DNA of 64,000 nt from positions 6,025,001 to 6,089,000 of the forward strand of contig NZ_CP150917.1 in the NCBI RefSeq assembly GCF_039908645.1, in the 5' to 3' direction. How positions within the stretch are numbered: the stretch's first letter is position 1; each line of letters begins with the position of its first letter. The translations under genes were made by a program, and so were the position numbers. This document shows positions 1-64,000 of the stretch, in pieces. The notes beneath the pieces are model-generated. The model was not told where the DNA came from. It did not search any database and saw only the letters and a program-made list of their open reading frames with translations. This DNA is from Pseudomonas helvetica. GTDB lineage: Bacteria; Pseudomonadota; Gammaproteobacteria; Pseudomonadales; Pseudomonadaceae.

Positions 1-2
1 TC

Positions 3-1367
3 GACATGGTCAACACCGAGCAGCAAATTGCCGTGAAGGGCCAGGCAGCGGTCACATTGATACTGCGTCAATCACCCCACGGCCCGATCATCAACGACGT
101 GCTCGGTGCCAGCGCCGGCAAGACGCCGATCGCCATGTGGTGGGCGTTCCTCGAAACCCAGAACCCGATCCTCGAAGGCTTCTACCAGCTCAATCGTGCC
201 GACACCCTGACCAAGGCTCGCGCCGCGGCGGCCAAGGTTCATGCGCCGGGGCTGAATATCGTCTGGGCCAATGCCAAGGGTGATATTGGCTGGTGGGCGG
301 CAGCACAACTGCCCAAGCGTCTGGCCGGGGTCAAACCGTGGTTCATACTCGACGGCAGCACCAATCAGGCGGACAAGGAAGGTTTCTACCCGTTCAGCGC
401 CAACCCGCAGGAAGAAAACCCGGTGCGTGGCTACATCGTCTCGGCCAACTTCCAGCCGGTTTCGCCGACAGGCATGGAGATCCCTGGCTACTACAACCTG
501 CCGGATCGCGGTCAGCAGCTCAACCGCCAGCTCAGCGACAAGAGCGTGAAGTGGAACATCGACGCCAGCCAGAAACTGCAACTGGGCACCACCACCGACT
601 ACGGCCCTCGCCTGTTGGCCCCGCTGTTGCCGGTACTGCGTGAGGTGGTCAGCGACCCGCAGGAGCTGCAACTGGTGGAGCAACTGGCCAAATGGAAAGG
701 TGATTACCCGGTGAACTCCACCAGCGCCACACTGTTCAACCAGTTCCTGTTCAACCTCGCCGATGGCGCACTCCACGACGAACTTGGCGACAGCTTTTTC
801 GAGACCCTGCTCTCGACCCGCGTGATCGATGCCGCGTTGCCCCGGCTGGCCGCCTCCGCGGATTCGCCGTGGTGGGACAACCGCAACACGCTCGGCAAAG
901 AAACCCGCGCCGACATCGTCAAAGCCGCGTGGCAGGCCAGTATCGCCCACCTGAAAACCACCCTCGGCCCTGACCCGGCGCAATGGTTATGGGGCGACGC
1001 CCACACCCTGACCCACGGCCATCCGCTGGGCATGCAAAAGCCGCTGGATCGAATATTCAACGTTGGCCCGTTCGAGGCCCCGGGCAGCCACGAAGTGCCG
1101 AACAACCTCTCGGCAAAAATCGGCCCGGCACCATGGCCTGTGACTTACGGCCCGTCGACCCGCCGGATCATCGACTTCGCCGACCCGGCGCACGGCCTGA
1201 CCATCAACCCGGTCGGCCAAAGCGGTGTGCTGTTCGATTCACACTACGATGACCAGGCCGAAGCCTATATCGAAGGCGTCTACCAGGAGGCGCATTTCAA
1301 CGAGGAAGAAGTCACGGCCAATACCCGCAGCACCTTGAAGCTGTTGCCAGCGCGGGTGGCGCAATAA
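3..1367 (+). CDS. penicillin acylase family protein, 5'-truncated by window edge
   Basis: The reading frame is open from the left edge, so only the C-terminal 454 residues are visible. The text resembles the beta-chain of penicillin-G/acyl-homoserine-lactone acylases of the Ntn-hydrolase fold, with the typical stretch NIVWANAKGDIGWW followed by a long helical region and a C-terminal core (HGHPLGMQKPLDRIFNVGPF). Family members are made as roughly 700-850-residue periplasmic precursors that cleave themselves to expose a catalytic N-terminal Ser. That Ser and the signal peptide would lie upstream of the window, so catalytic competence cannot be judged. The internal ATG at position 6 is not the real start. 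The substrate is unknown; family members hydrolyse amides such as beta-lactam side chains or AHLs. A hairpin terminator follows the stop. Confidence 0.85.
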   Translation, partial: DMVNTEQQIAVKGQAAVTLILRQSPHGPIINDVLGASAGKTPIAMWWAFLETQNPILEGFYQLNRADTLTKARAAAAKVHAPGLNIVWANAKGDIGWWAAAQLPKRLAGVKPWFILDGSTNQADKEGFYPFSANPQEENPVRGYIVSANFQPVSPTGMEIPGYYNLPDRGQQLNRQLSDKSVKWNIDASQKLQLGTTTDYGPRLLAPLLPVLREVVSDPQELQLVEQLAKWKGDYPVNSTSATLFNQFLFNLADGALHDELGDSFFETLLSTRVIDAALPRLAASADSPWWDNRNTLGKETRADIVKAAWQASIAHLKTTLGPDPAQWLWGDAHTLTHGHPLGMQKPLDRIFNVGPFEAPGSHEVPNNLSAKIGPAPWPVTYGPSTRRIIDFADPAHGLTINPVGQSGVLFDSHYDDQAEAYIEGVYQEAHFNEEEVTANTRSTLKLLPARVAQ

Positions 1368-1371
1368 CAGT

Positions 1372-1396
1372 AAAAGATCGCAGGCTGCGATCTTTT
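1372..1396 (+). terminator. Rho-independent terminator after the acylase gene
   Basis: A perfect inverted repeat (AAAAGATCGCA and its complement around a short GGC loop) begins a few bases after the acylase stop and ends in a T run. Its A/T flanks let it work in either direction, but only the upstream gene needs it. Confidence 0.7.
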
Positions 1397-1488
1397 AAGG
1401 CCCTGAATGAGCAAGCGCAAAGCGCCCGAGTGGTCAAAACTGTACGTGTCGCACACCGTACATCCCAACCTGCTCAGGAGTGAATGCA

Positions 1489-1830
1489 ATGTTCAATAAC
1501 TGGTCCGAACTGCTGCCCACCATCCAGAAAGCCTTCGGCGCACTGGGCAAGAGCAACCCGAAAATGGTCAAGGCCTTTGTGGCGCTGGATGAAGCTGCCG
1601 CTGAAAACGAGGTGCTCGACGCCAAGACCCGCGAGTTGATTTCCATCGCCGTCGCCATCACCACTCGTTGCGACGGCTGCATCGGCGTACACACCGACGC
1701 GGCGATCAAGGCCGGTGCCACCCGCGAAGAAATCGCCGCCACCCTGGCCACCGCAATCTCGTTGAACGCCGGCGCAGCGTACGTCTTCTCGCTGCGAGCA
1801 CTTGAAGCACATGACATGCTGAAAGGCTGA
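1489..1830 (+). CDS. carboxymuconolactone decarboxylase / AhpD-like protein
   Basis: This 113-residue protein is of the AhpD/CMD fold, a small all-helical oligomer often used as a redox or peroxide-detoxifying module. The CxxC redox motif with its downstream His is visible as RCDGCIGVHTDAAIKAGAT, preceded by the usual acidic helix (LDAKTRELISIAVAI). The ATG at 1489 is chosen because AGGAG lies 8 bases upstream; a GTG at 1480 directly touches the ribosome binding site. The gene stands alone between a terminator and a REPIN. The family is broad, so the exact reaction (peroxidase partner, decarboxylase or other) is not set by sequence alone. Confidence 0.85.
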   Translation: MFNNWSELLPTIQKAFGALGKSNPKMVKAFVALDEAAAENEVLDAKTRELISIAVAITTRCDGCIGVHTDAAIKAGATREEIAATLATAISLNAGAAYVFSLRALEAHDMLKG

Positions 1831-1840
1831 CATCAACCCC

Positions 1841-1972
1841 TGTGGCGAGGGAGCTTGCTCCCGCTGGAGTGCGCAGCACTCCCAAAACCGATGAGTGCGG
1901 TACACCTGATACAGCACGGTTGCAGGTTTTGGGGCCGCTCGCGGCCCAGCGGGAGCAAGCTCCCTCGCCACA
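1841..1972. repeat. REPIN (paired inverted REP elements)
   Basis: Two REP units in opposite orientation, starting TGTGGCGAGGGAGCTTGCTC and ending with its reverse complement, enclose about 80 bases that include a second short palindrome (GGCCGCTCGCGGCC). This is the usual REPIN architecture of P. fluorescens-group genomes. It sits in the intergenic space between two convergent units. Confidence 0.85.
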
Positions 1973-2002
1973 AAAGCGTTCCCATTCGCCAACCCAGCAC
2001 AT

Positions 2003-2041
2003 AAAAAACCTCGCTCTCTTTGCAGGGAGCGAGGTTTTTTT
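2003..2041. terminator. bidirectional terminator between AhpD-like gene and spuH
   Basis: A G+C-rich stem (CCTCGCTC/GAGCGAGG) is flanked by A6 on the left and T7 on the right, giving a terminator in both directions. It closes the polyamine operon (minus strand) and the small plus-strand gene. Confidence 0.85.
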
Positions 2042-2053
2042 GTGCTGCCGGGG

Positions 2054-2944
2054 TTAAACCGCTTCCGGCGCCTGCGCGCGGCGTACGTCCGGTTGTTTCC
2101 AGGAGTCCGCAGCGCCCTCTTCGATGGCTTGCTGGATCGCACGTTTGCGACTTTCTTCAGCACGGCGGCTGAAGAACCAGACCAGGAAGGTCACGATCGA
2201 CACCGCCAACAAAATCAGGCTGGCCACGGCGTTGATCTCAGGCTTCACGCCCAGACGCACGGCCGAGAACACTTCCATCGGCAAGGTCGTGGAACCCGGC
2301 CCGGAGACGAAGCTCGCCAGTACCAGATCGTCCAGCGACAGGGCGAACGACATCATGCCGCCCGCTGCCAGCGATGGCGCGATCATCGGAATGGTGATCA
2401 GGAAGAACACCTTCCACGGCCGCGCACCGAGGTCCATGGCGGCCTCTTCGATGGACAGGTCCAGCTCACGCAAGCGCGCCGATACCACCACTGCTACATA
2501 AGCGGCGCAGAACGTGGTGTGGGCGATCCAGATGGTGACGATGCCGCGTTCCTGCGGCCAGCCGATCATCTGCGCCATGGCCACGAACAGCAGCAACAAC
2601 GACAGGCCGGTGATCACTTCTGGCATCACCAATGGTGCAGTGACCAGGCCGCCGAACAGCGTGCGGCCCTTGAAGCGGGTGACGCGGGTCAGCACGAAAG
2701 CCGCCAGCGTCCCCAGCGCAACGGCGGCAACCGCGGTGTAGCAGGCGATTTCCAGCGAGCGCACCACCGAGCCCATCAGTTGGGTGTTGTCCAGCAGGCC
2801 GACGTACCACTTCACTGACCAGCCGCCCCAGACCGTCACCAGTTTCGAGGCGTTGAACGAGTAAATCACCAGGATCAGCATCGGCATGTAGATGAACAAC
2901 AGGCCGAGCACCAGCATCAGGCTGGAGAAACGGAAGCGCTTCAT
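2054..2944 (-). CDS. spuH: polyamine ABC transporter permease (PotI/PotC type)
   Basis: This 296-residue inner-membrane permease is half of the polyamine importer channel. It shows an N-terminal signal-anchor helix (LMLVLGLLFIYMPMLILVIYSF), about six hydrophobic segments and the cytoplasmic EAA loop (EEAAMDLGARPWKVFFLITIPMI) that docks on the ATPase. The start overlaps the upstream permease stop by ATGA, which implies translational coupling. The position as last gene of spuA-B-C-D-E-F-G-H matches the P. aeruginosa spu operon. It ends just before a strong bidirectional terminator. Confidence 0.93.
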   Translation of the reverse strand: MKRFRFSSLMLVLGLLFIYMPMLILVIYSFNASKLVTVWGGWSVKWYVGLLDNTQLMGSVVRSLEIACYTAVAAVALGTLAAFVLTRVTRFKGRTLFGGLVTAPLVMPEVITGLSLLLLFVAMAQMIGWPQERGIVTIWIAHTTFCAAYVAVVVSARLRELDLSIEEAAMDLGARPWKVFFLITIPMIAPSLAAGGMMSFALSLDDLVLASFVSGPGSTTLPMEVFSAVRLGVKPEINAVASLILLAVSIVTFLVWFFSRRAEESRKRAIQQAIEEGAADSWKQPDVRRAQAPEAV

Positions 2945-3861
2945 TCTTTACCCTCCATTTCCTTCGCCTGACTGCGGTTGAACAGGATGATCGGCACAAT
3001 CAGGATCGCCAGCATCACCACCGCCAGGGCAGACGCCACAGGCCAGTCACGGTTGTTGAAGAACTCTTGCCAGAGCACTTTACCGATCATCAGGGTTTCC
3101 GGACCGCCGAGCAGTTCCGGGATCACGAACTCACCGACCACCGGGATGAACACCAGCATACAGCCAGCGATGATGCCGTTTTTCGACAACGGAACAGTGA
3201 TCTTCCAGAAGCTGTTGAAGGTACTCGAACCCAGGTCCGAAGCGGCTTCCAGCAAACTGTTGTCGTGCTTCACCAGGTTGGCGTACAGCGGCAGGATCAT
3301 GAACGGCAGGTACGAATAGACCACGCCGATATAGACCGCCAGGTTGGTGTTGAGGATCTGCAGCGGCTCGTTGATCCAGCCCATCGACATCAGGAAGCCG
3401 TTGAGCAGGCCGTTGTTGCTGAGGATGCCCATCCACGCATACACGCGGATCAGGATGGCGGTCCAGGTCGGCATCATGATCAGCAACACCAGCACCGTCT
3501 GTATCTCTTTGCGCGCACTGGCAATGGCGTAGGCCATCGGGTAGCCGATCAGCAGGCAAAGAATGGTGCTGAATAACGCCATTTTCAACGAGCCGAGGTA
3601 AGCGGCGATGTACAACTCGTCGCCGCCCAGCATCGTGTAGTTGCCCAGGTTCAGCAGCAACTGGACCTTCTGATCGACGTAGCTGTAGATCTCGGTGTAC
3701 GGCGGAATGGCCACGTCGGCTTCGGCGAAGCTGATCTTCAGGACGATGAAGAACGGCAGCATGAAGAACATGAACAGCCAGAGGAACGGAACCCCGATGA
3801 CCAGATGACGACCCGCGGGAATTATTCGACTGAGTCGGCGCGTGAGTTTTTGCGTGTTCAT
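2941..3861 (-). CDS. spuG: polyamine ABC transporter permease (PotH/PotB type)
   Basis: This 306-residue permease partners SpuH in the polyamine importer. Hydrophobic segments begin at FLWLFMFFMLPFFIVL, and the EAA loop is EAASDLGSSTFNSFWKITVPL. The ATG at 3861 is chosen because it overlaps the stop of the upstream ATPase gene by four bases (ATGA), a coupling repeated at its own 3' end with spuH. An upstream in-frame extension inside spuF is rejected for this reason. Substrate specificity is set mainly by the two binding proteins encoded upstream. Confidence 0.93.
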   Translation of the reverse strand: MNTQKLTRRLSRIIPAGRHLVIGVPFLWLFMFFMLPFFIVLKISFAEADVAIPPYTEIYSYVDQKVQLLLNLGNYTMLGGDELYIAAYLGSLKMALFSTILCLLIGYPMAYAIASARKEIQTVLVLLIMMPTWTAILIRVYAWMGILSNNGLLNGFLMSMGWINEPLQILNTNLAVYIGVVYSYLPFMILPLYANLVKHDNSLLEAASDLGSSTFNSFWKITVPLSKNGIIAGCMLVFIPVVGEFVIPELLGGPETLMIGKVLWQEFFNNRDWPVASALAVVMLAILIVPIILFNRSQAKEMEGKE

Positions 3862-5000
3862 GAGCGCAGTACCACGCCGCTGTCGTCTTCCCACCAGACG
3901 TAAACCTGATCGCCCCAGGTAGGGCGCTGGCCACGACGCTCGGCGTTGGCGACGAACGACTGCACGATCTTGCCGCTCGGCAGTTCGACGTAGAACACCG
4001 AGTGACCACCGAGGTAGGCAATGTCGTGGACCTTGCCGCTCGACCAGTTGTGCTCGCAGGTCGGCATTTCTGCCGTCACCAGCAGTTTTTCCGGACGAAT
4101 CGCGTAGGTCACCGACTTGTCTTGCACCGAGGTGCTGATGCCGTGACCCACGTAGATGTTGCGGTCCAGGTCCTTGCAGGTAATCAGCGCATGGCCCTCG
4201 GCATCGTCCACCACTTCGCCTTCGAAGATGTTGACGTTGCCAATGAACTCACAGACCAGGCGGCTGGTCGGGGTTTCGTAGATGTCGATCGGGCTGCCGA
4301 TCTGGGCGATCCAGCCCAGGTGCATGATCGCGATGCGCTCGGCCATGGTCATGGCCTCTTCCTGATCGTGGGTCACCATGACGCAGGTCACGCCGACGCG
4401 CTCGATGATTTCCACCAGTTCGAGCTGCATCTGTGAACGCAGTTTCTTGTCCAGCGCGCCCATCGGCTCGTCGAGCAACAGCAGCTTCGGCCGCTTGGCC
4501 AGGGAACGAGCCAGCGCAACACGCTGACGCTGACCACCGGAGAGCTGGTGCGGCTTGCGCTTGGCGTACTGGCTCATCTGCACCAGCTTGAGCATTTCGG
4601 TCACACGGGCGTCGACTTCAGCCGACGGGATCTTGTCCTGCTTCAGGCCGAAAGCGATGTTCTGCGCCACGGTCATATGCGGGAACAACGCGTAGGACTG
4701 GAACATCATGTTGATCGGCCGCTCGTACGGCGGCATCTCGGTGATGTCTACGCCGTCGAGGAAAATGCGCCCCTCCGTAGGCCGTTCGAAACCTGCAAGC
4801 ATGCGCAGCAAGGTCGATTTGCCCGATCCCGAACCGCCGAGCAAAGCGAAGATCTCGCCTTTCCTGATTTCCAGGGACACATCGTCCACGGCAATCGTCT
4901 CGTCGAACTTCTTCGTGACCCGGTCGATTTTGACCAGCACCTGTTTCGGTGTCTGGTCGCCCTCGAGGGCTTTCTTATAGGCGCCGGAGGCAACTGCCAT
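3858..5000 (-). CDS. spuF: polyamine ABC transporter ATP-binding protein (PotG/PotA type)
   Basis: This 380-residue ATPase powers putrescine/spermidine uptake. The sequence shows Walker A GGSGSGKST, the ABC signature LSGGQRQRVALARSLA, Walker B LLLLDEPMGALD and the switch His in VMVTHDQEEAM, followed by a C-terminal regulatory TOBE-like domain. Length is normal for PotG/PotA. It lies between the binding-protein genes and two permease genes and is translationally coupled to spuG. Confidence 0.95.
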   Translation of the reverse strand: MAVASGAYKKALEGDQTPKQVLVKIDRVTKKFDETIAVDDVSLEIRKGEIFALLGGSGSGKSTLLRMLAGFERPTEGRIFLDGVDITEMPPYERPINMMFQSYALFPHMTVAQNIAFGLKQDKIPSAEVDARVTEMLKLVQMSQYAKRKPHQLSGGQRQRVALARSLAKRPKLLLLDEPMGALDKKLRSQMQLELVEIIERVGVTCVMVTHDQEEAMTMAERIAIMHLGWIAQIGSPIDIYETPTSRLVCEFIGNVNIFEGEVVDDAEGHALITCKDLDRNIYVGHGISTSVQDKSVTYAIRPEKLLVTAEMPTCEHNWSSGKVHDIAYLGGHSVFYVELPSGKIVQSFVANAERRGQRPTWGDQVYVWWEDDSGVVLRS

Positions 5001-5071
5001 TTACGAAACTCCCAACAAAATTTGCAGTTCACCCAATACAGGCGAACCTTGGATAGTCTGAGCCTTTGTCA

Positions 5072-6295
<1,224 letters not shown>

Positions 6296-6353
6296 TTATT
6301 CCTGCTGCCGCCGCCAGAGCGACGACGGCAACAGGTGATTGCTTCAAACCGGC

Positions 6354-7463
6354 TTATTTACCGGATTTGATCTTGGTCCAGCTGCGGGTCAGCTCACGCT
6401 GGGTAGCGGCTGGCAAATCGGCGATTGCATACAGCTTCGACTGCACATCGGCAGTCGGGTAGATGCCCGGATCCGAGGTGATGTCCTTGTTCACGTACTG
6501 AGTGGCTTCGGCGTTGCCGTTAGGGAAACGCACGGCGTTGGTGATTTCAGCCATCACTTTCGGCTGCAACAGGTAGTTCATGAACTTGTAGGCACCCTCG
6601 ACGTTTTCCGCATCTTTAGGGATAGCGACCATGTCGTAGAAGCTGCCGGCACCTTCTTTTGGAATGGCGTAGCTGACTTTCACCTTGTCACCGGCTTCGG
6701 CGGCACGGGTTTTGGCCTGCTGCACGTCACCCGAATAACCGACGGCTACGCAGATGTTGCCGTTGGCCAGGTCCGAGATGTACTTGGACGAGTGGAAGTA
6801 GGTGATCGAAGGACGAATCTTCAGGAACAGCTCTTCAGCCTTCTTCAGATCTTCCTTTTTCTGGCTGTCGGTTGGCAGGCCCAGGTAATGCAGGGCAACT
6901 GGCAGCATTTCGGTCGGCGAATCGAGGAAACTCACGCCGCAGCTCTTGAGCTTGGCAATGTTCTCCGGCTTGAGCACGACATCCCAGGAATCGATTTTGT
7001 CGATGCCCAGCGCCGCTTTGACCTTCTCGGCGTTGTAACCGATACCGATCGAGCCCCACATGTAAGGGAAAGCATGTTTGTTGTCCGGGTCGCTGACAGA
7101 AACCGCCTTGAGCAGCGACTTGTTCAGGTTGCCGTAGTTGGTCAGCTTGGACTTGTCCAGCTCCTGGTAAACGCCGGCCTTGATCTGCTTGGCCAGGAAG
7201 TTGTTGGACGGTACAACCACGTCATAACCGGACTTGCCGGCCAGCAACTTGGCCTCGAGGGTTTCGTTACTGTCGAACACATCGTAGACGACCTTGATCC
7301 CGGACTCTTTCTCAAAGTTCGCGATGGTGTCCGGTGCAATGTAGTCGGACCAGTTGTAAACGTGCAGGACTTTATCGTCGGCCTGGGCTGCCCCAGCCAT
7401 CACGCCCATCAGGGACAAGGCGAGCAGTGTCTTGCCAGTTTTCTTCAAACCTAATGCCTTCAT
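6354..7463 (-). CDS. spuD: periplasmic putrescine-binding protein (PotF family)
   Basis: This 369-residue solute-binding protein is a close tandem paralogue of the downstream spuE product; both share [19 protein letters not shown] N termini and the [20 protein letters not shown] block. The ATG at 7463 has GGAG eight bases upstream and opens a clean Sec signal peptide ([20 protein letters not shown], cleavage near AQA-DD). It is separated from spuE by about 190 bases, long enough for a stem or an internal promoter. Its role is delivery of putrescine to the SpuFGH importer. Confidence 0.92.
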
Positions 7464-7647
7464 GCGTAATGCTCCAATTATTCTTTTTAACCACATTTTT
7501 TTGTGAACCAAGATCCAGCGGCCGATTCCTTGGCAACTCAAACAGCGGATAGTCTGGCAAGTTACAAGGCAGGCTTTCAAGGAAAGACCCGTCCTTTGTG
7601 CGCCCTGAGCGAAGTGCCAGCCACGGACCTCGCTCAGAGCCTAGCAC

Positions 7648-9012
7648 TTAGCTTTGCAGCGCACTCAGGGTCAGGTCCAGGCACTTGCGCGCCTTGGTCA
7701 CCAGTTCGTCGATCTCGGCCTTGGTGATGACCAGTGGCGGAGCGATGATCATGGTGTCGCCCACGGCGCGCATGATCAGCCCGTTGTCGAAGCAGAACTG
7801 CCGGCAGATCATGCCAACACCCTTGCCGACATACCGCGCACGGGTCGCCTTGTCCTGAACCAGTTCGATAGCCCCCAACAGACCTACCCCACGAACTTCA
7901 CCCACCAGAGGGTGATCGTTCAGTTCCCGTAGACGCTTTTGCAAATAAGGTGCCGTTTCTGCACGAACGTGCTCGATAATTTTCTCTTCGCGCAGAATAC
8001 GAATGTTTTCCAGTGCCACCGCAGCGGCGACCGGGTGCCCGGAATAGGTGAAACCGTGGTTGAAGTCGCCCCCTTCGTTCAGCACCTCGACCACTTCATC
8101 ACGCACGATCAGGCCACCCATCGGGATGTAACCGGACGTCAGGCCTTTGGCGATGGTCATCATGTCAGGCTTGAGGCCGTAGAAATCGCTGCCGAACCAC
8201 TCGCCGGTACGGCCGAAACCACAGATCACCTCATCCGCAACGAACAGGATGTCGTACTTGGCGAGGATTTCCTTGATGCGCGGCCAGTAGCTGTCTGGCG
8301 GAATGATCACGCCGCCCGCGCCCTGGATCGGCTCGGCAATGAACGCACCGACCGTGTCGACGCCGAGCTCGAGAATCTTTTCTTCCAACTGGTTGGCGGC
8401 CCAGATACCGAACTCTTCAGGGGTCATGTCGCCCCCTTCACCGAACCAGTACGGCTGCGGGATGTGAACGATGCCCGGGATCGGCAAGTCGCCTTGTTCG
8501 TGCATGTAAGTCATGCCGCCCAGGCTGGCGCCGGCCACGGTCGAGCCGTGGTAGCCGTTTACGCGGCTGATGATGACCTTCTTGTTCGGCTGGCCCTTGA
8601 TCGCCCAGTAGTGGCGAACCATGCGCAGCATGGTGTCGTTGCCTTCGGAGCCGGAACCGGTGAAGAACACGTGGTTCATGCCTTCTGGCGCGATGTCCGA
8701 GATGGCCTTGGCCAACTCCAGCACCGGCGGGTGGGCGGTCTGGAAGAACAGGTTGTAATAAGGCAGCTCGCGCATCTGTTTGCTGGCGGCATCGGCCAGT
8801 TCATCGCGACCGTAACCGATGGCCACGCACCACAGGCCGGCCATGCCGTCGAGGATCTTGTTGCCTTCGCTGTCCCAGAGGTAAACGCCCTTGGCGTTGG
8901 TGATGATCCGCGGGCCTTTCTCTTTCAGCTGCTTGAAGTCGCTGAAAGGCGCCAAGTGGTGTTCGCTGCTCAGGGTTTGCCACTCACGGGTTTGCGGGTT
9001 CTTGCTGGTCAT
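7648..9012 (-). CDS. spuC: class III aminotransferase, putrescine/polyamine-pyruvate type
   Basis: This 454-residue PLP enzyme transfers the terminal amine of a polyamine to pyruvate. The PLP region is visible as [38 protein letters not shown], with the Schiff-base Lys in [16 protein letters not shown]. Length and sequence match the SpuC family. It lies between the gamma-glutamylputrescine synthetase gene and the binding-protein genes in the spu order. Cytoplasmic catabolism of putrescine to 4-aminobutyrate is the expected role. Confidence 0.92.
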
Positions 9013-9065
9013 AAAGCTCTCCTTATAGGGTGAGAGTGCGGTTTTTCAGGGCCGCACCCGGCGCA

Positions 9066-10424
9066 TCAGACGGCGAACAACAGGAACTCCCGCTCCCACG
9101 AACTGATCACGCGCTTGAAGTTTTCATGCTCGGCCCGCTTGACCGCGACGTAGCCAGTGATGAATTTTTTGCCCAGATATTTCTCGATGGTCGCGCTGTG
9201 TTCCATGCGTTCCAGTGCGTCTTCGATGGTCAGCGGCAGACGCAGATTGCGTCGCTCGTAACCCCGTCCAACCACGGGTGCGCTCGGGTTGATGCCTTCC
9301 ACCATGCCGATGTAACCGCAGAGCAGGCTCGCGGCGATCGCCAGGTAAGGGTTGGCATCGGCGCCCGGCAGGCGGTTTTCCACCCGACGGTTTTGCGGGC
9401 CTGCGTCCGGGACTCGCAGGCCGACGGTGCGGTTCTCTTCGCCCCACTCCACGTTCACCGGCGCCGAGGTATCCGGCAGGAAGCGGCGGAACGAGTTGAC
9501 GTTGGGCGCGAACAGCGGCAACAGCTCGGGGATGAACTTCTGCAAGCCACCGATGTGGTGCAGGAACAGCTCGCTCATCGTCCCGTCTTCATTCGAGAAG
9601 ACGTTCTTGCCGGTTTCGATGTCGATGATGCTCTGGTGCAAGTGCATCGCACTGCCCGGCTCGCCGGTCATCGGCTTGGCCATGAAGGTCGCGGCCACGT
9701 CGTGCTTGAGCGCCGCTTCGCGCATGGTGCGCTTGAACACCAGGATCTGATCGGCCAGGGACAGCGCGTCGCCGTGACGGAAGTTGATCTCCATCTGCGC
9801 CGTGCCGTCCTCGTGGATCAGCGTGTCCAGGTCCAGCTCTTGCAGTTCGCACCAGTCGTAGACGTCTTCGAACAGCGGGTCGAATTCGTTGGCCGCCTCA
9901 ATGGAGAAAGACTGACGACCGGTTTCCGGGCGACCGGAGCGGCCAATCGGCGGCTGCAACGGGAAGTCCGGGTCTTCGCAACGCTTGGTCAGGTAGAACT
10001 CCATCTCCGGCGCCACGATCGGCTGCCAGCCCTTGTCGGAATAGAGCTTCAGGACTTTCTTGAGCACGTTGCGCGGCGACAGCTCGATCGGGTTGCCCTG
10101 CTTGTCGTAGGTGTCGTGAATCACCTGCGCGGTCGGCTCGATGGCCCACGGCACGAGGAATACCGCGTTCGAGTCCGGGCGGCAGATCATGTCGATGTCG
10201 GCCGGGTCGAGCAGTTCGTAATAGATGTCATCTTCGACGTAGTCACCCGTCACTGTCTGTAACAGCACACTCTCGGGCAGGCGCATGCCTTTTTCGGCAA
10301 TGAACTTGTTGGTCGGCGAAATCTTGCCACGGGTGATCCCGGTCAGATCGCCAATCATGCATTCGACTTCTGTGATCTTGTGGTCTTTCAACCAATCGGT
10401 GAGCTGGTCGAGGTTGTTACTCAT
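9066..10424 (-). CDS. spuB: glutamine synthetase family, gamma-glutamylpolyamine synthetase
   Basis: This 452-residue glutamine-synthetase-like enzyme ligates glutamate to a polyamine using ATP. The catalytic domain shows EMEFYL, the glutamate-site block MHLHQSI, VNSFRRF and ENRTVGLRVP. The N-terminal beta-grasp domain begins near EVECMIGDLTGITRGK. It is shorter and more divergent than true GlnA and lacks the adenylylation-loop Tyr context. It is oriented with spuC downstream and a truncated spuA upstream, and is paralogous to the divergent spuI. Confidence 0.9.
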   Translation of the reverse strand: MSNNLDQLTDWLKDHKITEVECMIGDLTGITRGKISPTNKFIAEKGMRLPESVLLQTVTGDYVEDDIYYELLDPADIDMICRPDSNAVFLVPWAIEPTAQVIHDTYDKQGNPIELSPRNVLKKVLKLYSDKGWQPIVAPEMEFYLTKRCEDPDFPLQPPIGRSGRPETGRQSFSIEAANEFDPLFEDVYDWCELQELDLDTLIHEDGTAQMEINFRHGDALSLADQILVFKRTMREAALKHDVAATFMAKPMTGEPGSAMHLHQSIIDIETGKNVFSNEDGTMSELFLHHIGGLQKFIPELLPLFAPNVNSFRRFLPDTSAPVNVEWGEENRTVGLRVPDAGPQNRRVENRLPGADANPYLAIAASLLCGYIGMVEGINPSAPVVGRGYERRNLRLPLTIEDALERMEHSATIEKYLGKKFITGYVAVKRAEHENFKRVISSWEREFLLFAV

Positions 10425-10445
10425 AAATGCCTCTGGGCTGAGTGT

Positions 10446-10467
10446 CCTGACGTCTTTAAACGTCAGG
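10446..10467. other. perfect hairpin between truncated spuA and spuB
   Basis: An 8-bp perfect inverted repeat (CCTGACGT, 6-base loop, ACGTCAGG) overlaps the last codon of the truncated spuA and lies about 20 bases upstream of spuB. No T run follows, so it is more likely an mRNA hairpin or binding site than a terminator. Confidence 0.5.
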
Positions 10468-10813
10468 CGTTGTTTGACGCATCCGCGTCGCGTTGTACTG
10501 CACGCTTGCCGGCGCGTATCAACGAAAGGGTGGTGGCGTCGCGTGCAGGATCATGAGCAGTTCCAGGCACACTCGCAGGACCGCTATAGTGAAAAGGTTC
10601 TACAGTAGAAGAAGAGCCGGTAAACAGGATGCCATCCAGACCGTCAATAATATCGGTCGGATCGAGCAGTTCCGCCAGTGACGCAAGTATCGACGGCAGG
10701 CCCTTGGCAACGGTGGCCGCTGCGCGGACGTACTTATCGCAGGTGATGTGATAAGCATGCAAACCGATCTGTCTTGAGCAGTCGGTGACGCCGATTAACG
10801 GCAGGCGAGACAT
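10463..10813 (-). pseudogene. spuA: truncated spuA, gamma-glutamyl-GABA hydrolase remnant
   Basis: The first ~100 residues match SpuA/PuuD class I glutamine amidotransferases (SRLPLIGVTDCSRQIGLHAY, then FTGSSSTVEPFHY and HDPARDATTLSLIRAG). The family continues with the nucleophile elbow (GICRGFQE) and a C-terminal His-Glu pair to about 250 residues. Here the similarity stops abruptly and the frame ends at residue 116 after an unrelated tail. The catalytic Cys, His and Glu are all absent, so hydrolase activity is not possible. The gene keeps its place as first gene of the spu operon, which suggests an internal deletion of the 3' half. A functional copy elsewhere in the genome is likely but not visible. 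Confidence 0.8.
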
Positions 10814-11091
10814 GAAGCACCCCGGTATTATTGCTGTTATGGGTTTGATTTGAGCTTAGCGTTGTTCATTTTTTTACACAACACCCCCGTAAAAAATACA
10901 ACACGCCCCGCTCAAGGCTGCGGCCGCCAAAGACCCCGAAGGCATAAAAGTGCCCCAAAGCGCCTCAAAAATGCCCTTCGAGCGCTTTTTTAGGGCAAAA
11001 AAGGCCTCGCTTGACTTCGGCATGCCGTTCGGGTTGACTGGAATCCGAAAAGATCAATGATTGATATTTTTAACAACAAAGGTGTTGCATC
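10814..11091. promoter_or_regulatory. divergent spu promoter region
   Basis: This 278-base A+T-rich gap separates the leftward spuA-H operon from rightward spuI. It contains a short T-rich tract (TTTTTTACACAAC) and a hairpin-like CCTTCGAGCGCTTTTTTAGGGC segment. Promoters for both directions must lie here by position; I could not assign a specific regulator site. Confidence 0.4.
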
Positions 11092-12468
11092 ATGTCGGTA
11101 CCCCCGCGTGCCGTTCAGCTCAACGAAGCGAACGCGTTCCTTAAGGAACATCCTGAGGTTCTGTACGTTGACCTTCTGATTGCGGATATGAATGGTGTGG
11201 TGCGCGGAAAGCGCATCGAACGCACCAGCCTCCACAAGGTTTACGAGAAAGGCATCAACCTGCCGGCCTCTCTATTTGCTCTGGATATCAATGGCTCGAC
11301 GGTGGAAAGCACCGGCCTGGGCCTGGACATCGGTGATGCTGACCGAATTTGCTATCCAATCCCCAATACCCTGTGCAATGAACCCTGGCAGAAGCGCCCG
11401 ACCGCGCAACTGTTGATGACCATGCACGAACTCGAAGGCGAGCCGTTCTTCGCCGACCCGCGTGAAGTGCTGGCCAATGTGGTGCGCAAGTTCGACGACA
11501 TGGGCCTGACCATCTGCGCCGCGTTCGAGCTTGAGTTCTACCTGATCGACCAGGAGAACGTGAATGGCCGGCCGCAACCTCCACGCTCGCCGGTGTCTGG
11601 CAAACGTCCACACTCGACCCAGGTTTACCTGATCGACGACCTCGACGAATACGTCGACTGCCTCCAGGACATCCTGGAAGGTGCGAAAGAGCAAGGCATC
11701 CCTGCCGACGCGATCGTCAAGGAAAGTGCTCCGGCGCAGTTCGAAGTGAACCTGCACCACGTTGCCGACCCGATCAAGGCCTGCGACTACGCGGTACTGC
11801 TCAAGCGTCTGATCAAAAACATCGCCTACGACCATGAGATGGACACCACCTTCATGGCCAAGCCTTACCCAGGCCAGGCGGGTAACGGTCTGCACGTCCA
11901 CATCTCGATCCTTGATAAAGACGGCAAGAATATTTTTGCCAGTGAGGATCCCGAGCAGAACGCCGCACTGCGTCACGCGATCGGCGGTGTGCTCGAGACC
12001 CTACCGGCGCAGATGGCTTTCCTCTGCCCGAACGTCAACTCGTACCGTCGTTTCGGCGCACAGTTCTACGTGCCGAACTCCCCGTGCTGGGGCCTGGACA
12101 ACCGGACGGTGGCGATTCGCGTACCGACCGGCTCTGCCGATGCCGTACGTATCGAACACCGCGTTGCTGGCGCCGATGCCAACCCGTACTTGCTGATGGC
12201 TTCGGTCCTGGCAGGCGTGCATCACGGCCTGACCAACAAGATCGAGCCGGGCGCGCCCGTCGAAGGCAACAGCTACGAGCAGAACGAGCAAAGCCTGCCG
12301 AACAACCTGCGTGATGCACTGCGTGAGCTGGACGACAGCGAAGTCATGGCCAAGTACATCGATCCGAAATACATCGACATTTTTGTCGCCTGTAAAGAGA
12401 GCGAGCTGGAGGAGTTCGAACACTCCATCTCCGACCTCGAGTACAACTGGTACCTGCACACCGTGTAA
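11092..12468 (+). CDS. spuI: glutamine synthetase family, glutamylpolyamine synthetase
   Basis: This 458-residue enzyme of the glutamine synthetase fold is homologous to SpuB and transcribed divergently from it. It shows the N-terminal VDLLIADMNGVVRGK, the acidic metal-binding stretch AAFELEFYL, NGLHVHISI, VNSYRRF and NRTVAIRVPTG. In P. aeruginosa SpuI initiates gamma-glutamylation of polyamines; the same role is expected here. A terminator lies 20 bases after the stop. Confidence 0.9.
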   Translation: MSVPPRAVQLNEANAFLKEHPEVLYVDLLIADMNGVVRGKRIERTSLHKVYEKGINLPASLFALDINGSTVESTGLGLDIGDADRICYPIPNTLCNEPWQKRPTAQLLMTMHELEGEPFFADPREVLANVVRKFDDMGLTICAAFELEFYLIDQENVNGRPQPPRSPVSGKRPHSTQVYLIDDLDEYVDCLQDILEGAKEQGIPADAIVKESAPAQFEVNLHHVADPIKACDYAVLLKRLIKNIAYDHEMDTTFMAKPYPGQAGNGLHVHISILDKDGKNIFASEDPEQNAALRHAIGGVLETLPAQMAFLCPNVNSYRRFGAQFYVPNSPCWGLDNRTVAIRVPTGSADAVRIEHRVAGADANPYLLMASVLAGVHHGLTNKIEPGAPVEGNSYEQNEQSLPNNLRDALRELDDSEVMAKYIDPKYIDIFVACKESELEEFEHSISDLEYNWYLHTV

Positions 12469-12480
12469 GCGGCTGTAGCA

Positions 12481-12522
12481 AAAAAACAACGCCGTTGGCT
12501 TCATCGCCAACGGCGTTTTTTT
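12481..12522 (+). terminator. Rho-independent terminator after spuI
   Basis: A 10-bp perfect G+C-rich stem (ACGCCGTTGG/CCAACGGCGT) with a TTCATCG loop is followed by seven T residues. Confidence 0.9.
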
Positions 12523-12543
12523 ATGGGTATCAACACCGAACCT

Positions 12544-12676
12544 TGTGGCGAGGGGGCTTGCCCCCGCTGGAGTGCGCAGCACTCCCAAACCCAGCGAACG
12601 CGGTGTGTCCGATGCCATGGGATCGCATGCTTTGGGGCTGCTTCGCAACCCAACGGGGGCAAGCCCCCTCGCCACA
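12544..12676. repeat. REPIN, GGGGGCTTGCCCCC-headed
   Basis: Opposed REP units starting TGTGGCGAGGGGGCTTGCCC and ending with the reverse complement flank a spacer with the same internal text (GGAGTGCGCAGCACTCC) as the REPIN at 1841. It lies between spuI and the TetR gene. Confidence 0.85.
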
Positions 12677-12734
12677 GGGTATGGATCATCTCTGCGCTCT
12701 GCGTACAATGCCCGCTGCCCTGCAGGAGACTTCA

Positions 12735-13373
12735 ATGACCCGCCCCGCCCCCCTTCGCAAACCCCGCGCACGCAGCCAGGCCCGGATCGACTCGATACTC
12801 GACGCCGCCCGCACGCTGCTTGCCGCCGAGGGCGTGGCCAGCCTGTCGATCTACAGCGTGGCCGAGCGCGCCGAGATCCCGCCGTCATCGGTCTACCACT
12901 TCTTCGCCAGCGTCCCGGCCCTGCTCGAAGCCCTGACTGCCGACGTCCACAGCGCCTTTCGTGCGTGCCTGCAAGAACCGATCGACGTCGACTCGCTGAA
13001 TGGCTGGCGTGATCTGTCACGACTGGTCGAGCAACGCATGCTCGCCATCTACGACGAAGACGCCGCCGCCCGGCAACTGATCCTCGCTCAACACGGCCTC
13101 ACCGAAGTCACCCAGGCCGACCGCCAGCACGACATCGAACTCGGCGACCTGATGCACAAACTCTTCGATCAGCATTTCGAACTGCCGACGCTGCCCAAGG
13201 ATGTCGATGTGTTTGCCCTGGCCATGGAACTGGGCGACCGAGTCTACGCGCGCTCAGTGCAACAACACGGGCAGATCACCCCACGCATGGCCGAGGAAGG
13301 CATGCGGGTATTTGATGCTTATCTGGGGCTGTATCTGCCGCCGTATTTGCCCAAGCGACCTGCCGCATTCTGA
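12735..13373 (+). CDS. TetR family transcriptional regulator
   Basis: This 212-residue regulator has an N-terminal TetR DNA-binding domain (RIDSILDAARTLLAAEGVAS, then IYSVAERAEIPPSSVYHFFAS) and a helical ligand-binding C-terminal domain. AGGAG six bases upstream fixes the ATG at 12735; longer frames would run through the REPIN. It is isolated, between spuI and the accessory island, facing the 3' end of the island's kinase gene. Its targets are unknown; it could act on the spu genes or an unlinked operon. Confidence 0.85.
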   Translation: MTRPAPLRKPRARSQARIDSILDAARTLLAAEGVASLSIYSVAERAEIPPSSVYHFFASVPALLEALTADVHSAFRACLQEPIDVDSLNGWRDLSRLVEQRMLAIYDEDAAARQLILAQHGLTEVTQADRQHDIELGDLMHKLFDQHFELPTLPKDVDVFALAMELGDRVYARSVQQHGQITPRMAEEGMRVFDAYLGLYLPPYLPKRPAAF

Positions 13374-13422
13374 TTTTTCAGAGATAAGCCTGACGAAATC
13401 GTTTCGAGCGCTGACAGTCGAT

Positions 13423-14376
13423 TCAAATAGCCCGGAGCAGTAACCTATCGATGGAATGATCTGATGATTTATTGATGATCAGGCTCGCCCTGTCACGCGT
13501 TGGCAGGATGTTCTCGACGAGGTTCTTCAAGTTGACTCGATCCCACGTATCGGACGCCATTGAAAGGGCCTCATGGTCCGACAGATCTCTGAACTTGTTG
13601 AAGTAAGACTCAGCCGACTGAAAAGCTGTGTTTTTCAAATAAACAAAACGTTCGAGATACCACTTCTTAATGGACTCTGTCGAAGCATCAATATAGATAG
13701 GAAAATCTATAAAGTCCAAAACGTTCAGTCCAAGGCATTTATCCCCCTGCAACACATTCAATCCTTCCAAGACAATAATATCGGGCAACTGCACTCGCTG
13801 CATTTCGTTGGGAAGTATGTCATACCGAACATGCGAATATATTGGAATCTGGACCGCTTTTCCCTCATTGCACACTGAGTGCAGAAAATCCAGGAACAGT
13901 GATTTATCGTACGATTCCGGAAAACCTTTTCTGTGCAAAAGATTTTTCTCTTCGAGCATCGCCAAGGGAAAGAGAAATGAGTCAGTTGTCACCAATTGCA
14001 CATTGGGTGAACCAGGCCAAGATGACAAAAGTGCCGACAGCACCCTGGCGAAGCTGCTCTTCCCTACCGCAACACTACCGGATATACCGATAACATAGGG
14101 CGGCTTGAACAGTGGTACCCCGAGAAAAGCGGCTTGTACCTGACTAAATGACTGCGTTGCCGAAGAGTGCAGATTCAGCAGGCGCGATAGAGGAAGCAAT
14201 ATATTCATTACCTCCTCCGGAGTTATGGGCTGGGTAGGGCTTACCAGTGCCTTCATCTCCGAAGACGAAAGACTCATCGCCACCTTGGCCCGAAAGGAAG
14301 ACCACTGCTCGCGACTAAACTCCCAATACCCGCGATTGGCTTGCGAAAGCACTATTGCATCCTGCTCTGTAGTCAT
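13423..14376 (-). CDS. type I pantothenate kinase (CoaA-like) in the island
   Basis: This 317-residue protein is collinear with E. coli CoaA (316 residues). It keeps the P-loop GSVAVGKS (residues 100-107), Asp132 in TTDSF, YSH (180-182), the LPDIIVLEGLNVLQG strand, Tyr240 in WYLERF and Asn289 in NILPTRDRAS, i.e. the ATP- and pantothenate-binding residues known for CoaA. It should phosphorylate pantothenate or a close analogue. Pseudomonas normally uses the unrelated type III kinase CoaX, so this copy is likely pathway-specific. The ATG is preceded by AGGACGG. It is the last of three leftward genes after two 2-oxoglutarate oxygenases and is A+T-richer than the flanks. Confidence 0.88.
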   Translation of the reverse strand: MTTEQDAIVLSQANRGYWEFSREQWSSFRAKVAMSLSSSEMKALVSPTQPITPEEVMNILLPLSRLLNLHSSATQSFSQVQAAFLGVPLFKPPYVIGISGSVAVGKSSFARVLSALLSSWPGSPNVQLVTTDSFLFPLAMLEEKNLLHRKGFPESYDKSLFLDFLHSVCNEGKAVQIPIYSHVRYDILPNEMQRVQLPDIIVLEGLNVLQGDKCLGLNVLDFIDFPIYIDASTESIKKWYLERFVYLKNTAFQSAESYFNKFRDLSDHEALSMASDTWDRVNLKNLVENILPTRDRASLIINKSSDHSIDRLLLRAI

Positions 14377-14415
14377 ATCCGTCCTGTATATGCCTTACCA
14401 AAAGCAGGGAACATA

Positions 14416-15375
14416 TCAGATTTGATCGTCATATCCAAATCGATACTTGGCAAAGTCCTCAGGAAATGCTCGATGCTTGTGAGGATTTATCCATACGCGA
14501 TGCAATAATCTGTTCGTCGCTTCATGAGGATTACTCACAAAAGGCGTACGAGCGTGCAAAGCTGCGTTATTGTCGTAAAAAACAATATCGCCGGGAGCCA
14601 TTTTAAAAGAAATATAATTTCTCGGATCTTCACATAACCGGGTAAATAGCGCGAGCGCGTCGAGTTCAGCTTTACTCGGCTTGAGGCTCATTTTTTCCAG
14701 ACCCGGCAAAATATAATCAGTTAAGTAAAATCGACAACTTAGCTTTGTATCCTGGTAGTAAAATACCGAATTGCGATAGGCAGGAGGTAATCCAGGTGCT
14801 TCTTCACCACGGCTATCGTAGAGAAAGCCATGATAGAAAAGCGACAAGAACTCCTTATGCTCTGCCAGGATCAGATTATGGATATTACCAGCACTGACCA
14901 CCAGCGAGTCACCACCCTCTTGTGAGTTATGAATGCACAGAAGACCCGTTATATCTGATGAATCACTATGAAAGTTTAGCCCTTGACTTGTGTTATACGC
15001 TCGCACATTCAAATCAGACAACGTGCCCGACATTTTATTAGAAACAGTAACGACTTTATCGCCATTGTGGTTTTGTGAAACAAGCAGCCCAATTTGACTG
15101 GATAACGAGAGGTAAAAGCGTAACAGCTGTGCTTCGGAATAGTCTTCAGGCGACAACCCCTTCAGCACGGCGAACCCCTGCCCACTCTCGCAAATATTGG
15201 TAATACGTGCTGCAAGGTGCCTCAGTGCGCCGTGGTTCTCGAGCAATGCATCCGAGGATCCCAGTAGCCCCTCCAACTCACCTTCAAAAAAGTCACTCAA
15301 CTTAAGAAATGACTCTTTCGCTTCATAGGTTTTTGCTGTCCAGCAATGACGACCTTCAACTTTATCCAGCAGCAT
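14416..15375 (-). CDS. TauD/TfdA-type 2-oxoglutarate Fe(II) oxygenase
   Basis: This 319-residue enzyme is of the TauD/clavaminate-synthase-like superfamily. The iron triad is visible: His136-x-Asp138 in NFHSDSSD and His274 in AALHARTPF. Arg293 in LLHRVWIN is placed to bind 2-oxoglutarate. Such enzymes hydroxylate, desaturate or cyclise small acids and amino-acid derivatives. The ATG at 15375 is preferred because GAGGGAGC lies about 7 bases upstream; an in-frame ATG at 15399 lacks a well-spaced site. It lies between the other oxygenase and the pantothenate-kinase-like gene, co-oriented with short gaps. The substrate is unknown. Confidence 0.85.
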   Translation of the reverse strand: MLLDKVEGRHCWTAKTYEAKESFLKLSDFFEGELEGLLGSSDALLENHGALRHLAARITNICESGQGFAVLKGLSPEDYSEAQLLRFYLSLSSQIGLLVSQNHNGDKVVTVSNKMSGTLSDLNVRAYNTSQGLNFHSDSSDITGLLCIHNSQEGGDSLVVSAGNIHNLILAEHKEFLSLFYHGFLYDSRGEEAPGLPPAYRNSVFYYQDTKLSCRFYLTDYILPGLEKMSLKPSKAELDALALFTRLCEDPRNYISFKMAPGDIVFYDNNAALHARTPFVSNPHEATNRLLHRVWINPHKHRAFPEDFAKYRFGYDDQI

Positions 15376-15443
15376 ACACAAAGCTCCCTCAGCATCCATA
15401 ACTCGGGGTGATCATTCTTATAAACAGTACATGAACGATGGCA

Positions 15444-16358
15444 TTAACCTATCGAATCAACATTTAACCCAACCGAAGGTACCTGAATACGCATGGGTAA
15501 AACCTCATGTGAATCAAGCGAATCAAAAGGATTGGTGTTATGTAGCAGCGCTGTAGGGCGGCGGGTGAAAAAAATCAACATATCGCGAGTTGCCTCTTGA
15601 CTTTCGTCCGTAGCATAGACCGGTGAAAGACTATGCTTTTTTTCGCTGTCGACGATTAATAAGGTATCAAGAAAGTGTCTATGTTGAACTTTACCCAATA
15701 CATAGTGTTCGCGAGCATTGTCCCAACTCACACCATTTTTTTCCCTCGCATCATGAATGAAGGTAACGGCACTGTCCGACGACATATTCTTCGTCCCTAA
15801 CAACGTGGTCATTGTATGTTCCACGCCATCACTATGAACGCCCTCCAGTGCCGGCTCACCCAATAGTTCCGGCGTAGTAAGTGTCCTGAGATTGAACACG
15901 GTACAGACATTGCGATGCCGATCAGGCAGCAAATTTTTTCTGGGATGGATATAAACCTTATTGATGATCATCGATTTGATACAGAGCAAGGCCTGAAACG
16001 CCGTATTCAATTGCAAATCGTCGTTGATCTCCTCGAAGGACCTTAGCTGATTGGAGTCGAAACGGACAAAATCCTCATCGTATGAAAGGACAAAGGGCTG
16101 GTACTCAAGTCTGGATATACTGGATTTTTTATAGTCGAACAAAAACCGACCATTTCGCGATTTTCTGAAGGGCAGCGTTGGATCGGACTGCAGACTCTCA
16201 CTGACGCGCTGCAACGACGTTATGTCAGAGTCCGTCGCACCAAGACAACGAAGATAACCCAGTAACTTCTTACCCTCAATAAAAATGAATCGATGCTGTA
16301 TATACCGAGCTCTCAATTCCGATAGTTCAGTACAGACCCAAGCCGGCAAATTATTCAT
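15444..16358 (-). CDS. 2-oxoglutarate Fe(II) dioxygenase, PF10014 / IDO-like
   Basis: This 304-residue protein resembles the 2OG-Fe_Oxy_2 family (PF10014), which includes L-isoleucine dioxygenase and other free-aliphatic-amino-acid hydroxylases. Hallmarks are EGVHSDGVEHTMTTLL (iron ligands His175 and Asp177), His242 in KKHSLSPV and the terminal motif RDMLIFFTRRP (residues 258-268). Family members are usually ~230-260 residues; this one has a longer N-terminal part. The ATG at 16358 (AGGA nine bases upstream) is preferred over the adjacent GTG at 16361. It is the first leftward gene after the lux box, about 100 bases downstream of it. A likely role is hydroxylation of an amino or branched acid precursor. 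Confidence 0.8.
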   Translation of the reverse strand: MNNLPAWVCTELSELRARYIQHRFIFIEGKKLLGYLRCLGATDSDITSLQRVSESLQSDPTLPFRKSRNGRFLFDYKKSSISRLEYQPFVLSYDEDFVRFDSNQLRSFEEINDDLQLNTAFQALLCIKSMIINKVYIHPRKNLLPDRHRNVCTVFNLRTLTTPELLGEPALEGVHSDGVEHTMTTLLGTKNMSSDSAVTFIHDAREKNGVSWDNAREHYVLGKVQHRHFLDTLLIVDSEKKHSLSPVYATDESQEATRDMLIFFTRRPTALLHNTNPFDSLDSHEVLPMRIQVPSVGLNVDSIG

Positions 16359-16672
16359 CACTGTTCATCCTGAACGTAAGTTCCAATAATCGCCAAGCCG
16401 GGTACGGCCTTAGCGAAACATGACTAGCCAGATAGTAAGCATGACAAAAAGCATTAGTCACCTGTACCTTGAGACAGGTTGTCATTACCGGCATATGTGT
16501 GACATAAATTCGTCAATATCTCGATACAAGAAAGCGCTCTACTAAGGCTAGACCAAATGCGTCTGGGATGACGGTCTAACAACTCCACTTCCTTATAAAT
16601 GTTTTCTGAAGAGATGGAACACGCCCACAAGGCCACGCGAACACCAACTGAATATATATTGGGGACCTGTAC
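16359..16672. promoter_or_regulatory. divergent promoter region of the accessory island
   Basis: This 314-base A+T-rich gap separates the leftward oxygenase-oxygenase-kinase unit from the rightward panD-like unit. It holds a lux box (16460-16479). Candidate -10 elements lie 22-23 bases beyond the box on either side: TACTAT reading leftward and CATAAA reading rightward, close to the spacing expected for a box centred near -42. The remaining ~160 bases before the panD-like start form an A+T-rich leader with no hairpin I could support. Confidence 0.65.
16460..16479. promoter_or_regulatory. lux box (LuxR-AHL operator)
   Basis: ACCTGTACCTTGAGACAGGT is a 20-bp element with perfect 6-bp arms (ACCTGT/ACAGGT) and an 8-base spacer. 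It has the same arms and length as the classical Vibrio fischeri luxI lux box. It lies in the divergent promoter region, 194 bases before the panD-like start and about 100 bases before the oxygenase start. A LuxR-family gene with an intact AHL-binding pocket ends the rightward unit. Confidence 0.85.
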
Positions 16673-17044
16673 ATGCGCACTGTTCTGCACGCCAAACTTC
16701 ATAACGCCATTGTGACAGAGGCGAATCTTGCTTACGTCGGTTCCATTACCATTGATCAGGAACTTCTGGACAAAGTCGATATTTGGCCTGGTGAAAGGGT
16801 CATGGTCGTTTCAAACACTTCGGGGGCAAGACTGGAAACGTACGTAATTTCAGGGGAGCGAGGTAAAAAAGACATCTGCGTAAACGGCGCGGCAGCACAC
16901 CTTATTGGTGCAGGCGAGCAAGTCATCATTATGGCTTTCCGAAATAGCAACAAACAACTTGAACCAAAAGTCGCGATTCTGGATAAAACGAACGTTATTA
17001 TCCAGATGCTTCATGAAAAGCCCAACATGGTAGTTCCTTTGTAA
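16673..17044 (+). CDS. PanD-like pyruvoyl aspartate 1-decarboxylase
   Basis: This 123-residue protein is collinear with PanD, which makes beta-alanine from L-aspartate. The self-cleavage site Gly23-Ser24 (YVGSITID), which generates the pyruvoyl group, is intact. So are Lys8, Arg53, Tyr57 and the VNGAAAHL turn (70-77). The start is ATG with GGGGA nine bases upstream. A housekeeping panD is expected elsewhere, so this is probably a pathway-dedicated copy that supplies beta-alanine or decarboxylates a related amino acid. It is the first gene of the rightward unit, followed at 41 bases by a HAD hydrolase gene. Confidence 0.88.
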
Positions 17045-17085
17045 TAGCACATGGGCTTTACTAGTTTTTGGAGTTCATTCACACA

Positions 17086-17805
17086 ATGAAACTATCTAAT
17101 TATCGCGCTATCAGCTTTGACTGTTTCGGAACTTTGGTCGACTGGGAGTCGGGCATTATCAATGCTTTGCGAAATGCCTGTGACGACAAACTCCAGCAGG
17201 TTTCCGATGCGCAACTTATAGCGTATTTCCTGAGACAGGAATCGACTATTCTTGCCAACACACCGGACATACCTTATCCGTCCGCACTGAGCAAAACGTA
17301 CGCGAGCATCCTGGCCAAACTCGACAGACCTTGCGACAAGAGCAAAGCTATACACTTTGGGAACTCCATCAGTGAATGGCCATTATTCAGCGACACGATC
17401 AAAGCGTTGACCCATCTACAGCGTCATCACAAATTGGTTATTTTATCCAATATCGATGAAGCTTCAATCGAAGTGACCAGAGCTCGACTGCTGTGCAACT
17501 TCTACCGTACCTATACGGCTCAGGCCATCGGCTCATTCAAACCCGCCCTGAACAACTTTAACTACCTAGTCCGCCACCTCGCAGACCTCGGCATTAAAAA
17601 ACACGAACTGCTGCACGTGAGCGTCAGCAGATTTCACGATATTGAACCAGCAGCCGCGACAGGTATTGACACAGCATGGATCAACCGTGCCGACACCTTG
17701 AACGGGACACTTTCCATTCAACCCGAGTTCTCCCCCAGCATTGAACCACTCTATAAATTTGGTTCACTCGCAGAACTGGTCAGCGCACACAAAGCGGGAC
17801 ATTAA
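17086..17805 (+). CDS. HAD superfamily hydrolase (haloacid dehalogenase-like)
   Basis: This 239-residue protein has the HAD core. Motif I is ISFDCFGTLVDW with nucleophile Asp12, motif II is LVILSNID, motif III Lys is in GSFKPAL and motif IV is FHDIEPAAATGIDTAWINR. The text is closest to type II 2-haloacid dehalogenases and small phosphatases of subfamily I; substrate is set by the cap domain and is unknown. The ATG at 17086 is chosen (GGAG about 12 bases upstream) over an in-frame TTG at 17068. In context it could dephosphorylate a pathway intermediate, opposing or complementing the pantothenate-kinase-like enzyme. Confidence 0.82.
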   Translation: MKLSNYRAISFDCFGTLVDWESGIINALRNACDDKLQQVSDAQLIAYFLRQESTILANTPDIPYPSALSKTYASILAKLDRPCDKSKAIHFGNSISEWPLFSDTIKALTHLQRHHKLVILSNIDEASIEVTRARLLCNFYRTYTAQAIGSFKPALNNFNYLVRHLADLGIKKHELLHVSVSRFHDIEPAAATGIDTAWINRADTLNGTLSIQPEFSPSIEPLYKFGSLAELVSAHKAGH

Positions 17806-17838
17806 CACTCGCCTTTCATATTTATAAGAGGAACGATA

Positions 17839-18714
17839 ATGGACGTCATCCACACAATTAGCGAATTGAGAACCCACCTGAAGCGTGAGCGAGATAATGG
17901 CAAAAGCATCAGCTTCATTTCAACAATGGGGGCATTGCACGCAGGTCATATCAGCCTCGTGGAACATGGAAAAAGCATCAGTGATATCACTGTCGCCGGC
18001 ATTTTTCTTAATCCATCTCACTTTGCAGAAGGTGAAGACTATGATAAATATCCACGCACTCTGGAGACCGACTGCTCTAAACTGGAAGCTGTAAGATGCG
18101 ACATTGTATTCGCGCCTTCAGTCAAAGAGATATACCCACTCGGACTGGACTACCAGGCAACCGTCGATGTGCCATTCTTGAGTGAGCAATTTTGCGGTAA
18201 AACACGGCCACATTTTTTCAGTGCAATAGCGACTGTTGTCACAAAGCTGCTTAATATAGTGCAACCTGACTTCTCCTTGTTTGGTGAAAAAGACTTTCAG
18301 CAACTTGCTGTTTGCCGTCGACTGGTCGAGACATTAAACATTCCAACCCAAGTCATCGGGGTCCCAACCATCAGAGATGATAGCGGTTTAGCCCTGAGCT
18401 CACGAAATGGCTATTTGAATGATGCCGAACGGGAACAAGCTTCTCACCTATACCAGGTTTTGCTCAATGCCAAACGAAAAATCCTAGAACGCTCTTCAAC
18501 ATATTCCACAATCGAAAGTGAATCCATAGAGGCATTGACCCGGTTTGGCTTCAAACCGGACTATTTCAGTTTCGCCGATGCGCTCACACTTGAGCCGGCG
18601 TCTGACGCTACAACCGATATTGTAATCCTCTGCGCCGCTTATCTCGACTCCGTACGCTTGATAGACAATATCGTCGTCTCAAAAGAAAAGACCGGTGCAT
18701 CTACCGCTATCTAA
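17839..18714 (+). CDS. PanC-like pantothenate synthetase with altered acid site
   Basis: This 291-residue ATP-dependent ligase is collinear with PanC, which joins pantoate and beta-alanine through a pantoyl adenylate. The HxGH motif (His34, His37 in GALHAGH), FGEKDFQQL and the LALSSRNGYL nucleotide loop are intact, so adenylation chemistry should be kept. Residue 61 is His in NPSHF where E. coli PanC has Gln61 (NPMQF), a residue that contacts pantoate in PanC structures. The family RPGHF motif reads RPHFF. These changes suggest a modified acid substrate. It lies 33 bases after the HAD gene and upstream of a GlyRS-like gene, with AGAGGAACG before the ATG. Confidence 0.88.
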   Translation: MDVIHTISELRTHLKRERDNGKSISFISTMGALHAGHISLVEHGKSISDITVAGIFLNPSHFAEGEDYDKYPRTLETDCSKLEAVRCDIVFAPSVKEIYPLGLDYQATVDVPFLSEQFCGKTRPHFFSAIATVVTKLLNIVQPDFSLFGEKDFQQLAVCRRLVETLNIPTQVIGVPTIRDDSGLALSSRNGYLNDAEREQASHLYQVLLNAKRKILERSSTYSTIESESIEALTRFGFKPDYFSFADALTLEPASDATTDIVILCAAYLDSVRLIDNIVVSKEKTGASTAI

Positions 18715-18726
18715 CCTTCACTAAAA

Positions 18727-18748
18727 TCAGGTTTCCTGGCCTGACTTT
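18727..18748 (+). other. weak hairpin between panC-like and glyRS-like genes
   Basis: A short inverted repeat (TCAGG/CCTGA around an 8-base loop) followed by a pyrimidine-rich stretch lies in the 73-base gap. It could be a weak attenuator; the stem is only about five pairs. Confidence 0.3.
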
Positions 18749-18787
18749 CTATTTCTGAAAACACAACAAGTCCAGTAAGGCTCACCT

Positions 18788-20044
18788 ATGAATAGGCTCC
18801 CTCTAGAAGACGTTCTTGCAATGTGCAAACAGATCGGTATTTTCAGCTCTTCGTGTTCAATATACGGAGGAATGCCTGGCATTTTCGACTATGGGCCATT
18901 GGGTGCAGAAATAAAAATCCACCTAAGAAAGGCCTGGTGGCAAGCAATGGTCTATGACAGGGATGATGTCTACGGTATTGAAGCAGCACTTCTAACCTCG
19001 CCCTTATTGCATGAGCACTCCGGCTTTCTTGGCGCTAACTATGAAGAGTTCGGTGTATTCGAGACCCGCATCAAAGATGAAAACAATAACTTATCGCCCT
19101 GTCACCTGCGAGTGACGACTGCTCAACATAGCTTCGCCAATTTCGATAATGTAGTGGAGTGGACCCATCCATCCCTTCCTTTTGGTATTGCTCAGATAGG
19201 TAAAGCCTTTCGAAACGAACAGCAAGTCACTGACTTCCCCGTACGCATGAGGGAGTTCGAACAGATGGAACTGCAGTATTTTGTTCCCACCGAAAACACC
19301 CAAGAGTGGCACGAATTCTGGTTAAAACAACGACTGGACTGGTGGGAACAACAGGGGATCAACTTGCAGAACTTGATCGTGGATGACGTAGTGGCCGACG
19401 AACTGGCTCACTACTCTAGTAAAACCTATGATATTCATTATAAACAACCAAACGGGGACATCTTCGAAATTGAAGGTATCGCCGATCGTGGTGACTTTGA
19501 TTGTGGTTCCCATAGCGGGTCTCAAGACAAACTACACCTCAGTTCTTCCGTCCTACCGAACAACATGTCCACCGCACTCATGGCAATAACACAACCAGGC
19601 ACTGAGACCTTAATCGCACCGTGCGCCATTGAACCTGCAGCAGGCGTTGACCGGGGGTTGATGGCAGTACTCTTCGAGTCGTTTGTTCGTGTCGATTCAT
19701 CCGATGGTACAAGCCGTGTTGTTTTGCGTATCAAACCCCATTTAGCGCCTGTCAAGGCATGCCTACACATTCCAAATTCAAATGCGATCTTATCAATAGA
19801 AAGCGCCTCTATCATAAAGCACAGGTTACAACGTCTCGCTGCCGGAAAAATCGTTATAGAGATTGGTGGCGACAAACAAAAAGTAACAAAATATCATGAC
19901 GAAGTCGGCACTCCTTTTTTAATAACCTTGGAAGACAGCATGCTGAACGATAACATCGTTATCGTTCGAGAGAGAGATACCGGGGTAACCGAGCATATGC
20001 CCATCGAACAATTTTACATACGTTTTGAGTCGATCTATTCATAA
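18788..20044 (+). CDS. class II glycyl-tRNA synthetase-like protein, altered pocket
   Basis: This 418-residue protein is of the alpha2 (eukaryotic/archaeal/Gram-positive) GlyRS type. Motif 1 region is IYGGMPGIFDYGPLGAEIK (25-43), motif 2 is FGIAQIGKAFRNE (132-144) with REFEQMELQYF, and motif 3 is IEPAAGVDRGLMAVL (281-295). A C-terminal anticodon-binding-like domain contains DEVGTPFLITL and VIVRERDTG. Two glycine-contact positions differ from true GlyRS: RPETAQG reads RVTTAQH (Thr110 for Glu) and EPSAGVDR reads EPAAGVDR (Ala284 for Ser). The insertion normally found between motifs 1 and 2 is missing, explaining the short length. ATP chemistry looks intact. It may activate another small amino acid, perhaps beta-alanine, or act as a resistance copy; the former fits better. 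Pseudomonas housekeeping GlyRS is the unrelated alpha2beta2 GlyQS. Confidence 0.85.
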   Translation: MNRLPLEDVLAMCKQIGIFSSSCSIYGGMPGIFDYGPLGAEIKIHLRKAWWQAMVYDRDDVYGIEAALLTSPLLHEHSGFLGANYEEFGVFETRIKDENNNLSPCHLRVTTAQHSFANFDNVVEWTHPSLPFGIAQIGKAFRNEQQVTDFPVRMREFEQMELQYFVPTENTQEWHEFWLKQRLDWWEQQGINLQNLIVDDVVADELAHYSSKTYDIHYKQPNGDIFEIEGIADRGDFDCGSHSGSQDKLHLSSSVLPNNMSTALMAITQPGTETLIAPCAIEPAAGVDRGLMAVLFESFVRVDSSDGTSRVVLRIKPHLAPVKACLHIPNSNAILSIESASIIKHRLQRLAAGKIVIEIGGDKQKVTKYHDEVGTPFLITLEDSMLNDNIVIVRERDTGVTEHMPIEQFYIRFESIYS

Positions 20045-20084
20045 TGCACCGCACGCACGCTTTCAGTCCTAAAGCGCCCCACTC

Positions 20085-20115
20085 AAGTTAACGCCACACT
20101 TCACAGCGTTAACTT
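20085..20115 (+). other. 10-bp-arm hairpin after the glyRS-like gene
   Basis: AAGTTAACGC and its exact reverse complement flank an 11-base loop, 40 bases after the stop. Only a weak pyrimidine tract follows, so it may be a poor terminator that separates the biosynthetic genes from the last two genes, or a protein-binding palindrome. Confidence 0.5.
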
Positions 20116-20145
20116 TCACCTTCCACTCAGGCGCACCTTACGACC

Positions 20146-20646
20146 ATGAAGTCATTCCCAGAACTCAGTGCTGACCAGCACATTCAACATGACGAACTAT
20201 TAATTCGCATAAGAAACCAACTGTACTTGAACAAAGTAAAAAACCATAAACTCGTACTCCTGTACTTCTCTATTCTCGCAGTGACTTTTTTCGGTAGCAA
20301 CCTTTCACAGCCATCAACAAAAATATCCATCGCCTATCAAATATTCCTTTTCCTATCCGTCGTTTTTTTCTGCCTCTCGACCACTCTTTTCCTTCGAGAA
20401 AGTCGCTTAGAAGAAAAAGCATACCGCGACTTATCCCTTTATTTATCAACCTTACCCGGCCCGACAACCCTGCTATCCTATCAATACATTGACAATTTCA
20501 GGACTCATATACTTTACATTGAATACAATGATAAGAACCAATGCAATTGGTGTTACAGCATCAAATCATCTGCAGAGGCTGGCCTGGAGATTATCGATTC
20601 AAGAAAGCCGCGCCCTCATCAAAACTCAACAAAACCGGTGTCATGA
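20146..20646 (+). CDS. hypothetical protein with two transmembrane segments
   Basis: I do not recognise this 166-residue protein. It has a soluble charged N terminus (residues 1-35), two hydrophobic helices (about LVLLYFSILAVTFFG, and IFLFLSVVFFCLSTTLFL), and a polar C-terminal domain of about 80 residues with Cys133 and Cys136 in QCNWCY. The layout resembles small SLATT-like or immunity-type membrane proteins with a helical hairpin, but this is only a shape resemblance. The coding DNA is among the most A+T-rich of the window. No strong ribosome binding site precedes the ATG. Its place between the GlyRS-like and LuxR genes suggests a role in immunity, sensing or export for the pathway. Confidence 0.6.
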   Translation: MKSFPELSADQHIQHDELLIRIRNQLYLNKVKNHKLVLLYFSILAVTFFGSNLSQPSTKISIAYQIFLFLSVVFFCLSTTLFLRESRLEEKAYRDLSLYLSTLPGPTTLLSYQYIDNFRTHILYIEYNDKNQCNWCYSIKSSAEAGLEIIDSRKPRPHQNSTKPVS

Positions 20647-20781
20647 CTGCTCCTCCATGGCAACGCTCACCAAGCGTATTTTCCAACATACATCGCCCCT
20701 TCAAACAAGTTAATCCCCAGCCCTCATATAACAGCCGGGTTATCCACCTTGAATTAGTTACTCACCACAAGTTGCCTCTAT

Positions 20782-21510
20782 ATGGATATAGACAATAAGC
20801 CACACAATAACAACCTACCGAAGCTGATCGCGCGCCTCAAATTGAGTCTTGAGTTAGAGATCCGAAAAAAAGGCTTCAGACGATTCACTTATTTTATCGC
20901 AAGGAAAGCAAATCTTCGAAACCCATTCCTCATGAGCAATTACCCTGAACACTGGATAGAAGAATACATGCTCAGAAATCATCATCTCACTGATCCTGTC
21001 ATCCAGTTCGGACTTCGCTCGATTGCACCATTTTCTTGGGCTGAATGCAGAATCAAAGCAGATAACTCCGGCTTCAACTTTTTCGAAAAGCCGAGGAGCT
21101 ATCGTCTTACAGATGGATATTGCTTTACGCTTCATGATGCCAACGGCTGCTTTTCCCTACTTAGTGTCTGCGACAGGTTCGACCCTGCGCTATTTCATAT
21201 TCTCGAGCAACAAAAATCCGAGCTCCAAATGCTGCTCATTCGAGCCCATCAACTTATGAACATTAGCCCACGAGTACTTGACTTCATATTTCCAGAGAGT
21301 TCAACCAAACCACTGACTCAACGAGAACACGAAATATTGAAATGGGCGTGCATCGGAAAGACATACTCCGAAATTTCACTAATAACCAGTATTAGCGTAC
21401 GCACAGTAAAATTTCACATGAGCAATATTGTAGACAAGCTTGATGTTACCAATGCCAAGCATGCTATATCCAAAGCTCAGCAAGATGGTCTGTGCTTACA
21501 AATGCGTTAG
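20782..21510 (+). CDS. LuxR family quorum-sensing regulator (AHL-binding type)
   Basis: This 242-residue regulator has an N-terminal autoinducer domain and a C-terminal LuxR HTH (LTQREHEILKWACIGKTYSE, then VRTVKFHMSNIVDKL). The pocket positions that contact AHL in TraR/LuxR appear preserved: Tyr54, Trp58, Tyr62, Asp71-Pro72, Trp86 and Gly112. No luxI-type synthase lies in the window, so it is a solo or pairs with a synthase elsewhere. A lux box in the divergent promoter of the same island makes that promoter the obvious target. The start ATG lacks a strong Shine-Dalgarno; the coding DNA is A+T-rich like the rest of the island. Confidence 0.88.
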   Translation: MDIDNKPHNNNLPKLIARLKLSLELEIRKKGFRRFTYFIARKANLRNPFLMSNYPEHWIEEYMLRNHHLTDPVIQFGLRSIAPFSWAECRIKADNSGFNFFEKPRSYRLTDGYCFTLHDANGCFSLLSVCDRFDPALFHILEQQKSELQMLLIRAHQLMNISPRVLDFIFPESSTKPLTQREHEILKWACIGKTYSEISLITSISVRTVKFHMSNIVDKLDVTNAKHAISKAQQDGLCLQMR

Positions 21511-21532
21511 CGCCCCCCTGGAAGCAGCACAT

Positions 21533-21565
21533 AAAAAACCCCGAAGAGCTCAAGCCGTCCGGGGC
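21533..21565 (-). terminator. Rho-independent terminator after ssuF
   Basis: Read on the minus strand, a GCCCCGG...CCGGGG-type stem (CCCCG/CGGGG) ends in six T residues, 20 bases after the ssuF stop. It also marks the right edge of the island. Confidence 0.75.
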
Positions 21566-21582
21566 TGTGTGTGACACATCGA

Positions 21583-21798
21583 TCACAACTTGGCGATCGA
21601 CACCTCGGTGGATTTCACGAAAGCGATCACTTCGCTGCCAATCGCCAGTTCCAGCTCTTTGACCGAGCGCGTGGTGATGACCGAGGTGACGATGCCAGAC
21701 GCGGTCTGAACGTCGATCTCCGAGAGCACGTCGCCCTCGACGATTTCCTTGATAGTGCCTTTGAACTGGTTGCGAACGTTGATGGCTTTGATCGTCAT
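21583..21798 (-). CDS. ssuF: molybdopterin/TOBE-domain binding protein (SsuF)
   Basis: This 71-residue single Mop/TOBE domain (MTIKAINVRNQFKGTIKEIV) is of the molbindin type, which binds oxyanions such as molybdate. In Pseudomonas ssu operons a gene of this kind, ssuF, follows ssuB and is needed for sulfonate-sulfur use. It is last in the operon, 33 bases after ssuB. Its exact ligand is not fixed by sequence. Confidence 0.88.
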   Translation of the reverse strand: MTIKAINVRNQFKGTIKEIVEGDVLSEIDVQTASGIVTSVITTRSVKELELAIGSEVIAFVKSTEVSIAKL

Positions 21799-21831
21799 GA
21801 TGTTGATTCCTGTCGTTGGGAGAACATTGGG

Positions 21832-22638
21832 TCAGTGAGCCCAGCGCAACTGCGTGGGCAAGGGTGAAACAGGTTCCGGCGCCGGCGGTGAACCCGGCAG
21901 TGACAGCACGCGGTTGAGCACCTCGGTTTCCAGCGCTGCCAGCCGATGGGAACCACGGACTCGAGGGCGCGGCAGTTCGACCTGCAGGTCGAGGCCGATT
22001 TCGCCTTCTTCGATCAGCAACACCCGGTCGGCAATCGCCACCGCCTCGCTGACGTCGTGGGTCACCAGCAACACAGTAAAACCGTGCTGTTGCCAAAGGC
22101 GTTCGATCAGTTGCTGCATTTCAATCCGGGTCAGTGCATCCAGTGCGCCCAGCGGTTCATCGAGCAACAGCAAGCGCGGCTGATGGATCAGCGCCCGCGC
22201 CAAGGCCACCCGCTGCTTCTGCCCGCCGGACAATGCGGCCGGCCATTCATCGGCGCGATCTGCCAGGCCCACGGCATCCAGTGCGTCCAGCGCCTGCTGG
22301 CGCCAATCGCCCTTGAGCCCGAGGCCGACGTTGTCGATGACCTTTTTCCAAGGCAGCAAACGCGCCTCCTGAAACATCAACCGGGTGTCTTCGCGCGCCT
22401 CATCGAGTGACGCGGAACCGGCCAACAGCTCACCATCCGTGGGTTGATCAAGGCCCGCCAGTAAACGCAGCAAGGTACTTTTACCGCAGCCGCTGCGACC
22501 GACCACGGCCACGAACTGACCGGCCGGAATGTGCAGATCAATCTCGCGCAGCACCTGCCGTGCACCAAAGGTTTTTTGCAGCTTGCGCACCACCAGCGGA
22601 ATTCCGCGCAGCAGGCGTGGAGGTTGTTGCGCCGTCAT
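21832..22638 (-). CDS. ssuB: aliphatic sulfonate ABC transporter ATP-binding protein
   Basis: This 268-residue ATPase of the nitrate/sulfonate/taurine importer class has Walker [10 protein letters not shown], signature [16 protein letters not shown], Walker [13 protein letters not shown] and VTHDVSEAV. The start overlaps ssuC by four bases. It energises uptake of alkanesulfonates used as sulfur source. Confidence 0.94.
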
Positions 22639-23423
22639 GCTGCACCGCCCTTAACCACTTGATAGGCCGGATGCCAGCGCAACCAGACCCGCTCCAGACC
22701 ACGCGCCGCAAGGTCGGCCAATTTGCCGAGCACCGCGTACAAAACAATCGCCAGCACCACCACATCCGTCTGCAAGAACTCCCGGGCATTCATCGCCAGG
22801 TAGCCGATGCCGGAGCTGGCGGAGATGGTTTCAGCGACGATCAGGGTCAGCCACATGAAGCCCAGGGCAAAGCGCACGCCCACCAGAATCGACGGCAGCG
22901 CGCCCGGCAGAATCACCTGACGGAACAGGCTGAAACCGGACAGGCCATAACTACGCGCCATCTCCACCAGAGCCGGGTCAACATTGCGAATGCCGTGATA
23001 GGTGTTGAGGTAGATCGGGAACAAAGTCCCCAGCGCCACCAGGAAAATCTTCGCCGACTCATCAATCCCGAACCAGAGGATCACCAGCGGAATCAGCGCC
23101 AGATGCGGCACGTTGCGGATCATCTGCACCGAACTGTCGAGCAGGCGTTCGCCCCATTTCGACAAGCCAGTGATGAAACCCAATGCCAGACCGATACCGC
23201 CGCCAATCACAAAACCAATGCCGGCACGCCAGCCGCTGATCGCCAGGTGTTTCCAGATTTCGCCGCTGCGCACCAGGCTCACGCCCGCCTCGATCACCGC
23301 GCTGGGGGCCGGCAAAATCCGTGTCGACAACCAGCCCGCCGACACCGACAACTGCCACACCGCCAGTAGCAGCACCGGCAAGGCCCACGGCGCGAGGCTG
23401 TGGATAAGCTTTTCCCTTTTCAT
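22635..23423 (-). CDS. ssuC: aliphatic sulfonate ABC transporter permease
   Basis: This 262-residue inner-membrane permease has about six hydrophobic helices, beginning at [17 protein letters not shown], and the EAA-like loop ([21 protein letters not shown]). It lies 8 bases after ssuD and overlaps ssuB (ATGA), in the conserved order ssuE-A-D-C-B-F. Confidence 0.94.
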
Positions 23424-23431
23424 GGCGCGCC

Positions 23432-24580
23432 TCAGCTCTGGGACGCGGCTTTGGGAAGAATGTCGTTGGCGACCATCTCGCCGAACGGGCTGACGTAACC
23501 GGCGCTTTTCGGCAGCTCGGGACGCTCGATGTCGAGGTGCGGGAACAACAACTCCGCGACCCGATACGATTCCTCCAGATGTGGGTAGCCCGAGAAGATA
23601 AAGGTATCGATGCCCAGGTCTGCGTATTCCTTGACCCGCGCGGCCACGGTTGGGCCATCGCCGACCAATGCGGTGCCGGCACCGCCACGCACCAGACCGA
23701 CGCCGGCCCAGAGGTTCGGGCTGACCTCAAGATTGTCGCGACTGCCGCCGTGCAGCGCGGCCATGCGCTGCTGGCCGACTGAGTCAAAACGCGCCAACGA
23801 GGCTTGAGCACGAGCAATGGTGTCGTCATCCAGATGGGAGATCAACCGATCCGCCGCCTGCCAGGCTTCAGCGTTGGTTTCGCGGACAATCACATGCAAA
23901 CGAATGCCAAAACGCACGGTGCGCCCGAGCTTCGCGGCCTTGGCGCGTACCTGTTCGATTTTCTCGGCGACGGCGGCCGGTGGCTCACCCCAGGTCAGGA
24001 CCATTTCGACCTGCTCGGCTGCCAGATCCTGAGCCGCTTCCGAGGAGCCACCGAAGTACAGCGGCGGACGCGGTTGCTGGATCGGCGGATAGAGCAATTT
24101 CGCGCCCTTCACGCTGATGTGCTGACCGTCGTAGTCGACCGTCTCGCCTTCCAGCACCCGACGCCAGATCCGGGTGAACTCCACCGAGGCCTGATAGCGT
24201 TCTTCGTGACTGAGGAACAATCCATCGCCGGCCAGTTCTTCTGGATCACCACCGGTCACCAGGTTGAACAGCGCACGCCCTCCGGACAAGCGATCCAGGG
24301 TCGCCGCCTGGCGCGCGGCCACCGTCGGGGAAATGATCCCGGGGCGCAACGCGACCAGAAACTTCAAGCGCTGGGTGACCGGAATCAGCGATGCAGCCAC
24401 CAGCCACGAGTCTTCGCATGAACGTCCGGTGGGAATCAGCACCCCGCCAAAACCCAGGCGATCCGCCGCTTGGGCGACTTGCTGCAAATAACCGTGGTCG
24501 ACGGCGCGAGCGCCTTCGGCGGTGCCAAGGTAATGGCCGTCGCCGTGGGTAGGCAGGAACCAGAAAATATTAAGGCTCAT
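23432..24580 (-). CDS. ssuD: FMNH2-dependent alkanesulfonate monooxygenase
   Basis: This 382-residue bacterial-luciferase-like enzyme cleaves alkanesulfonates to aldehyde and sulfite with FMNH2 supplied by SsuE. N-terminal [19 protein letters not shown] and [21 protein letters not shown] are typical of SsuD. The ATG at 24580 has GGAG eight bases upstream; a 14-residue longer frame is not supported. Confidence 0.95.
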
Positions 24581-24605
24581 GGAGTGGTCTCCTAAGGAAA
24601 TCGAA

Positions 24606-25574
24606 TTACGGCGCAGTGGCAACGGCTGCCGGTGGCGTCCAGATCACGTCTTTGATGCTCAAGGGTTTCGGAATCAATTTGAGCTGGTAGAAGCTGTCGG
24701 CAATTTTCTGCTGGGCCGCGATCACTTGCGGTGTGAGGAGATGCGCGCCGAAGCCCTGGCGTTTCACTGCGGTCAGGGTGATGTCTGCCGGCAAGCCGAG
24801 CAGTGGCGAGACTTGTTGCGTGACTTCTTCAGGGTTGGCTTTGGACCATTCGCCGATGGTGCGGACTTCTTCCACCAGGGCCTTGATCACGGCCGGATGT
24901 TTTTCGGCGTAAGGCTTGGTCGCCAGGTAGAACTGATGGTTGTCGACGATGCCGATGCCGTCGCGCAGGGTGCGTGCATGCAGTTGTTGTTCGGCGGCAG
25001 CCTGGTACGGGTCCCAGATCACCCAGGCATCGACGCTGCCGCGTTCGAACGCCGCACGGGCATCGGCCGGTGGCAGGAATACGGTTTGAATGTCGGTGTA
25101 CTTGAGGCCGGCATCTTCCAGTGCGCGTACCAGCAGGTAGTGCACGTTGGAGCCTTTGTTGAGGACGACTTTCTTGCCCTTGAGGTCCTGCACCGATTTG
25201 ATCGCCGAGTCTTTCGGCACCAGGATCGCTTCGCTGGTTGGCGCGGGTGGCTCGTAAGCGACGTAGAGCAGGTCGGCACCGGCCGCCTGAGCGAACACCG
25301 GTGGAGTTTCGCCGGTCACGCCGAAATCGATCGAGCCGACGTTCAGCCCTTCGAGCAGTTGCGGGCCGCCGGGGAATTCCGTCCATTGCACGCTGATGCC
25401 TTGGGCGCCGAGGCGTTTTTCCAGCGAGCCGCGAGCTTTGAGCAGCACCAGGGTGCCGTACTTTTGATAGCCGATTCGCAAGGTCTCGGCCGCTTGAGCT
25501 TGAACAATGACGCCGAAGGACACAGCCGCAGCAAACAGAGCGACCAGACCACGACGCAAAATGACAGTGCGCAT
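24606..25574 (-). CDS. ssuA: periplasmic aliphatic sulfonate-binding protein
   Basis: This 322-residue binding protein delivers sulfonates to SsuBC. It has a Sec signal peptide ([20 protein letters not shown], cleavage near AQA-AE), then [18 protein letters not shown], and [21 protein letters not shown] typical of SsuA. The ATG at 25574 is preceded by AAGGAGAG. It sits between ssuE and ssuD. Confidence 0.93.
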
Positions 25575-25663
25575 AGCGCTCTCCTTTTTGCAGTAGGGTT
25601 TTGGCTGCACCTGCTTGCCCGTTAGCGGGCGAGTAAGGCGAGTACATCAAATTCGGGTAAGGC

Positions 25664-26257
25664 TTAAATGCTCCAGCGAGCACTCAACAAACGTTCATTC
25701 AACAGGTTTGGGTCCAGTGGTTTTGGCCGACGGGCCATGGCACTGAAGAACTGCTCCAGCGCCTCAACCAAGCGCTGCTCCAGTGCCGGCGACAACTGCG
25801 CCTGCGCACTGCCTTCGCCGTAAGCGATCTGGCTGTCTTCGGCGAAAATCCCGTGGAGCATTTCCTGGGCTTTTAGCGCCGACAGCACCGGCTTGAGCGC
25901 GTAATCCACGGCCAGCATGTGGGCGATGCTGCCGCCAGTGGCCATGGGCAGTACAACCTTGTGGCTCAGGGCGCGCTCCGGCAGCAGATCCAGCACGGTT
26001 TTCAGTGCGCCGGAAAACGACGCCTTGTAGACCGGCGTGGCAATCAACAAGCCATCAGCGTTTTCAATCTGTTGCAGCAGGTCGACCACCTTCGGGCTGT
26101 CGAAGCGCGCGTGCAGCAAGTCTTCGGCCGGGAAGTCCCGTACCTGATAACTCACCACCTCTACGCCTTGTTGCTGCAACCAGCGTTGGGAGCGATCCAG
26201 CAGCACCCCGGAGCGGGAGCGTTGGCTGGGACTTCCTCCGAGTGAGACGACCAACAT
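25664..26257 (-). CDS. ssuE: NAD(P)H-dependent FMN reductase
   Basis: This 197-residue flavodoxin-fold reductase supplies FMNH2 to Ssu[16 protein letters not shown] at the N terminus is the FMN phosphate loop, and [21 protein letters not shown] is the family signature. It is the first gene of the ssu operon; the A+T-rich DNA upstream (26258-26400) should hold its promoter, presumably under sulfur-starvation control. Confidence 0.93.
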
Positions 26258-26406
26258 GCGGCTATTCCTTAAGCGTTTCCGGCGATTCGCAGTGTGCGAT
26301 CTCGCGACAATGGGCAGACCTTACCAGTTGATTTATATATCCATAAATCATATTTATTTATGTATTTATTCTTTAAATGCATATGCAGAAAAACGTTTTC
26401 CTGGCG

Positions 26407-26432
26407 AAAAAAAAGGCCGTCGAAACGGCCTG
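26407..26432 (-). terminator. terminator after the lsfA-type gene
   Basis: Read on the minus strand, GGCCGT-TTCG-ACGGCC is followed by eight T residues. It ends the peroxiredoxin transcript before the ssu promoter. Confidence 0.85.
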
Positions 26433-26465
26433 AAATCCCCTGCTTTGTGGATACGGACAAACCCT

Positions 26466-26553
26466 TGCAGGAGCAAGGCCTGCCCGCGATGACGTCATCC
26501 CTGACGACAGAAACACCGAGTCGTTCTCATCGCGGGCAAGCCTTGCTCCTACA
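26466..26553. repeat. paired inverted repeat, GCAGGAGCAAGGC family
   Basis: TGCAGGAGCAAGGCCTGCCC on the left matches the reverse complement CGGGCAAGCCTTGCTCCTAC on the right, around a ~35-base spacer. This is a second REP-like family, distinct in sequence from the GTGGCGAGGG units. It lies between the peroxiredoxin stop and its terminator. Confidence 0.75.
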
Positions 26554-26569
26554 GGGGTGGTATTTCAAA

Positions 26570-27208
26570 TTAGCGATTCGGCTGTGGCGTCAGGCGCAGG
26601 TATGGTTTCACTGCGCGGTAGCCTTTAGGGAAGCGTTTGCTGATTTCCTCTTCATCCTTCAACGACGGCACGATCACCACTTCATCTCCGTCCTGCCAAT
26701 TAGCCGGGGTGGCCACTTTGTAGTTGTCGGTGAGTTGCAACGAGTCGATCACCCGCAGGATCTCGTGGAAGTTGCGTCCGGTACTGGCCGGATAGGTGAT
26801 GGTCAGGCGAACCTTCTTGTTCGGATCGATGACGAACAGCGAACGCACGGTCAGGGTGTCGTTGGCATTCGGGTGGATCAGGTCATAGAGATCGGAGACC
26901 TTGCGGTCGGCGTCGGCGAGGATCGGGAAGTTGACAAGGGTGTTCTGGGTTTCGTTGATGTCTTCGATCCACTTGTGGTGCGAGTCCACCGGGTCGACCG
27001 AGAGTGCAATGGCCTTGACGCCGCGCTTGGCGAATTCATCCTTGAGCCTGGCGGTGAACCCCAGCTCCGTGGTGCACACCGGCGTGAAGTCCGCCGGATG
27101 GGAAAACAGCACGCCCCAGCTATCGCCCAGCCACTGGTGAAAACGGATGGTACCGGCGCTGGAATCCTGTTCGAAATCGGGGGCAATATCGCCCAGTCTG
27201 AGGCTCAT
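26570..27208 (-). CDS. lsfA: 1-Cys (Prx6-type) peroxiredoxin
   Basis: This 212-residue peroxiredoxin has the peroxidatic Cys in FSHPADFTPVCTTELG and a long Prx6-type C-terminal domain (PSLKDEEEISKRFPKGYRAV). In Pseudomonas LsfA is a sulfate-starvation-induced peroxiredoxin located beside ssu genes, as here. It reduces peroxides using a single active-site Cys. The 27209-27436 gap upstream is A+T-rich and should hold its promoter. Confidence 0.92.
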   Translation of the reverse strand: MSLRLGDIAPDFEQDSSAGTIRFHQWLGDSWGVLFSHPADFTPVCTTELGFTARLKDEFAKRGVKAIALSVDPVDSHHKWIEDINETQNTLVNFPILADADRKVSDLYDLIHPNANDTLTVRSLFVIDPNKKVRLTITYPASTGRNFHEILRVIDSLQLTDNYKVATPANWQDGDEVVIVPSLKDEEEISKRFPKGYRAVKPYLRLTPQPNR

Positions 27209-27436
27209 GGTGCTGCTCCTGGTGAGTGCGTGATGAGCCTACTGTGCCTATTGTCGACAGCTATTAAAAAGAATAAATATCGATTTATTTAGATCCAAAG
27301 TGAATATTAAACATCTATTCACTGGACGCATACCCGAGTGAAGATCACTCTTGGAACCAGGGTTCGAGAAGGCCTTGAGTTGCTGCAAAGAGGGAAGTGA
27401 AGGCGGGCCTGCGGGGGTGGGCCCGACTTGAAACGC

Positions 27437-27474
27437 AAAAGCCCCGCCAGGCTTGCGCCGAGCGGGGCTTTTTA
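27437..27474. terminator. bidirectional terminator after the porin gene
   Basis: AAAAGCCCCGC ... GCGGGGCTTTTTA forms a G+C-rich stem with A and T flanks, 25 bases beyond the porin stop on the minus strand. Confidence 0.85.
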
Positions 27475-27498
27475 TACAGGCTTACAAACGTCTGGGTA

Positions 27499-28851
27499 TT
27501 ACAACAGCGGGATCGAGTAGCTGACGATCAGGCGGTTTTCGTCCTGGTCGCGGGTGTTAGCAAGGTCGGTGCGCCACATGGCGTTTTTCCAGGTAAAGCC
27601 GAGGTTTTTCAGCGGACCTTCTGGAATCACGTAAGCCAGGCTCAGGTCACGTTCCCACTCGGTTTTGTCGCCAGTAGCGGTGTCGATGCCGTTGCCACGC
27701 AGGTAGATCACACCGGCGGTCAGGCCAGGTACGCCGACCTTGGCGAAGTCATAGGCGTAGCGAGCTTGCCAGGTACGTTCGCCAGCGCGGGAAAACTTCT
27801 GGATCTGCATGTCAGTGATGGTGCTGTTCGACGAGCCGTCACCCTGGTTCAGATAAGGGAAATCGCTGTCGCCGCTGCTGACCTGATAGCCGCCGCCGAA
27901 GGTATGACCTTCAACCGAGTACAAAGCCAGGTAGCTGTACAGGTCGTTGTCGACCTTGCCTTTGGTCAGCGATTTTGGGGTGTCTGGGTAGTAACCCGAG
28001 GTGAAGTAGTTTTTGTCGTTGCCGTTGGCACCGTTGTCGCGGCTACGGTAGTAGCGCAGGTCACTTTTCAGCACGCCAGGACCGATGGACCAGTTGTGCA
28101 CCAGGCCCAGGAAGTTCTGCGAGTAGAAGTCCTTCAGCTCGCCGTAGTAGTACGAGGCGGTCAGGTCTTTGGTGAGCTTGTAGTCAGCACCACCGTAGTA
28201 GAACTTGTTGCTGAACTTGCCCGCGTCGTAGTTGGAGCTGCCGTTGGCACCGGCGATCGACAGACCTTCGTCGTTGCTGGAGTTGCGGCCTTTGGCCTCG
28301 TTGATCTCGCCTGCAGTCAGGGTCAGGTCCTTGATCTCGTTGGACTTGATCTCGCCACCGGTGAAGGTTTGTGGCAACAGACGACCATCGTTGTACTTAA
28401 TGACCGGGTTGTTCGGTTGCAGGGTGCCGATTTTCAGCTCGGTCTGGGAGATTTTGACCTTACCGGTCAGACCCAGGCTGGCGAATTCGTTAACAGCCTC
28501 CTTGCCATCACTTGGGAATACAGTGCCACCGGAAGCAGTACCGTTGTAGTTACCGTGATTTTCACGGCTGGAGTCCAAACGCACGCCATACAGGCCAATG
28601 GCGTCAACACCGAACTGGACAGTACCTTGGGTGTAACCCGAGATAAAGCGCAGATCGAAGCCTTGACCCCATTCTGCGTTCTTGCTTCTGGTGTTAGACG
28701 AAGCCGATGGTTGGCCGTCACGGTTATCGGTGTTGATGTAGAAGTTACGCAGACCCAAGGTCGCCTTACTGTCTTCGATGAAACCGGCGGCGCTTGCCTG
28801 CTGCGCCAAAACCCCTACGGCCACAGCCAGGGCCAAGGTGGACTTATTCAT
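27499..28851 (-). CDS. OprD family outer-membrane porin
   Basis: This 450-residue protein has a Sec signal peptide (MNKSTLALAVAVGVLAQQAS, cleavage near ASA-AG) and the OprD-family start GFIEDSKATLGLRNFYIN. Internal hallmarks include WGQGFDLRFISGYTQGTVQFG, and the chain ends in alternating strands closing at the hydrophobic C terminus IVSYSIPLL. It is an 18-stranded-barrel substrate-specific channel for amino acids or small carboxylates; the exact ligand cannot be set. GAGGAGCG precedes the ATG at 28851, so the 35-residue longer frame is rejected. Confidence 0.92.
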   Translation of the reverse strand: MNKSTLALAVAVGVLAQQASAAGFIEDSKATLGLRNFYINTDNRDGQPSASSNTRSKNAEWGQGFDLRFISGYTQGTVQFGVDAIGLYGVRLDSSRENHGNYNGTASGGTVFPSDGKEAVNEFASLGLTGKVKISQTELKIGTLQPNNPVIKYNDGRLLPQTFTGGEIKSNEIKDLTLTAGEINEAKGRNSSNDEGLSIAGANGSSNYDAGKFSNKFYYGGADYKLTKDLTASYYYGELKDFYSQNFLGLVHNWSIGPGVLKSDLRYYRSRDNGANGNDKNYFTSGYYPDTPKSLTKGKVDNDLYSYLALYSVEGHTFGGGYQVSSGDSDFPYLNQGDGSSNSTITDMQIQKFSRAGERTWQARYAYDFAKVGVPGLTAGVIYLRGNGIDTATGDKTEWERDLSLAYVIPEGPLKNLGFTWKNAMWRTDLANTRDQDENRLIVSYSIPLL

Positions 28852-29386
28852 GTTTCGCTCCTCTACGTTTCTAATTTTTGTGCACTTTGGTCCAGGATCT
28901 GACGCCCCGGTTCCCATCGATGCGCGATTAGCGCAAGACCGTGACCGATAAGTCAATCGTAAGCAGTCACGTCTACGACCTTGGTCTAATCGCCGTGTTT
29001 GATCCGTTCAGGTTAGTGAATTTCTCATAAACCCAAAAAGAATTATTTATTCATTTTTCATACGATTCGGGAATATAGATCAACACGCCTGAACCGAACC
29101 GGATGCTGAGGTATCGGCCCATGAGCTAATTCCTAAATGGTATTTACAAACGCTTCTTTAATTCCATTCGTGCTCACGTAATTCCTCTTACGTCAATCAC
29201 GATCAAATAAGCGACGCCATCATGGCGAAACGTGCATCTTCCCGTCAAATTGTTACAGTTTGTATACCGTTGTAATTTTTTTTACCGCCCGTCCGGCAAG
29301 CACTGCAACGGGCGACAAAAAGGCAGAAACGATCGACTCATTACCCCGGTCGGTTAGTACCTGGGGCGAAGTCTAGGCGCCGCAGG
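28852..29386. promoter_or_regulatory. 535-base intergenic region upstream of the porin
   Basis: The gap between the porin start and the argA stop is A+T-rich, especially 28990-29300. It should carry the porin promoter on the minus strand. A short inverted repeat (GCCCGT/ACGGGC, about 29287-29311) lies near the argA end but lacks a proper T run. I see no open frame or RNA gene in it. Confidence 0.4.
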
Positions 29387-30685
29387 TTACAGAGTCTTTT
29401 CGAAGATCTTCGAATTACGCTGATAGTTGTACAGCGAGGCCCGGGCCGACGGCAGGCGCTCGACGCTGCTAGGCACAAAGCCACGCTCGCGGAACCAGTG
29501 CGCAGTCCGGGTAGTGAGGACGAACAGGGTTTTGAGCCCCTGAGCACGAGCCCGGGTCTCGATCCGTTCCAGCAATTCATCACCACGGCCGCCATGGCGG
29601 TATTCCGGGTTTACCGCCAGACAGGCCAGTTCCCCGGCATCCGAGTCAGCGATCTGATACAACGCCGCACAGGCGATGATCATGCCTTCACGCTCAACCA
29701 CGCTGAATTGCTCGATTTCGCGCTCCAGCACTTCGCGTGAGCGACGCACCAGAATCCCCTGCTCTTCCAGCGGACTGATCAGATCCAGCAAACCACCGAC
29801 GTCTTCGATAGCCGCTTCGCGCACTACCTCGAACTGCTCCTGGGCCACCAGCGTCCCGCCACCGTCACGGGTGAAGAGTTCGGTCAGCAGCGCGCCGTCT
29901 TCGGCATAACTGACAATATGGCTACGGCCCACACCACCACGGCAAGCTTCGGCCGCCGCATCCAGCAACTCGGCCTGATAGTTCGAGCCCAGACGCTGCA
30001 AGTGCGCCGGCACCTGTTGTGGACGCAGCTCGCGGACCAGACGGCCGTTTTCATCGATCAGCCCCGGGTCCGCGCCGAACAGCAGCAGCTTGTCGGCGCC
30101 CAGATCGATGGCGGCGCGAGTGGCGACGTCTTCGCAGGCCAGGTTGAAGATTTCCCCGGTCGGCGAGTAGCCCAGCGGTGACAGCAATACGATAGAGCGC
30201 TCATCCAGCAAACGGTTGATGCCCTTGCGGTCGACCCGACGCACTTCGCCGGTGTGGTGATAGTCGATACCTTCGAGCACACCGATTGGCCGTGCGGTCA
30301 CCAGATTGCCGCCAGCCACCCGCAGACGCGAGCCCTGCATCGGCGAAGACGCCATGTCCATCGACAAGCGTGCTTCGATGGCAATGCGCAGTTGCCCCAC
30401 CGCATCGATCACGCACTCCAGGGTCGCCGCATCGGTGATGCGCATCCCGTGGTGGTAATGCGGAGTCAGGCCACGTGCGGCGAGACGGGTTTCAATTTGC
30501 GGACGCGAACCGTGAACCAATACCAGCCGCACACCCAGGCTGTGCAGCAGCACCAGGTCGTGGACGATATTGCCGAAGTTCGGATGCTCGACGCCGTCGC
30601 CGGGCAGCATGACGACGAAGGTGCAGTCGCGGTGAGCGTTGATGTAAGGGGAAGCGTGACGAAGCCAGTTAACGTATTCGGGCAT
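29387..30685 (-). CDS. argA: N-acetylglutamate synthase
   Basis: This 432-residue enzyme catalyses the first step of arginine synthesis. It has an amino-acid-kinase-like N-terminal domain (residues ~1-280, with FVVMLPGDGVEHPNFGNIVHDL) and a C-terminal GNAT domain (LACLAVNPEYRHGGRGDELLERI, the acetyl-CoA loop). The ATG at 30685 starts MPEYVNWLRHASPYINAH, the normal family N terminus. argE lies just upstream in the same direction. Confidence 0.95.
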   Translation of the reverse strand: MPEYVNWLRHASPYINAHRDCTFVVMLPGDGVEHPNFGNIVHDLVLLHSLGVRLVLVHGSRPQIETRLAARGLTPHYHHGMRITDAATLECVIDAVGQLRIAIEARLSMDMASSPMQGSRLRVAGGNLVTARPIGVLEGIDYHHTGEVRRVDRKGINRLLDERSIVLLSPLGYSPTGEIFNLACEDVATRAAIDLGADKLLLFGADPGLIDENGRLVRELRPQQVPAHLQRLGSNYQAELLDAAAEACRGGVGRSHIVSYAEDGALLTELFTRDGGGTLVAQEQFEVVREAAIEDVGGLLDLISPLEEQGILVRRSREVLEREIEQFSVVEREGMIIACAALYQIADSDAGELACLAVNPEYRHGGRGDELLERIETRARAQGLKTLFVLTTRTAHWFRERGFVPSSVERLPSARASLYNYQRNSKIFEKTL

Positions 30686-30823
30686 AACACCTGCGCCTGT
30701 AACAAATAGCAGCCGATAAAAAGGACGAAGCAAAACGCACAGCGGGCTGGTGGTTATCGTCGGAACAGGCTTGGCGACACGCGCGTTCTCCTCATGAATA
30801 CAGGTTGGGTGCCCCGGGATTTA

Positions 30824-31972
30824 TCAAGCCGGGGTCAGGCAGTAGTGTTCGATCAGTTGACGTAATAGATGCACGGTAGGCTGCAAACGTGACATTTCAA
30901 GGTATTCCCCTGGTTGGTGGGCGCAGGCGATATCGCCTGGGCCAAGCACCAATGTCTCGCAGCCAAGACGCTGAAGATAAGGCGCTTCAGTGCCGAACGC
31001 TACTGCTTCGGCAAGGTGGCCGGTGAGTCTTTCGGCGACCTGCACCAGTTCCGAGTCGGCCGCCTGCTCGAACGGCGGCACTTCAGGGAACAGCGGAGCG
31101 TAATCGATCTTTACCTGATGGAGCTCGGCGACCGGTTCGAGTTTCTGCCGGATCGCCGCACGCAATGCGTTCGGGTCCATGCCCGGCAAGGGCCGCAGGT
31201 CAAATTCCAGCGAGCATTGACCGCAGATCCGGTTCGGGTTGTCGCCACCGTGGATGCAGCCGAAATTCAGTGTCGGTTGCGGCACGCTGAACTGCGGATT
31301 GTGAAACTCGCGCTGCCATTGCAGACGCAAGCCGCGTAACTCGCCCATCGCATCGTGCATGGCCTCCAGAGCACTATGGCCCAGGCGCGGGTCGGACGAA
31401 TGGCCGCTCTGACCGAGAATGTCGATGCGTTCCATCATCACGCCTTTATGCATACGGATCGGTTTCAAGCCAGTTGGCTCACCGATCACCGCTACCCTGC
31501 CCAATGGACGGCCGGCAGCAGCCAAGGCCCGGGCACCCGCCATGGAGCTTTCTTCGTCACAGGTGGCGAGGATCATCAGCGGCTGCTTGAACGGTTTGTC
31601 CAGCAGCGGCAACACGGCTTCGATGGCCAGCGCGAAAAAGCCCTTCATGTCGCAACTGCCGAGGCCGACCCAGCGGCCGTCGACTTCGGTCAGTTTCAGC
31701 GGATCGGTCTGCCACAGCGCGCCGTCGAACGGCACCGTGTCGCTGTGTCCGGCCAGTACCAGCCCACCGGGACCGCTGCCAAAACTGGCGAGCAAGTTGA
31801 ATTTGCCGGGGCTGACTTGCTGGATATCACACGAAAAGCCCAGGTCACCGAGCCAGGTCGCCAGCAAATCAATGACCGCGCGATTGGATTGATCGAGGCT
31901 GGGTTGGGTGCAACTGACGGACGGTGCGGCGATCAGTGCAGCGAACTGATCTTTCATGGACGGCAAAGGCAT
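30824..31972 (-). CDS. argE: acetylornithine deacetylase
   Basis: This 382-residue M20 metallopeptidase-fold enzyme removes the acetyl group from N-acetylornithine. Metal-site motifs are visible: LAGHSDTVPFD, the bridging GSCDMKG, and the catalytic/metal acidic pair TCDEESSMAGA. GGAG six bases before the ATG at 31972 fixes the start; a 39-residue upstream extension is rejected. It is transcribed divergently from the CYTH-CHAD gene and co-directionally with argA. Confidence 0.93.
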   Translation of the reverse strand: MPLPSMKDQFAALIAAPSVSCTQPSLDQSNRAVIDLLATWLGDLGFSCDIQQVSPGKFNLLASFGSGPGGLVLAGHSDTVPFDGALWQTDPLKLTEVDGRWVGLGSCDMKGFFALAIEAVLPLLDKPFKQPLMILATCDEESSMAGARALAAAGRPLGRVAVIGEPTGLKPIRMHKGVMMERIDILGQSGHSSDPRLGHSALEAMHDAMGELRGLRLQWQREFHNPQFSVPQPTLNFGCIHGGDNPNRICGQCSLEFDLRPLPGMDPNALRAAIRQKLEPVAELHQVKIDYAPLFPEVPPFEQAADSELVQVAERLTGHLAEAVAFGTEAPYLQRLGCETLVLGPGDIACAHQPGEYLEMSRLQPTVHLLRQLIEHYCLTPA

Positions 31973-32130
31973 CGCTGACTCCCAACTCCCAAGATGAACC
32001 CTCATCATAGAGCCATCCTGCGGCAGGAATAAACCGTCGCGGCGCGTAGGTTTAATGAGTGCTGTACACTGCACGGCCTTGGCAGCCACACATTCCCCCG
32101 GCTGCGCTCCCGATCCTGGATTTTCCGGCC

Positions 32131-33498
32131 ATGCAGAAAGAAACCGAAATCAAACTCCGCGTCAGCCGCGAAACCCTCGCCGCCCTGCGCGAGCACCCGC
32201 TACTGAAAAAACGCAACAAAAGTGGCTGGGAACGCCGTGAGTTGATGAACCAGTACTTCGACACGCCAGAACGTGACCTGGCCCGCGCCAAGGTCGCCCT
32301 GCGCCTGCGCCGCGATGGCGAAGAAGTCATTCAAACGCTCAAGACCCGTGGTCACAGTGTCGCCGGTCTGTCCGAGCGTAACGAATACGACTGGAATCTG
32401 CCCAAAGCCAAGCTCGATGTGAAAAAACTCGACGGCGAATGCTGGCCCGAAGAGCTGGCCGAACTGGACAAGAAAACCCTGAAGGCCATTTTCACCACTG
32501 ATTTCGTGCGCGAACGCGCAGAAATCGCCTGGGGCCGTGGCAAGACCAAAGTGGTCATCGAAGCCGCGCTGGACCTGGGCCACGTGATTGCCGGCAAGCA
32601 GAAAGAAGAGATCTGCGAACTGGAGCTGGAGCTGCGCGAAGGCGAGCCCGCGGCATTGCTGGAACTGGCCGCCGAACTGGCCGCGACCCTGGCGCTGATG
32701 CCATGCGATATCAGCAAAGCCGAGCGCGGCTACCGCCTGTTCGACGCCAACAGTTATTCATTGAGCCTGCCGGCGCCGGAGTTGACCTTCGAACTGCCGC
32801 TGGACGACGCGTTCGCCGCATTGAGCTGGCACTTGCTGGGCAGCAGCCAGCGTCTGGCCGAGCAATATCGCTTCAACGGCCACTGGCGCCTGCTGCAGGA
32901 CTGGGTCGAAAACCTGGCTGAATTGCGTGCGCTGCTCAGCAGCCTGGGTCAAGCCGCACCACGTCAGTCGACTCACGACTTGCGCGTGGCGCTGGATGCC
33001 TTGCTGGAAGACTGGCGTCCGTTGGTACAGGCTGGCCTGGACGACGAAGACGTGCGCAAAGCCGCGCCGGAGCAGTTCCTCGAAGAACTCGAAGACCCGC
33101 GCTGGGGCCAGTTCTCGCTGAACACCTCGCGCTGGTTGCTGGCCCGCACCTGGACTGCCGATCGCAACGTTCGCGGCAATCGCCAAGGTGCTGCACAACT
33201 GGGTAACTGGTTGCCGCGCCTGCTGGGCGAAGAAGCGACGTCCCTGCAATTGCAGCGCTATCAGCAACAACCGGAAGACCTGGCCGAGCAACTGCCGCGT
33301 ATCGAACGCATCCAGGCCTGGCTGCACCATGCCCGCAACGTGCTGGACATCCCGGAAATGGATCGCCTGTACGGTGAACTGAACAAACTCGCGCAACTGG
33401 CCAATGAGCCGATCACCGACGAAGTGCTGGACGCACGCAAGCAGCAGGCAATTGCGGTGTATCAGAACCGCGCATGGAAGATGTTGTTACGTATGTAA
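32131..33498 (+). CDS. CYTH-CHAD domain inorganic triphosphatase
   Basis: This 455-residue protein begins with the CYTH signature ExExK (ETEIKLRVS), followed by the basic/acidic tunnel strands (VALRLRRDGEEVIQTLKTRG, and ICELELELREG) to about residue 210. A C-terminal helical CHAD domain follows, rich in conserved His/Arg (STHDLRVALDALLEDWRPLV). E. coli YgiF of this architecture hydrolyses inorganic triphosphate. It is monocistronic, ending at a REPIN. Confidence 0.9.
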   Translation: MQKETEIKLRVSRETLAALREHPLLKKRNKSGWERRELMNQYFDTPERDLARAKVALRLRRDGEEVIQTLKTRGHSVAGLSERNEYDWNLPKAKLDVKKLDGECWPEELAELDKKTLKAIFTTDFVRERAEIAWGRGKTKVVIEAALDLGHVIAGKQKEEICELELELREGEPAALLELAAELAATLALMPCDISKAERGYRLFDANSYSLSLPAPELTFELPLDDAFAALSWHLLGSSQRLAEQYRFNGHWRLLQDWVENLAELRALLSSLGQAAPRQSTHDLRVALDALLEDWRPLVQAGLDDEDVRKAAPEQFLEELEDPRWGQFSLNTSRWLLARTWTADRNVRGNRQGAAQLGNWLPRLLGEEATSLQLQRYQQQPEDLAEQLPRIERIQAWLHHARNVLDIPEMDRLYGELNKLAQLANEPITDEVLDARKQQAIAVYQNRAWKMLLRM

Positions 33499-33522
33499 TC
33501 CCACCTGAGGCGAGTGAATACC

Positions 33523-33670
33523 TGTGGCGAGGGGGCTTGTCGGAACGCCGCACCGCCTCGTTCGGTTGCGCAGCGGCCGCAAACCCGGTGTCCGTGTAAT
33601 GCCGAATTCACCGCGTTGGTCGGGTTTGGGAGTCCTGCGGCCTCCAACGGGGGCAAGCCCCCTCGCCACA
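33523..33670. repeat. REPIN with an unusual left arm
   Basis: The right arm is standard (GGGGGCAAGCCCCCTCGCCACA). The left starts TGTGGCGAGGGGGCTTGT but then carries CGGAACGCCGCACCGCCTCG where the usual arm continues CCCCCGCTG, so this head is altered or carries a short insertion. It is located between two convergent genes. Confidence 0.8.
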
Positions 33671-33700
33671 AGCACCCTTTAGCCACACACTCACACCGCC

Positions 33701-34171
33701 TCAGCGCAACACCGGCAAACTCGTCGTGGACTTGATCTCCGACAAGGCCACGATCGAGTTGACCTCCTGAATCCCCGGCACCATCGACAGCTTCTCGAAG
33801 AAGAAGCGCTCATAGGCTTCGATGTCTGCCGTGACGATCCGCAACAGAAAATCCACCGCGCCCATCAGCACATAACACTCCAGCACCTCCGGAAAACCGC
33901 GAATCGCCTCGGTGAACTCCGTGAAGTTCGAACGCCCGTGGGCGTTGAGTTTGATTTCGGCGAAGATTTGCGTGTTGAGGCCGATTTTCTTGCGATCGAG
34001 CAAGGTCACCTGCCCGCGAATAACCCCCTCCTCCTTCATCCGCTGAATGCGCCGCCAGCACGGCGACTGCGATAACCCGACCTGCTCGGCAATCTGCGCA
34101 CTGGAAAGCGAGGCATCCTCTTGCAGCAGTGCCAGAATCCGGCGGTCATACGCGTCAAGCTCGCTATGCAT
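33701..34171 (-). CDS. Lrp/AsnC family transcriptional regulator
   Basis: This 156-residue regulator has an N-terminal winged HTH (LDAYDRRILALLQEDASLSS, then GLSQSPCWRRIQRM) and a C-terminal RAM/ACT-like effector domain (GFPEVLECYVLMGAVDFLLRI). The ATG at 34171 starts MHSELDAYDRRIL; the longer frame includes the promoter region. It faces a small divergent gene at 34297, which is a likely target and may respond to an amino acid. Confidence 0.9.
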   Translation of the reverse strand: MHSELDAYDRRILALLQEDASLSSAQIAEQVGLSQSPCWRRIQRMKEEGVIRGQVTLLDRKKIGLNTQIFAEIKLNAHGRSNFTEFTEAIRGFPEVLECYVLMGAVDFLLRIVTADIEAYERFFFEKLSMVPGIQEVNSIVALSEIKSTTSLPVLR

Positions 34172-34296
34172 AGAAAAACCCGTAAAGACATTATTTGAGA
34201 ATTGAACAAGTCGATTGAAAGCCAATTAACCCCATCATAGATAAGAAATACCCGGTACCAAATGTAAAAATTTCTCCAGTGTTTTGGAGACCGACC

Positions 34297-34635
34297 ATGC
34301 CCCCGCTCGAAGCCGTCAGCAACACCCCTACCCGCGCCGATGTATGGAACGTCAGTAATGCGCATTGTCGCGTGCACTACCAACTGCTGGCCGAGGCCGA
34401 ACCGGACGTGTTGTGTCGTGCGCTGAATCTGTTCGCGTTGCAGTTTCTGGTTCCGCAGCAGGTCAATGTGCTGCGCGACGACGACCTGCTGTCGATCGGT
34501 ATCGTCATGGACGGCCTGAGCTGGCACCGCGCCCAGGTCATCGCGGAAAAATTACGTAACCTGATCAGTGTCTGCTCAGTGGAACTGCAAGCGGCTGATT
34601 CGCAATGGGTTCAGCCTGCACAGGCCGCCGGCTGA
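34297..34635 (+). CDS. small ACT-like hypothetical protein
   Basis: This 112-residue protein is not recognised with certainty. The stretch from about 22 to 95 (CRVHYQLLAEAEPDVLCRAL, LFALQFLVPQQVNVLRDDDL, RAQVIAEKLRNLISVCSVEL) has the beta-alpha-beta-beta-alpha-beta pattern of ACT or acetolactate-synthase small-subunit domains. GGAG eight bases upstream supports the ATG. It is divergent from the Lrp-type gene across 125 bases, a layout typical of regulator-target pairs. Confidence 0.7.
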   Translation: MPPLEAVSNTPTRADVWNVSNAHCRVHYQLLAEAEPDVLCRALNLFALQFLVPQQVNVLRDDDLLSIGIVMDGLSWHRAQVIAEKLRNLISVCSVELQAADSQWVQPAQAAG

Positions 34636-34774
34636 AGCGTTCCGGTAAAGACTCGCAACGATGAATCGGCCGACAACCGAACGGCCGGTCCTGCGGGGAC
34701 TATTCTTGGCATCTGTGGTCAGAGACGCACCTGTCTACACCATACGTGCAGGATCGTTTCCATAAGGAGCCCGG

Positions 34775-36556
34775 ATGCCCGTTCAACTCGCCACTCAGGA
34801 TCGCTGGCTGGATCTCAATGACCTGCTGCGCGAACTGGTCGCCCAAGGCTTCATCAGCCAGGACTCGGCCGAACACGCGCTGACCACTCGCCGCAATGCC
34901 AGCAACAGCCAGTTGCACCCGCTGGAGTTCCTTGCCAGTCAACACCTCGACGACCTCAGCCGCCCCGGTAAACGCCTGGATCTGGAAAGCCTGACCCTGT
35001 GGCTCTCGCAGCAGGCCGGCCAGCCTTACTTGCGCATCGACCCGCTGAAAATAAACGTCGCGCAAATTACCTCGCTGATGTCTTACGCCTTTGCCCAGCG
35101 CCACAAGATCCTCGCGGTAGCGATCGACCGCGACGCCGTCACTGTCGCTAGCGCGCAGCCTTATGTGCGCAGCTGGGAAGCCGACCTGACCCACGTTCTA
35201 CAGTTGCCGATCAAACGGGTAGTGGCCAACCCGGCGGATATCCAGCGCTTCAGCGTGGAATTCTTCCGCTTGGCCAAGTCGGTCAGCGGCGCGACCAATG
35301 CCGATCAGCAAATGAACACCCTGGGCAACTTCGAACAGTTGCTCAACCTCGGCGCCAGCGATCAGGAACCGGACGCCAACGACGCGCACATCGTCAACAT
35401 CGTCGACTGGTTGTTCCAGTACGCTTTCCAGCAACGCGCCAGTGATATCCACATCGAACCACGGCGCGAGCAAGGCACCGTGCGCTTTCGCATCGACGGC
35501 GTATTGCACAACGTCTATCAATTTCCACCGCAGGTGACCATGGCGATCGTCAGTCGCCTGAAGAGCCTGGGGCGGATGAACGTCGCGGAAAAGCGCAAAC
35601 CCCAGGATGGCCGGGTCAAGACCAAGACTCCGGACGGCGGCGAAGTAGAGTTGCGGCTGTCGACGCTACCCACGGCATTCGGGGAAAAAATGGTCATGCG
35701 GATCTTCGATCCGGAAGTGCTGCTCAAGGACTTCGACCAGCTCGGGTTTTCCGCCGATGATCTGCGCCGCTGGCAGGACATGACCCGCCAGCCCAACGGC
35801 ATCATTCTGGTCACCGGGCCGACCGGTTCGGGCAAGACCAGCACGCTCTACACCACACTGAAAAAACTCGCGACGCCAGAGATCAACCTCTGCACCATCG
35901 AAGACCCGATCGAAATGGTCGAGCCGGCGTTCAATCAGATGCAGGTCCAGCACAACATCGACCTGACCTTTGCCAGCGGCGTGCGCGCGCTGATGCGACA
36001 AGATCCGGACATCATCATGATCGGCGAGATCCGCGACCTCGAAACCGCCGAAATGGCTATTCAAGCGGCACTCACCGGGCACCTGGTGTTGTCGACCCTG
36101 CACACCAACGACGCACCGAGCGCCATCAGCCGCTTACTGGAACTCGGCGTGCCGCATTACCTGATCAAAGCCACCCTGCTGGGAGTCATGGCGCAACGTC
36201 TGGTCCGTACGCTGTGCCCGCACTGCAAGGCACCGCTGACGCTGGGCGAAGACGATTGGCAAACCTTGACCCGTCCCTGGCAAGCACCGCTGCCAGGCAA
36301 CGCCCAACGTGCGATTGGCTGCCTGGAGTGCCGCGACACCGGTTATCGCGGACGCGCCGGGGTCTACGAAATCATGCAAATGACCGACAGCGTCAAAGCC
36401 CTGATCAACCCCGACACCGACCTGCTCGCAGTCCGTCGCCAGGCGTTCAAGGAAGGCATGCGCAGCCTGCGGCTGTCGGGCGCACAAAAAGTCGCGGCGG
36501 GGCTGACGACAATTGAAGAGGTGCTGCGAGTGACGCCGCAGAGTGAGCAGAAATAG
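34775..36556 (+). CDS. GspE/PilB type II secretion or pilus ATPase
   Basis: This 593-residue protein is a secretion ATPase. An N-terminal T2SSE_N-like domain (about 1-150) precedes the catalytic part with RASDIHIEPR, Walker A GPTGSGKTSTLYTTL, the Asp box around CTIEDPIEM, Walker B DPDIIMIGEIRDLETAEMA and the His box HLVLSTLHTND. A tetracysteine zinc site is split as CPHC ... CLEC. No other gsp or pil genes are in the window, so it is an orphan copy. AAGGAGCC precedes the ATG. Confidence 0.9.
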   Translation: MPVQLATQDRWLDLNDLLRELVAQGFISQDSAEHALTTRRNASNSQLHPLEFLASQHLDDLSRPGKRLDLESLTLWLSQQAGQPYLRIDPLKINVAQITSLMSYAFAQRHKILAVAIDRDAVTVASAQPYVRSWEADLTHVLQLPIKRVVANPADIQRFSVEFFRLAKSVSGATNADQQMNTLGNFEQLLNLGASDQEPDANDAHIVNIVDWLFQYAFQQRASDIHIEPRREQGTVRFRIDGVLHNVYQFPPQVTMAIVSRLKSLGRMNVAEKRKPQDGRVKTKTPDGGEVELRLSTLPTAFGEKMVMRIFDPEVLLKDFDQLGFSADDLRRWQDMTRQPNGIILVTGPTGSGKTSTLYTTLKKLATPEINLCTIEDPIEMVEPAFNQMQVQHNIDLTFASGVRALMRQDPDIIMIGEIRDLETAEMAIQAALTGHLVLSTLHTNDAPSAISRLLELGVPHYLIKATLLGVMAQRLVRTLCPHCKAPLTLGEDDWQTLTRPWQAPLPGNAQRAIGCLECRDTGYRGRAGVYEIMQMTDSVKALINPDTDLLAVRRQAFKEGMRSLRLSGAQKVAAGLTTIEEVLRVTPQSEQK

Positions 36557-36653
36557 AGGGGTTATCCTGGTCGAACACGCCGATGAACGCTACGGAACTC
36601 GTTTGGGGTATTGGCAATCCAACCTGCCAGAAATCCCACTGGAGTCACCCATA

Positions 36654-36998
36654 ATGCGTTTTAAACTTGCTGCCGCTACGTTTGCCTTGCTTTCCCTGTC
36701 TATCGGTTCAGCAATGGCCCATGACCGTGGCCGTGACCACGACCATGACGGCATCTTGCAAGAAGTTATTTCCTCAGGTGCGACCACCGCGTCCACCTAC
36801 CTGACCTCCAGGGATCACAAGCTGGTCGTCGCCGCTCAGGACGACGCCAGCAGCTTCGTGGCCAGTGACGGCAATATCCGTGGTCCGTATCTGGAATCCG
36901 CCATGCAGAAAGTCCGTGCCGACAACCCGGGTTTGAAGGCTACCGACATGGAATTGGCCAACGCAATCCTGGCCAAGAACGCGGTCGCCCCGGAATAA
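36654..36998 (+). CDS. DUF2388-like secreted small protein
   Basis: This 114-residue protein has a signal peptide (MRFKLAAATFALLSLSIGSA, cleavage near AMA-HD), a His/Asp-rich mature N terminus (HDRGRDHDHDG) and a conserved body (TASTYLTSRDHKLVVAAQDD, ASSFVASDGNIRGPYLESA) that matches the Pseudomonas DUF2388 family. Function is unknown. The ATG at 36654 has GGAG ten bases upstream. A terminator follows. Confidence 0.75.
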   Translation: MRFKLAAATFALLSLSIGSAMAHDRGRDHDHDGILQEVISSGATTASTYLTSRDHKLVVAAQDDASSFVASDGNIRGPYLESAMQKVRADNPGLKATDMELANAILAKNAVAPE

Positions 36999-37010
36999 TT
37001 CTGTTGCTGT

Positions 37011-37042
37011 AAAAATGCCGCTCTCAAGAGCGGCATTTTTTT
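37011..37042 (+). terminator. terminator after the DUF2388-like gene
   Basis: AAAAATGCCGCTCTTGAGAGCGGCATTTTTTT-like stem: ATGCCGCTC and GAGCGGCAT pair around a TCAA loop, ending in seven T residues. Confidence 0.9.
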
Positions 37043-37079
37043 GCCTGTTCATTTGTGAAACCGGTGGGACGCAACACTC

Positions 37080-37211
37080 GTGGCGAGGGAGCTTGCTCCC
37101 GCTGGGGTGCGAAGCGGCCCCAAAACCTGACACCACATACCTTCAGGTAGAACGCGTGTACCAGCTTCACGACTGCTGCGCAGCCGAGCGGGAGCAAGCT
37201 CCCTCGCCACA
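37080..37211. repeat. REPIN, GGGAGCTTGCTCCC-headed
   Basis: GTGGCGAGGGAGCTTGCTCC at the left and its reverse complement at the right flank a spacer of about 85 bases containing GAAGCGGCCCC and GCTGCGCAGCC. It lies between two convergent genes. Confidence 0.85.
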
Positions 37212-37260
37212 ACTATGTATCGCAGGTGGGCAATCACTGCGCTCACGCAAGTGGTATCTC

Positions 37261-40134
37261 TCAGCGGTATTCGTCCACCGGCACGCAGGCGCAAAACAGG
37301 TTGCGATCCCCGTAAACGTTGTCCACGCGGTTCACCGTCGGCCAGTACTTATGCAGCCTGGTGTGCGCGTCCGGGGTCACCGCTTGTTCGATGCTGTAGG
37401 GCCGATCCCAGACGCCGGTAATGTCCGCCAACGTATGCGGAGAGCGTTTCAGCGGATTGTCCTCGGCAGACCAATTGCCATTCTGCACCTCGGCAATTTC
37501 CGCGCGAATACTCAGCATCGCGCTGATAAAGCGATCCAGTTCCGCCTTGGATTCGCTTTCAGTAGGCTCGACCATCAACGTACCCGGCACCGGGAAAGAC
37601 ATGGTCGGTGCATGGAAACCGTAATCCATCAGTCGCTTGGCGACGTCTTCTTCACTGATACCGGTTTGCACCTTGAGCGGTCGCAAGTCGAGGATGCATT
37701 CGTGCGCCACCCGCTCGTTGCGCCCGGTGTAGAGCACCGGGAACGCACCGGACAAATGTTTTGCCAGGTAATTGGCCGAAAGAATCGCCACTTCACTGGC
37801 ATCCGCCAACTGCGGCCCCATCATCGCGATGTACATCCAGCTGATCGGCAAAATGCTCGCACTGCCCCAAGGCGCCGCGCTGACTGCGCCATTCTGCGGA
37901 TGGGGTCCCTCGATCGGCACCACCGGGTGATTGGCAACAAACGGCGCCAAATGTGCCCGCACCCCAATCGGCCCCATCCCCGGCCCGCCTCCGCCATGGG
38001 GAATGCAGAAAGTCTTGTGCAGGTTCATGTGTGAGACATCGGCGCCGATATCCGCCGGGCGAGCCAACCCGACCTGTGCATTGAGGTTGGCGCCGTCCAT
38101 GTACACCTGACCGCCATGGCTGTGGATAACTTCACAGATTTCGCTGATGCCCTCTTCGTACACCCCATGGGTCGAAGGGTAAGTGGCCATCAGGCAGGAA
38201 AGCTTGTCGCCAGCAGCCGTCGCCTTGGCTTTCAGGTCATCGAGATCAACGTTACCGGCATCGTCGCAGTCGACGATCATCACCCGCATCCCGGCCATCT
38301 GCGCCGAGGCCGGGTTGGTGCCGTGGGCAGACGCGGGAATCAGGCAGATGTCACGTGCGCCTTGCTGACGGCTTTCATGGTATTTGCGGATCGCCAGCAA
38401 CCCGGCGTATTCACCTTGGGCGCCGGAGTTGGGCTGCATGCAGATCGCATCAAAACCGGTAATCGCGCAGAGCCAGCTCTCCAGTTCGCTGATCATCAGC
38501 GAATAACCCACCGCCTGCTCTTTCGGCGCAAAGGGGTGCAGGTTGGCGAACGCTGGCCAGGTGATCGGGATCATTTCGCTGCTGGCATTGAGCTTCATGG
38601 TGCAGGAGCCCAGCGGAATCATCGACTGGTTGAGTGCCAGGTCCTTGTTTTCCAGCTGCTTGAGGTAACGCAACATTTCAGTTTCGCTGTGATGGGCGTT
38701 GAACACCGGATGCCGCAAATACGGCGTGGTCCGCAACAAGCCGTCGGGAACCCCGGAGATCAGCTGTTCGCCATCCAGTTCGGCGACATCAAGCCCGTGA
38801 TCTGCGCCCAGGAACACATCAAACAGCTTCGCCACCGTGTGTTCATCGCAGCTCTCGTCGAGACTCAAGCCAACTTGCCCGCGCCCAAGAATCCGCAGAT
38901 TGATCTGCGCCGCTTTGGCGCTGTCGATGATTGCGGTCTGGCTGCCGCCGACTTCCAGGGTCAAGGTGTCGAAGAAGTGCTGGTTGAGCCGGGTGATACC
39001 GTTGCGCTCAAGCCCGGCGGCGAGAATGCACGTTAGCCGGTGTACCCGTTGCGCAATCCGTTTAAGCCCCTGCGGGCCATGGTAGACCGCATAAAAACTG
39101 GCGATATTGGCCAGTAATACCTGGGCCGTGCAGATGTTCGAATTGGCCTTCTCGCGACGGATGTGTTGCTCGCGGGTTTGCAGGGCCATACGCAGCGCGA
39201 CGTTGCCGCGAGCATCTTTCGAAACGCCAATGATCCGCCCGGGGATCGCTCGTTTGTATTCATCGCGGCTGGCGAAAAACGCTGCGTGAGGGCCGCCGTA
39301 GCCCATCGGCACACCAAAGCGCTGGGACGAGCCGAATACCACGTCAGCGCCCATTTCACCCGGCGGCGTCAGCAACAACAGGCTCAGCAGATCAGCTGCA
39401 ACGCAGGCCAGCGCCTGCTGCGCATGCAAGTGATCGATCAGCGGGCGCAGGTCGCGGATTTCGCCATGGGTATCGGGGTACTGCAGCAGCGCGCCGAATA
39501 CCTGATGCTGTTTCAGGTTATCCACAGCGTCGACGATCAGTTCGAAGCCAAAGCCTTCAGCGCGGGTCTTCACCACGGAAATGGTTTGTGGATGACAGTT
39601 CTCGTCGACGAAGAACAGATTGCTTTTCGACTTCGCGACACGCTTGGCCAGTGCCATGGCTTCGGCCGCCGCCGTGGCTTCGTCGAGCAGCGAGGCGTTG
39701 GCCAGCTCCAGGCCCGTCAGGTCGATGGTCAATTGCTGGAAATTGAGCAACGCTTCGAGTCGCCCCTGAGCAATTTCCGGCTGATAGGGGGTGTAGGCGG
39801 TGTACCAACCGGGATTTTCCAGCACGTTGCGCAAGATCACCGCAGGTGTCAGGGTGCCGTGGTAACCCATGCCGATCAGGCTGGTCCAGACCTGATTCTG
39901 TTCGGCATAGCCGCGCAGCTTTGCCAACGCGGCCTCTTCATCGAGCGCAGGCGGCAAGTCCAGTACGCGATTGAGGCGAATTCCCGGCGGCACCGTCTGC
40001 TCGATCAGCTCGACACGGCTACCAAGCCCGAGGCTGTCGAGCATCGCCTGCTGCTCGGCGGTGTCCGGCCCCAGGTGGCGCCGCAGAAAGGCATTCGGGT
40101 CTCGTAACTGGCTCAAGGATGGCAACTGGGACAT
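37261..40134 (-). CDS. gcvP: glycine dehydrogenase (decarboxylating), P-protein
   Basis: This 957-residue PLP enzyme decarboxylates glycine in the glycine cleavage system, passing the aminomethyl group to lipoyl-GcvH. The PLP-Lys lies in [21 protein letters not shown], and the N-terminal half starts [21 protein letters not shown]. Length is normal for the single-chain form. gcvH and gcvT lie 1.4 kb upstream in the same direction, separated by an oppositely oriented aminotransferase gene, so gcvP must have its own promoter. Confidence 0.97.
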
Positions 40135-40288
40135 GACGGGCTCTCTCTTGAATGGCGCTCAACGTCGATGCAACTCGATCAAAGCAGCATAGCTCCCCCT
40201 GTGCACTCGGCATGGCGTCTTTGCTCAATCAGGCTCATCATGTGCGGCGCATATATCTACCGTCAGCTAATCGGGTGCACTGATCGTC

Positions 40289-41428
40289 ATGAGCCAACTG
40301 CCTTTTCTGCCGTTTTCCAAACCTACTATCGATGAAGCCACGATTGCCGCGGTCGGCGATGTCTTGCGCTCCGGCTGGATCACCAGCGGGCCCAAGGTTC
40401 AGGCGTTCGAAGCCCAGCTCTCGGAGTTTTTTGGCGGCCGTCCGGTGCGCACGTTCAACTCCGGGACCTGCACCATGGAGATCGCCCTGCGCATCGCCGG
40501 GATCGGTGCCGGTGACGAAGTCATCACCACGCCGATTTCCTGGGTCGCCACAGCCAACGTGATTCTCGAAGTCGGCGCCACCCCGGTGTTTGCCGACATC
40601 GACCCGATCACCCGCAACATCGACCTGGACCAGCTCGAAGCGGCCATTACCCCGCGTACCAAGGCCATTATCCCGGTGTTCCTCGCCGGTTTGCCGGTGG
40701 ACATGAGCCGCCTGTACGCGATCGCCAAGAAACACGGCCTGCGCATTATCGAAGACGCCGCCCAGGCATTGGGTTCGAGCTGGAATGGGCAGCGCATCGG
40801 CGCCACCGGCGACTTCGTGTCGTTCAGCTTCCAGGCGAACAAGAACGTCACCTCCTCGGAAGGTGGCTGCCTGGTATTGAACAATGCTGAAGAAGTGCGC
40901 CTGGCCGAGAAATATCGCCTGCAAGGCGTGACCCGTACCGGCTTCGACGGCCTGGACGTCGACGTGCTGGGCGGCAAGTTCAACATGACCGACGTGGCAG
41001 CAGCCATTGGCCTGGGCCAATTCGCCCACATCGAAGCCATCACCGCTCACCGCCGCGAACTGGCCAAGCATTACTTCGCCTGCTTCGGCAGCGATTTCGA
41101 GGCCAAATACGGTGCGCAGCTGCCACCGGCAGACTTCACCAACAGCAACTGGCACTTGTTCCAGCTGGTACTGCCAGAGCGCAAGGACGGCAAACCGGCC
41201 CGTGCGACCTTCATGGAGCAAATGCAGGAACTGGGCGTCGGCATCGGCTACCACTACCCGCCGATCCACCTGCTGAGCCTTTACCGCGAACGCGGTTTCA
41301 AGGAAGGCATGTTCCCGGTGTCCGAGCGTGTCGGTCGCCTGATCGTCTCGCTGCCGATGTTCACGGCCATGAGCAAAAGCGATGTCGAGCGTTCAGTGGC
41401 GGCGGTGAAGGCTGTATTGCAGGCTTGA
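40289..41428 (+). CDS. DegT/DnrJ/EryC1/StrS aminotransferase
   Basis: This 379-residue PLP enzyme is of the sugar-aminotransferase class (ArnB-like). It has the substrate loop FNSGTCTMEIAL, EDAAQALGSSWNGQRIGATGDF and the Schiff-base Lys in FSFQANKNVTSSEGG. C-terminal GIGYHYPPIHLLSLYRERGF is typical of the family. These enzymes aminate keto-sugars for surface polysaccharide or lipid A. No other sugar genes are nearby, so the substrate is open. It is inserted between gcvP and gcvHT in the opposite direction. Confidence 0.9.
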   Translation: MSQLPFLPFSKPTIDEATIAAVGDVLRSGWITSGPKVQAFEAQLSEFFGGRPVRTFNSGTCTMEIALRIAGIGAGDEVITTPISWVATANVILEVGATPVFADIDPITRNIDLDQLEAAITPRTKAIIPVFLAGLPVDMSRLYAIAKKHGLRIIEDAAQALGSSWNGQRIGATGDFVSFSFQANKNVTSSEGGCLVLNNAEEVRLAEKYRLQGVTRTGFDGLDVDVLGGKFNMTDVAAAIGLGQFAHIEAITAHRRELAKHYFACFGSDFEAKYGAQLPPADFTNSNWHLFQLVLPERKDGKPARATFMEQMQELGVGIGYHYPPIHLLSLYRERGFKEGMFPVSERVGRLIVSLPMFTAMSKSDVERSVAAVKAVLQA

Positions 41429-41440
41429 GAGCAACGCTTT

Positions 41441-41517
41441 TGTAGGAGCGGGGGGCGCCTAGCCCTTGCCGGCGATGGCGATCTTGAGAGCGCTATCGCC
41501 GGCAAGCCGTGCTCCTA
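41441..41517. repeat. imperfect paired repeat, GTAGGAGC family
   Basis: GTAGGAGC ... CTTGCCGGCGATGGCGAT on the left mirrors GCTATCGCCGGCAAGCCGTG ... GCTCCTAC on the right. This third REP-like family differs from the GTGGCGAGGG units and the unit at 26466. The left arm carries a divergent GGGGGCGCCTAGC stretch. Confidence 0.7.
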
Positions 41518-41528
41518 CGGGGCGAGCA

Positions 41529-41912
41529 TTACTCGCCGATGGCGTGCTTGTAGCCAGTCGGGTCGAGCAACTTGTCCAGCTCGGAGGTATCCGTTGGCTC
41601 GAGTTTGAAGAACCAGCTGTCGTATGGCGCGCTGTTGACCAGCTCCGGGCTGTTGGCCAACTCTTCGTTAACGGCAATGACTGTACCGGAGACCGGCGAG
41701 TAGATGTCCGAAGCGGCCTTGACCGACTCGACTACGCCCGCCGCTTCACCGGCAGCGAAGACTTTGCCGATTTCCGGCAGCTCGACGAACACCACATCGC
41801 CCAAGGCTTCCTGAGCATGGTCTGAAATACCGACTTTTACGCCGCCATCTTCGTCCAGACGGGCCCATTCGTGACTTTCGGCAAAACGCAGGTCTACAGG
41901 AATTTCACTCAT
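41529..41912 (-). CDS. gcvH: glycine cleavage system H protein
   Basis: This 127-residue lipoyl carrier has the lipoylation Lys in [18 protein letters not shown]. It shuttles the aminomethyl group between GcvP and GcvT. The ATG at 41912 gives the normal N terminus [19 protein letters not shown]; a five-residue longer start is unlikely. It lies 51 bases after gcvT in one unit. Confidence 0.96.
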
Positions 41913-41963
41913 GTTCTGTGTCCTCAAGAAGAAATGTCAGCGGTGTTGGCCCGCCAGAAAAAG

Positions 41964-43046
41964 TTAGATCAGGGTTTTGCCATGACGCACGAAGGTCGGT
42001 TTGACTACCCGAACCGGGTACCACTTGCCACGAATTTCCACTTCTGCCCGGTCGGCCGTTGCCATCGGCACCCGCGCCAGGGCAATCGATTTGCTAAGCG
42101 TAGGAGAGAAACTACCACTGGTGATCTCTCCTTCGCCAACATCAGCGATGCGAACCACCTGATGGGCACGTAAAACCCCGCGCTCTTCGAGCACCAGACC
42201 AACCAGTTTTTGCTTCACCCCTGCTGCCCGTTCAGCCTCCAGCGCGGCCCGGCCAATGAACTGACGAGTGGCCGGTTCCCAGGCAATGCTCCAGGCCATA
42301 TTGGACGCCAGCGGTGAGACAGCCTGATGAATGTCCTGGCCGTAGAGGTTCATCCCGGCCTCAAGACGCAGCGTGTCGCGGGCGCCGAGGCCTATCGGCG
42401 ATATGCCTGCACCGACCAGATCGTTGAAGAATCCCGGCGCCTGCTCGGCCGGCAGGGCTATCTCCAGACCGTCTTCGCCGGTGTAACCGGTACGGGCGAT
42501 GAACCAGTCGCCGTCACACTGACCTTCAAACGGTTTGAGCTGCTGGATCAGAGTGCCACGGGACTGGGTCACCAGTTCGGCGATCTTTTGCCGCGCCTGA
42601 GGACCTTGAATCGCCAGCATCGCCAACTCGCTGCGCTCGTGCAGTTGCACCTGATAATTGCCGAGCTGGGCCTGCATCCAGGCCATGTCCTGATCACGGG
42701 TGGCGGCGTTCACCACCAGGCGGTAAGCATCGTCCAGGCGATAAACGATCATGTCGTCGACCACCCCGCCCCGCTCATTGAGCATGGTGCTGTACAAGGC
42801 ACGGCCGACGCTGTGCAGACGTTCGACATCATTGGCCAGCAAATGCTGGAGCCAGGCCTTGGCCTGAGGGCCGCTGACATCGATTACGGTCATATGGGAA
42901 ACATCGAAAACCCCACAGTCGCGGCGCACCTGATGGTGTTCCTCGACCTGTGAGCCGTAATGCAATGGCATATCCCAACCGCCAAAATCGACCATCTTCG
43001 CGCCAAGTGCGAGATGAAGGTCATACAGAGGCGTACGCTGTCCCAT
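41964..43046 (-). CDS. gcvT: aminomethyltransferase, glycine cleavage T-protein
   Basis: This 360-residue enzyme transfers the methylene group from GcvH to tetrahydrofolate. Family text includes [35 protein letters not shown] and the folate-site [18 protein letters not shown] region ([19 protein letters not shown]). GGAGAAACC precedes the ATG. It is first in the gcvT-gcvH unit. Confidence 0.96.
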
Positions 43047-43096
43047 GGGTTTCTCCTTCCGGGCGTGGCGAAGGTACGGACAGGCGCTGTATGGTT

Positions 43097-43121
43097 GAAA
43101 GCCTTGAAGTAGAAGGCTTTC
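43097..43121 (-). other. leader hairpin upstream of gcvT
   Basis: GAAAGCCTT and AAGGCTTTC pair perfectly around a seven-base loop about 50 bases before the gcvT start, within a 155-base leader. No T run follows on the minus strand. The conserved boxes of a glycine riboswitch are not visible. Confidence 0.4.
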
Positions 43122-43201
43122 AGCCTATTTCAGCGACCCGGTCTGAAGGACGATCCGCACCGAATGCCGCGCATTGTAGCCGCAAGGTGTAGGACTGGCA
43201 C

Positions 43202-44818
43202 CTAGCCGTTTTGATGTGCCGAACGTCGAATCAAGCCGATGACCGGCAACAGGCCCACCAGAATCAGTGTCAACGCCGGCAACGACGCCCGCGCCCACTC
43301 GCCTTCGCTGGTCATTTCAAAGATCCGCACCGCCAGCGTGTCCCAGCCAAACGGGCGCATCAGCAAGGTTGCGGGCATTTCCTTGAGCACATCGACGAAC
43401 ACCAGCAGCGCCGCGCTCAACGTGCCGGGCAGCAGCAACGGCAGATACACTTTGAAAAACAGTCGTGGCCCACTGACACCCAAACAGCGTGCAGCTTCTG
43501 GCAACGACGGACGGATCCGCGCCAGACTATTTTCCAACGGCCCGTAGGCCACCGCGATAAAGCGCACCAGATACGCCAGCAACAGCGCCGACAGGCTGCC
43601 CAGCAGCAACGGTTTGCCCGCGCCGCCAAGCCAGTCCGATAGCGGCACCACCAGTTCACGGTCCAGGTAACTGAACGCCAGCATGATCGATACCGCCAGC
43701 ACCGATCCGGGCAAGGCGTAGCCAATGTTGGCCAGGCTGACCCCGGAACGAATCGTCCGGGTCGGAGCCAGGCGCCGGGCAAACGCCAGCAGCAGCGCGA
43801 CGCTGACGGTGATCAGCGCTGCCATGGCGCCCAGGTACAACGTATGGATGATCAGCCCGGTGTAACGCTCATCCAGGTCGAAGCGCCCGCGCTGCCAGAA
43901 CCACGCCACCAGTTGCAGCAATGGAATGACAAAGGCGCAGGCAAATACCAGCCCGCACCAACTGCTGGCGGCCATAGCCTTGAGCCCGCGCAGGTGATAA
44001 AGCGCCTTGCCCCGTGGCCGCTCGTTGCTCGCCCGGCTGGCGCCACGCGCACGCCGCTCGCCATACAGCAGCAACATCACCACCAGCAGCAACAGGCTGG
44101 CCAGTTGTGCGGCGCTCGACAGGCTGAAAAAGCCGTACCAGGTTTTGTAGATCGCCGTAGTGAAGGTGTCGAAGTTGAACACCGACACTGCGCCGAAATC
44201 CGCCAGCGTCTCCATCAATGCCAAGGCCACACCGGCACCAATTGCCGGCCGGGCCATCGGCAAGGCCACGCGCCAGAATGCTTGCCACGGTGATTGGCCG
44301 AGCACGCGCGCTGCCTCCATCAGGCCTTTGCCCTGGGCCAGAAACGCCGTGCGCGCCAGTAAATAGACGTAGGGATAGAACACCAGCACCAATACCAGAA
44401 TCACCCCACCGGTGGAGCGCACACGCGGCAATCGCAAGCCGCTGCCAAACCACTCGCGAAGCAGGGTTTGCACAGGACCGGCGAAATCCAGCAGCCCGAC
44501 AAAAACGAACGCCAGCACATAGGCCGGGATCGCAAACGGCAACATCAGCGCCCAATCCAGCCAACGCCGCCCGGGGAACTCGCAGAGGCTAGTCAACCAC
44601 GCCAGGCTCACGCCCAACAGCGTGACGCCAATCCCGACGCCGAGGATCAGCGTCAGGGTGTTGCCTAGCAGGCGTGGCATCTGGGTGTCCCACAGGTGCG
44701 ACCAGATCTGCATATCGACGGTTTGCCACGACAGCAGCAACACACTCAGTGGCAGCAGCACCAGGGCGGCAACGACGAAAACCAGCGGATACCAACGGCG
44801 TTGGGCGGGATGGGCCAA
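43202..44818 (-). CDS. iron(III) ABC transporter permease (FbpB/SfuB type)
   Basis: This 538-residue permease is a fused two-half channel with about twelve hydrophobic segments and two EAA loops (LMEAARVLGQSPWQAFWRVALP, and LPEAARCLGVSGPRLFFKVYLP). This is the standard form of Fbp/Sfu-type ferric iron importers. It lies downstream of the binding-protein gene, with a REPIN in the ~195-base gap. No ATPase gene accompanies it in the window. Confidence 0.9.
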   Translation of the reverse strand: MAHPAQRRWYPLVFVVAALVLLPLSVLLLSWQTVDMQIWSHLWDTQMPRLLGNTLTLILGVGIGVTLLGVSLAWLTSLCEFPGRRWLDWALMLPFAIPAYVLAFVFVGLLDFAGPVQTLLREWFGSGLRLPRVRSTGGVILVLVLVFYPYVYLLARTAFLAQGKGLMEAARVLGQSPWQAFWRVALPMARPAIGAGVALALMETLADFGAVSVFNFDTFTTAIYKTWYGFFSLSSAAQLASLLLLVVMLLLYGERRARGASRASNERPRGKALYHLRGLKAMAASSWCGLVFACAFVIPLLQLVAWFWQRGRFDLDERYTGLIIHTLYLGAMAALITVSVALLLAFARRLAPTRTIRSGVSLANIGYALPGSVLAVSIMLAFSYLDRELVVPLSDWLGGAGKPLLLGSLSALLLAYLVRFIAVAYGPLENSLARIRPSLPEAARCLGVSGPRLFFKVYLPLLLPGTLSAALLVFVDVLKEMPATLLMRPFGWDTLAVRIFEMTSEGEWARASLPALTLILVGLLPVIGLIRRSAHQNG

Positions 44819-44871
44819 GGAAAGTCTCTAAAAAGTGCGGAGCCGACGCAGTAATGCAGCCGGCCCCATTT

Positions 44872-45003
44872 TGTGGCGAGGGGGCTTGCCCCCGTTGGGT
44901 TGCGAAGCAGCCCTTGGTCAGCTACTTCATTTCTTCTGTCAAAGCGTGTCAGCCAATATTACGACCGCTTCGCGCTCGAGCGGGAGCAAGCTCCCTCGCC
45001 ACA
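44872..45003. repeat. mixed-head REPIN inside the iron-transport unit
   Basis: The left arm starts TGTGGCGAGGGGGCTTGCCC, while the right arm ends GGGAGCAAGCTCCCTCGCCA, so the two heads belong to the two sequence variants seen separately in other REPINs here. It lies between the binding-protein stop and the permease start. Confidence 0.8.
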
Positions 45004-45014
45004 ATTGCGATGAG

Positions 45015-46016
45015 TCAGTTCCAGCCGGCGCGGTCCATCAGGCGGATGGCTTCGGCCTGACGCAGGCCAGCCACTTCAACCGGCAGGGTGTCCGGTTTAA
45101 ACGTGCCCCAGGCCTCGACTTCCGCGGACGGTTTCACCGCCGGGTTGGCCGGGAACTCCTGGTTAGCGTCGGCGAAGATCTTTTGCGCTTCAGGTGTGGT
45201 CATCCATTCCACCAGCGCCTTGGCGGCTTCCGGGTGCGGGGCGTGTTTGGTCAGGCCAATGCCCGACAGGTTCACGTGTACGCCACGGTCGGCCTGGTTC
45301 GGCCAGAACAGTTTGACCGGAAGATCCGGCTTCTGCTGGTGCAGACGGCCATAGTAGTAAGTGTTGACGATACCGACGTCGCATTGCCCGGCGCTGATCG
45401 CTTGCAGTACGGCGATGTCGTCAGAGAACACGTCTGTGGACAGGTTGCGCACCCAACCCTTGAGGATCTCTTCGGTGTTTTCCGCGCCGTGGGTTTCAAT
45501 CAGGGTTGCAGTCAACGACTGGTTATAGACCTTCTTCGCAGTACGCAGGCACAGCCGGCCTTCCCACTGCTTGTCAGCCAGCGCTTCGTATGTGCTCAGG
45601 TCCGAAGGTTTTACCCGGTCAGTGGAATAGGCGATGGTCCGCGCCCGCAGGCTCAGGCCGGTCCAGGCGTGAGACGCAGCGCGGTATTGCAGCGGGATGT
45701 TGGTGTCGATCACCTTGGAGGTGAACGGCTGCAGGATGCCCATTTGCTCGGCCTGCCAAAGGTTGCCGGCATCGACGGTCAGCAGCAGGTCGGCGGTGGC
45801 ATTCTCGCCTTCGGCCTTGATGCGCTGCATCAACGGCGCTTCCTTGTCGGTGATGAATTTCACCTTTACGCCGGTTTTTTGGGTGTAGGCATCGAAGACC
45901 GGTTTGATCAGCTCGTCGATACGCGAGGAGTAGACCACCACCTCGTCGGCGGCCTGGGCGGTGGTGCCGACCAGGGTCAGGGCGAGGGCTGTCAGTAGAC
46001 GCTTCGGTGCCAACAT
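45015..46016 (-). CDS. periplasmic iron(III)-binding protein (FbpA type)
   Basis: This 333-residue transferrin-like binding protein has a signal peptide ([20 protein letters not shown], cleavage near AQA-AD) and the family start [18 protein letters not shown]. Iron-ligand Tyr residues are expected in [15 protein letters not shown], where a Tyr run is visible. It delivers ferric iron to the downstream permease. A candidate iron-responsive palindrome lies just upstream. Confidence 0.9.
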
Positions 46017-46041
46017 GGGAGCGGTCTCTCGAAATCAAAAA

Positions 46042-46064
46042 TGAGTCGAAATGATAAGGACTCA
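46042..46064 (-). promoter_or_regulatory. candidate Fur-like site upstream of the iron-binding gene
   Basis: An inverted repeat TGAGTC ... GACTCA surrounds AATGATAAGG, which matches only part of the Fur consensus (AATGATAAT). It lies about 25 bases before the start codon. The match is partial and the call rests mainly on position. Confidence 0.35.
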
Positions 46065-46173
46065 CATTTAGCTTCTCAACCGATCCCGCCCTGGAGGAGT
46101 TACCAGATGTTGCACCGTCGGAGATTGTTGGTGAATGTGCTCGCGATGAGGGCATCAGCACTGATACAAAATG

Positions 46174-47397
46174 TCAGGCCTTGGCCAATGCCGGCAGATC
46201 CCCGATCAATCCAAGCGCTTCGCGCACAAACAACGCCTTGGCTTCGGGCATCTGGTCGACCATTTTCAACCCGGTATTACGCAACCAGCGCAGTGGCAAC
46301 GGGTCGGCCTGGAACAAGCGCTCAAAGCCTTCCATCGCTGCCATCAACGCCAGGTTGTGCGGCATGCGCCGACGCTCGTAGCGGCTGAGGACCTTCACAT
46401 CCGCCAGGCGCTCACCACGGCTGGCCGCCTGCAGCAGCACTTCAGCCAACACTGCGGCATCGAGGAAACCGAGGTTGACGCCCTGCCCGGCCAACGGGTG
46501 AATGGTGTGAGCGGCATCGCCGATCAGCGCCAGCCCCTCAGCCACATAACGCTTGGCGTGGCGCTGGCGCAACGGCACGCAAAGTCGCGGGTCGGCGCTC
46601 AGCACCGAGCCCAAACGCCCTTCGAAAGCGCGCTCCAGCTCTCGGCAGAAACCTTCGTCATCCAGCGCCATCAGGCGTTCGGCTTCGCTCGGGGTGGTCG
46701 ACCAGACGATCGAGCACCAGTCCTGCTGGCCATCCCGCTCCAAGGGCAGGAATGCCAGCGGGCCGTAATCGGTAAAACGCTGCCATGCGGTCATCTGATG
46801 CGGCAGCGAGCTGCGAACACTGGTGACGATGGCGTGATGCAGATAATCCCACTCACGAGTCGCGACACCGGTGAGACGACGCACCGCCGAGTTGGCGCCG
46901 TCCGCCGCGATCACCAGCGGTGCGCGCAACGTGCGGCCATCGGCCAGCGTCAGTAGCCAGTCATCGCCGGAGCGGCGCATCTGCTCCAGACGCGCATTGG
47001 CCAGCAGGCCCAGGTCACAATCATGCAGGCGATCGAGCAGCGCATCCTGCACCACCCGGTTTTCGACGATATGCCCGAGTGCCTCGGCGTGGACGCTGGT
47101 GGCCGAGAAGTGAATCTGCCCGGTGCCGCTGCCATCCCAGACGTGCATGTCGGAATAAGGGCTGCTACGCCGGCTGACAACGCCGTCCCACACCCCCAGA
47201 CGCTCCAGAATCCGCTGACTGGCGGCCGACAAGGCGCTCACTCGAGGCTCGAATGCCGACTGCGCATCGAAGGGTTTGACGCTCATGGGGCTGCCGTCGA
47301 GCAGCAGGACTTCCAGCCCGCTGTTCTGTAACGCCAGCGCCAACGCGCTCCCGACCATTCCGGCCCCGACAATCAGCAGATCTGCGCGCATTTCCAT
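46174..47397 (-). CDS. UbiH/UbiF/UbiI family FAD-dependent hydroxylase
   Basis: This 407-residue flavoprotein hydroxylates an intermediate of ubiquinone synthesis. It shows the FAD dinucleotide motif (LLIVGAGMVGSALALALQ), the second FAD motif (LIGDAAHTIHPLAGQGVNLG) and VIAADGANSAVRRLTG. It is downstream of ubiH and pepP in the same direction. Which ring position it oxidises cannot be set from sequence alone; the UbiF or UbiI role is most likely. Confidence 0.88.
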   Translation of the reverse strand: MEMRADLLIVGAGMVGSALALALQNSGLEVLLLDGSPMSVKPFDAQSAFEPRVSALSAASQRILERLGVWDGVVSRRSSPYSDMHVWDGSGTGQIHFSATSVHAEALGHIVENRVVQDALLDRLHDCDLGLLANARLEQMRRSGDDWLLTLADGRTLRAPLVIAADGANSAVRRLTGVATREWDYLHHAIVTSVRSSLPHQMTAWQRFTDYGPLAFLPLERDGQQDWCSIVWSTTPSEAERLMALDDEGFCRELERAFEGRLGSVLSADPRLCVPLRQRHAKRYVAEGLALIGDAAHTIHPLAGQGVNLGFLDAAVLAEVLLQAASRGERLADVKVLSRYERRRMPHNLALMAAMEGFERLFQADPLPLRWLRNTGLKMVDQMPEAKALFVREALGLIGDLPALAKA

Positions 47398-47497
47398 GCT
47401 TTAAGCCTGTCTCGCTTGCGGCGTGAGCCGCACGTAAAGGGGTTTATCGACCACGCTGCCAGCGCCGTCGTAAGTATCGAAACGCCGGGGTAAGCAC

Positions 47498-48685
47498 TCA
47501 ACCATCGGAGCGTGTTCCCAATCCCATGGCTTGCCGGGCGAACCAGCGTTTGGCCGGCGGCAACAGATCGAGGCCCAACAGGCCGATGTTGCGCCCCAGC
47601 GAAACCAGCGGCTGGGTGCTGCCGAACAACCGGGTGACTTGATCGGAGAAGCCCACGGTGAGGTTCTGGTCCAAACGCTGGCGTTCGCGATAAGCCTGCA
47701 AGGTGGCGAAGTCGCCCGGTGCACTCGGGCTGGCGAGCAGCGCTTCGGCCAGGGCCTGGGCGTCGCGCAACGACAGGTTAAAGCCCTGACCGGCAATTGG
47801 GTGCAGGCTGTGGGCAGCGTTGCCCAGCACGGCCAGATGCGGACGTACCTGCTCCTCGGCTTCGATCAACGACAACGGGTATAGATTCCGCGCACCGACC
47901 TGCTTGAGCGTGCCGAGGCGATAGCCGAACACCCCCTGCAACTCGCTGAGAAAGCTACGCTCATCGAGTGCCGCCAGACGCTGCGCGTCCATGCCCAAGC
48001 GAGTCCAGACCAGCGCGCAGCGGTTTTCCGGTAGCGGCAGCAAAGCCATCGGGCCGTCATCGGTGAAACGCTCGAACGCCATGCCGTTGTGGGCCTCGCT
48101 CGGGGTGATGTTGGCGATCAACGCACTTTGGTTGTATGGACGCTTTTTGACGCCGATCCCCAACTGCTCGCGCAAGCCCGAACGGCCGCCATCGGCCAGC
48201 ACCGCGAGCTCGCACTCCAGTAGGGTTTCATCGTTGAGAGTCAGGCGGTAGCCGTCTTCCAGCGGTTCCATGCGCGTGACTTCGGCCGGGCAGCGCCAGC
48301 TGATCACGTCCTTGTCCAGACCCTGCCAGAGGCATTGGCCCAGCCAGGCGTTTTCCACCACGTAGCCCAAGGCCGGAACGCCCTCTTCCATGGCCGACAG
48401 TCGCGCGGTGGAGAAGCGCCCACGGTCGGAAACATGGATCTGTTTGATCGGCTCGGCGCGGCGGGAGATTTCCTGCCACAGGCCCAACCGCTGATAAATC
48501 TGCCGAGCGCCGAAAGACAGCGCCGAAGAGCGCGCGTCGTAGCTTGGCTGGTAGCCGTCGCCGGGGGCGAACGGTTCGATCAGCACGATCTTCCAGCCAC
48601 GGGCGCGGGCGCCGGCCTGTAACGCCAACGCCAGACTGGCGCCCACCAGACCGCCACCGATGATTGCCAGATTGACTCGACTCAT
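47498..48685 (-). CDS. ubiH: 2-octaprenyl-6-methoxyphenol hydroxylase
   Basis: This 395-residue FAD monooxygenase is homologous to the next gene. It has LAIIGGGLVGASLALALQ, VLADGGRSGLREQLG and VLGNAAHSLHPIAGQGFNL. The start overlaps pepP by four bases (ATGA). The pepP-ubiH order matches the conserved pepP-ubiH-ubiI cluster of gammaproteobacteria. It hydroxylates the ubiquinone ring. Confidence 0.9.
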   Translation of the reverse strand: MSRVNLAIIGGGLVGASLALALQAGARARGWKIVLIEPFAPGDGYQPSYDARSSALSFGARQIYQRLGLWQEISRRAEPIKQIHVSDRGRFSTARLSAMEEGVPALGYVVENAWLGQCLWQGLDKDVISWRCPAEVTRMEPLEDGYRLTLNDETLLECELAVLADGGRSGLREQLGIGVKKRPYNQSALIANITPSEAHNGMAFERFTDDGPMALLPLPENRCALVWTRLGMDAQRLAALDERSFLSELQGVFGYRLGTLKQVGARNLYPLSLIEAEEQVRPHLAVLGNAAHSLHPIAGQGFNLSLRDAQALAEALLASPSAPGDFATLQAYRERQRLDQNLTVGFSDQVTRLFGSTQPLVSLGRNIGLLGLDLLPPAKRWFARQAMGLGTRSDG

Positions 48686-50016
48686 GCCGCCTGGGCTCGT
48701 GCAGCGGCCATCAAGGCCTCGATCTCGGCGACCGTTCTCGGCACACCGTTGGTCAGAATTTCACAGCCCTGCTTGGTTACCACCACGTCATCCTCGATGC
48801 GCACGCCAATGCCGCGCCATTTCTTCGCCACGTTCAGATTGCCCGGGGCAATGTAGATACCCGGCTCGACGGTCAGCGTCATGCCGACTTCCAGCACCCG
48901 CCATTCACCGCCGACCTTGTACTCGCCGACGTCATGCACATCCATGCCCAGCCAATGACCGGCACGGTGCATGTAAAACGCCTTGTAGGCTTCGCTGGCG
49001 ATCAACTCATCGACATCGCCCTGCAACAAACCGAGCTTCACCAGGCCTGCGGTAATTACTTGAACCGTCGCCTCGTGCGCCTGGTTCCAGTGCTTGTTGG
49101 GGGCGATCTGGGCAAACGCGGCAGCTTGCGACTCCAGCACCAATTCGTAGATCGCCTTCTGTTCCGGCGAATACTTGCCGTTGACCGGCCAGGTGCGGGT
49201 GATGTCGCTGGCGTAGCAGTCGATTTCGCAACCGGCGTCGATCAGCACCAGATCGCCGTCCTTGAGCTGCGCGTCATTCTGCTGGTAATGCAGGATGCAG
49301 CTGTTGCGCCCGGCGGCGACGATCGAACCATAAGCCGGCATTTTCGCCCCACCTTTACGGAACTCGTAATCGAGCTCGGCTTCCAGGCTGAACTCATGCA
49401 AGCCGACACGGCAGGCCTGCATCGCGCGAATGTGAGCCTGCGCGGAGATCCGTGCGGCTTCGCGCATCACCTTCACTTCTGCCGCCGATTTATACAGGCG
49501 CATGTCGTGCAGCAAATGATCCAGCGCAACGAATTCGTTCGGCGGCTGGGCGCCCAGGTTCGCCTTGGAACGAATCACGTTGATCCAGTCCATCAGGTGG
49601 CGGTCGAATTCCGGGTTGCTGCCCATGGCCGAATACACCCGGTCCCGGCCTTCGATCAGGCCCGGCAGGATGTCGTCGATGTCGGTGATCGGAAAGGCGT
49701 CGTCGGCGCCGAAATCCCGGATCGCACCTTCCTGCCCGGCACGCAGGCCGTCCCACAGTTCGCGTTCGGCGTTGCGTTCACGGCAGAACAGGATGTATTC
49801 GCCATGCTCACGACCAGGTATCAGCACGATCACGGCCTGAGGCTCGGGAAAACCGCTGAGGTACTGGAAATTGCTCTCCTGTCGGTAAACGTGTTCGACG
49901 TCGCGATTGCGGATCGCCACGGCGGCGGCCGGCAGGATTGCGATGCTGTTGGGTTCCATCTGCGCCATCAACGCCTTGCGGCGGCGGGTGTATTCCGATT
50001 TAGGGATATGAATCAT
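48682..50016 (-). CDS. pepP: Xaa-Pro aminopeptidase
   Basis: This 444-residue M24B metallopeptidase releases N-terminal residues before proline. Metal ligands sit in LVLIDAGCEIDCYASDITRTWP, HRAGHWLGMDVHD, TLTVEPGIYI and VRIEDDVVV. Length is normal. It lies between the ygfB-like gene and ubiH, with a translationally coupled ubiH. Confidence 0.95.
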   Translation of the reverse strand: MIHIPKSEYTRRRKALMAQMEPNSIAILPAAAVAIRNRDVEHVYRQESNFQYLSGFPEPQAVIVLIPGREHGEYILFCRERNAERELWDGLRAGQEGAIRDFGADDAFPITDIDDILPGLIEGRDRVYSAMGSNPEFDRHLMDWINVIRSKANLGAQPPNEFVALDHLLHDMRLYKSAAEVKVMREAARISAQAHIRAMQACRVGLHEFSLEAELDYEFRKGGAKMPAYGSIVAAGRNSCILHYQQNDAQLKDGDLVLIDAGCEIDCYASDITRTWPVNGKYSPEQKAIYELVLESQAAAFAQIAPNKHWNQAHEATVQVITAGLVKLGLLQGDVDELIASEAYKAFYMHRAGHWLGMDVHDVGEYKVGGEWRVLEVGMTLTVEPGIYIAPGNLNVAKKWRGIGVRIEDDVVVTKQGCEILTNGVPRTVAEIEALMAAARAQAA

Positions 50017-50043
50017 GGGCAGATGGAAGTCCCTAGCAAACGA

Positions 50044-50601
50044 TCAGTGCAGAGAAGGTTTGGCGGCCGATGCGGCAGCTTTGTTGTTCTCGGTGAACAG
50101 CAGCAATGGCGCGACCCGCAGGTACTCCATGACTTCCATATAGTCGCTTTCGCCGTCGTCGGATTCTTCCAGCGCATCTTGCACCTGAGCGATAGCCGCG
50201 AGATCCTGCAGGACTTCGGTGGCTTCAGCGCTCAACATGCTGCTGTCACGGCAGTTCAGGCCGAAACCGCTGAGGAAGCCCTGACACCACTGGCCCAGTG
50301 CGACGGCACGTTCGGTCAGCGGCGCGTCATCGGTCGGCAACAGCAGAACGACGGTCATGTCGTCGCTGGTCAGCTCGCCCTTGACCATCTCTTGCAGGCC
50401 GATCAGGGCGTTGCGGACGTTGTCTTGTGGTTCGCCTTCGAGCAGCTCGGCGGCGTCGACCAGCCAGCCATCGGCTTCAAAGCCTGCACCAGCGCAGCTG
50501 CGTCCGAGCAGCAGGCCGTGCAGTTCGGCAGGCGATACAGGATGGCCGCTGGTGCTCAGCAGGGTGGCGAAGGCTTGATACGGAGAATTCTGAATGGGCA
50601 T
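50044..50601 (-). CDS. YgfB / UPF0149 family protein
   Basis: This 185-residue helical protein has the family text [21 protein letters not shown] and [15 protein letters not shown]. It is the usual first gene upstream of pepP in gammaproteobacteria. Its role is not settled; YgfB has been linked to regulation in Pseudomonas. It is divergent from the zapB-like and zapA genes. Confidence 0.9.
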
Positions 50602-50729
50602 GGGCAGCTAGGCGCCAGACGGCGCTATGTCTAGAATGAAGGCCTTGTATCCTACATCGACAGACTCGCCAAGACTATTAAAGGCTGTCCGCCAGTTACC
50701 GCCCATCAGACAAATCCCGTGGAACACGT

Positions 50730-50939
50730 ATGGAAGACACCGACTTGCAAGCGCTGATGGCCAGACTCGAGCTGCTAATTACCCGAGTCGAGCAACTTAA
50801 GAGCCAGAACGGACTCTTATTAGCTCAGGAAAAGACCTGGCGCGAGGAACGCGCGCACCTCATTGAAAAAAACGAAATCGCTCGGCGTAAGGTCGAATCG
50901 ATGATTTCGCGCCTCAAGGCCCTGGAGCAAGACTCATGA
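50730..50939 (+). CDS. ZapB-like coiled-coil protein (TIGR02449 type)
   Basis: This 69-residue protein is almost entirely a coiled coil (LMARLELLITRVEQLKSQNG, LLLAQEKTWREERAHLIEKN). It overlaps zapA by four bases (ATGA). Its length, heptad pattern and position in front of zapA match the TIGR02449 cell-division-associated family. Confidence 0.88.
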   Translation: MEDTDLQALMARLELLITRVEQLKSQNGLLLAQEKTWREERAHLIEKNEIARRKVESMISRLKALEQDS

Positions 50940-51253
50940 GTTCAAGCAATAGCGTTACCGTGCAGATCCTCGATAAAGAGTACTCGATCATTTGCCCCCA
51001 GGAAGAGCGCAGCAATCTGGTGAGCGCCGCCCGTTATCTGGACGGAAAAATGCGCGAAATCCGCAGCAGCGGCAAAGTCATCGGCGCCGATCGCATCGCC
51101 GTGATGGCCGCGCTGAACATCACCCACGATCTGCTGCACACACGGGAACGTCCTGATGTGCAGGCCAGTGGCTCGACCCGCGAGCAGGTGCGTGACCTGC
51201 TCGATCGAGTGGATCTGGTGCTCGCCACCGATCCGGATGTCAGCAAGGGCTGA
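50936..51253 (+). CDS. zapA: cell division protein ZapA
   Basis: This 105-residue protein promotes FtsZ bundling. The N-terminal globular part is VTVQILDKEYSIICPQEERS, and a C-terminal coiled coil follows. It is translationally coupled to the zapB-like gene. 6S RNA begins about 30 bases after its stop, the conserved zapA-ssrS-ygfA order. Confidence 0.95.
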   Translation: MSSSNSVTVQILDKEYSIICPQEERSNLVSAARYLDGKMREIRSSGKVIGADRIAVMAALNITHDLLHTRERPDVQASGSTREQVRDLLDRVDLVLATDPDVSKG

Positions 51254-51284
51254 TTCCCGAAGGTGGTTGCGGTATACTCGCGCC

Positions 51285-51461
51285 ACTCCCTGGGGTGCTT
51301 GCCAGTTGACGATGTCCCTGAGCCGATTCGCACTACCCTGGAAGTTGCACGTTGGGCTGGTGTGCATGTCCGCTAGACGGAAAGCCTTAAAGCCTACTGC
51401 ATCTTCCACCTTGAACTTTCGGGTTCAAGGGCTAAGTCGACAGCGGTTCATCCGGGGAGCC
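51285..51461 (+). ncRNA. ssrS: 6S RNA
   Basis: About 177 bases between zapA and the 5-formyl-THF cyclo-ligase gene have the 6S architecture. The 5' end CTCCCTGG pairs with CCGGGGAG at the 3' end to close the molecule. A TATACT -10 element lies just before (51273-51278). The gene order zapA-ssrS-ygfA is conserved in gammaproteobacteria. 6S RNA binds sigma70-RNA polymerase in stationary phase. Ends are estimated from the closing stem. Confidence 0.85.
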
Positions 51462-51469
51462 TATATTCA

Positions 51470-51503
51470 AGCCGATGCCGGTTTTTGCCGGCATCGGCTT
51501 TTT
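51470..51503 (+). terminator. terminator after 6S RNA
   Basis: AGCCGATGCCGG and CCGGCATCGGCT pair around TTTTTG and end in five T residues, just before the cyclo-ligase gene. Confidence 0.85.
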
Positions 51504-51544
51504 ACGATGTCACCGCCCTGGTGCCCTCGACACTCGAACAGCCC

Positions 51545-52156
51545 ATGACGATGACCGAACCTGCGCCGCTATCTCGCCCGCAACTTCGACGCATGCTGCG
51601 CCAGGCCCGTCGCGCACTGAGCAACAGTGAGCAGCGCCAGGCCGCTCGCGGGCTGTATCGGCAATTGGCGCAACATCCGTTGTTCCGCCGCGCAAAACAC
51701 ATCTCCCTGTACCTGCCTACCGACGGTGAAATCGATCCGCGCCTGTTGCTGCGCGCCGCTCAACGCCGGGGCAAGGCGACTTACCTGCCGGTACTCAGCG
51801 CCTGGCCGCGAACCAAGATGGTCTTTCAGCGCATTCACCCCGGTGAAAAGCTGCGGCCTAACCGCTTTCGCATTCTCGAACCACGGGTCAACCAGGCTAA
51901 GCAACGCAAGGTCTGGGCACTGGACCTGGTGTTGTTGCCGCTGGTCGGTTTTGACGAACACGGCGGACGCCTGGGGATGGGGGGCGGCTTCTATGATCGC
52001 AGCCTGGCCTATCTGGCGCGCCGCAAGACCTGGCGCAAGCCGACGCTGCTGGGGCTGGCCCATGAATGCCAGAAAGTCGAAAAACTGGATCAAGCGAGCT
52101 GGGATGTACCGATGCAGGGAACGGTGACTGACAGGAAGTGGTATTTCGCGGACTAG
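51545..52156 (+). CDS. ygfA: 5-formyltetrahydrofolate cyclo-ligase
   Basis: This 203-residue enzyme converts 5-formyl-THF to 5,10-methenyl-THF. It has the N-terminal RPQLRRMLRQARRAL, the YLPTDGEID strand and the C-terminal GFDEHGGRLGMGGGFYDRSLA, the family signature. The ATG at 51545 (or the one two codons on, 51551) is chosen; a start at 51485 would overlap the 6S terminator. It follows ssrS as in other gammaproteobacteria. Confidence 0.93.
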   Translation: MTMTEPAPLSRPQLRRMLRQARRALSNSEQRQAARGLYRQLAQHPLFRRAKHISLYLPTDGEIDPRLLLRAAQRRGKATYLPVLSAWPRTKMVFQRIHPGEKLRPNRFRILEPRVNQAKQRKVWALDLVLLPLVGFDEHGGRLGMGGGFYDRSLAYLARRKTWRKPTLLGLAHECQKVEKLDQASWDVPMQGTVTDRKWYFAD

Positions 52157-52198
52157 ATCTGGACGCCACTGCCATCAGCAGCGTCGCTTGCAGCGGTT

Positions 52199-52357
52199 TT
52201 AGCGCTTGTGCGGCTTTAGAGGTTGTTGCTGTTGTTGCGCGACTTCGATCGGTGCATCAGTCTTGTTTGCCCAGAGGCTTTGCGCATACCCCGTGGTTAC
52301 GACGCCCAGGCCGAACACAATCACTAAAATCCACAGTAAATCCGGTTTGCGTTTCAT
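52199..52357 (-). CDS. small single-TM membrane protein
   Basis: This 52-residue frame reads MKRKPDLLWILVIVFGLGVV, then TTGYAQSLWANKTDAPIEVA and a Gln-run tail ending QPLKPHKR. A positively charged start, one hydrophobic helix (about 8-24) and a short polar C terminus suggest a type-II-like inner-membrane miniprotein. GGGG lies about ten bases before the ATG at 52357. It lies convergent to the cyclo-ligase gene. Function is unknown. Confidence 0.75.
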   Translation of the reverse strand: MKRKPDLLWILVIVFGLGVVTTGYAQSLWANKTDAPIEVAQQQQQPLKPHKR

Positions 52358-52556
52358 CGATTGCCCCCCTCAAGGCATGTCGCACACGATGACAGCAACG
52401 GTATCCGAAATAGGCCGTGCTTGCCGCGTCTCGCTTAAAAGTCCGGCATTTTGCGGTAACGTGAAGCGACACGCAAACGCTGGCGTCAACCGACCGTCGG
52501 TTTGTCATAAAATCGCCGGACAACGTTCCCGACCACCGCTTTCGGAGCAAAAAAAG

Positions 52557-53006
52557 ATGGCCTACTGGCTTATGAAATCCGAGCCCGACGAGCTCTCGAT
52601 CAAAGGCCTGGAGAAGCTCGGCGAAGCCCGCTGGGACGGCGTTCGCAACTATCAGGCACGCAACTTCCTGCGGGCCATGGCGGTTGGCGACGAGTTTTTC
52701 TTTTACCACTCCAGCTGCCCTGAACCGGGCATCGCCGGGATCGGTCGAATCATCGAAGCGGCATACCCGGACCCGACGGCGCTGGAACCCGAGAGTGTTT
52801 ACTTCGACCCGAAGGCCACGCCCGAGAAAAATGCCTGGAGCGCGATCAACGTTGGTCACGTCGAGACATTTCCCAAAGTGCTGAAGCTCGACTATCTGAA
52901 ACAGCAGACAGCACTGTCGGAGATGCCGCTGGTACAGAAAGGTTCGCGATTGTCGGTGATGCCGGTGACCGCCGAACAATGGGCGGCGGTGCTCGACCTG
53001 CGCTAA
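52557..53006 (+). CDS. EVE domain protein
   Basis: This 149-residue protein is a single EVE (PUA-like) domain: AYWLMKSEPDELSIKGLEK, WDGVRNYQARNFLRAMAVGD, FFYHSSCPEPGIAGIGRI and the C-terminal SRLSVMPVTAEQWAAVL. EVE domains are thought to bind modified bases in nucleic acids. The ATG at 52557 follows GGAGCAAAAAAAG. It is monocistronic. Confidence 0.93.
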   Translation: MAYWLMKSEPDELSIKGLEKLGEARWDGVRNYQARNFLRAMAVGDEFFFYHSSCPEPGIAGIGRIIEAAYPDPTALEPESVYFDPKATPEKNAWSAINVGHVETFPKVLKLDYLKQQTALSEMPLVQKGSRLSVMPVTAEQWAAVLDLR

Positions 53007-53128
53007 ATAATGCAGAACCGGCCGGTCACCTGGTCAATCGGGTTAGGCTTGGCCTTCAGTTGACGGACATCAAGGCGCCTCGGCGCTCGCCCGTTCAAAC
53101 TAGGACGTTACCGTCGCAGGATGCCCGA

Positions 53129-54094
53129 ATGTCAACGCACAGCCGTTCTTCGATTTTTTTCGCCAGCTCTCTGATCATTCTGCTGCTGGCCGCCGGGGGC
53201 TTTGGTTACTGGAAATCGATGCATGACCGCCTGCCTGAAGGCCTGTATGTCGGCAACGGACGCCTCGAAGCCACCGAAGTGCAGATCGCCAGTAAAACGC
53301 CTGGGCGACTGGCCGAAGTGCGCGTCAATGAAGGCGACAAGGTGATCAAGGGGCAATTGCTGGCGCGCATGGACACCCGCACCCTCGAAGCCCAGCGCAA
53401 CCAGGCCGAGGCCGAAGTACTGCGCGCCCGGGAGAACCTTTCTGCCGCCCAGGCCAATGTGCAACTGCGCCAGAGCGAACTATTGCTCGCCCAACAGGAA
53501 CTCAAACGCTCCCAGGAACTGTTCAGGCGCGGTTACGCCAGCGGCCAGATCATCGATCAACAACAGGCGCGCTTCGACACCGCCAATGCCGCCGTCGCAG
53601 CGGCCCGCGCCCAGGTTTCGGCCGTCGGGGCCGCCATTGGCGCAGCTCAGGCACAGGTCGCCCAACTGACCAGCGAAATCGACGACAGCAGTTTGCGGGC
53701 ACCGATCGACGGCGTCATCCAGCTGCGCATGGCCGAGCCCGGCGAAGTGCTCGGTGCGGGCGGACGCGTATTAATGCTGATCGATCCGAATGATCAGTAC
53801 ATGAATCTTTACCTCTCAGCGTCCGTGACCGGGCGCCTGACCGTCGGCGATGAAGCCCGGATCCTGCTCGACGCCCTGCCCGGCCATCCACTGCCGGCAA
53901 AAATCAGTTTCGTGGCGGCCAAATCGCAGTTCACACCCAAAGAGGTCGAAACGCGCGACGAGCGGCAAAAGCTGGTGTTCCGCGTCAAGCTGCGACTGAC
54001 TGACCCGAGCGCCATGCCCCAGGCCAAACCGGGCATGCCCGGTGCCGGCTATGTGCGCACCGCCCCTGTTGACTGGCCGGCCAATCTGCAATGA
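53129..54094 (+). CDS. yhiI: HlyD family membrane fusion protein (YhiI type)
   Basis: This 321-residue periplasmic adaptor has an N-terminal membrane anchor (IFFASSLIILLLAAGGFGYW), a lipoyl-like half (RLEATEVQIASKTPGRLAEV, and APIDGVIQLRMAEPGEVLGA) and a long helical hairpin rich in Gln/Ala (about 100-190). AGGA seven bases before the ATG at 53129 fixes the start. It overlaps the downstream ATPase gene by ATGA. It should link the ABC exporter to an outer-membrane channel. Confidence 0.92.
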   Translation: MSTHSRSSIFFASSLIILLLAAGGFGYWKSMHDRLPEGLYVGNGRLEATEVQIASKTPGRLAEVRVNEGDKVIKGQLLARMDTRTLEAQRNQAEAEVLRARENLSAAQANVQLRQSELLLAQQELKRSQELFRRGYASGQIIDQQQARFDTANAAVAAARAQVSAVGAAIGAAQAQVAQLTSEIDDSSLRAPIDGVIQLRMAEPGEVLGAGGRVLMLIDPNDQYMNLYLSASVTGRLTVGDEARILLDALPGHPLPAKISFVAAKSQFTPKEVETRDERQKLVFRVKLRLTDPSAMPQAKPGMPGAGYVRTAPVDWPANLQ

Positions 54095-56814
54095 CCGCTC
54101 CGGCGCTGCACATCTCCGGCCTCCAGCACCGTTATGGCAAGCAACAGGCACTGGCCGACATCGCGTTCAGCCTGCCGGCCGGCACTCGCTGCGGGCTGAT
54201 CGGCCCGGATGGCGCCGGCAAGTCGAGCCTGCTGGGGCTGATCGCCGGCGTGAAAACCCTGCAACAAGGCCAACTGGAGGTGCTCGGCGGCTCAATCCAG
54301 GATCGCCTTCATCGCAACAGCCTCTACGCTCGTATTGCGTTCATGCCCCAAGGCCTGGGCGGCAATCTGTACCCCGAACTGTCGATCCGCGAGAACATCC
54401 ACTTTTTTGCCACCCTGTTCGGGCTCTCGAAAGCCGACTTCGAACAGCGCATGCGTAGTCTGTTGCTGGCCACTGATCTGCTGGGTTTTGCCGATCGTCC
54501 TGCAGGCAAGCTGTCGGGCGGCATGAAACAGAAGCTCGGACTCTGCTGTGCGCTGATTCACGAGCCGGATTTGCTGATCCTCGACGAACCCACCACCGGT
54601 GTCGATCCCTTGTCACGGCGGCGCTTCTGGGAGCTGATCGACGATGTACGTCGCCAACGCCCGCAGCTGACGTTGCTGGTCGCCACTGCCTACATGGAAG
54701 AAGCCGAGCAATTCGAACACTGCCTGATGCTCGACGGCGGCAAGCTGATCGCTACCGGCATGACGCACGAACTGGTCGCTGTCACCGCCAGCGGTAAACT
54801 CGATGAAGCGTTCACCCATTTTCAAGGCAGCCGCGACCACGACAAGCAACCGCTAGTCATTGCCCCCAGAACCCGCGCCAGCACCGACATTGCCATCGAA
54901 GCCCACGACCTGACCCTGCGTTTCGGTGATTTCACCGCGGTAGACAAGGTCAGCTTTGCCATCGGACGCGGGGAGATTTTCGGCTTCCTGGGCTCCAACG
55001 GCTGCGGCAAAACCACCACGATGAAAGTCCTCACCGGGCTGATTCCGGCCAGCGAAGGCCGCGCCTCGCTGCTGGGCAATCCGGTGGACGCCAAGGACCT
55101 GGCTACCCGCAAACGGGTCGGCTTCATGTCTCAAAGCTTCTCGCTGTATGGCGAACTCAGCGTGCGGCGGAACCTGGATTTGCATGCGCGACTGTTCGAT
55201 TTGCCCAAAACCGACAGTGCCCGGCGCATCGACGAACTGATCCAGCGCTTCAAGCTGGGCAGCGTCGCCGAACAGCAGTCCGGCGCATTGCCGTTGGGCC
55301 TGCGCCAGCGTTTGTCGCTGGCGGTGGCGGTGCTGCATCGCCCGGAAGTGTTGATCCTCGACGAACCGACCTCCGGCGTGGACCCGGCAGCACGGGACGA
55401 TTTCTGGCGGCTGTTGATCGAGTTGTCGCGTGAGCAAGGTGTAACGATCTTCCTCTCGACCCACTTCATGAACGAAGCCCAGCGCTGCGACCGCATTTCG
55501 CTGATGCACGCGGGCAAGGTACTGGCCTGCGATACCCCGGCGGCGCTGCAACAGCAGTTCGGGGGGCAGACCCTGGAAGCGGCATTTGTTACCTGCCTGG
55601 AACAAGCTCAAGGCCCGGCCGAGTCACCGACGCCTGCTGTCCCTGCCGACGCCACGATCAACCCGGTCATGCAGTTGAAGGATCGCGGCTTCAGCCTCGG
55701 ACGCTTGCTGGCGGTCGCCAGTCGCGAAGGCAAGGAATTGCTGCGGGACAAAGTACGAATGGCCTTCGCCCTGCTGGGGGCGATTTTCATGATGGTGATC
55801 TTCGGCTACGGCATTTCCCTGGACGTGGAAAAACTCGCCTTCGCCGTCTACGACCAGGACCAGACGCCGCAAAGCCGCGCCTACCTGGAAGCTTTTCGCG
55901 GCTCTCGCTACTTCAGCGAGCAGCCGTCGATCCGTGATGCCGCAGAGCTGCATCGCCGTCTTCAGCGCTCGGAAATCAAATTGGCACTGGAGATCCCGCC
56001 AGGCTTTGGTCGCGACCTGTACGCCGGTCGCCAACCGACCGTGGCGGCCTGGCTCGATGGCGGCATGCCGTTTCGCGCCGAGACCAGTCGCAACTATGTA
56101 GAGGCCGTGCACCTGGCCAACATTGAACAACTGGCCGAGCAGAGCAGCCCTGCGCTGAATCGACAGTCAGCCGCCAAACTGGAAACCCGTTTCCGCTACA
56201 ACCAGGATGTGGTCAGCGTCAACGCCATCGGGCCCGGGGTGATGGCGCTGATCCTCGCGTTCATTCCGGCCATGCTCACTGCGCTGGGGATCGTGCGGGA
56301 GAAAGAGCTCGGCTCGATCACCAACTTCTACGCCACGCCCCTGACCCGCCTGGAGTTTTTGCTGGGTAAACAGGCGCCATATCTGCTGGTGAGCCTGATC
56401 AACCTCGCGGTCCTGACGGCCATGAACCGCTGGCTCTTCGGCGTGCCATTCAAGGGCAGTGCGTTGACCCTGGCCTTCGGCGGGTTGCTGTATGTGCTGG
56501 CAACCACCAGCATGGGCCTGCTGATTTCGGCGTTCACCCGGACCCAGATCGCCGCCATCCTCGGCACCATGATCATCACCAGCCTGCCGACCATCCAGTT
56601 TTCCGGGCTGATCGTGCCGCGCTCATCTCTCGATGGCGCGGCGGCGGTCATGGGCATGCTGTTTCCGGCGGGCTACTTCCTCGACATTACCGTCGGCACC
56701 TTCACCAAGGCGCTGGATATACGGCAGTTATGGCCGCAGTGCCTGGCGCTGTTCGGATTCTTTATCGGGTTCACCGGGCTCAGCCTGGTCATGCTGAAAA
56801 AGCAGGAGGCCTGA
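54091..56814 (+). CDS. rbbA: fused ABC exporter with two ATPase domains (RbbA/YhiH type)
   Basis: This 907-residue protein has two ATPase domains followed by an ABC-2 membrane domain. NBD1 (about 1-230) has Walker A GPDGAGKSS, signature LSGGMKQKLGL and LLILDEPTTGVD. NBD2 (about 265-480) has GSNGCGKTTTM and VLILDEPTSGVD, but its signature reads LPLGLRQRLSL instead of LSGGQ. The C-terminal part (from about 545) has six TM segments with a large periplasmic loop after the first. It overlaps yhhJ. The layout matches E. coli yhiI-rbbA-yhhJ; the substrate is unknown. Confidence 0.92.
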   Translation: MTAPALHISGLQHRYGKQQALADIAFSLPAGTRCGLIGPDGAGKSSLLGLIAGVKTLQQGQLEVLGGSIQDRLHRNSLYARIAFMPQGLGGNLYPELSIRENIHFFATLFGLSKADFEQRMRSLLLATDLLGFADRPAGKLSGGMKQKLGLCCALIHEPDLLILDEPTTGVDPLSRRRFWELIDDVRRQRPQLTLLVATAYMEEAEQFEHCLMLDGGKLIATGMTHELVAVTASGKLDEAFTHFQGSRDHDKQPLVIAPRTRASTDIAIEAHDLTLRFGDFTAVDKVSFAIGRGEIFGFLGSNGCGKTTTMKVLTGLIPASEGRASLLGNPVDAKDLATRKRVGFMSQSFSLYGELSVRRNLDLHARLFDLPKTDSARRIDELIQRFKLGSVAEQQSGALPLGLRQRLSLAVAVLHRPEVLILDEPTSGVDPAARDDFWRLLIELSREQGVTIFLSTHFMNEAQRCDRISLMHAGKVLACDTPAALQQQFGGQTLEAAFVTCLEQAQGPAESPTPAVPADATINPVMQLKDRGFSLGRLLAVASREGKELLRDKVRMAFALLGAIFMMVIFGYGISLDVEKLAFAVYDQDQTPQSRAYLEAFRGSRYFSEQPSIRDAAELHRRLQRSEIKLALEIPPGFGRDLYAGRQPTVAAWLDGGMPFRAETSRNYVEAVHLANIEQLAEQSSPALNRQSAAKLETRFRYNQDVVSVNAIGPGVMALILAFIPAMLTALGIVREKELGSITNFYATPLTRLEFLLGKQAPYLLVSLINLAVLTAMNRWLFGVPFKGSALTLAFGGLLYVLATTSMGLLISAFTRTQIAAILGTMIITSLPTIQFSGLIVPRSSLDGAAAVMGMLFPAGYFLDITVGTFTKALDIRQLWPQCLALFGFFIGFTGLSLVMLKKQEA

Positions 56815-57932
56815 TGCACAAGCTTGCGCACATACTGCGCCTTGGCCTCAAGGAAATGAGCAGCCTGCAGCATGACAGCGTCTTGCTGCTGTTCCTGCTC
56901 TACGCCTTTACGGTGGCGATCTACATGCCGGCCGCAGGCTCGGTGATCGGCGTGCATAACGCCAGCGTGGCCATCGTCGACGAAGATCACAGCAACCTGT
57001 CGCGACAACTGGCCCAGAGCCTGCAACCCCCGGAATTCCAGCGTCCAGTGTTGTTACCCTATGGGCAACTGGATCAGGTGATGGACAGCGGCCAGTACAC
57101 CTTTGTCATAAACGTGCCAGCCAGTTTCCAGGCGGATATGTTGGCCGGGCGCCAGCCTGCGGTGCAGGTCAATGTCGATGCCACGGCCATGAGCCAGGCG
57201 TTCATGGGCGCGGGTTACATCGCACGGATTTTCCAGCGCGAACTGTTGAGCTACAACGACCAAAGCGACCCGACCGGCAAAGCCCCCGCCCTGCTGACCA
57301 CCCGTTCGCTGTTCAATACCAATCTGGAAGGCGGCTGGTTCCTGGCGGTGATTCAGATCGTCAACAACATCACCATCCTCGCCATCATCTTGACTGGCAC
57401 GGCACTGCTGCGTGAGCGCGAACATGGCACGCTCGACCACTTGCTGGTGCTGCCGCTGACAGCACTGGAAATCATGCTGGCGAAAATCTGGAGCAACATG
57501 CTGGTGGTGGTGCTATGCACCTGGGCATCGCTGGAAATCATCGTCAAAGGCGCACTGGGCGTGCCGCTGGCGGGCTCCATGGCGCTGTTTTTGCTGGTGA
57601 CCGCGGTTTACCTGTTCGCCAGCACGGCGCTGGGGATTTTCCTCGCGACCCTGGCCCGCTCGACACCCCAGTTCGGCCTGCTGGCCATTCCGGTGATTAT
57701 TCCGATGTTGCTGCTGTCCGGCGGCAGTACACCGCTGGACAGCATGCCGCAATGGCTGCAATGGGTGATGCAGGGCTCGCCGTCGACGCACTTCGTCAGT
57801 CTCAGCGCCGCAATACTGTTTCGCGACGCCGGAGTCAGCGTGGTCTGGCCGGACTTACTGGCGCTGAGCGCCATTGGCTTGCTGTTCTTTGCGATTGCGC
57901 TGAAGCGGTTTCGCAAAAGCCTGGCGTCCTGA
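56814..57932 (+). CDS. yhhJ: ABC-2 type exporter permease (YhhJ type)
   Basis: This 372-residue permease has one N-terminal TM helix, a ~150-residue periplasmic domain and five C-terminal TM helices (ILAIILTGTALLREREHGTL to LALSAIGLLFFAIALKRF). ALLREREHGTLDHLLVLPLT is the coupling segment. The ATG at 56814 shares its A with the rbbA stop TGA, so translation is coupled. It is the partner of RbbA and YhiI. Confidence 0.93.
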   Translation: MHKLAHILRLGLKEMSSLQHDSVLLLFLLYAFTVAIYMPAAGSVIGVHNASVAIVDEDHSNLSRQLAQSLQPPEFQRPVLLPYGQLDQVMDSGQYTFVINVPASFQADMLAGRQPAVQVNVDATAMSQAFMGAGYIARIFQRELLSYNDQSDPTGKAPALLTTRSLFNTNLEGGWFLAVIQIVNNITILAIILTGTALLREREHGTLDHLLVLPLTALEIMLAKIWSNMLVVVLCTWASLEIIVKGALGVPLAGSMALFLLVTAVYLFASTALGIFLATLARSTPQFGLLAIPVIIPMLLLSGGSTPLDSMPQWLQWVMQGSPSTHFVSLSAAILFRDAGVSVVWPDLLALSAIGLLFFAIALKRFRKSLAS

Positions 57933-57940
57933 ACACTTCA

Positions 57941-57969
57941 TGCGGCGAGGGGCTTGCCCCTGCGCCACA
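57941..57969. repeat. solitary REP-like element
   Basis: TGCGGCGAGGGGCTTGCCCC followed by TGCGCCACA is a single short REP copy with no inverted partner, between yhhJ and the FliL-like gene. Confidence 0.65.
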
Positions 57970-57975
57970 GTCTGT

Positions 57976-58383
57976 TTACTGGATGATCAGGTTATTGAAC
58001 AACAGATCGTCCACCATCGGCTTGCCGGTCTCGTCATTCATCACTTGCTGGGTCTGCTTCAAGGCTTCCTGACGCAGCTTCTCTTTCGCTTCGACGTTGT
58101 TCATGGCTTCAGTGGTCTGCTGAGAAAACAACGCCACCAACTGATTGCGAATCAACGGTTCGTTGGCCTTCACGGCCTTGACCGCGTCCTCGCCGGTTAC
58201 CCGCAACGCCACATCAGCCTTGTAGACCTTGAGCTTCTGGGTGCCATCCAGCCCATAGTTACCCACGAACGGTGGGCTCAGGCTGATATAGCTGACTTTC
58301 GGCGCTTCGCCTTCTTTGGCTTCTTCGGCCATCGCTGCCACAGGCAGAGACAGGGCCAGCATCAACATGATCCACGCTTTCAC
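57976..58383 (-). CDS. FliL-like membrane-anchored protein
   Basis: This 135-residue protein has an N-terminal hydrophobic segment (VKAWIMLMLALSLPVAAMAE) and a FliL-type body (YISLSPPFVGNYGLDGTQKL, then ALRVTGEDAVKAVKANEPLI and LRQEALKQTQQVMNDETG). A GTG start at 58383 with GGAG six bases upstream is chosen. FliL links to flagellar motor function, but no flagellar genes lie nearby, so it may be a stand-alone paralogue. Confidence 0.82.
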   Translation of the reverse strand: MKAWIMLMLALSLPVAAMAEEAKEGEAPKVSYISLSPPFVGNYGLDGTQKLKVYKADVALRVTGEDAVKAVKANEPLIRNQLVALFSQQTTEAMNNVEAKEKLRQEALKQTQQVMNDETGKPMVDDLLFNNLIIQ

Positions 58384-58534
58384 AATTCGCTCCTCATCCG
58401 GTTTGCGGCCTAGCATAACCACCCGCAGCCCAAGCACAAAGCTTATGGCTGCCTATCAGGGCCGGGCATGCTCGTTGACCCGTTGACTCACACACCTACA
58501 CTTATCGGCCATCACTCCCAAAGGAATAGCCCTG

Positions 58535-59512
58535 ATGAAAGCCGTGCTGTGCAAAGCCTTCGGCCCTGCCGAATCGCTGGTGCTGGAAGAAGTCGCGAGT
58601 CCTGTCGCCAAGAAGAACGAAATCCTGCTGGACGTGCATGCGGCCGGGGTGAACTTCCCGGACACGCTGATCATCGAGGGCAAATACCAGTTCAAGCCAC
58701 CCTTCCCGTTTTCGCCGGGCGGTGAAGCGGCTGGAGTGGTGAGCGCGGTGGGCGAAAAAGTCAGCCACCTCAAGGTCGGTGACCGGGTCATGGCACTGAC
58801 CGGGTGGGGCAGTTTTGCCGAGCAAGTCGCGGTGCCGGGCTACAACGTGCTGCCTATCCCGCCGTCGATGGACTTCAACACTGCCGCAGCCTTCAGCATG
58901 ACCTACGGCACCTCGATGCACGCGCTGAAACAGCGCGGCAACCTGCAACCGGGGGAAACCCTGCTGGTGCTCGGCGCTTCGGGTGGTGTCGGCCTGGCCG
59001 CCGTGGAAATCGGTAAAGCCATGGGTGCCCGGGTCATCGCTGCCGCCAGCAGCGCCGAGAAACTCGCCGTGGCCAAGGCTGCCGGCGCCGATGAGCTGAT
59101 CAACTACAGCGAGGCCAACCTCAAGGACGAAATCAAGCGCCTGACCGACGGCAACGGTGCCGATGTGATCTACGATCCGGTGGGTGGCGACCTGTTCGAT
59201 CAGGCAATCCGCGCCATTGCCTGGAACGGCCGCCTGCTGGTGGTCGGTTTCGCCAGCGGACGCATCCCGGAACTGCCGGTGAACCTCGCGCTGCTCAAGG
59301 GTGCAGCTGTACTCGGAGTGTTCTGGGGCGCCTTCGCCCAACGCCAGCCGCAAGACAACGCCGCCAACTTCCAACAACTGTTCGGCTGGTTCGCCGAAGG
59401 CAAGCTCAAGCCTCTGGTGTCGCAGGTTTACCCGCTGGCTCAGGCGGCCAATGCCATCAATGATCTGGGCCAGCGCAAGGCCGTTGGAAAGGTGGTGGTG
59501 CGGGTACGGTGA
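58535..59512 (+). CDS. NADPH:quinone oxidoreductase, zinc-independent MDR family
   Basis: This 325-residue medium-chain reductase lacks the zinc ligands of alcohol dehydrogenases. It has GVNFPDTLIIEGKYQFKPPF, the nucleotide motif LVLGASGGVGLAAVEIGKAM, and PVGGDLFDQAIRAIAWNGRL. It reduces quinones or enones with NADPH. It is followed by an unrelated histidine phosphatase gene at 57 bases. Confidence 0.9.
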   Translation: MKAVLCKAFGPAESLVLEEVASPVAKKNEILLDVHAAGVNFPDTLIIEGKYQFKPPFPFSPGGEAAGVVSAVGEKVSHLKVGDRVMALTGWGSFAEQVAVPGYNVLPIPPSMDFNTAAAFSMTYGTSMHALKQRGNLQPGETLLVLGASGGVGLAAVEIGKAMGARVIAAASSAEKLAVAKAAGADELINYSEANLKDEIKRLTDGNGADVIYDPVGGDLFDQAIRAIAWNGRLLVVGFASGRIPELPVNLALLKGAAVLGVFWGAFAQRQPQDNAANFQQLFGWFAEGKLKPLVSQVYPLAQAANAINDLGQRKAVGKVVVRVR

Positions 59513-59569
59513 ACACGACTCCCTGCTACGCTTCGAGTCTGTTTACCCATCACAGGACGGAGGATGAGC

Positions 59570-60178
59570 ATGATGCTGCGCAAGCTGTTATTGAGTCTGG
59601 CGGTCTTGCCTGCACTGTTGATTTCAATGCAGACATTGGCAAATCAGAATAACAAGGAGGTTCCGGGCTTGAAAAATGTCACCGTACTGATCGTCCGACA
59701 TGCGGAAAAACCCGATCAGGGCATGGGACTCAGCCCTCGTGGCGAGCAGCGCGCCGAAGCGTATGCGCACTATTTCGACCCGCTGCAGCTGGGCAGCAAG
59801 AACCTGGTACCGCAACGCCTGATCGCCACCAGCGACAGCAAGTCCAGCGCGCGACCACGGCTGACCCTGACACCGCTGTCGCAGCGTCTGCACCTTCCGA
59901 TCGAGCAACCCTATGCCGATGAAGAAGTCGACAAACTGGTCAAATCGCTGGACAAGAACAACCAGGCCTCTGTCGTATTGATCGCCTGGCATCACGGGCA
60001 TATCGACAATCTGATCGAAGCGTTCGGTGGTGATGGCCAAGCGTTGACCGGGCAGAAATCCTGGCCGGAAGACGTCTATGACTGGCTGATCGTATTGCGC
60101 TTCGACGACCAGGGGAGTTTGGTCGAATCCCACAGCAAGAAGATCCAGGAACATCTGTTGCCCGGAGATGGCAGCTGA
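59570..60178 (+). CDS. exported histidine phosphatase (PGAM-like)
   Basis: This 202-residue protein has a signal peptide (MLRKLLLSLAVLPALLISMQ) and a histidine-phosphatase core. The catalytic RHAEK motif is in LIVRHAEKPDQGMGLSPRGE, and the second His lies in LIAWHHGHIDNLI. GGAGG six bases before the ATG at 59570 (second Met of the frame) decides the start. Substrate is unknown; family members act on phosphosugars or phosphoproteins. Confidence 0.85.
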   Translation: MMLRKLLLSLAVLPALLISMQTLANQNNKEVPGLKNVTVLIVRHAEKPDQGMGLSPRGEQRAEAYAHYFDPLQLGSKNLVPQRLIATSDSKSSARPRLTLTPLSQRLHLPIEQPYADEEVDKLVKSLDKNNQASVVLIAWHHGHIDNLIEAFGGDGQALTGQKSWPEDVYDWLIVLRFDDQGSLVESHSKKIQEHLLPGDGS

Positions 60179-60212
60179 TTATCCGAATCCCCCCGCCCCT
60201 CCACCTGAAGAG

Positions 60213-60236
60213 CGCATGTTCATAAAAGAACATGCG
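60213..60236. promoter_or_regulatory. GlpR-like operator upstream of glpT
   Basis: CGCATGTTC-N6-GAACATGCG is a perfect 9-bp-arm palindrome 108 bases before glpT. Its ATGTTC ... GAACAT core fits the E. coli GlpR consensus (ATGTTCG-N4-CGAACAT), although the inner G and C of the consensus differ. Confidence 0.6.
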
Positions 60237-60281
60237 TTCTCGTTCACTTCTCTGGATTTCCTTGGCTACAAGCGGTGCTTT

Positions 60282-60295
60282 TTTCGGTAACGAAA
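60282..60295. promoter_or_regulatory. second GlpR-like palindrome upstream of glpT
   Basis: TTTCG-GTAA-CGAAA is a perfect palindrome with the TTCG-N4-CGAA core typical of GlpR half-sites, about 50 bases before glpT. Confidence 0.5.
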
Positions 60296-60343
60296 CTGTA
60301 ACATTCGCATCCGCAGTCAAAACAAGAAATCTGGAGCTCTTGA

Positions 60344-61693
60344 ATGTTTGCTTTTTTTCGTCCTGCCGCCCATCAGGCTCCATTGCCTGAAGAACACGTA
60401 GACAGCACCTACCGGCGCCTGCGCTGGCAAATCTTCGCCGGGATTTTCTTCGGCTACGCCGGTTATTACCTGCTGCGCAAAAACTTCTCCCTGGCCATGC
60501 CGTACCTGATCGACGAAGGCTACACCCGTGGCCAGTTGGGCCTGGCGATGTCGGCGATCGCGATTGCCTACGGTTTGTCGAAGTTTTTGATGGGGCTGGT
60601 GTCCGACCGTTCCAACCCGCGTTACTTCCTGCCCTTCGGCTTGCTGGTATCGGCCGGGGTCATGTTCATTTTCGGTTTCGCACCGTGGGCAACGTCCAGC
60701 GTGACCATGATGTTCATCCTGCTGTTCATCAACGGCTGGGCCCAGGGCATGGGCTGGCCACCGAGTGGCCGGACCATGGTCCACTGGTGGTCGCAGAAGG
60801 AACGCGGTGGCGTGGTGTCGGTCTGGAACGTCGCGCATAACGTCGGCGGTGGCCTGATCGGCCCGTTGTTCCTGCTTGGCATGGGCCTGTTCAACGACTG
60901 GCACGCGGCGTTCTACGTCCCCGCCGCCGTTGCGTTGCTGGTGGCTGTGTTCGCCTTCATGGTGATGCGCGATACCCCGCAATCGGTAGGCCTGCCACCC
61001 ATCGAGAAGTACAAGAACGATTACCCGGAAGGCTACGACGCCAGCCACGAAGACGAATTCAGTGCCAAGGAAATCTTCGTCAAGTACGTGCTGCGCAACA
61101 AAATGCTCTGGTACATCGCCATGGCCAACGTCTTCGTCTACCTGCTGCGCTACGGCGTGCTGGACTGGGCGCCGACCTACTTGAAGGAAGCCAAGCACTT
61201 CGACGTGGATAAAACCTCGTGGGCGTATTTCTTCTACGAGTGGGCCGGTATTCCGGGCACGCTGTTGTGCGGCTGGATGTCGGACAAGATCTTCCGCGGC
61301 AACCGTGGCCTGACCGGCATGGTGTTCATGGCACTAGTGACCGTAGCGACTCTGGTTTACTGGCTGAACCCGGCCGGCAATCCGACCATCGACATGATCG
61401 CGCTGTTCTCCATCGGCTTCCTGATCTACGGCCCGGTGATGCTGATCGGCCTGCAAGCGCTGGAGCTGGCGCCGAAGAAAGCCGCCGGCACGGCTGCGGG
61501 TTTCACCGGCCTGTTCGGCTATCTGGGCGGCTCGGTCGCGGCCAGTGCAGCGATGGGCTACACCGTGGACCATTTCGGCTGGGATGGCGGCTTCGTGTTG
61601 CTGGTTGGTGCGTGCCTGCTGGCGATGGCTTGCCTGGCACCGACCTTGTGGCACAAGCAAGTCGCCAGTCAGGGCCGTGAAGCGCTCGCTTAA
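60344..61693 (+). CDS. glpT: glycerol-3-phosphate transporter
   Basis: This 449-residue MFS protein exchanges glycerol-3-phosphate for phosphate. It has twelve hydrophobic helices and the family text [20 protein letters not shown], then [16 protein letters not shown] (carrying the substrate-binding Arg region), [14 protein letters not shown], and [20 protein letters not shown]. It lies after two GlpR-like palindromes and overlaps the 3' end of the convergent chaC gene by four bases. Confidence 0.95.
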
Positions 61694-62328
61694 GCCTTGC
61701 AGCGCTTGAGCCGCGCCTCCAGATTCCGGTCTGGCATGGCGTGGCTGCGCAGGGCATGTGCGGTTTGCTCGACATAATCGCGAGTAGTGCCGTAACGCCC
61801 GCAAGCGCTTTCGAACACCTGGCTCAGCACATGGTCCGGCAAGTTGCCGGCATAGCTGGGCAGGTGCCGCTCCAAAACAAACCCCAATGCCTGAACCTTG
61901 CTGCCGTCTTCCAGCCGGCAATTGAGCCAGTGCGGGCGATAAGACGGCACCGGCATTTCACGCTGCCAAAGCGCGTACAGCGAAGCTTCCAACTGCTCAT
62001 CCGGCAGCCGATAGGCAAAACCGCTGCAAGAACCGCCACGATCCAGCCCAAACACCAGCCCCGGCATTTCCGGAGTACCGCGGTGTTCGTGGGACCATAG
62101 GTACAAGCCGCGATGGTAACCATGCACGCGTCCGCGCACCCGCTCGACGGCTGTGCATTCCGGGCGCCAGATCAATGAACCGTAAGCGAATAACCAGACC
62201 GGCCCGCCCTTGTGCCGGGCCATGGTGGCCTGCATCGAGCTGAGCAATTGTTCGTGAGTCAGCTGCGCGCCCAGATCGAGCCGCGGAGGGTAAGCCAGAT
62301 TCAAACAAGCAGATTCAATGGCGGTCAT
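61690..62328 (-). CDS. ChaC family gamma-glutamylcyclotransferase
   Basis: This 212-residue protein degrades glutathione or gamma-glutamyl peptides. The N-terminal signature [14 protein letters not shown] and the RGVVHGYHR-like [15 protein letters not shown] are typical of ChaC. The catalytic Glu is expected in the middle domain ([15 protein letters not shown]). It is convergent with glpT with a four-base overlap. Confidence 0.92.
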
Positions 62329-62669
62329 GGCAAAGGGTGTTCAGTCCCACAAGTATTACAAGATGTAAGCAAGATTAACGTCATAGAACATATAGCAGTA
62401 AACGTAAAACGAAAAGTGCTAAAGGACGCATGCCCCTTCTATATCAAGGACTGCGCCAATTAAGGAGTCTGATATATAGCCTAATACTCTTTGGGAAATA
62501 TCTTAAATACCCGAATGAAATATGCATAAGCCTTGCGGCCGTTCAGAATCAACCGTCATTTAACAGATCTTTCTGACGTATTCGTCTGATACCCTGCCGC
62601 CCCTTCTTTGAATGCAGGCGTATAGCAGCCTCCACAGGCGCAAGCCGAATTACCAATAGAGGTCGCAAG
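62329..62669. other. 341-base A+T-rich intergenic region
   Basis: The gap between the divergent chaC and barrel-protein starts is A+T-rich from 62340 to 62560. It should hold both promoters. I see no open frame, RNA gene or clear repeat in it. Confidence 0.4.
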
Positions 62670-63149
62670 ATGAAAAACCTGAAAATGTACGGTCTGCTGT
62701 TGCTGGCGCTGGCCACCCCGGCGCTGGCAGTCGAAAGCCCGACTCAAGCAGACAAGGGCTTCTGGTACCTGCAAGGTAGCCTCTATACCAAACACTATTC
62801 GCCAGACCCCGATCACAATAACAATCAGGACCTGATCGGCCTTGAACGCAATGAAGCATCCGGTTGGTTGTTTGGCGCAGTGACTTTTCGTAACTCGTTC
62901 AGTCAGCGCTCGTATTACGCCTATGCGGGGAAGCGTTACGAGAGCGCCGACTATCCGGTGTATATAAAACTGACCGGTGGATTACTCCAGGGCTACAGCG
63001 GCGAGTACAAGGACAAGATTCCGCTCAACCACTTCGGCGTAGCGCCCGTGATCATTCCATCACTGGGCGCGCATTACGGCCCGGTCGCTGCCGAGTTGGT
63101 TCTGCTCGGCTTTAACGCCGCGATGATCACCACCGGCGTGCGCTTTTAG
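62670..63149 (+). CDS. small outer-membrane beta-barrel protein
   Basis: This 159-residue protein has a Sec signal peptide (MKNLKMYGLLLLALATPALA) and a mature part of alternating strands (FWYLQGSLYTKHYSPDPDHN, LFGAVTFRNSFSQRSYYAYA). It ends in a terminal Phe (MITTGVRF), the hallmark of an outer-membrane barrel. The HYSPDPDHNN-type text resembles proteins often labelled as glycerol-3-phosphate-associated or PagP/PagL-like in Pseudomonas, but function is not set. Confidence 0.75.
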   Translation: MKNLKMYGLLLLALATPALAVESPTQADKGFWYLQGSLYTKHYSPDPDHNNNQDLIGLERNEASGWLFGAVTFRNSFSQRSYYAYAGKRYESADYPVYIKLTGGLLQGYSGEYKDKIPLNHFGVAPVIIPSLGAHYGPVAAELVLLGFNAAMITTGVRF

Positions 63150-64000
63150 GCAGGGTTGTTGGCTTGTGGACGAGGCGCGTAGGCGAAGACGTCAGCGCGC
63201 ATCTGGTGCGCGTCCATCCCGGCGTTGACCAAGGCGTCCAGCGTGCCGTAAACCATCGCCGGCGAACCGCTGGCGTACACATGCAGGGACTTCAGGTCGG
63301 GGAAATCCTCGCAAACCGCCTCGTGCAGCATGCCGCAACGCCCTTCCCAACCGCACAGATCGCTGACGACCTTGTGCAGGAACAGGTTGGGCAGCTTCAG
63401 CCATTCATCCCAATGTTCGATCTGATAGAAGTCTTCCGGCCGCCGCACGCCCCAATACAGGTGTACCGGATGCTTGAAGCCCTTGGCCCGGCAATGCTCG
63501 ATCAGGCTGTGGATCTGCCCCATGCCGGTACCCGCCGCCATCAACACCAGCGGACAGTCAGGCAACTCGGCCAGATGCGTATCGCCGAAGGGCATTTCAA
63601 TGCGCACCATGCGATTGCGCTGCAACTGCTCGATCAGGCTGAGCGCACTGGCTTCGCGCGCCAGCACATGCAGTTCCAGATCTCGTCCTGAATGCGGCGC
63701 AGAGGCCAGCGAGAAGGCGGATTTCTCGCCATTCTCGCGCTCGATCAGCAGGTACTGCCCGGCGTGATAGCGCGGCGGCTTGCCGGCCGGTGCCCGCAGT
63801 CGAACCCGCCAGGTATCACCGCCGACGTCTACGCATTCAGTGACCTGACACGACAGGCTGCGCACCGGTAGTTCTCCCAGCGCAAGGACGCCATCCCACA
63901 ATACGATGCAGTCTTCCAGCGGCTCTGCTATGCAAGTGTAGAACTCACCGTGATCGCGCACATCGCCGGTCTGCTTGACCCGACCTTCGACCAGCAACGC
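63146..64000 (-). CDS. 2Fe-2S/FAD oxidoreductase, N-terminus beyond window
   Basis: The frame runs off the right edge, so only the C-terminal ~284 residues are visible. They form a ferredoxin-NAD(P) reductase module: an FAD motif (YLLIERENGEKSAFSLASAP), the NAD loop (LVLMAAGTGMGQIHSLIEH) and YWGVRRPEDFYQIEHWDEW. The first visible residues (LLVEGRVKQTGDV-like) look like the end of a plant-type 2Fe-2S domain whose Cys ligands lie outside. CDP-6-deoxy-glucoseen reductase-like or a similar electron-transfer protein is likely. Its stop overlaps the barrel gene stop. Confidence 0.82.
   Translation of the reverse strand, partial: ALLVEGRVKQTGDVRDHGEFYTCIAEPLEDCIVLWDGVLALGELPVRSLSCQVTECVDVGGDTWRVRLRAPAGKPPRYHAGQYLLIERENGEKSAFSLASAPHSGRDLELHVLAREASALSLIEQLQRNRMVRIEMPFGDTHLAELPDCPLVLMAAGTGMGQIHSLIEHCRAKGFKHPVHLYWGVRRPEDFYQIEHWDEWLKLPNLFLHKVVSDLCGWEGRCGMLHEAVCEDFPDLKSLHVYASGSPAMVYGTLDALVNAGMDAHQMRADVFAYAPRPQANNPA

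What the first reader, a model, noticed from the sequence alone, without database searches (positions are those of the whole stretch)
13423..21510. Previously undescribed quorum-controlled cluster built from duplicated coenzyme A genes, oxygenases and a GlyRS-like enzyme
Nine adjacent genes form two divergent units: two 2-oxoglutarate oxygenases and a CoaA-type kinase leftward; PanD-like, HAD, PanC-like, GlyRS-like, two-TM protein and LuxR rightward. PanD, PanC and pantothenate kinase are consecutive chemical steps around beta-alanine and pantothenate, here copied into an accessory region with tailoring oxygenases and an aminoacyl-activating enzyme. The simplest reading is a dedicated pathway for a pantothenate- or beta-alanine-containing metabolite, perhaps a CoA antimetabolite; the fungal pantothenate analogue CJ-15,801 is a chemical precedent for such a class only. 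I know of no characterised cluster with this set.
Basis: partly seen in the sequence, partly recalled or inferred. Interest (0 to 1): 0.95.

Follow-up and report, generated by a model that had tools for sequence, protein, structure and literature searches.

The report
Valine-to-vitamin-B5-mimic gene island
A Pseudomonas genome carries a rare nine-gene island, with a perfect quorum-sensing-type box in its control region, that is predicted to turn the amino acid valine into a mimic of vitamin B5, likely to disturb coenzyme A in competing microbes.

Summary
They form a low-GC block (45.6% against 59.8%) at a site that is empty in 9 of 11 fetched relatives' loci, and the whole set is kept in order in Pseudomonas sp. 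TH31.

The PF10014 oxygenase is a close homologue of TqaL, the fungal enzyme that makes an aziridine from L-valine; its Fe ligands and five TqaL pocket residues are kept. The HAD protein is closest to L-azetidine-2-carboxylate hydrolase; in the fungal pathway a HAD enzyme (TqaF) opens TqaL's aziridine to 3-amino-2R-hydroxy-3-methylbutanoate, which is pantoate with CH2OH replaced by NH2.

The cluster PanC has lost a substrate-site Gln that is present in 111 of 111 next-nearest PanCs. The GlyRS-like protein has lost two recalled glycine-site residues but keeps its ATP motifs. A perfect lux box lies in the divergent promoter and is kept in TH31; no LuxI was found.

Best reading (chemistry inferred): valine-derived amino-pantoate is joined to PanD-made beta-alanine, giving a pantothenate antimetabolite. 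Main evidence against: two related contigs seem to lack a cluster-type PanC.

The parts
13423..14376 (-). Type I pantothenate kinase (CoaA type); step or bypass unknown
   Evidence: TIGR00554 374.8 bits, cut-off 235; aligned to Mtb PanK; only type I PanK in the genome, which also has CoaX
14416..15399 (-). TauD-family Fe/2OG oxygenase, closest solved relative FrbJ
   Evidence: PF02668 E 9.7e-32; FrbJ 5eqn E 1.1e-52
15444..16361 (-). TqaL-like Fe/2OG oxygenase (predicted aziridine synthase on L-Val or L-Ile); probable start ATG 16358
   Evidence: 7EEH TqaL E 4.4e-101; H176/D178/H243; five pocket residues kept
16460..16479 (.). lux box ACCTGTACCTTGAGACAGGT in the divergent promoter region
   Evidence: only zero-mismatch match in the window; zero mismatches also in TH31
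16673..17044 (+). PanD, aspartate 1-decarboxylase (beta-alanine supply)
   Evidence: TIGR00223 130.9 bits, cut-off 106; G-S cleavage site kept
17068..17805 (+). HAD hydrolase, predicted aziridine-ring hydrolase; probable start ATG 17086
   Evidence: 3SMV / L-azetidine-2-carboxylate hydrolase E 2.3e-49; HAD motifs
17839..18714 (+). PanC-like ligase with altered acid site (Q61H, P28S, G125H, G129A)
   Evidence: TIGR00018 305.5 bits; residue comparison
18788..20044 (+). GlyRS-like adenylating enzyme with changed glycine site and missing insert
20146..20646 (+). Small protein with two hydrophobic stretches (seen by eye), function unknown
   Evidence: no family over cut-off; 58% identical in TH31
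20782..21510 (+). LuxR-type regulator with autoinducer-binding domain, no partner LuxI found
   Evidence: PF03472 E 1.5e-24, PF00196 E 3.4e-15; no PF00765 in the genome

Best explanation
The nine genes at 13423-21510, which share a divergent control region with a perfect lux box, likely make a pantothenate (vitamin B5) mimic from L-valine and L-aspartate. Predicted steps: (1) the TqaL-like oxygenase converts L-Val to 3,3-dimethylaziridine-2-carboxylate; (2) the HAD protein opens the ring to (2R)-3-amino-2-hydroxy-3-methylbutanoate, which is D-pantoate with CH2OH replaced by NH2; (3) PanD makes beta-alanine from aspartate; (4) the altered PanC adenylates the amino-pantoate and joins it to beta-alanine, giving an analogue (C8H16N2O4, [M+H]+ 205.118) without the 4'-OH that pantothenate kinases phosphorylate; (5) the FrbJ-like TauD enzyme oxidises the N-acyl-beta-alanine arm; (6) the GlyRS-like enzyme, still adenylating but no longer glycine-specific, activates a carboxylate for a final amide or ester; (7) the type I PanK either phosphorylates an intermediate or bypasses the host's type III kinase; (8) the LuxR protein with an AHL switches on both units through the lux box. 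Shown: gene families, residue changes, lux box, synteny, insertion site. Inferred: every chemical step, the regulation and the role as an antimetabolite.
For: TqaL-like: best solved structure is TqaL (7EEH, E 4.4e-101). H176/D178/H243 are kept. Window F90, F109, F156, I263, F265 match TqaL-nc F168, F187, F234, I343, F345, given as valine-pocket residues (F345 governing aziridination over hydroxylation) in PMC11880133 (passages read); mapped through a Neurospora homologue (P0221) at offset +3, the only offset from -30 to +30 that gives all five. HAD: best solved structure is L-azetidine-2-carboxylate hydrolase (3SMV, E 2.3e-49), motifs kept; [quoted passage not shown] PanC: position 61 (E. coli numbering; equal to Mtb Gln72 by recall, a residue listed for substrate binding in PMC5772511, passages read) is H in 9 of 9 distinct cluster-type PanCs and Q in 111 of 111 next-nearest homologues; P28S, G125H, G129A are in all 9 too; the host's other PanC keeps Q. 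GlyRS-like: T110 and A284 in 8 of 8 against E and S in 111 of 111; motif 2 and 3 arginines kept in all; stretch of 2 residues where the 111 have 35-43. TauD: best solved structure FrbJ (E 1.1e-52). Regulation: the only zero-mismatch ACCTG-N10-CAGGT site in 64 kb lies in the divergent region and is kept in TH31. Linkage: full cluster in FW300-N2E3 (99.65% identical DNA, so nearly the same strain) and TH31; equal longest-contig lengths suggest GlyRS, TqaL and PanC together on two further contigs (19327, 7780) and GlyRS with PanC on a third (8869).
Against: Contigs of 15323 and 56895 bases (the latter labelled P. syringae) seem to hold the GlyRS-like and TqaL-like proteins (P0007/P0126, P0008/P0128), but no PanC from a contig of those lengths is among the best 120 PanC hits, so PanC may not belong to the core. 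None of the other 44 TqaL-like bacterial loci shows the HAD, PanC, PanD, PanK, TauD or GlyRS-like gene at tblastn E 1e-4 (13 of the 44 are cut short by contig ends, lengths), so the bacterial TqaL-HAD pairing rests on this cluster plus the fungal precedent. The five TqaL pocket residues are near-invariant in all 120 listed homologues, so they show that the pocket is kept, not what is special here. TqaF's own sequence was not compared. The PanK substrate residues look intact (residue roles recalled), which fits poorly with a product lacking the hydroxyl to be phosphorylated unless the kinase is a bypass. HAD enzymes of this kind are also known as detoxifiers (PMC8016842, passages read). No exporter is recognisable among the nine. 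No chemistry was done.
Confidence: 0.4

Rival explanations
1. PanC, PanD and PanK (and the HAD protein) are self-protection genes: the product is an aziridine amino acid or derivative that hits CoA biosynthesis, and the cluster carries resistant stand-ins for the targets plus a ring-opening detoxifier.
For: The host has its own PanC, PanD and CoaX and the kinase is of another type, as resistant substitutes often are; PanK substrate residues look intact (roles recalled); AzhA, a relative of the Pseudomonas azetidine hydrolase, detoxifies a cyclic amino acid in Aspergillus (PMC8016842, passages read); the PanC changes could as well block an inhibitor.
Against: Three successive steps would all need protecting; the GlyRS-like protein does not fit, since the host uses the other GlyRS type and the glycine site is changed.
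Confidence: 0.22
2. The cluster makes ordinary pantothenate (PanD and PanC keep their normal reactions) and couples it, or a phosphorylated form, to an aziridine amino acid activated by the GlyRS-like enzyme, giving a pantothenamide-like hybrid.
For: All catalytic families for normal pantothenate and its phosphorylation are present and over their curated cut-offs; an adenylating enzyme with a changed amino-acid site is present; a type I kinase would be needed if type III kinases do not take pantothenamides (recalled).
Against: Q61H and three neighbouring changes in 9 of 9 cluster-type PanCs suggest another acid; the HAD protein would then have no biosynthetic role.
Confidence: 0.2
3. The GlyRS-like enzyme and the TqaL-like enzyme are the core of a pathway to an aziridine (or hydroxyvaline) conjugate, possibly tRNA-dependent, and the pantothenate genes are a lineage-specific addition, for instance supplying beta-alanine.
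For: Two contigs seem to have the core pair without a recognisable cluster-type PanC; the anticodon-binding domain is kept (PF03129).
Against: PanC and PanD are kept at 87-88% in TH31, as well as the core pair; the stretch of 35-43 residues lost by 8 of 8 GlyRS-like proteins is, by recall, near the tRNA acceptor in GlyRS.
Confidence: 0.15

Closest known systems
TqaL-TqaF-TqaM pathway of fungi (2-aminoisobutyrate for tryptoquialanine; PMC11880133, PMC10764440, passages read)
   Same: TqaL homologue plus a HAD-type hydrolase, both expected to act on L-valine-derived aziridine
   Different: No TqaM or NRPS gene among the nine; instead PanD, PanC, PanK, TauD and GlyRS-like genes; bacterial and LuxR-linked
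CJ-15,801, fungal pantothenate analogue (recalled)
   Same: Product class proposed: a pantothenate antimetabolite
   Different: CJ-15,801 is changed in the beta-alanine half; here the acid half would be changed. No gene cluster for it was found in the one search made
Housekeeping panCD and CoaA/CoaX of CoA biosynthesis
   Same: Same enzyme families
   Different: Cluster PanC has a changed acid site; paralogues only 46-49% identical to the host's
FrbJ of FR-900098 biosynthesis (function recalled)
   Same: Closest solved relative of the TauD protein; its substrate, an N-acyl-aminopropyl phosphonate by recall, resembles an N-acyl-beta-alanine
   Different: No phosphonate gene recognised among the nine
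L-azetidine-2-carboxylate hydrolase of Pseudomonas and AzhA of Aspergillus
   Same: Same HAD subfamily (PMC8016842, passages read)
   Different: Those serve detoxification or assimilation of a plant toxin; here the gene lies beside an aziridine-synthase homologue

Membership tests
TqaL-type aziridine synthase | Sequence family and Fe(II) H-x-D...H triad | tested here: met
   7EEH E 4.4e-101; H176, D178 in 121 of 121 rows, H243 in 120 of 121 with one gap
TqaL-type aziridine synthase | Pocket residues F168, F187, F234, I343, F345 | tested here: met
   F90, F109, F156, I263, F265; near-invariant in the family, so not discriminating
TqaL-type aziridine synthase | Aziridination of L-Val or L-Ile | not testable with these tools
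   needs enzyme assay
TqaF/azetidine-carboxylate hydrolase-type HAD | HAD motifs and closest relationship to a cyclic-amine hydrolase | tested here: met
TqaF/azetidine-carboxylate hydrolase-type HAD | Direct similarity to TqaF | not tested
   TqaF sequence was not at hand
Pantothenate synthetase (PanC) using pantoate | Both pantoate-site glutamines (E. coli Q61 and Q155; roles partly recalled) | tested here: not met
   Q61 is H in 9 of 9 cluster-type PanCs; Q155 kept
Glycyl-tRNA synthetase | Glycine-site residues E188, E239, S361 (Thermus numbering, roles recalled) | tested here: not met
   E188T and S361A in 8 of 8, E239 kept
Glycyl-tRNA synthetase | Class II ATP motifs | tested here: met
   motif 2 and motif 3 arginines kept in 8 of 8
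Aspartate 1-decarboxylase (PanD) | Gly-Ser self-cleavage site and curated cut-off | tested here: met
Type I pantothenate kinase | Curated equivalog cut-off | tested here: met
   TIGR00554 374.8 against 235
AHL-responsive LuxR | Conserved W, Y, D, P, W, G of the AHL site (recalled TraR W57 Y61 D70 P71 W85 G113) | tested here: met
   W58, Y62, D71, P72, W86, G112 (positions)
Classical LuxI/LuxR pair | A LuxI synthase in the genome | tested here: not met
   no PF00765 in G000; 31 of 149 genomes of the genus ring
Pantothenate antimetabolite cluster | Product that inhibits CoA biosynthesis and is reversed by pantothenate | not testable with these tools
   needs metabolite and growth assays

The most novel reading that the evidence does not exclude
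A bacterium has joined a fungal-type aziridine pathway to rewired vitamin B5 enzymes: valine is made into an amine isostere of pantoate by aziridination and ring opening, and an altered PanC joins it to beta-alanine, giving a natural pantothenate antimetabolite made without NRPS or PKS and finished by a repurposed glycyl-tRNA synthetase.
Probability: 0.35. Interest if true: 0.9.

Novelty: new variant of a known kind. Interest (0 to 1): 0.74.

Why it matters
CoA biosynthesis is a long-pursued antimicrobial target with few known natural inhibitors (recalled). A compact bacterial pathway with a concrete structural prediction would offer a new antimetabolite scaffold, a bacterial aziridine amino-acid route, a pantothenate synthetase with a switched acid substrate, and an aminoacyl-tRNA synthetase turned biosynthetic. 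A pool of barcoded transposon mutants exists for P. fluorescens FW300-N2E3 (PMC9007349, passages read), whose genome carries the cluster, so it is quickly testable.

Tried and rejected
Rejected: the GlyRS-like protein as an ordinary or resistant GlyRS. Rejected: chance neighbours. Rejected: close relatives on plasmids; the 16 plasmid records matched are all under 60% identical.

Led nowhere: an AlphaFold model of the GlyRS-like protein from a 12-row alignment was poor (mean pLDDT 58.3) and was not searched. Four paper searches for such a cluster or for FrbJ returned no paper and one for CJ-15,801 gene clusters returned one unrelated paper; the library is open-licence papers only. The glycine-site residues could not be confirmed from a paper (listing seen only). 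A second genus search from another centre drew, by its handles, much the same genomes: 9 of 398 matched, one strongly (57% identical), eight weakly (E 2e-4 to 9e-4). PF00765 was first silent in the controls too; the repeat over 149 genomes of the genus rang in 31, not in G000. The cluster-type PanCs were grouped by the gap in identity (56% and more against 52% and less), not by proven linkage; of ten rows, P0241 is the window's own and was not counted twice, and P0248 is partial. P0009, an intermediate GlyRS-like protein (45%), was left out of both GlyRS groups.
Full report
Observation. The nine ORFs are present as described, in two units that diverge from a 311-bp intergenic region. The window lies in a 6.44 Mb Pseudomonas chromosome; the named genome P. 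fluorescens FW300-N2E3 has the same cluster at 99.65% DNA identity. The block is low in GC (45.6% against 59.8%). In 9 of 11 relatives' loci fetched, the flanking TetR gene and the ssu genes lie 22-160 bp apart; in one they lie 1365 bp apart, and one locus has no TetR match. So this is an inserted accessory block, likely acquired horizontally.

Rarity. The GlyRS-like gene was found in 1 of 398 genomes of the genus, the window's own. A scan of one genome per species (84,980 species) for TqaL-like proteins gave 46 loci (two peptide patterns, so a lower bound). Only 2 of the 46, FW300-N2E3 and TH31, carry the rest of the set; in TH31 all nine genes are in the same order at 58-91% protein identity and at the same chromosomal site.

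The oxygenase is a TqaL homologue. The best solved structure for the PF10014 protein is TqaL (7EEH, E 4.4e-101; the next hit is E 3e-4). The Fe ligands are kept. The five residues that PMC11880133 (passages read) names for the valine pocket of TqaL-nc, F168, F187, F234, I343 and F345, map to F90, F109, F156, I263 and F265 here. I mapped them through a Neurospora homologue, P0221, whose numbering is shifted by three; no other shift from -30 to +30 gives F, F, F, I, F. These residues are near-invariant among the 120 listed homologues, so the test shows that the pocket is kept and no more. According to the same review, F345L and F345A make hydroxyvaline the main product; F is kept here.

The HAD protein. 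Its best solved relative is L-azetidine-2-carboxylate hydrolase (3SMV, E 2.3e-49). [quoted passage not shown] That acid carries the 2R hydroxyl and the 3,3-dimethyl carbon of D-pantoate, with NH2 in place of CH2OH (my own comparison of structures). This supplies a reason for PanC and PanD to be in the cluster: PanC joins pantoate to beta-alanine, and PanD makes beta-alanine.

PanC. Among the 120 best homologues, I compared the window protein and P0242-P0249 (9 distinct cluster-type sequences, one partial; P0241 is the window's own) with the other 111. Position 61 is H in 9 of 9 and Q in 111 of 111. P28S, G125H and G129A are in 9 of 9; H126 is replaced in 9 of 9 (F in 8, L in 1); N32A in 8 of 9. 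Q61 corresponds by recall to Mtb Gln72, which PMC5772511 (passages read) lists among substrate-binding residues. The host's other PanC keeps Q, and the TH31 cluster PanC has H. This fits a switched acid substrate; it would also fit resistance to an inhibitor.

GlyRS-like protein. Eight sequences form a family at 60-100% identity to the window protein. Against 111 next-nearest homologues, the family has T for E188 and A for S361 (Thermus numbering; their role in binding glycine is recalled and could not be confirmed in a paper), keeps E239 and the motif 2 and 3 arginines, and has 2 residues where the others have 35-43. The anticodon-binding domain is still recognisable. The host's own GlyRS is of the other type. 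I read it as an adenylating enzyme with another substrate.

Other enzymes. TauD is closest to FrbJ (E 1.1e-52), which by recall hydroxylates an N-acyl-aminopropyl phosphonate, a shape like N-acyl-beta-alanine; no paper on FrbJ was found. PanD keeps its Gly-Ser cleavage site. PanK keeps the aligned residues that I recall as pantothenate contacts in Mtb PanK; the host's kinase is CoaX and there is no second type I PanK.

Regulation. ACCTGTACCTTGAGACAGGT at 16460-16479 is the only match without mismatch to ACCTG-N10-CAGGT in the window; 50 matches with up to 2 mismatches were found against 25.3 expected, so weaker matches mean little. In TH31 the region is diverged but the box is kept without mismatch. 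The LuxR protein has the W, Y, D, P, W, G recalled for the AHL site. No LuxI was found in the genome (where the controls were silent too); a repeat rang in 31 of 149 genomes of the genus but not in this one. PF00765 covers LuxI-type synthases only.

Against the reading. Two contigs, of 15323 bases and of 56895 bases (labelled P. syringae), seem from equal contig lengths to carry the GlyRS-like and TqaL-like genes, yet no PanC from contigs of those lengths is among the best 120 PanC hits. None of the other 44 TqaL-like loci shows the HAD gene or another enzyme gene of the cluster (13 of the 44 are cut short by contig ends). An intact PanK fits poorly with a product that has no 4'-OH, unless the kinase is a bypass. 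Every chemical step is inferred.

Verdict. A real, rare, inserted, lux-box-bearing biosynthetic island. I put 0.4 on the valine-to-pantothenate-mimic scheme as a whole; the aziridine-forming step alone is, in my judgement, more likely than not. The scheme is a new combination of known enzyme families, so a new variant of a known kind.

Noticed in passing
L013-L017, L019, L021, L032, L041-L043, L046, L049, L050 (TqaL-like match, mostly near 10001): 14 of 46 bacterial TqaL-like loci (L013, L014, L015, L016, L017, L019, L021, L032, L041, L042, L043, L046, L049, L050) have an EamA-type transporter gene within 1.5 kb, as found with an HMM built from four such neighbours. This suggests stand-alone aziridine or hydroxy amino acid makers with an exporter; the Serratia locus L013 also has a branched-chain amino acid transporter beside it.
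   Followed up: partly
P0131 (Glaciimonas sp. GG7): A TqaL-like protein with an added carrier-protein domain (PF00550), which suggests that some relatives act on or next to a tethered amino acid.
   Followed up: no
P0007/P0126 and P0008/P0128: Contigs that seem to hold GlyRS-like and TqaL-like proteins without a recognisable cluster-type PanC; the contigs could not be read here.
   Followed up: partly
P0009: A more distant GlyRS-like protein (45%) that also lacks the insert and has A at both changed glycine-site positions, possibly another biosynthetic GlyRS family.
   Followed up: no
L052:10001-10150: A 50-residue stretch 82% identical to the TqaL-like protein on a Burkholderia sp. contig, with no other cluster gene matched nearby at E 0.1; it looks like a remnant.
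   Followed up: partly
12555-12680: A REP-like palindromic repeat (gggggcttgccccc and its complement) between the glutamine synthetase and TetR genes, seen by eye.
   Followed up: no
20146-20646: The least conserved gene of the set (58% in TH31), with no family over cut-off; it could be a membrane or immunity protein.
   Followed up: no
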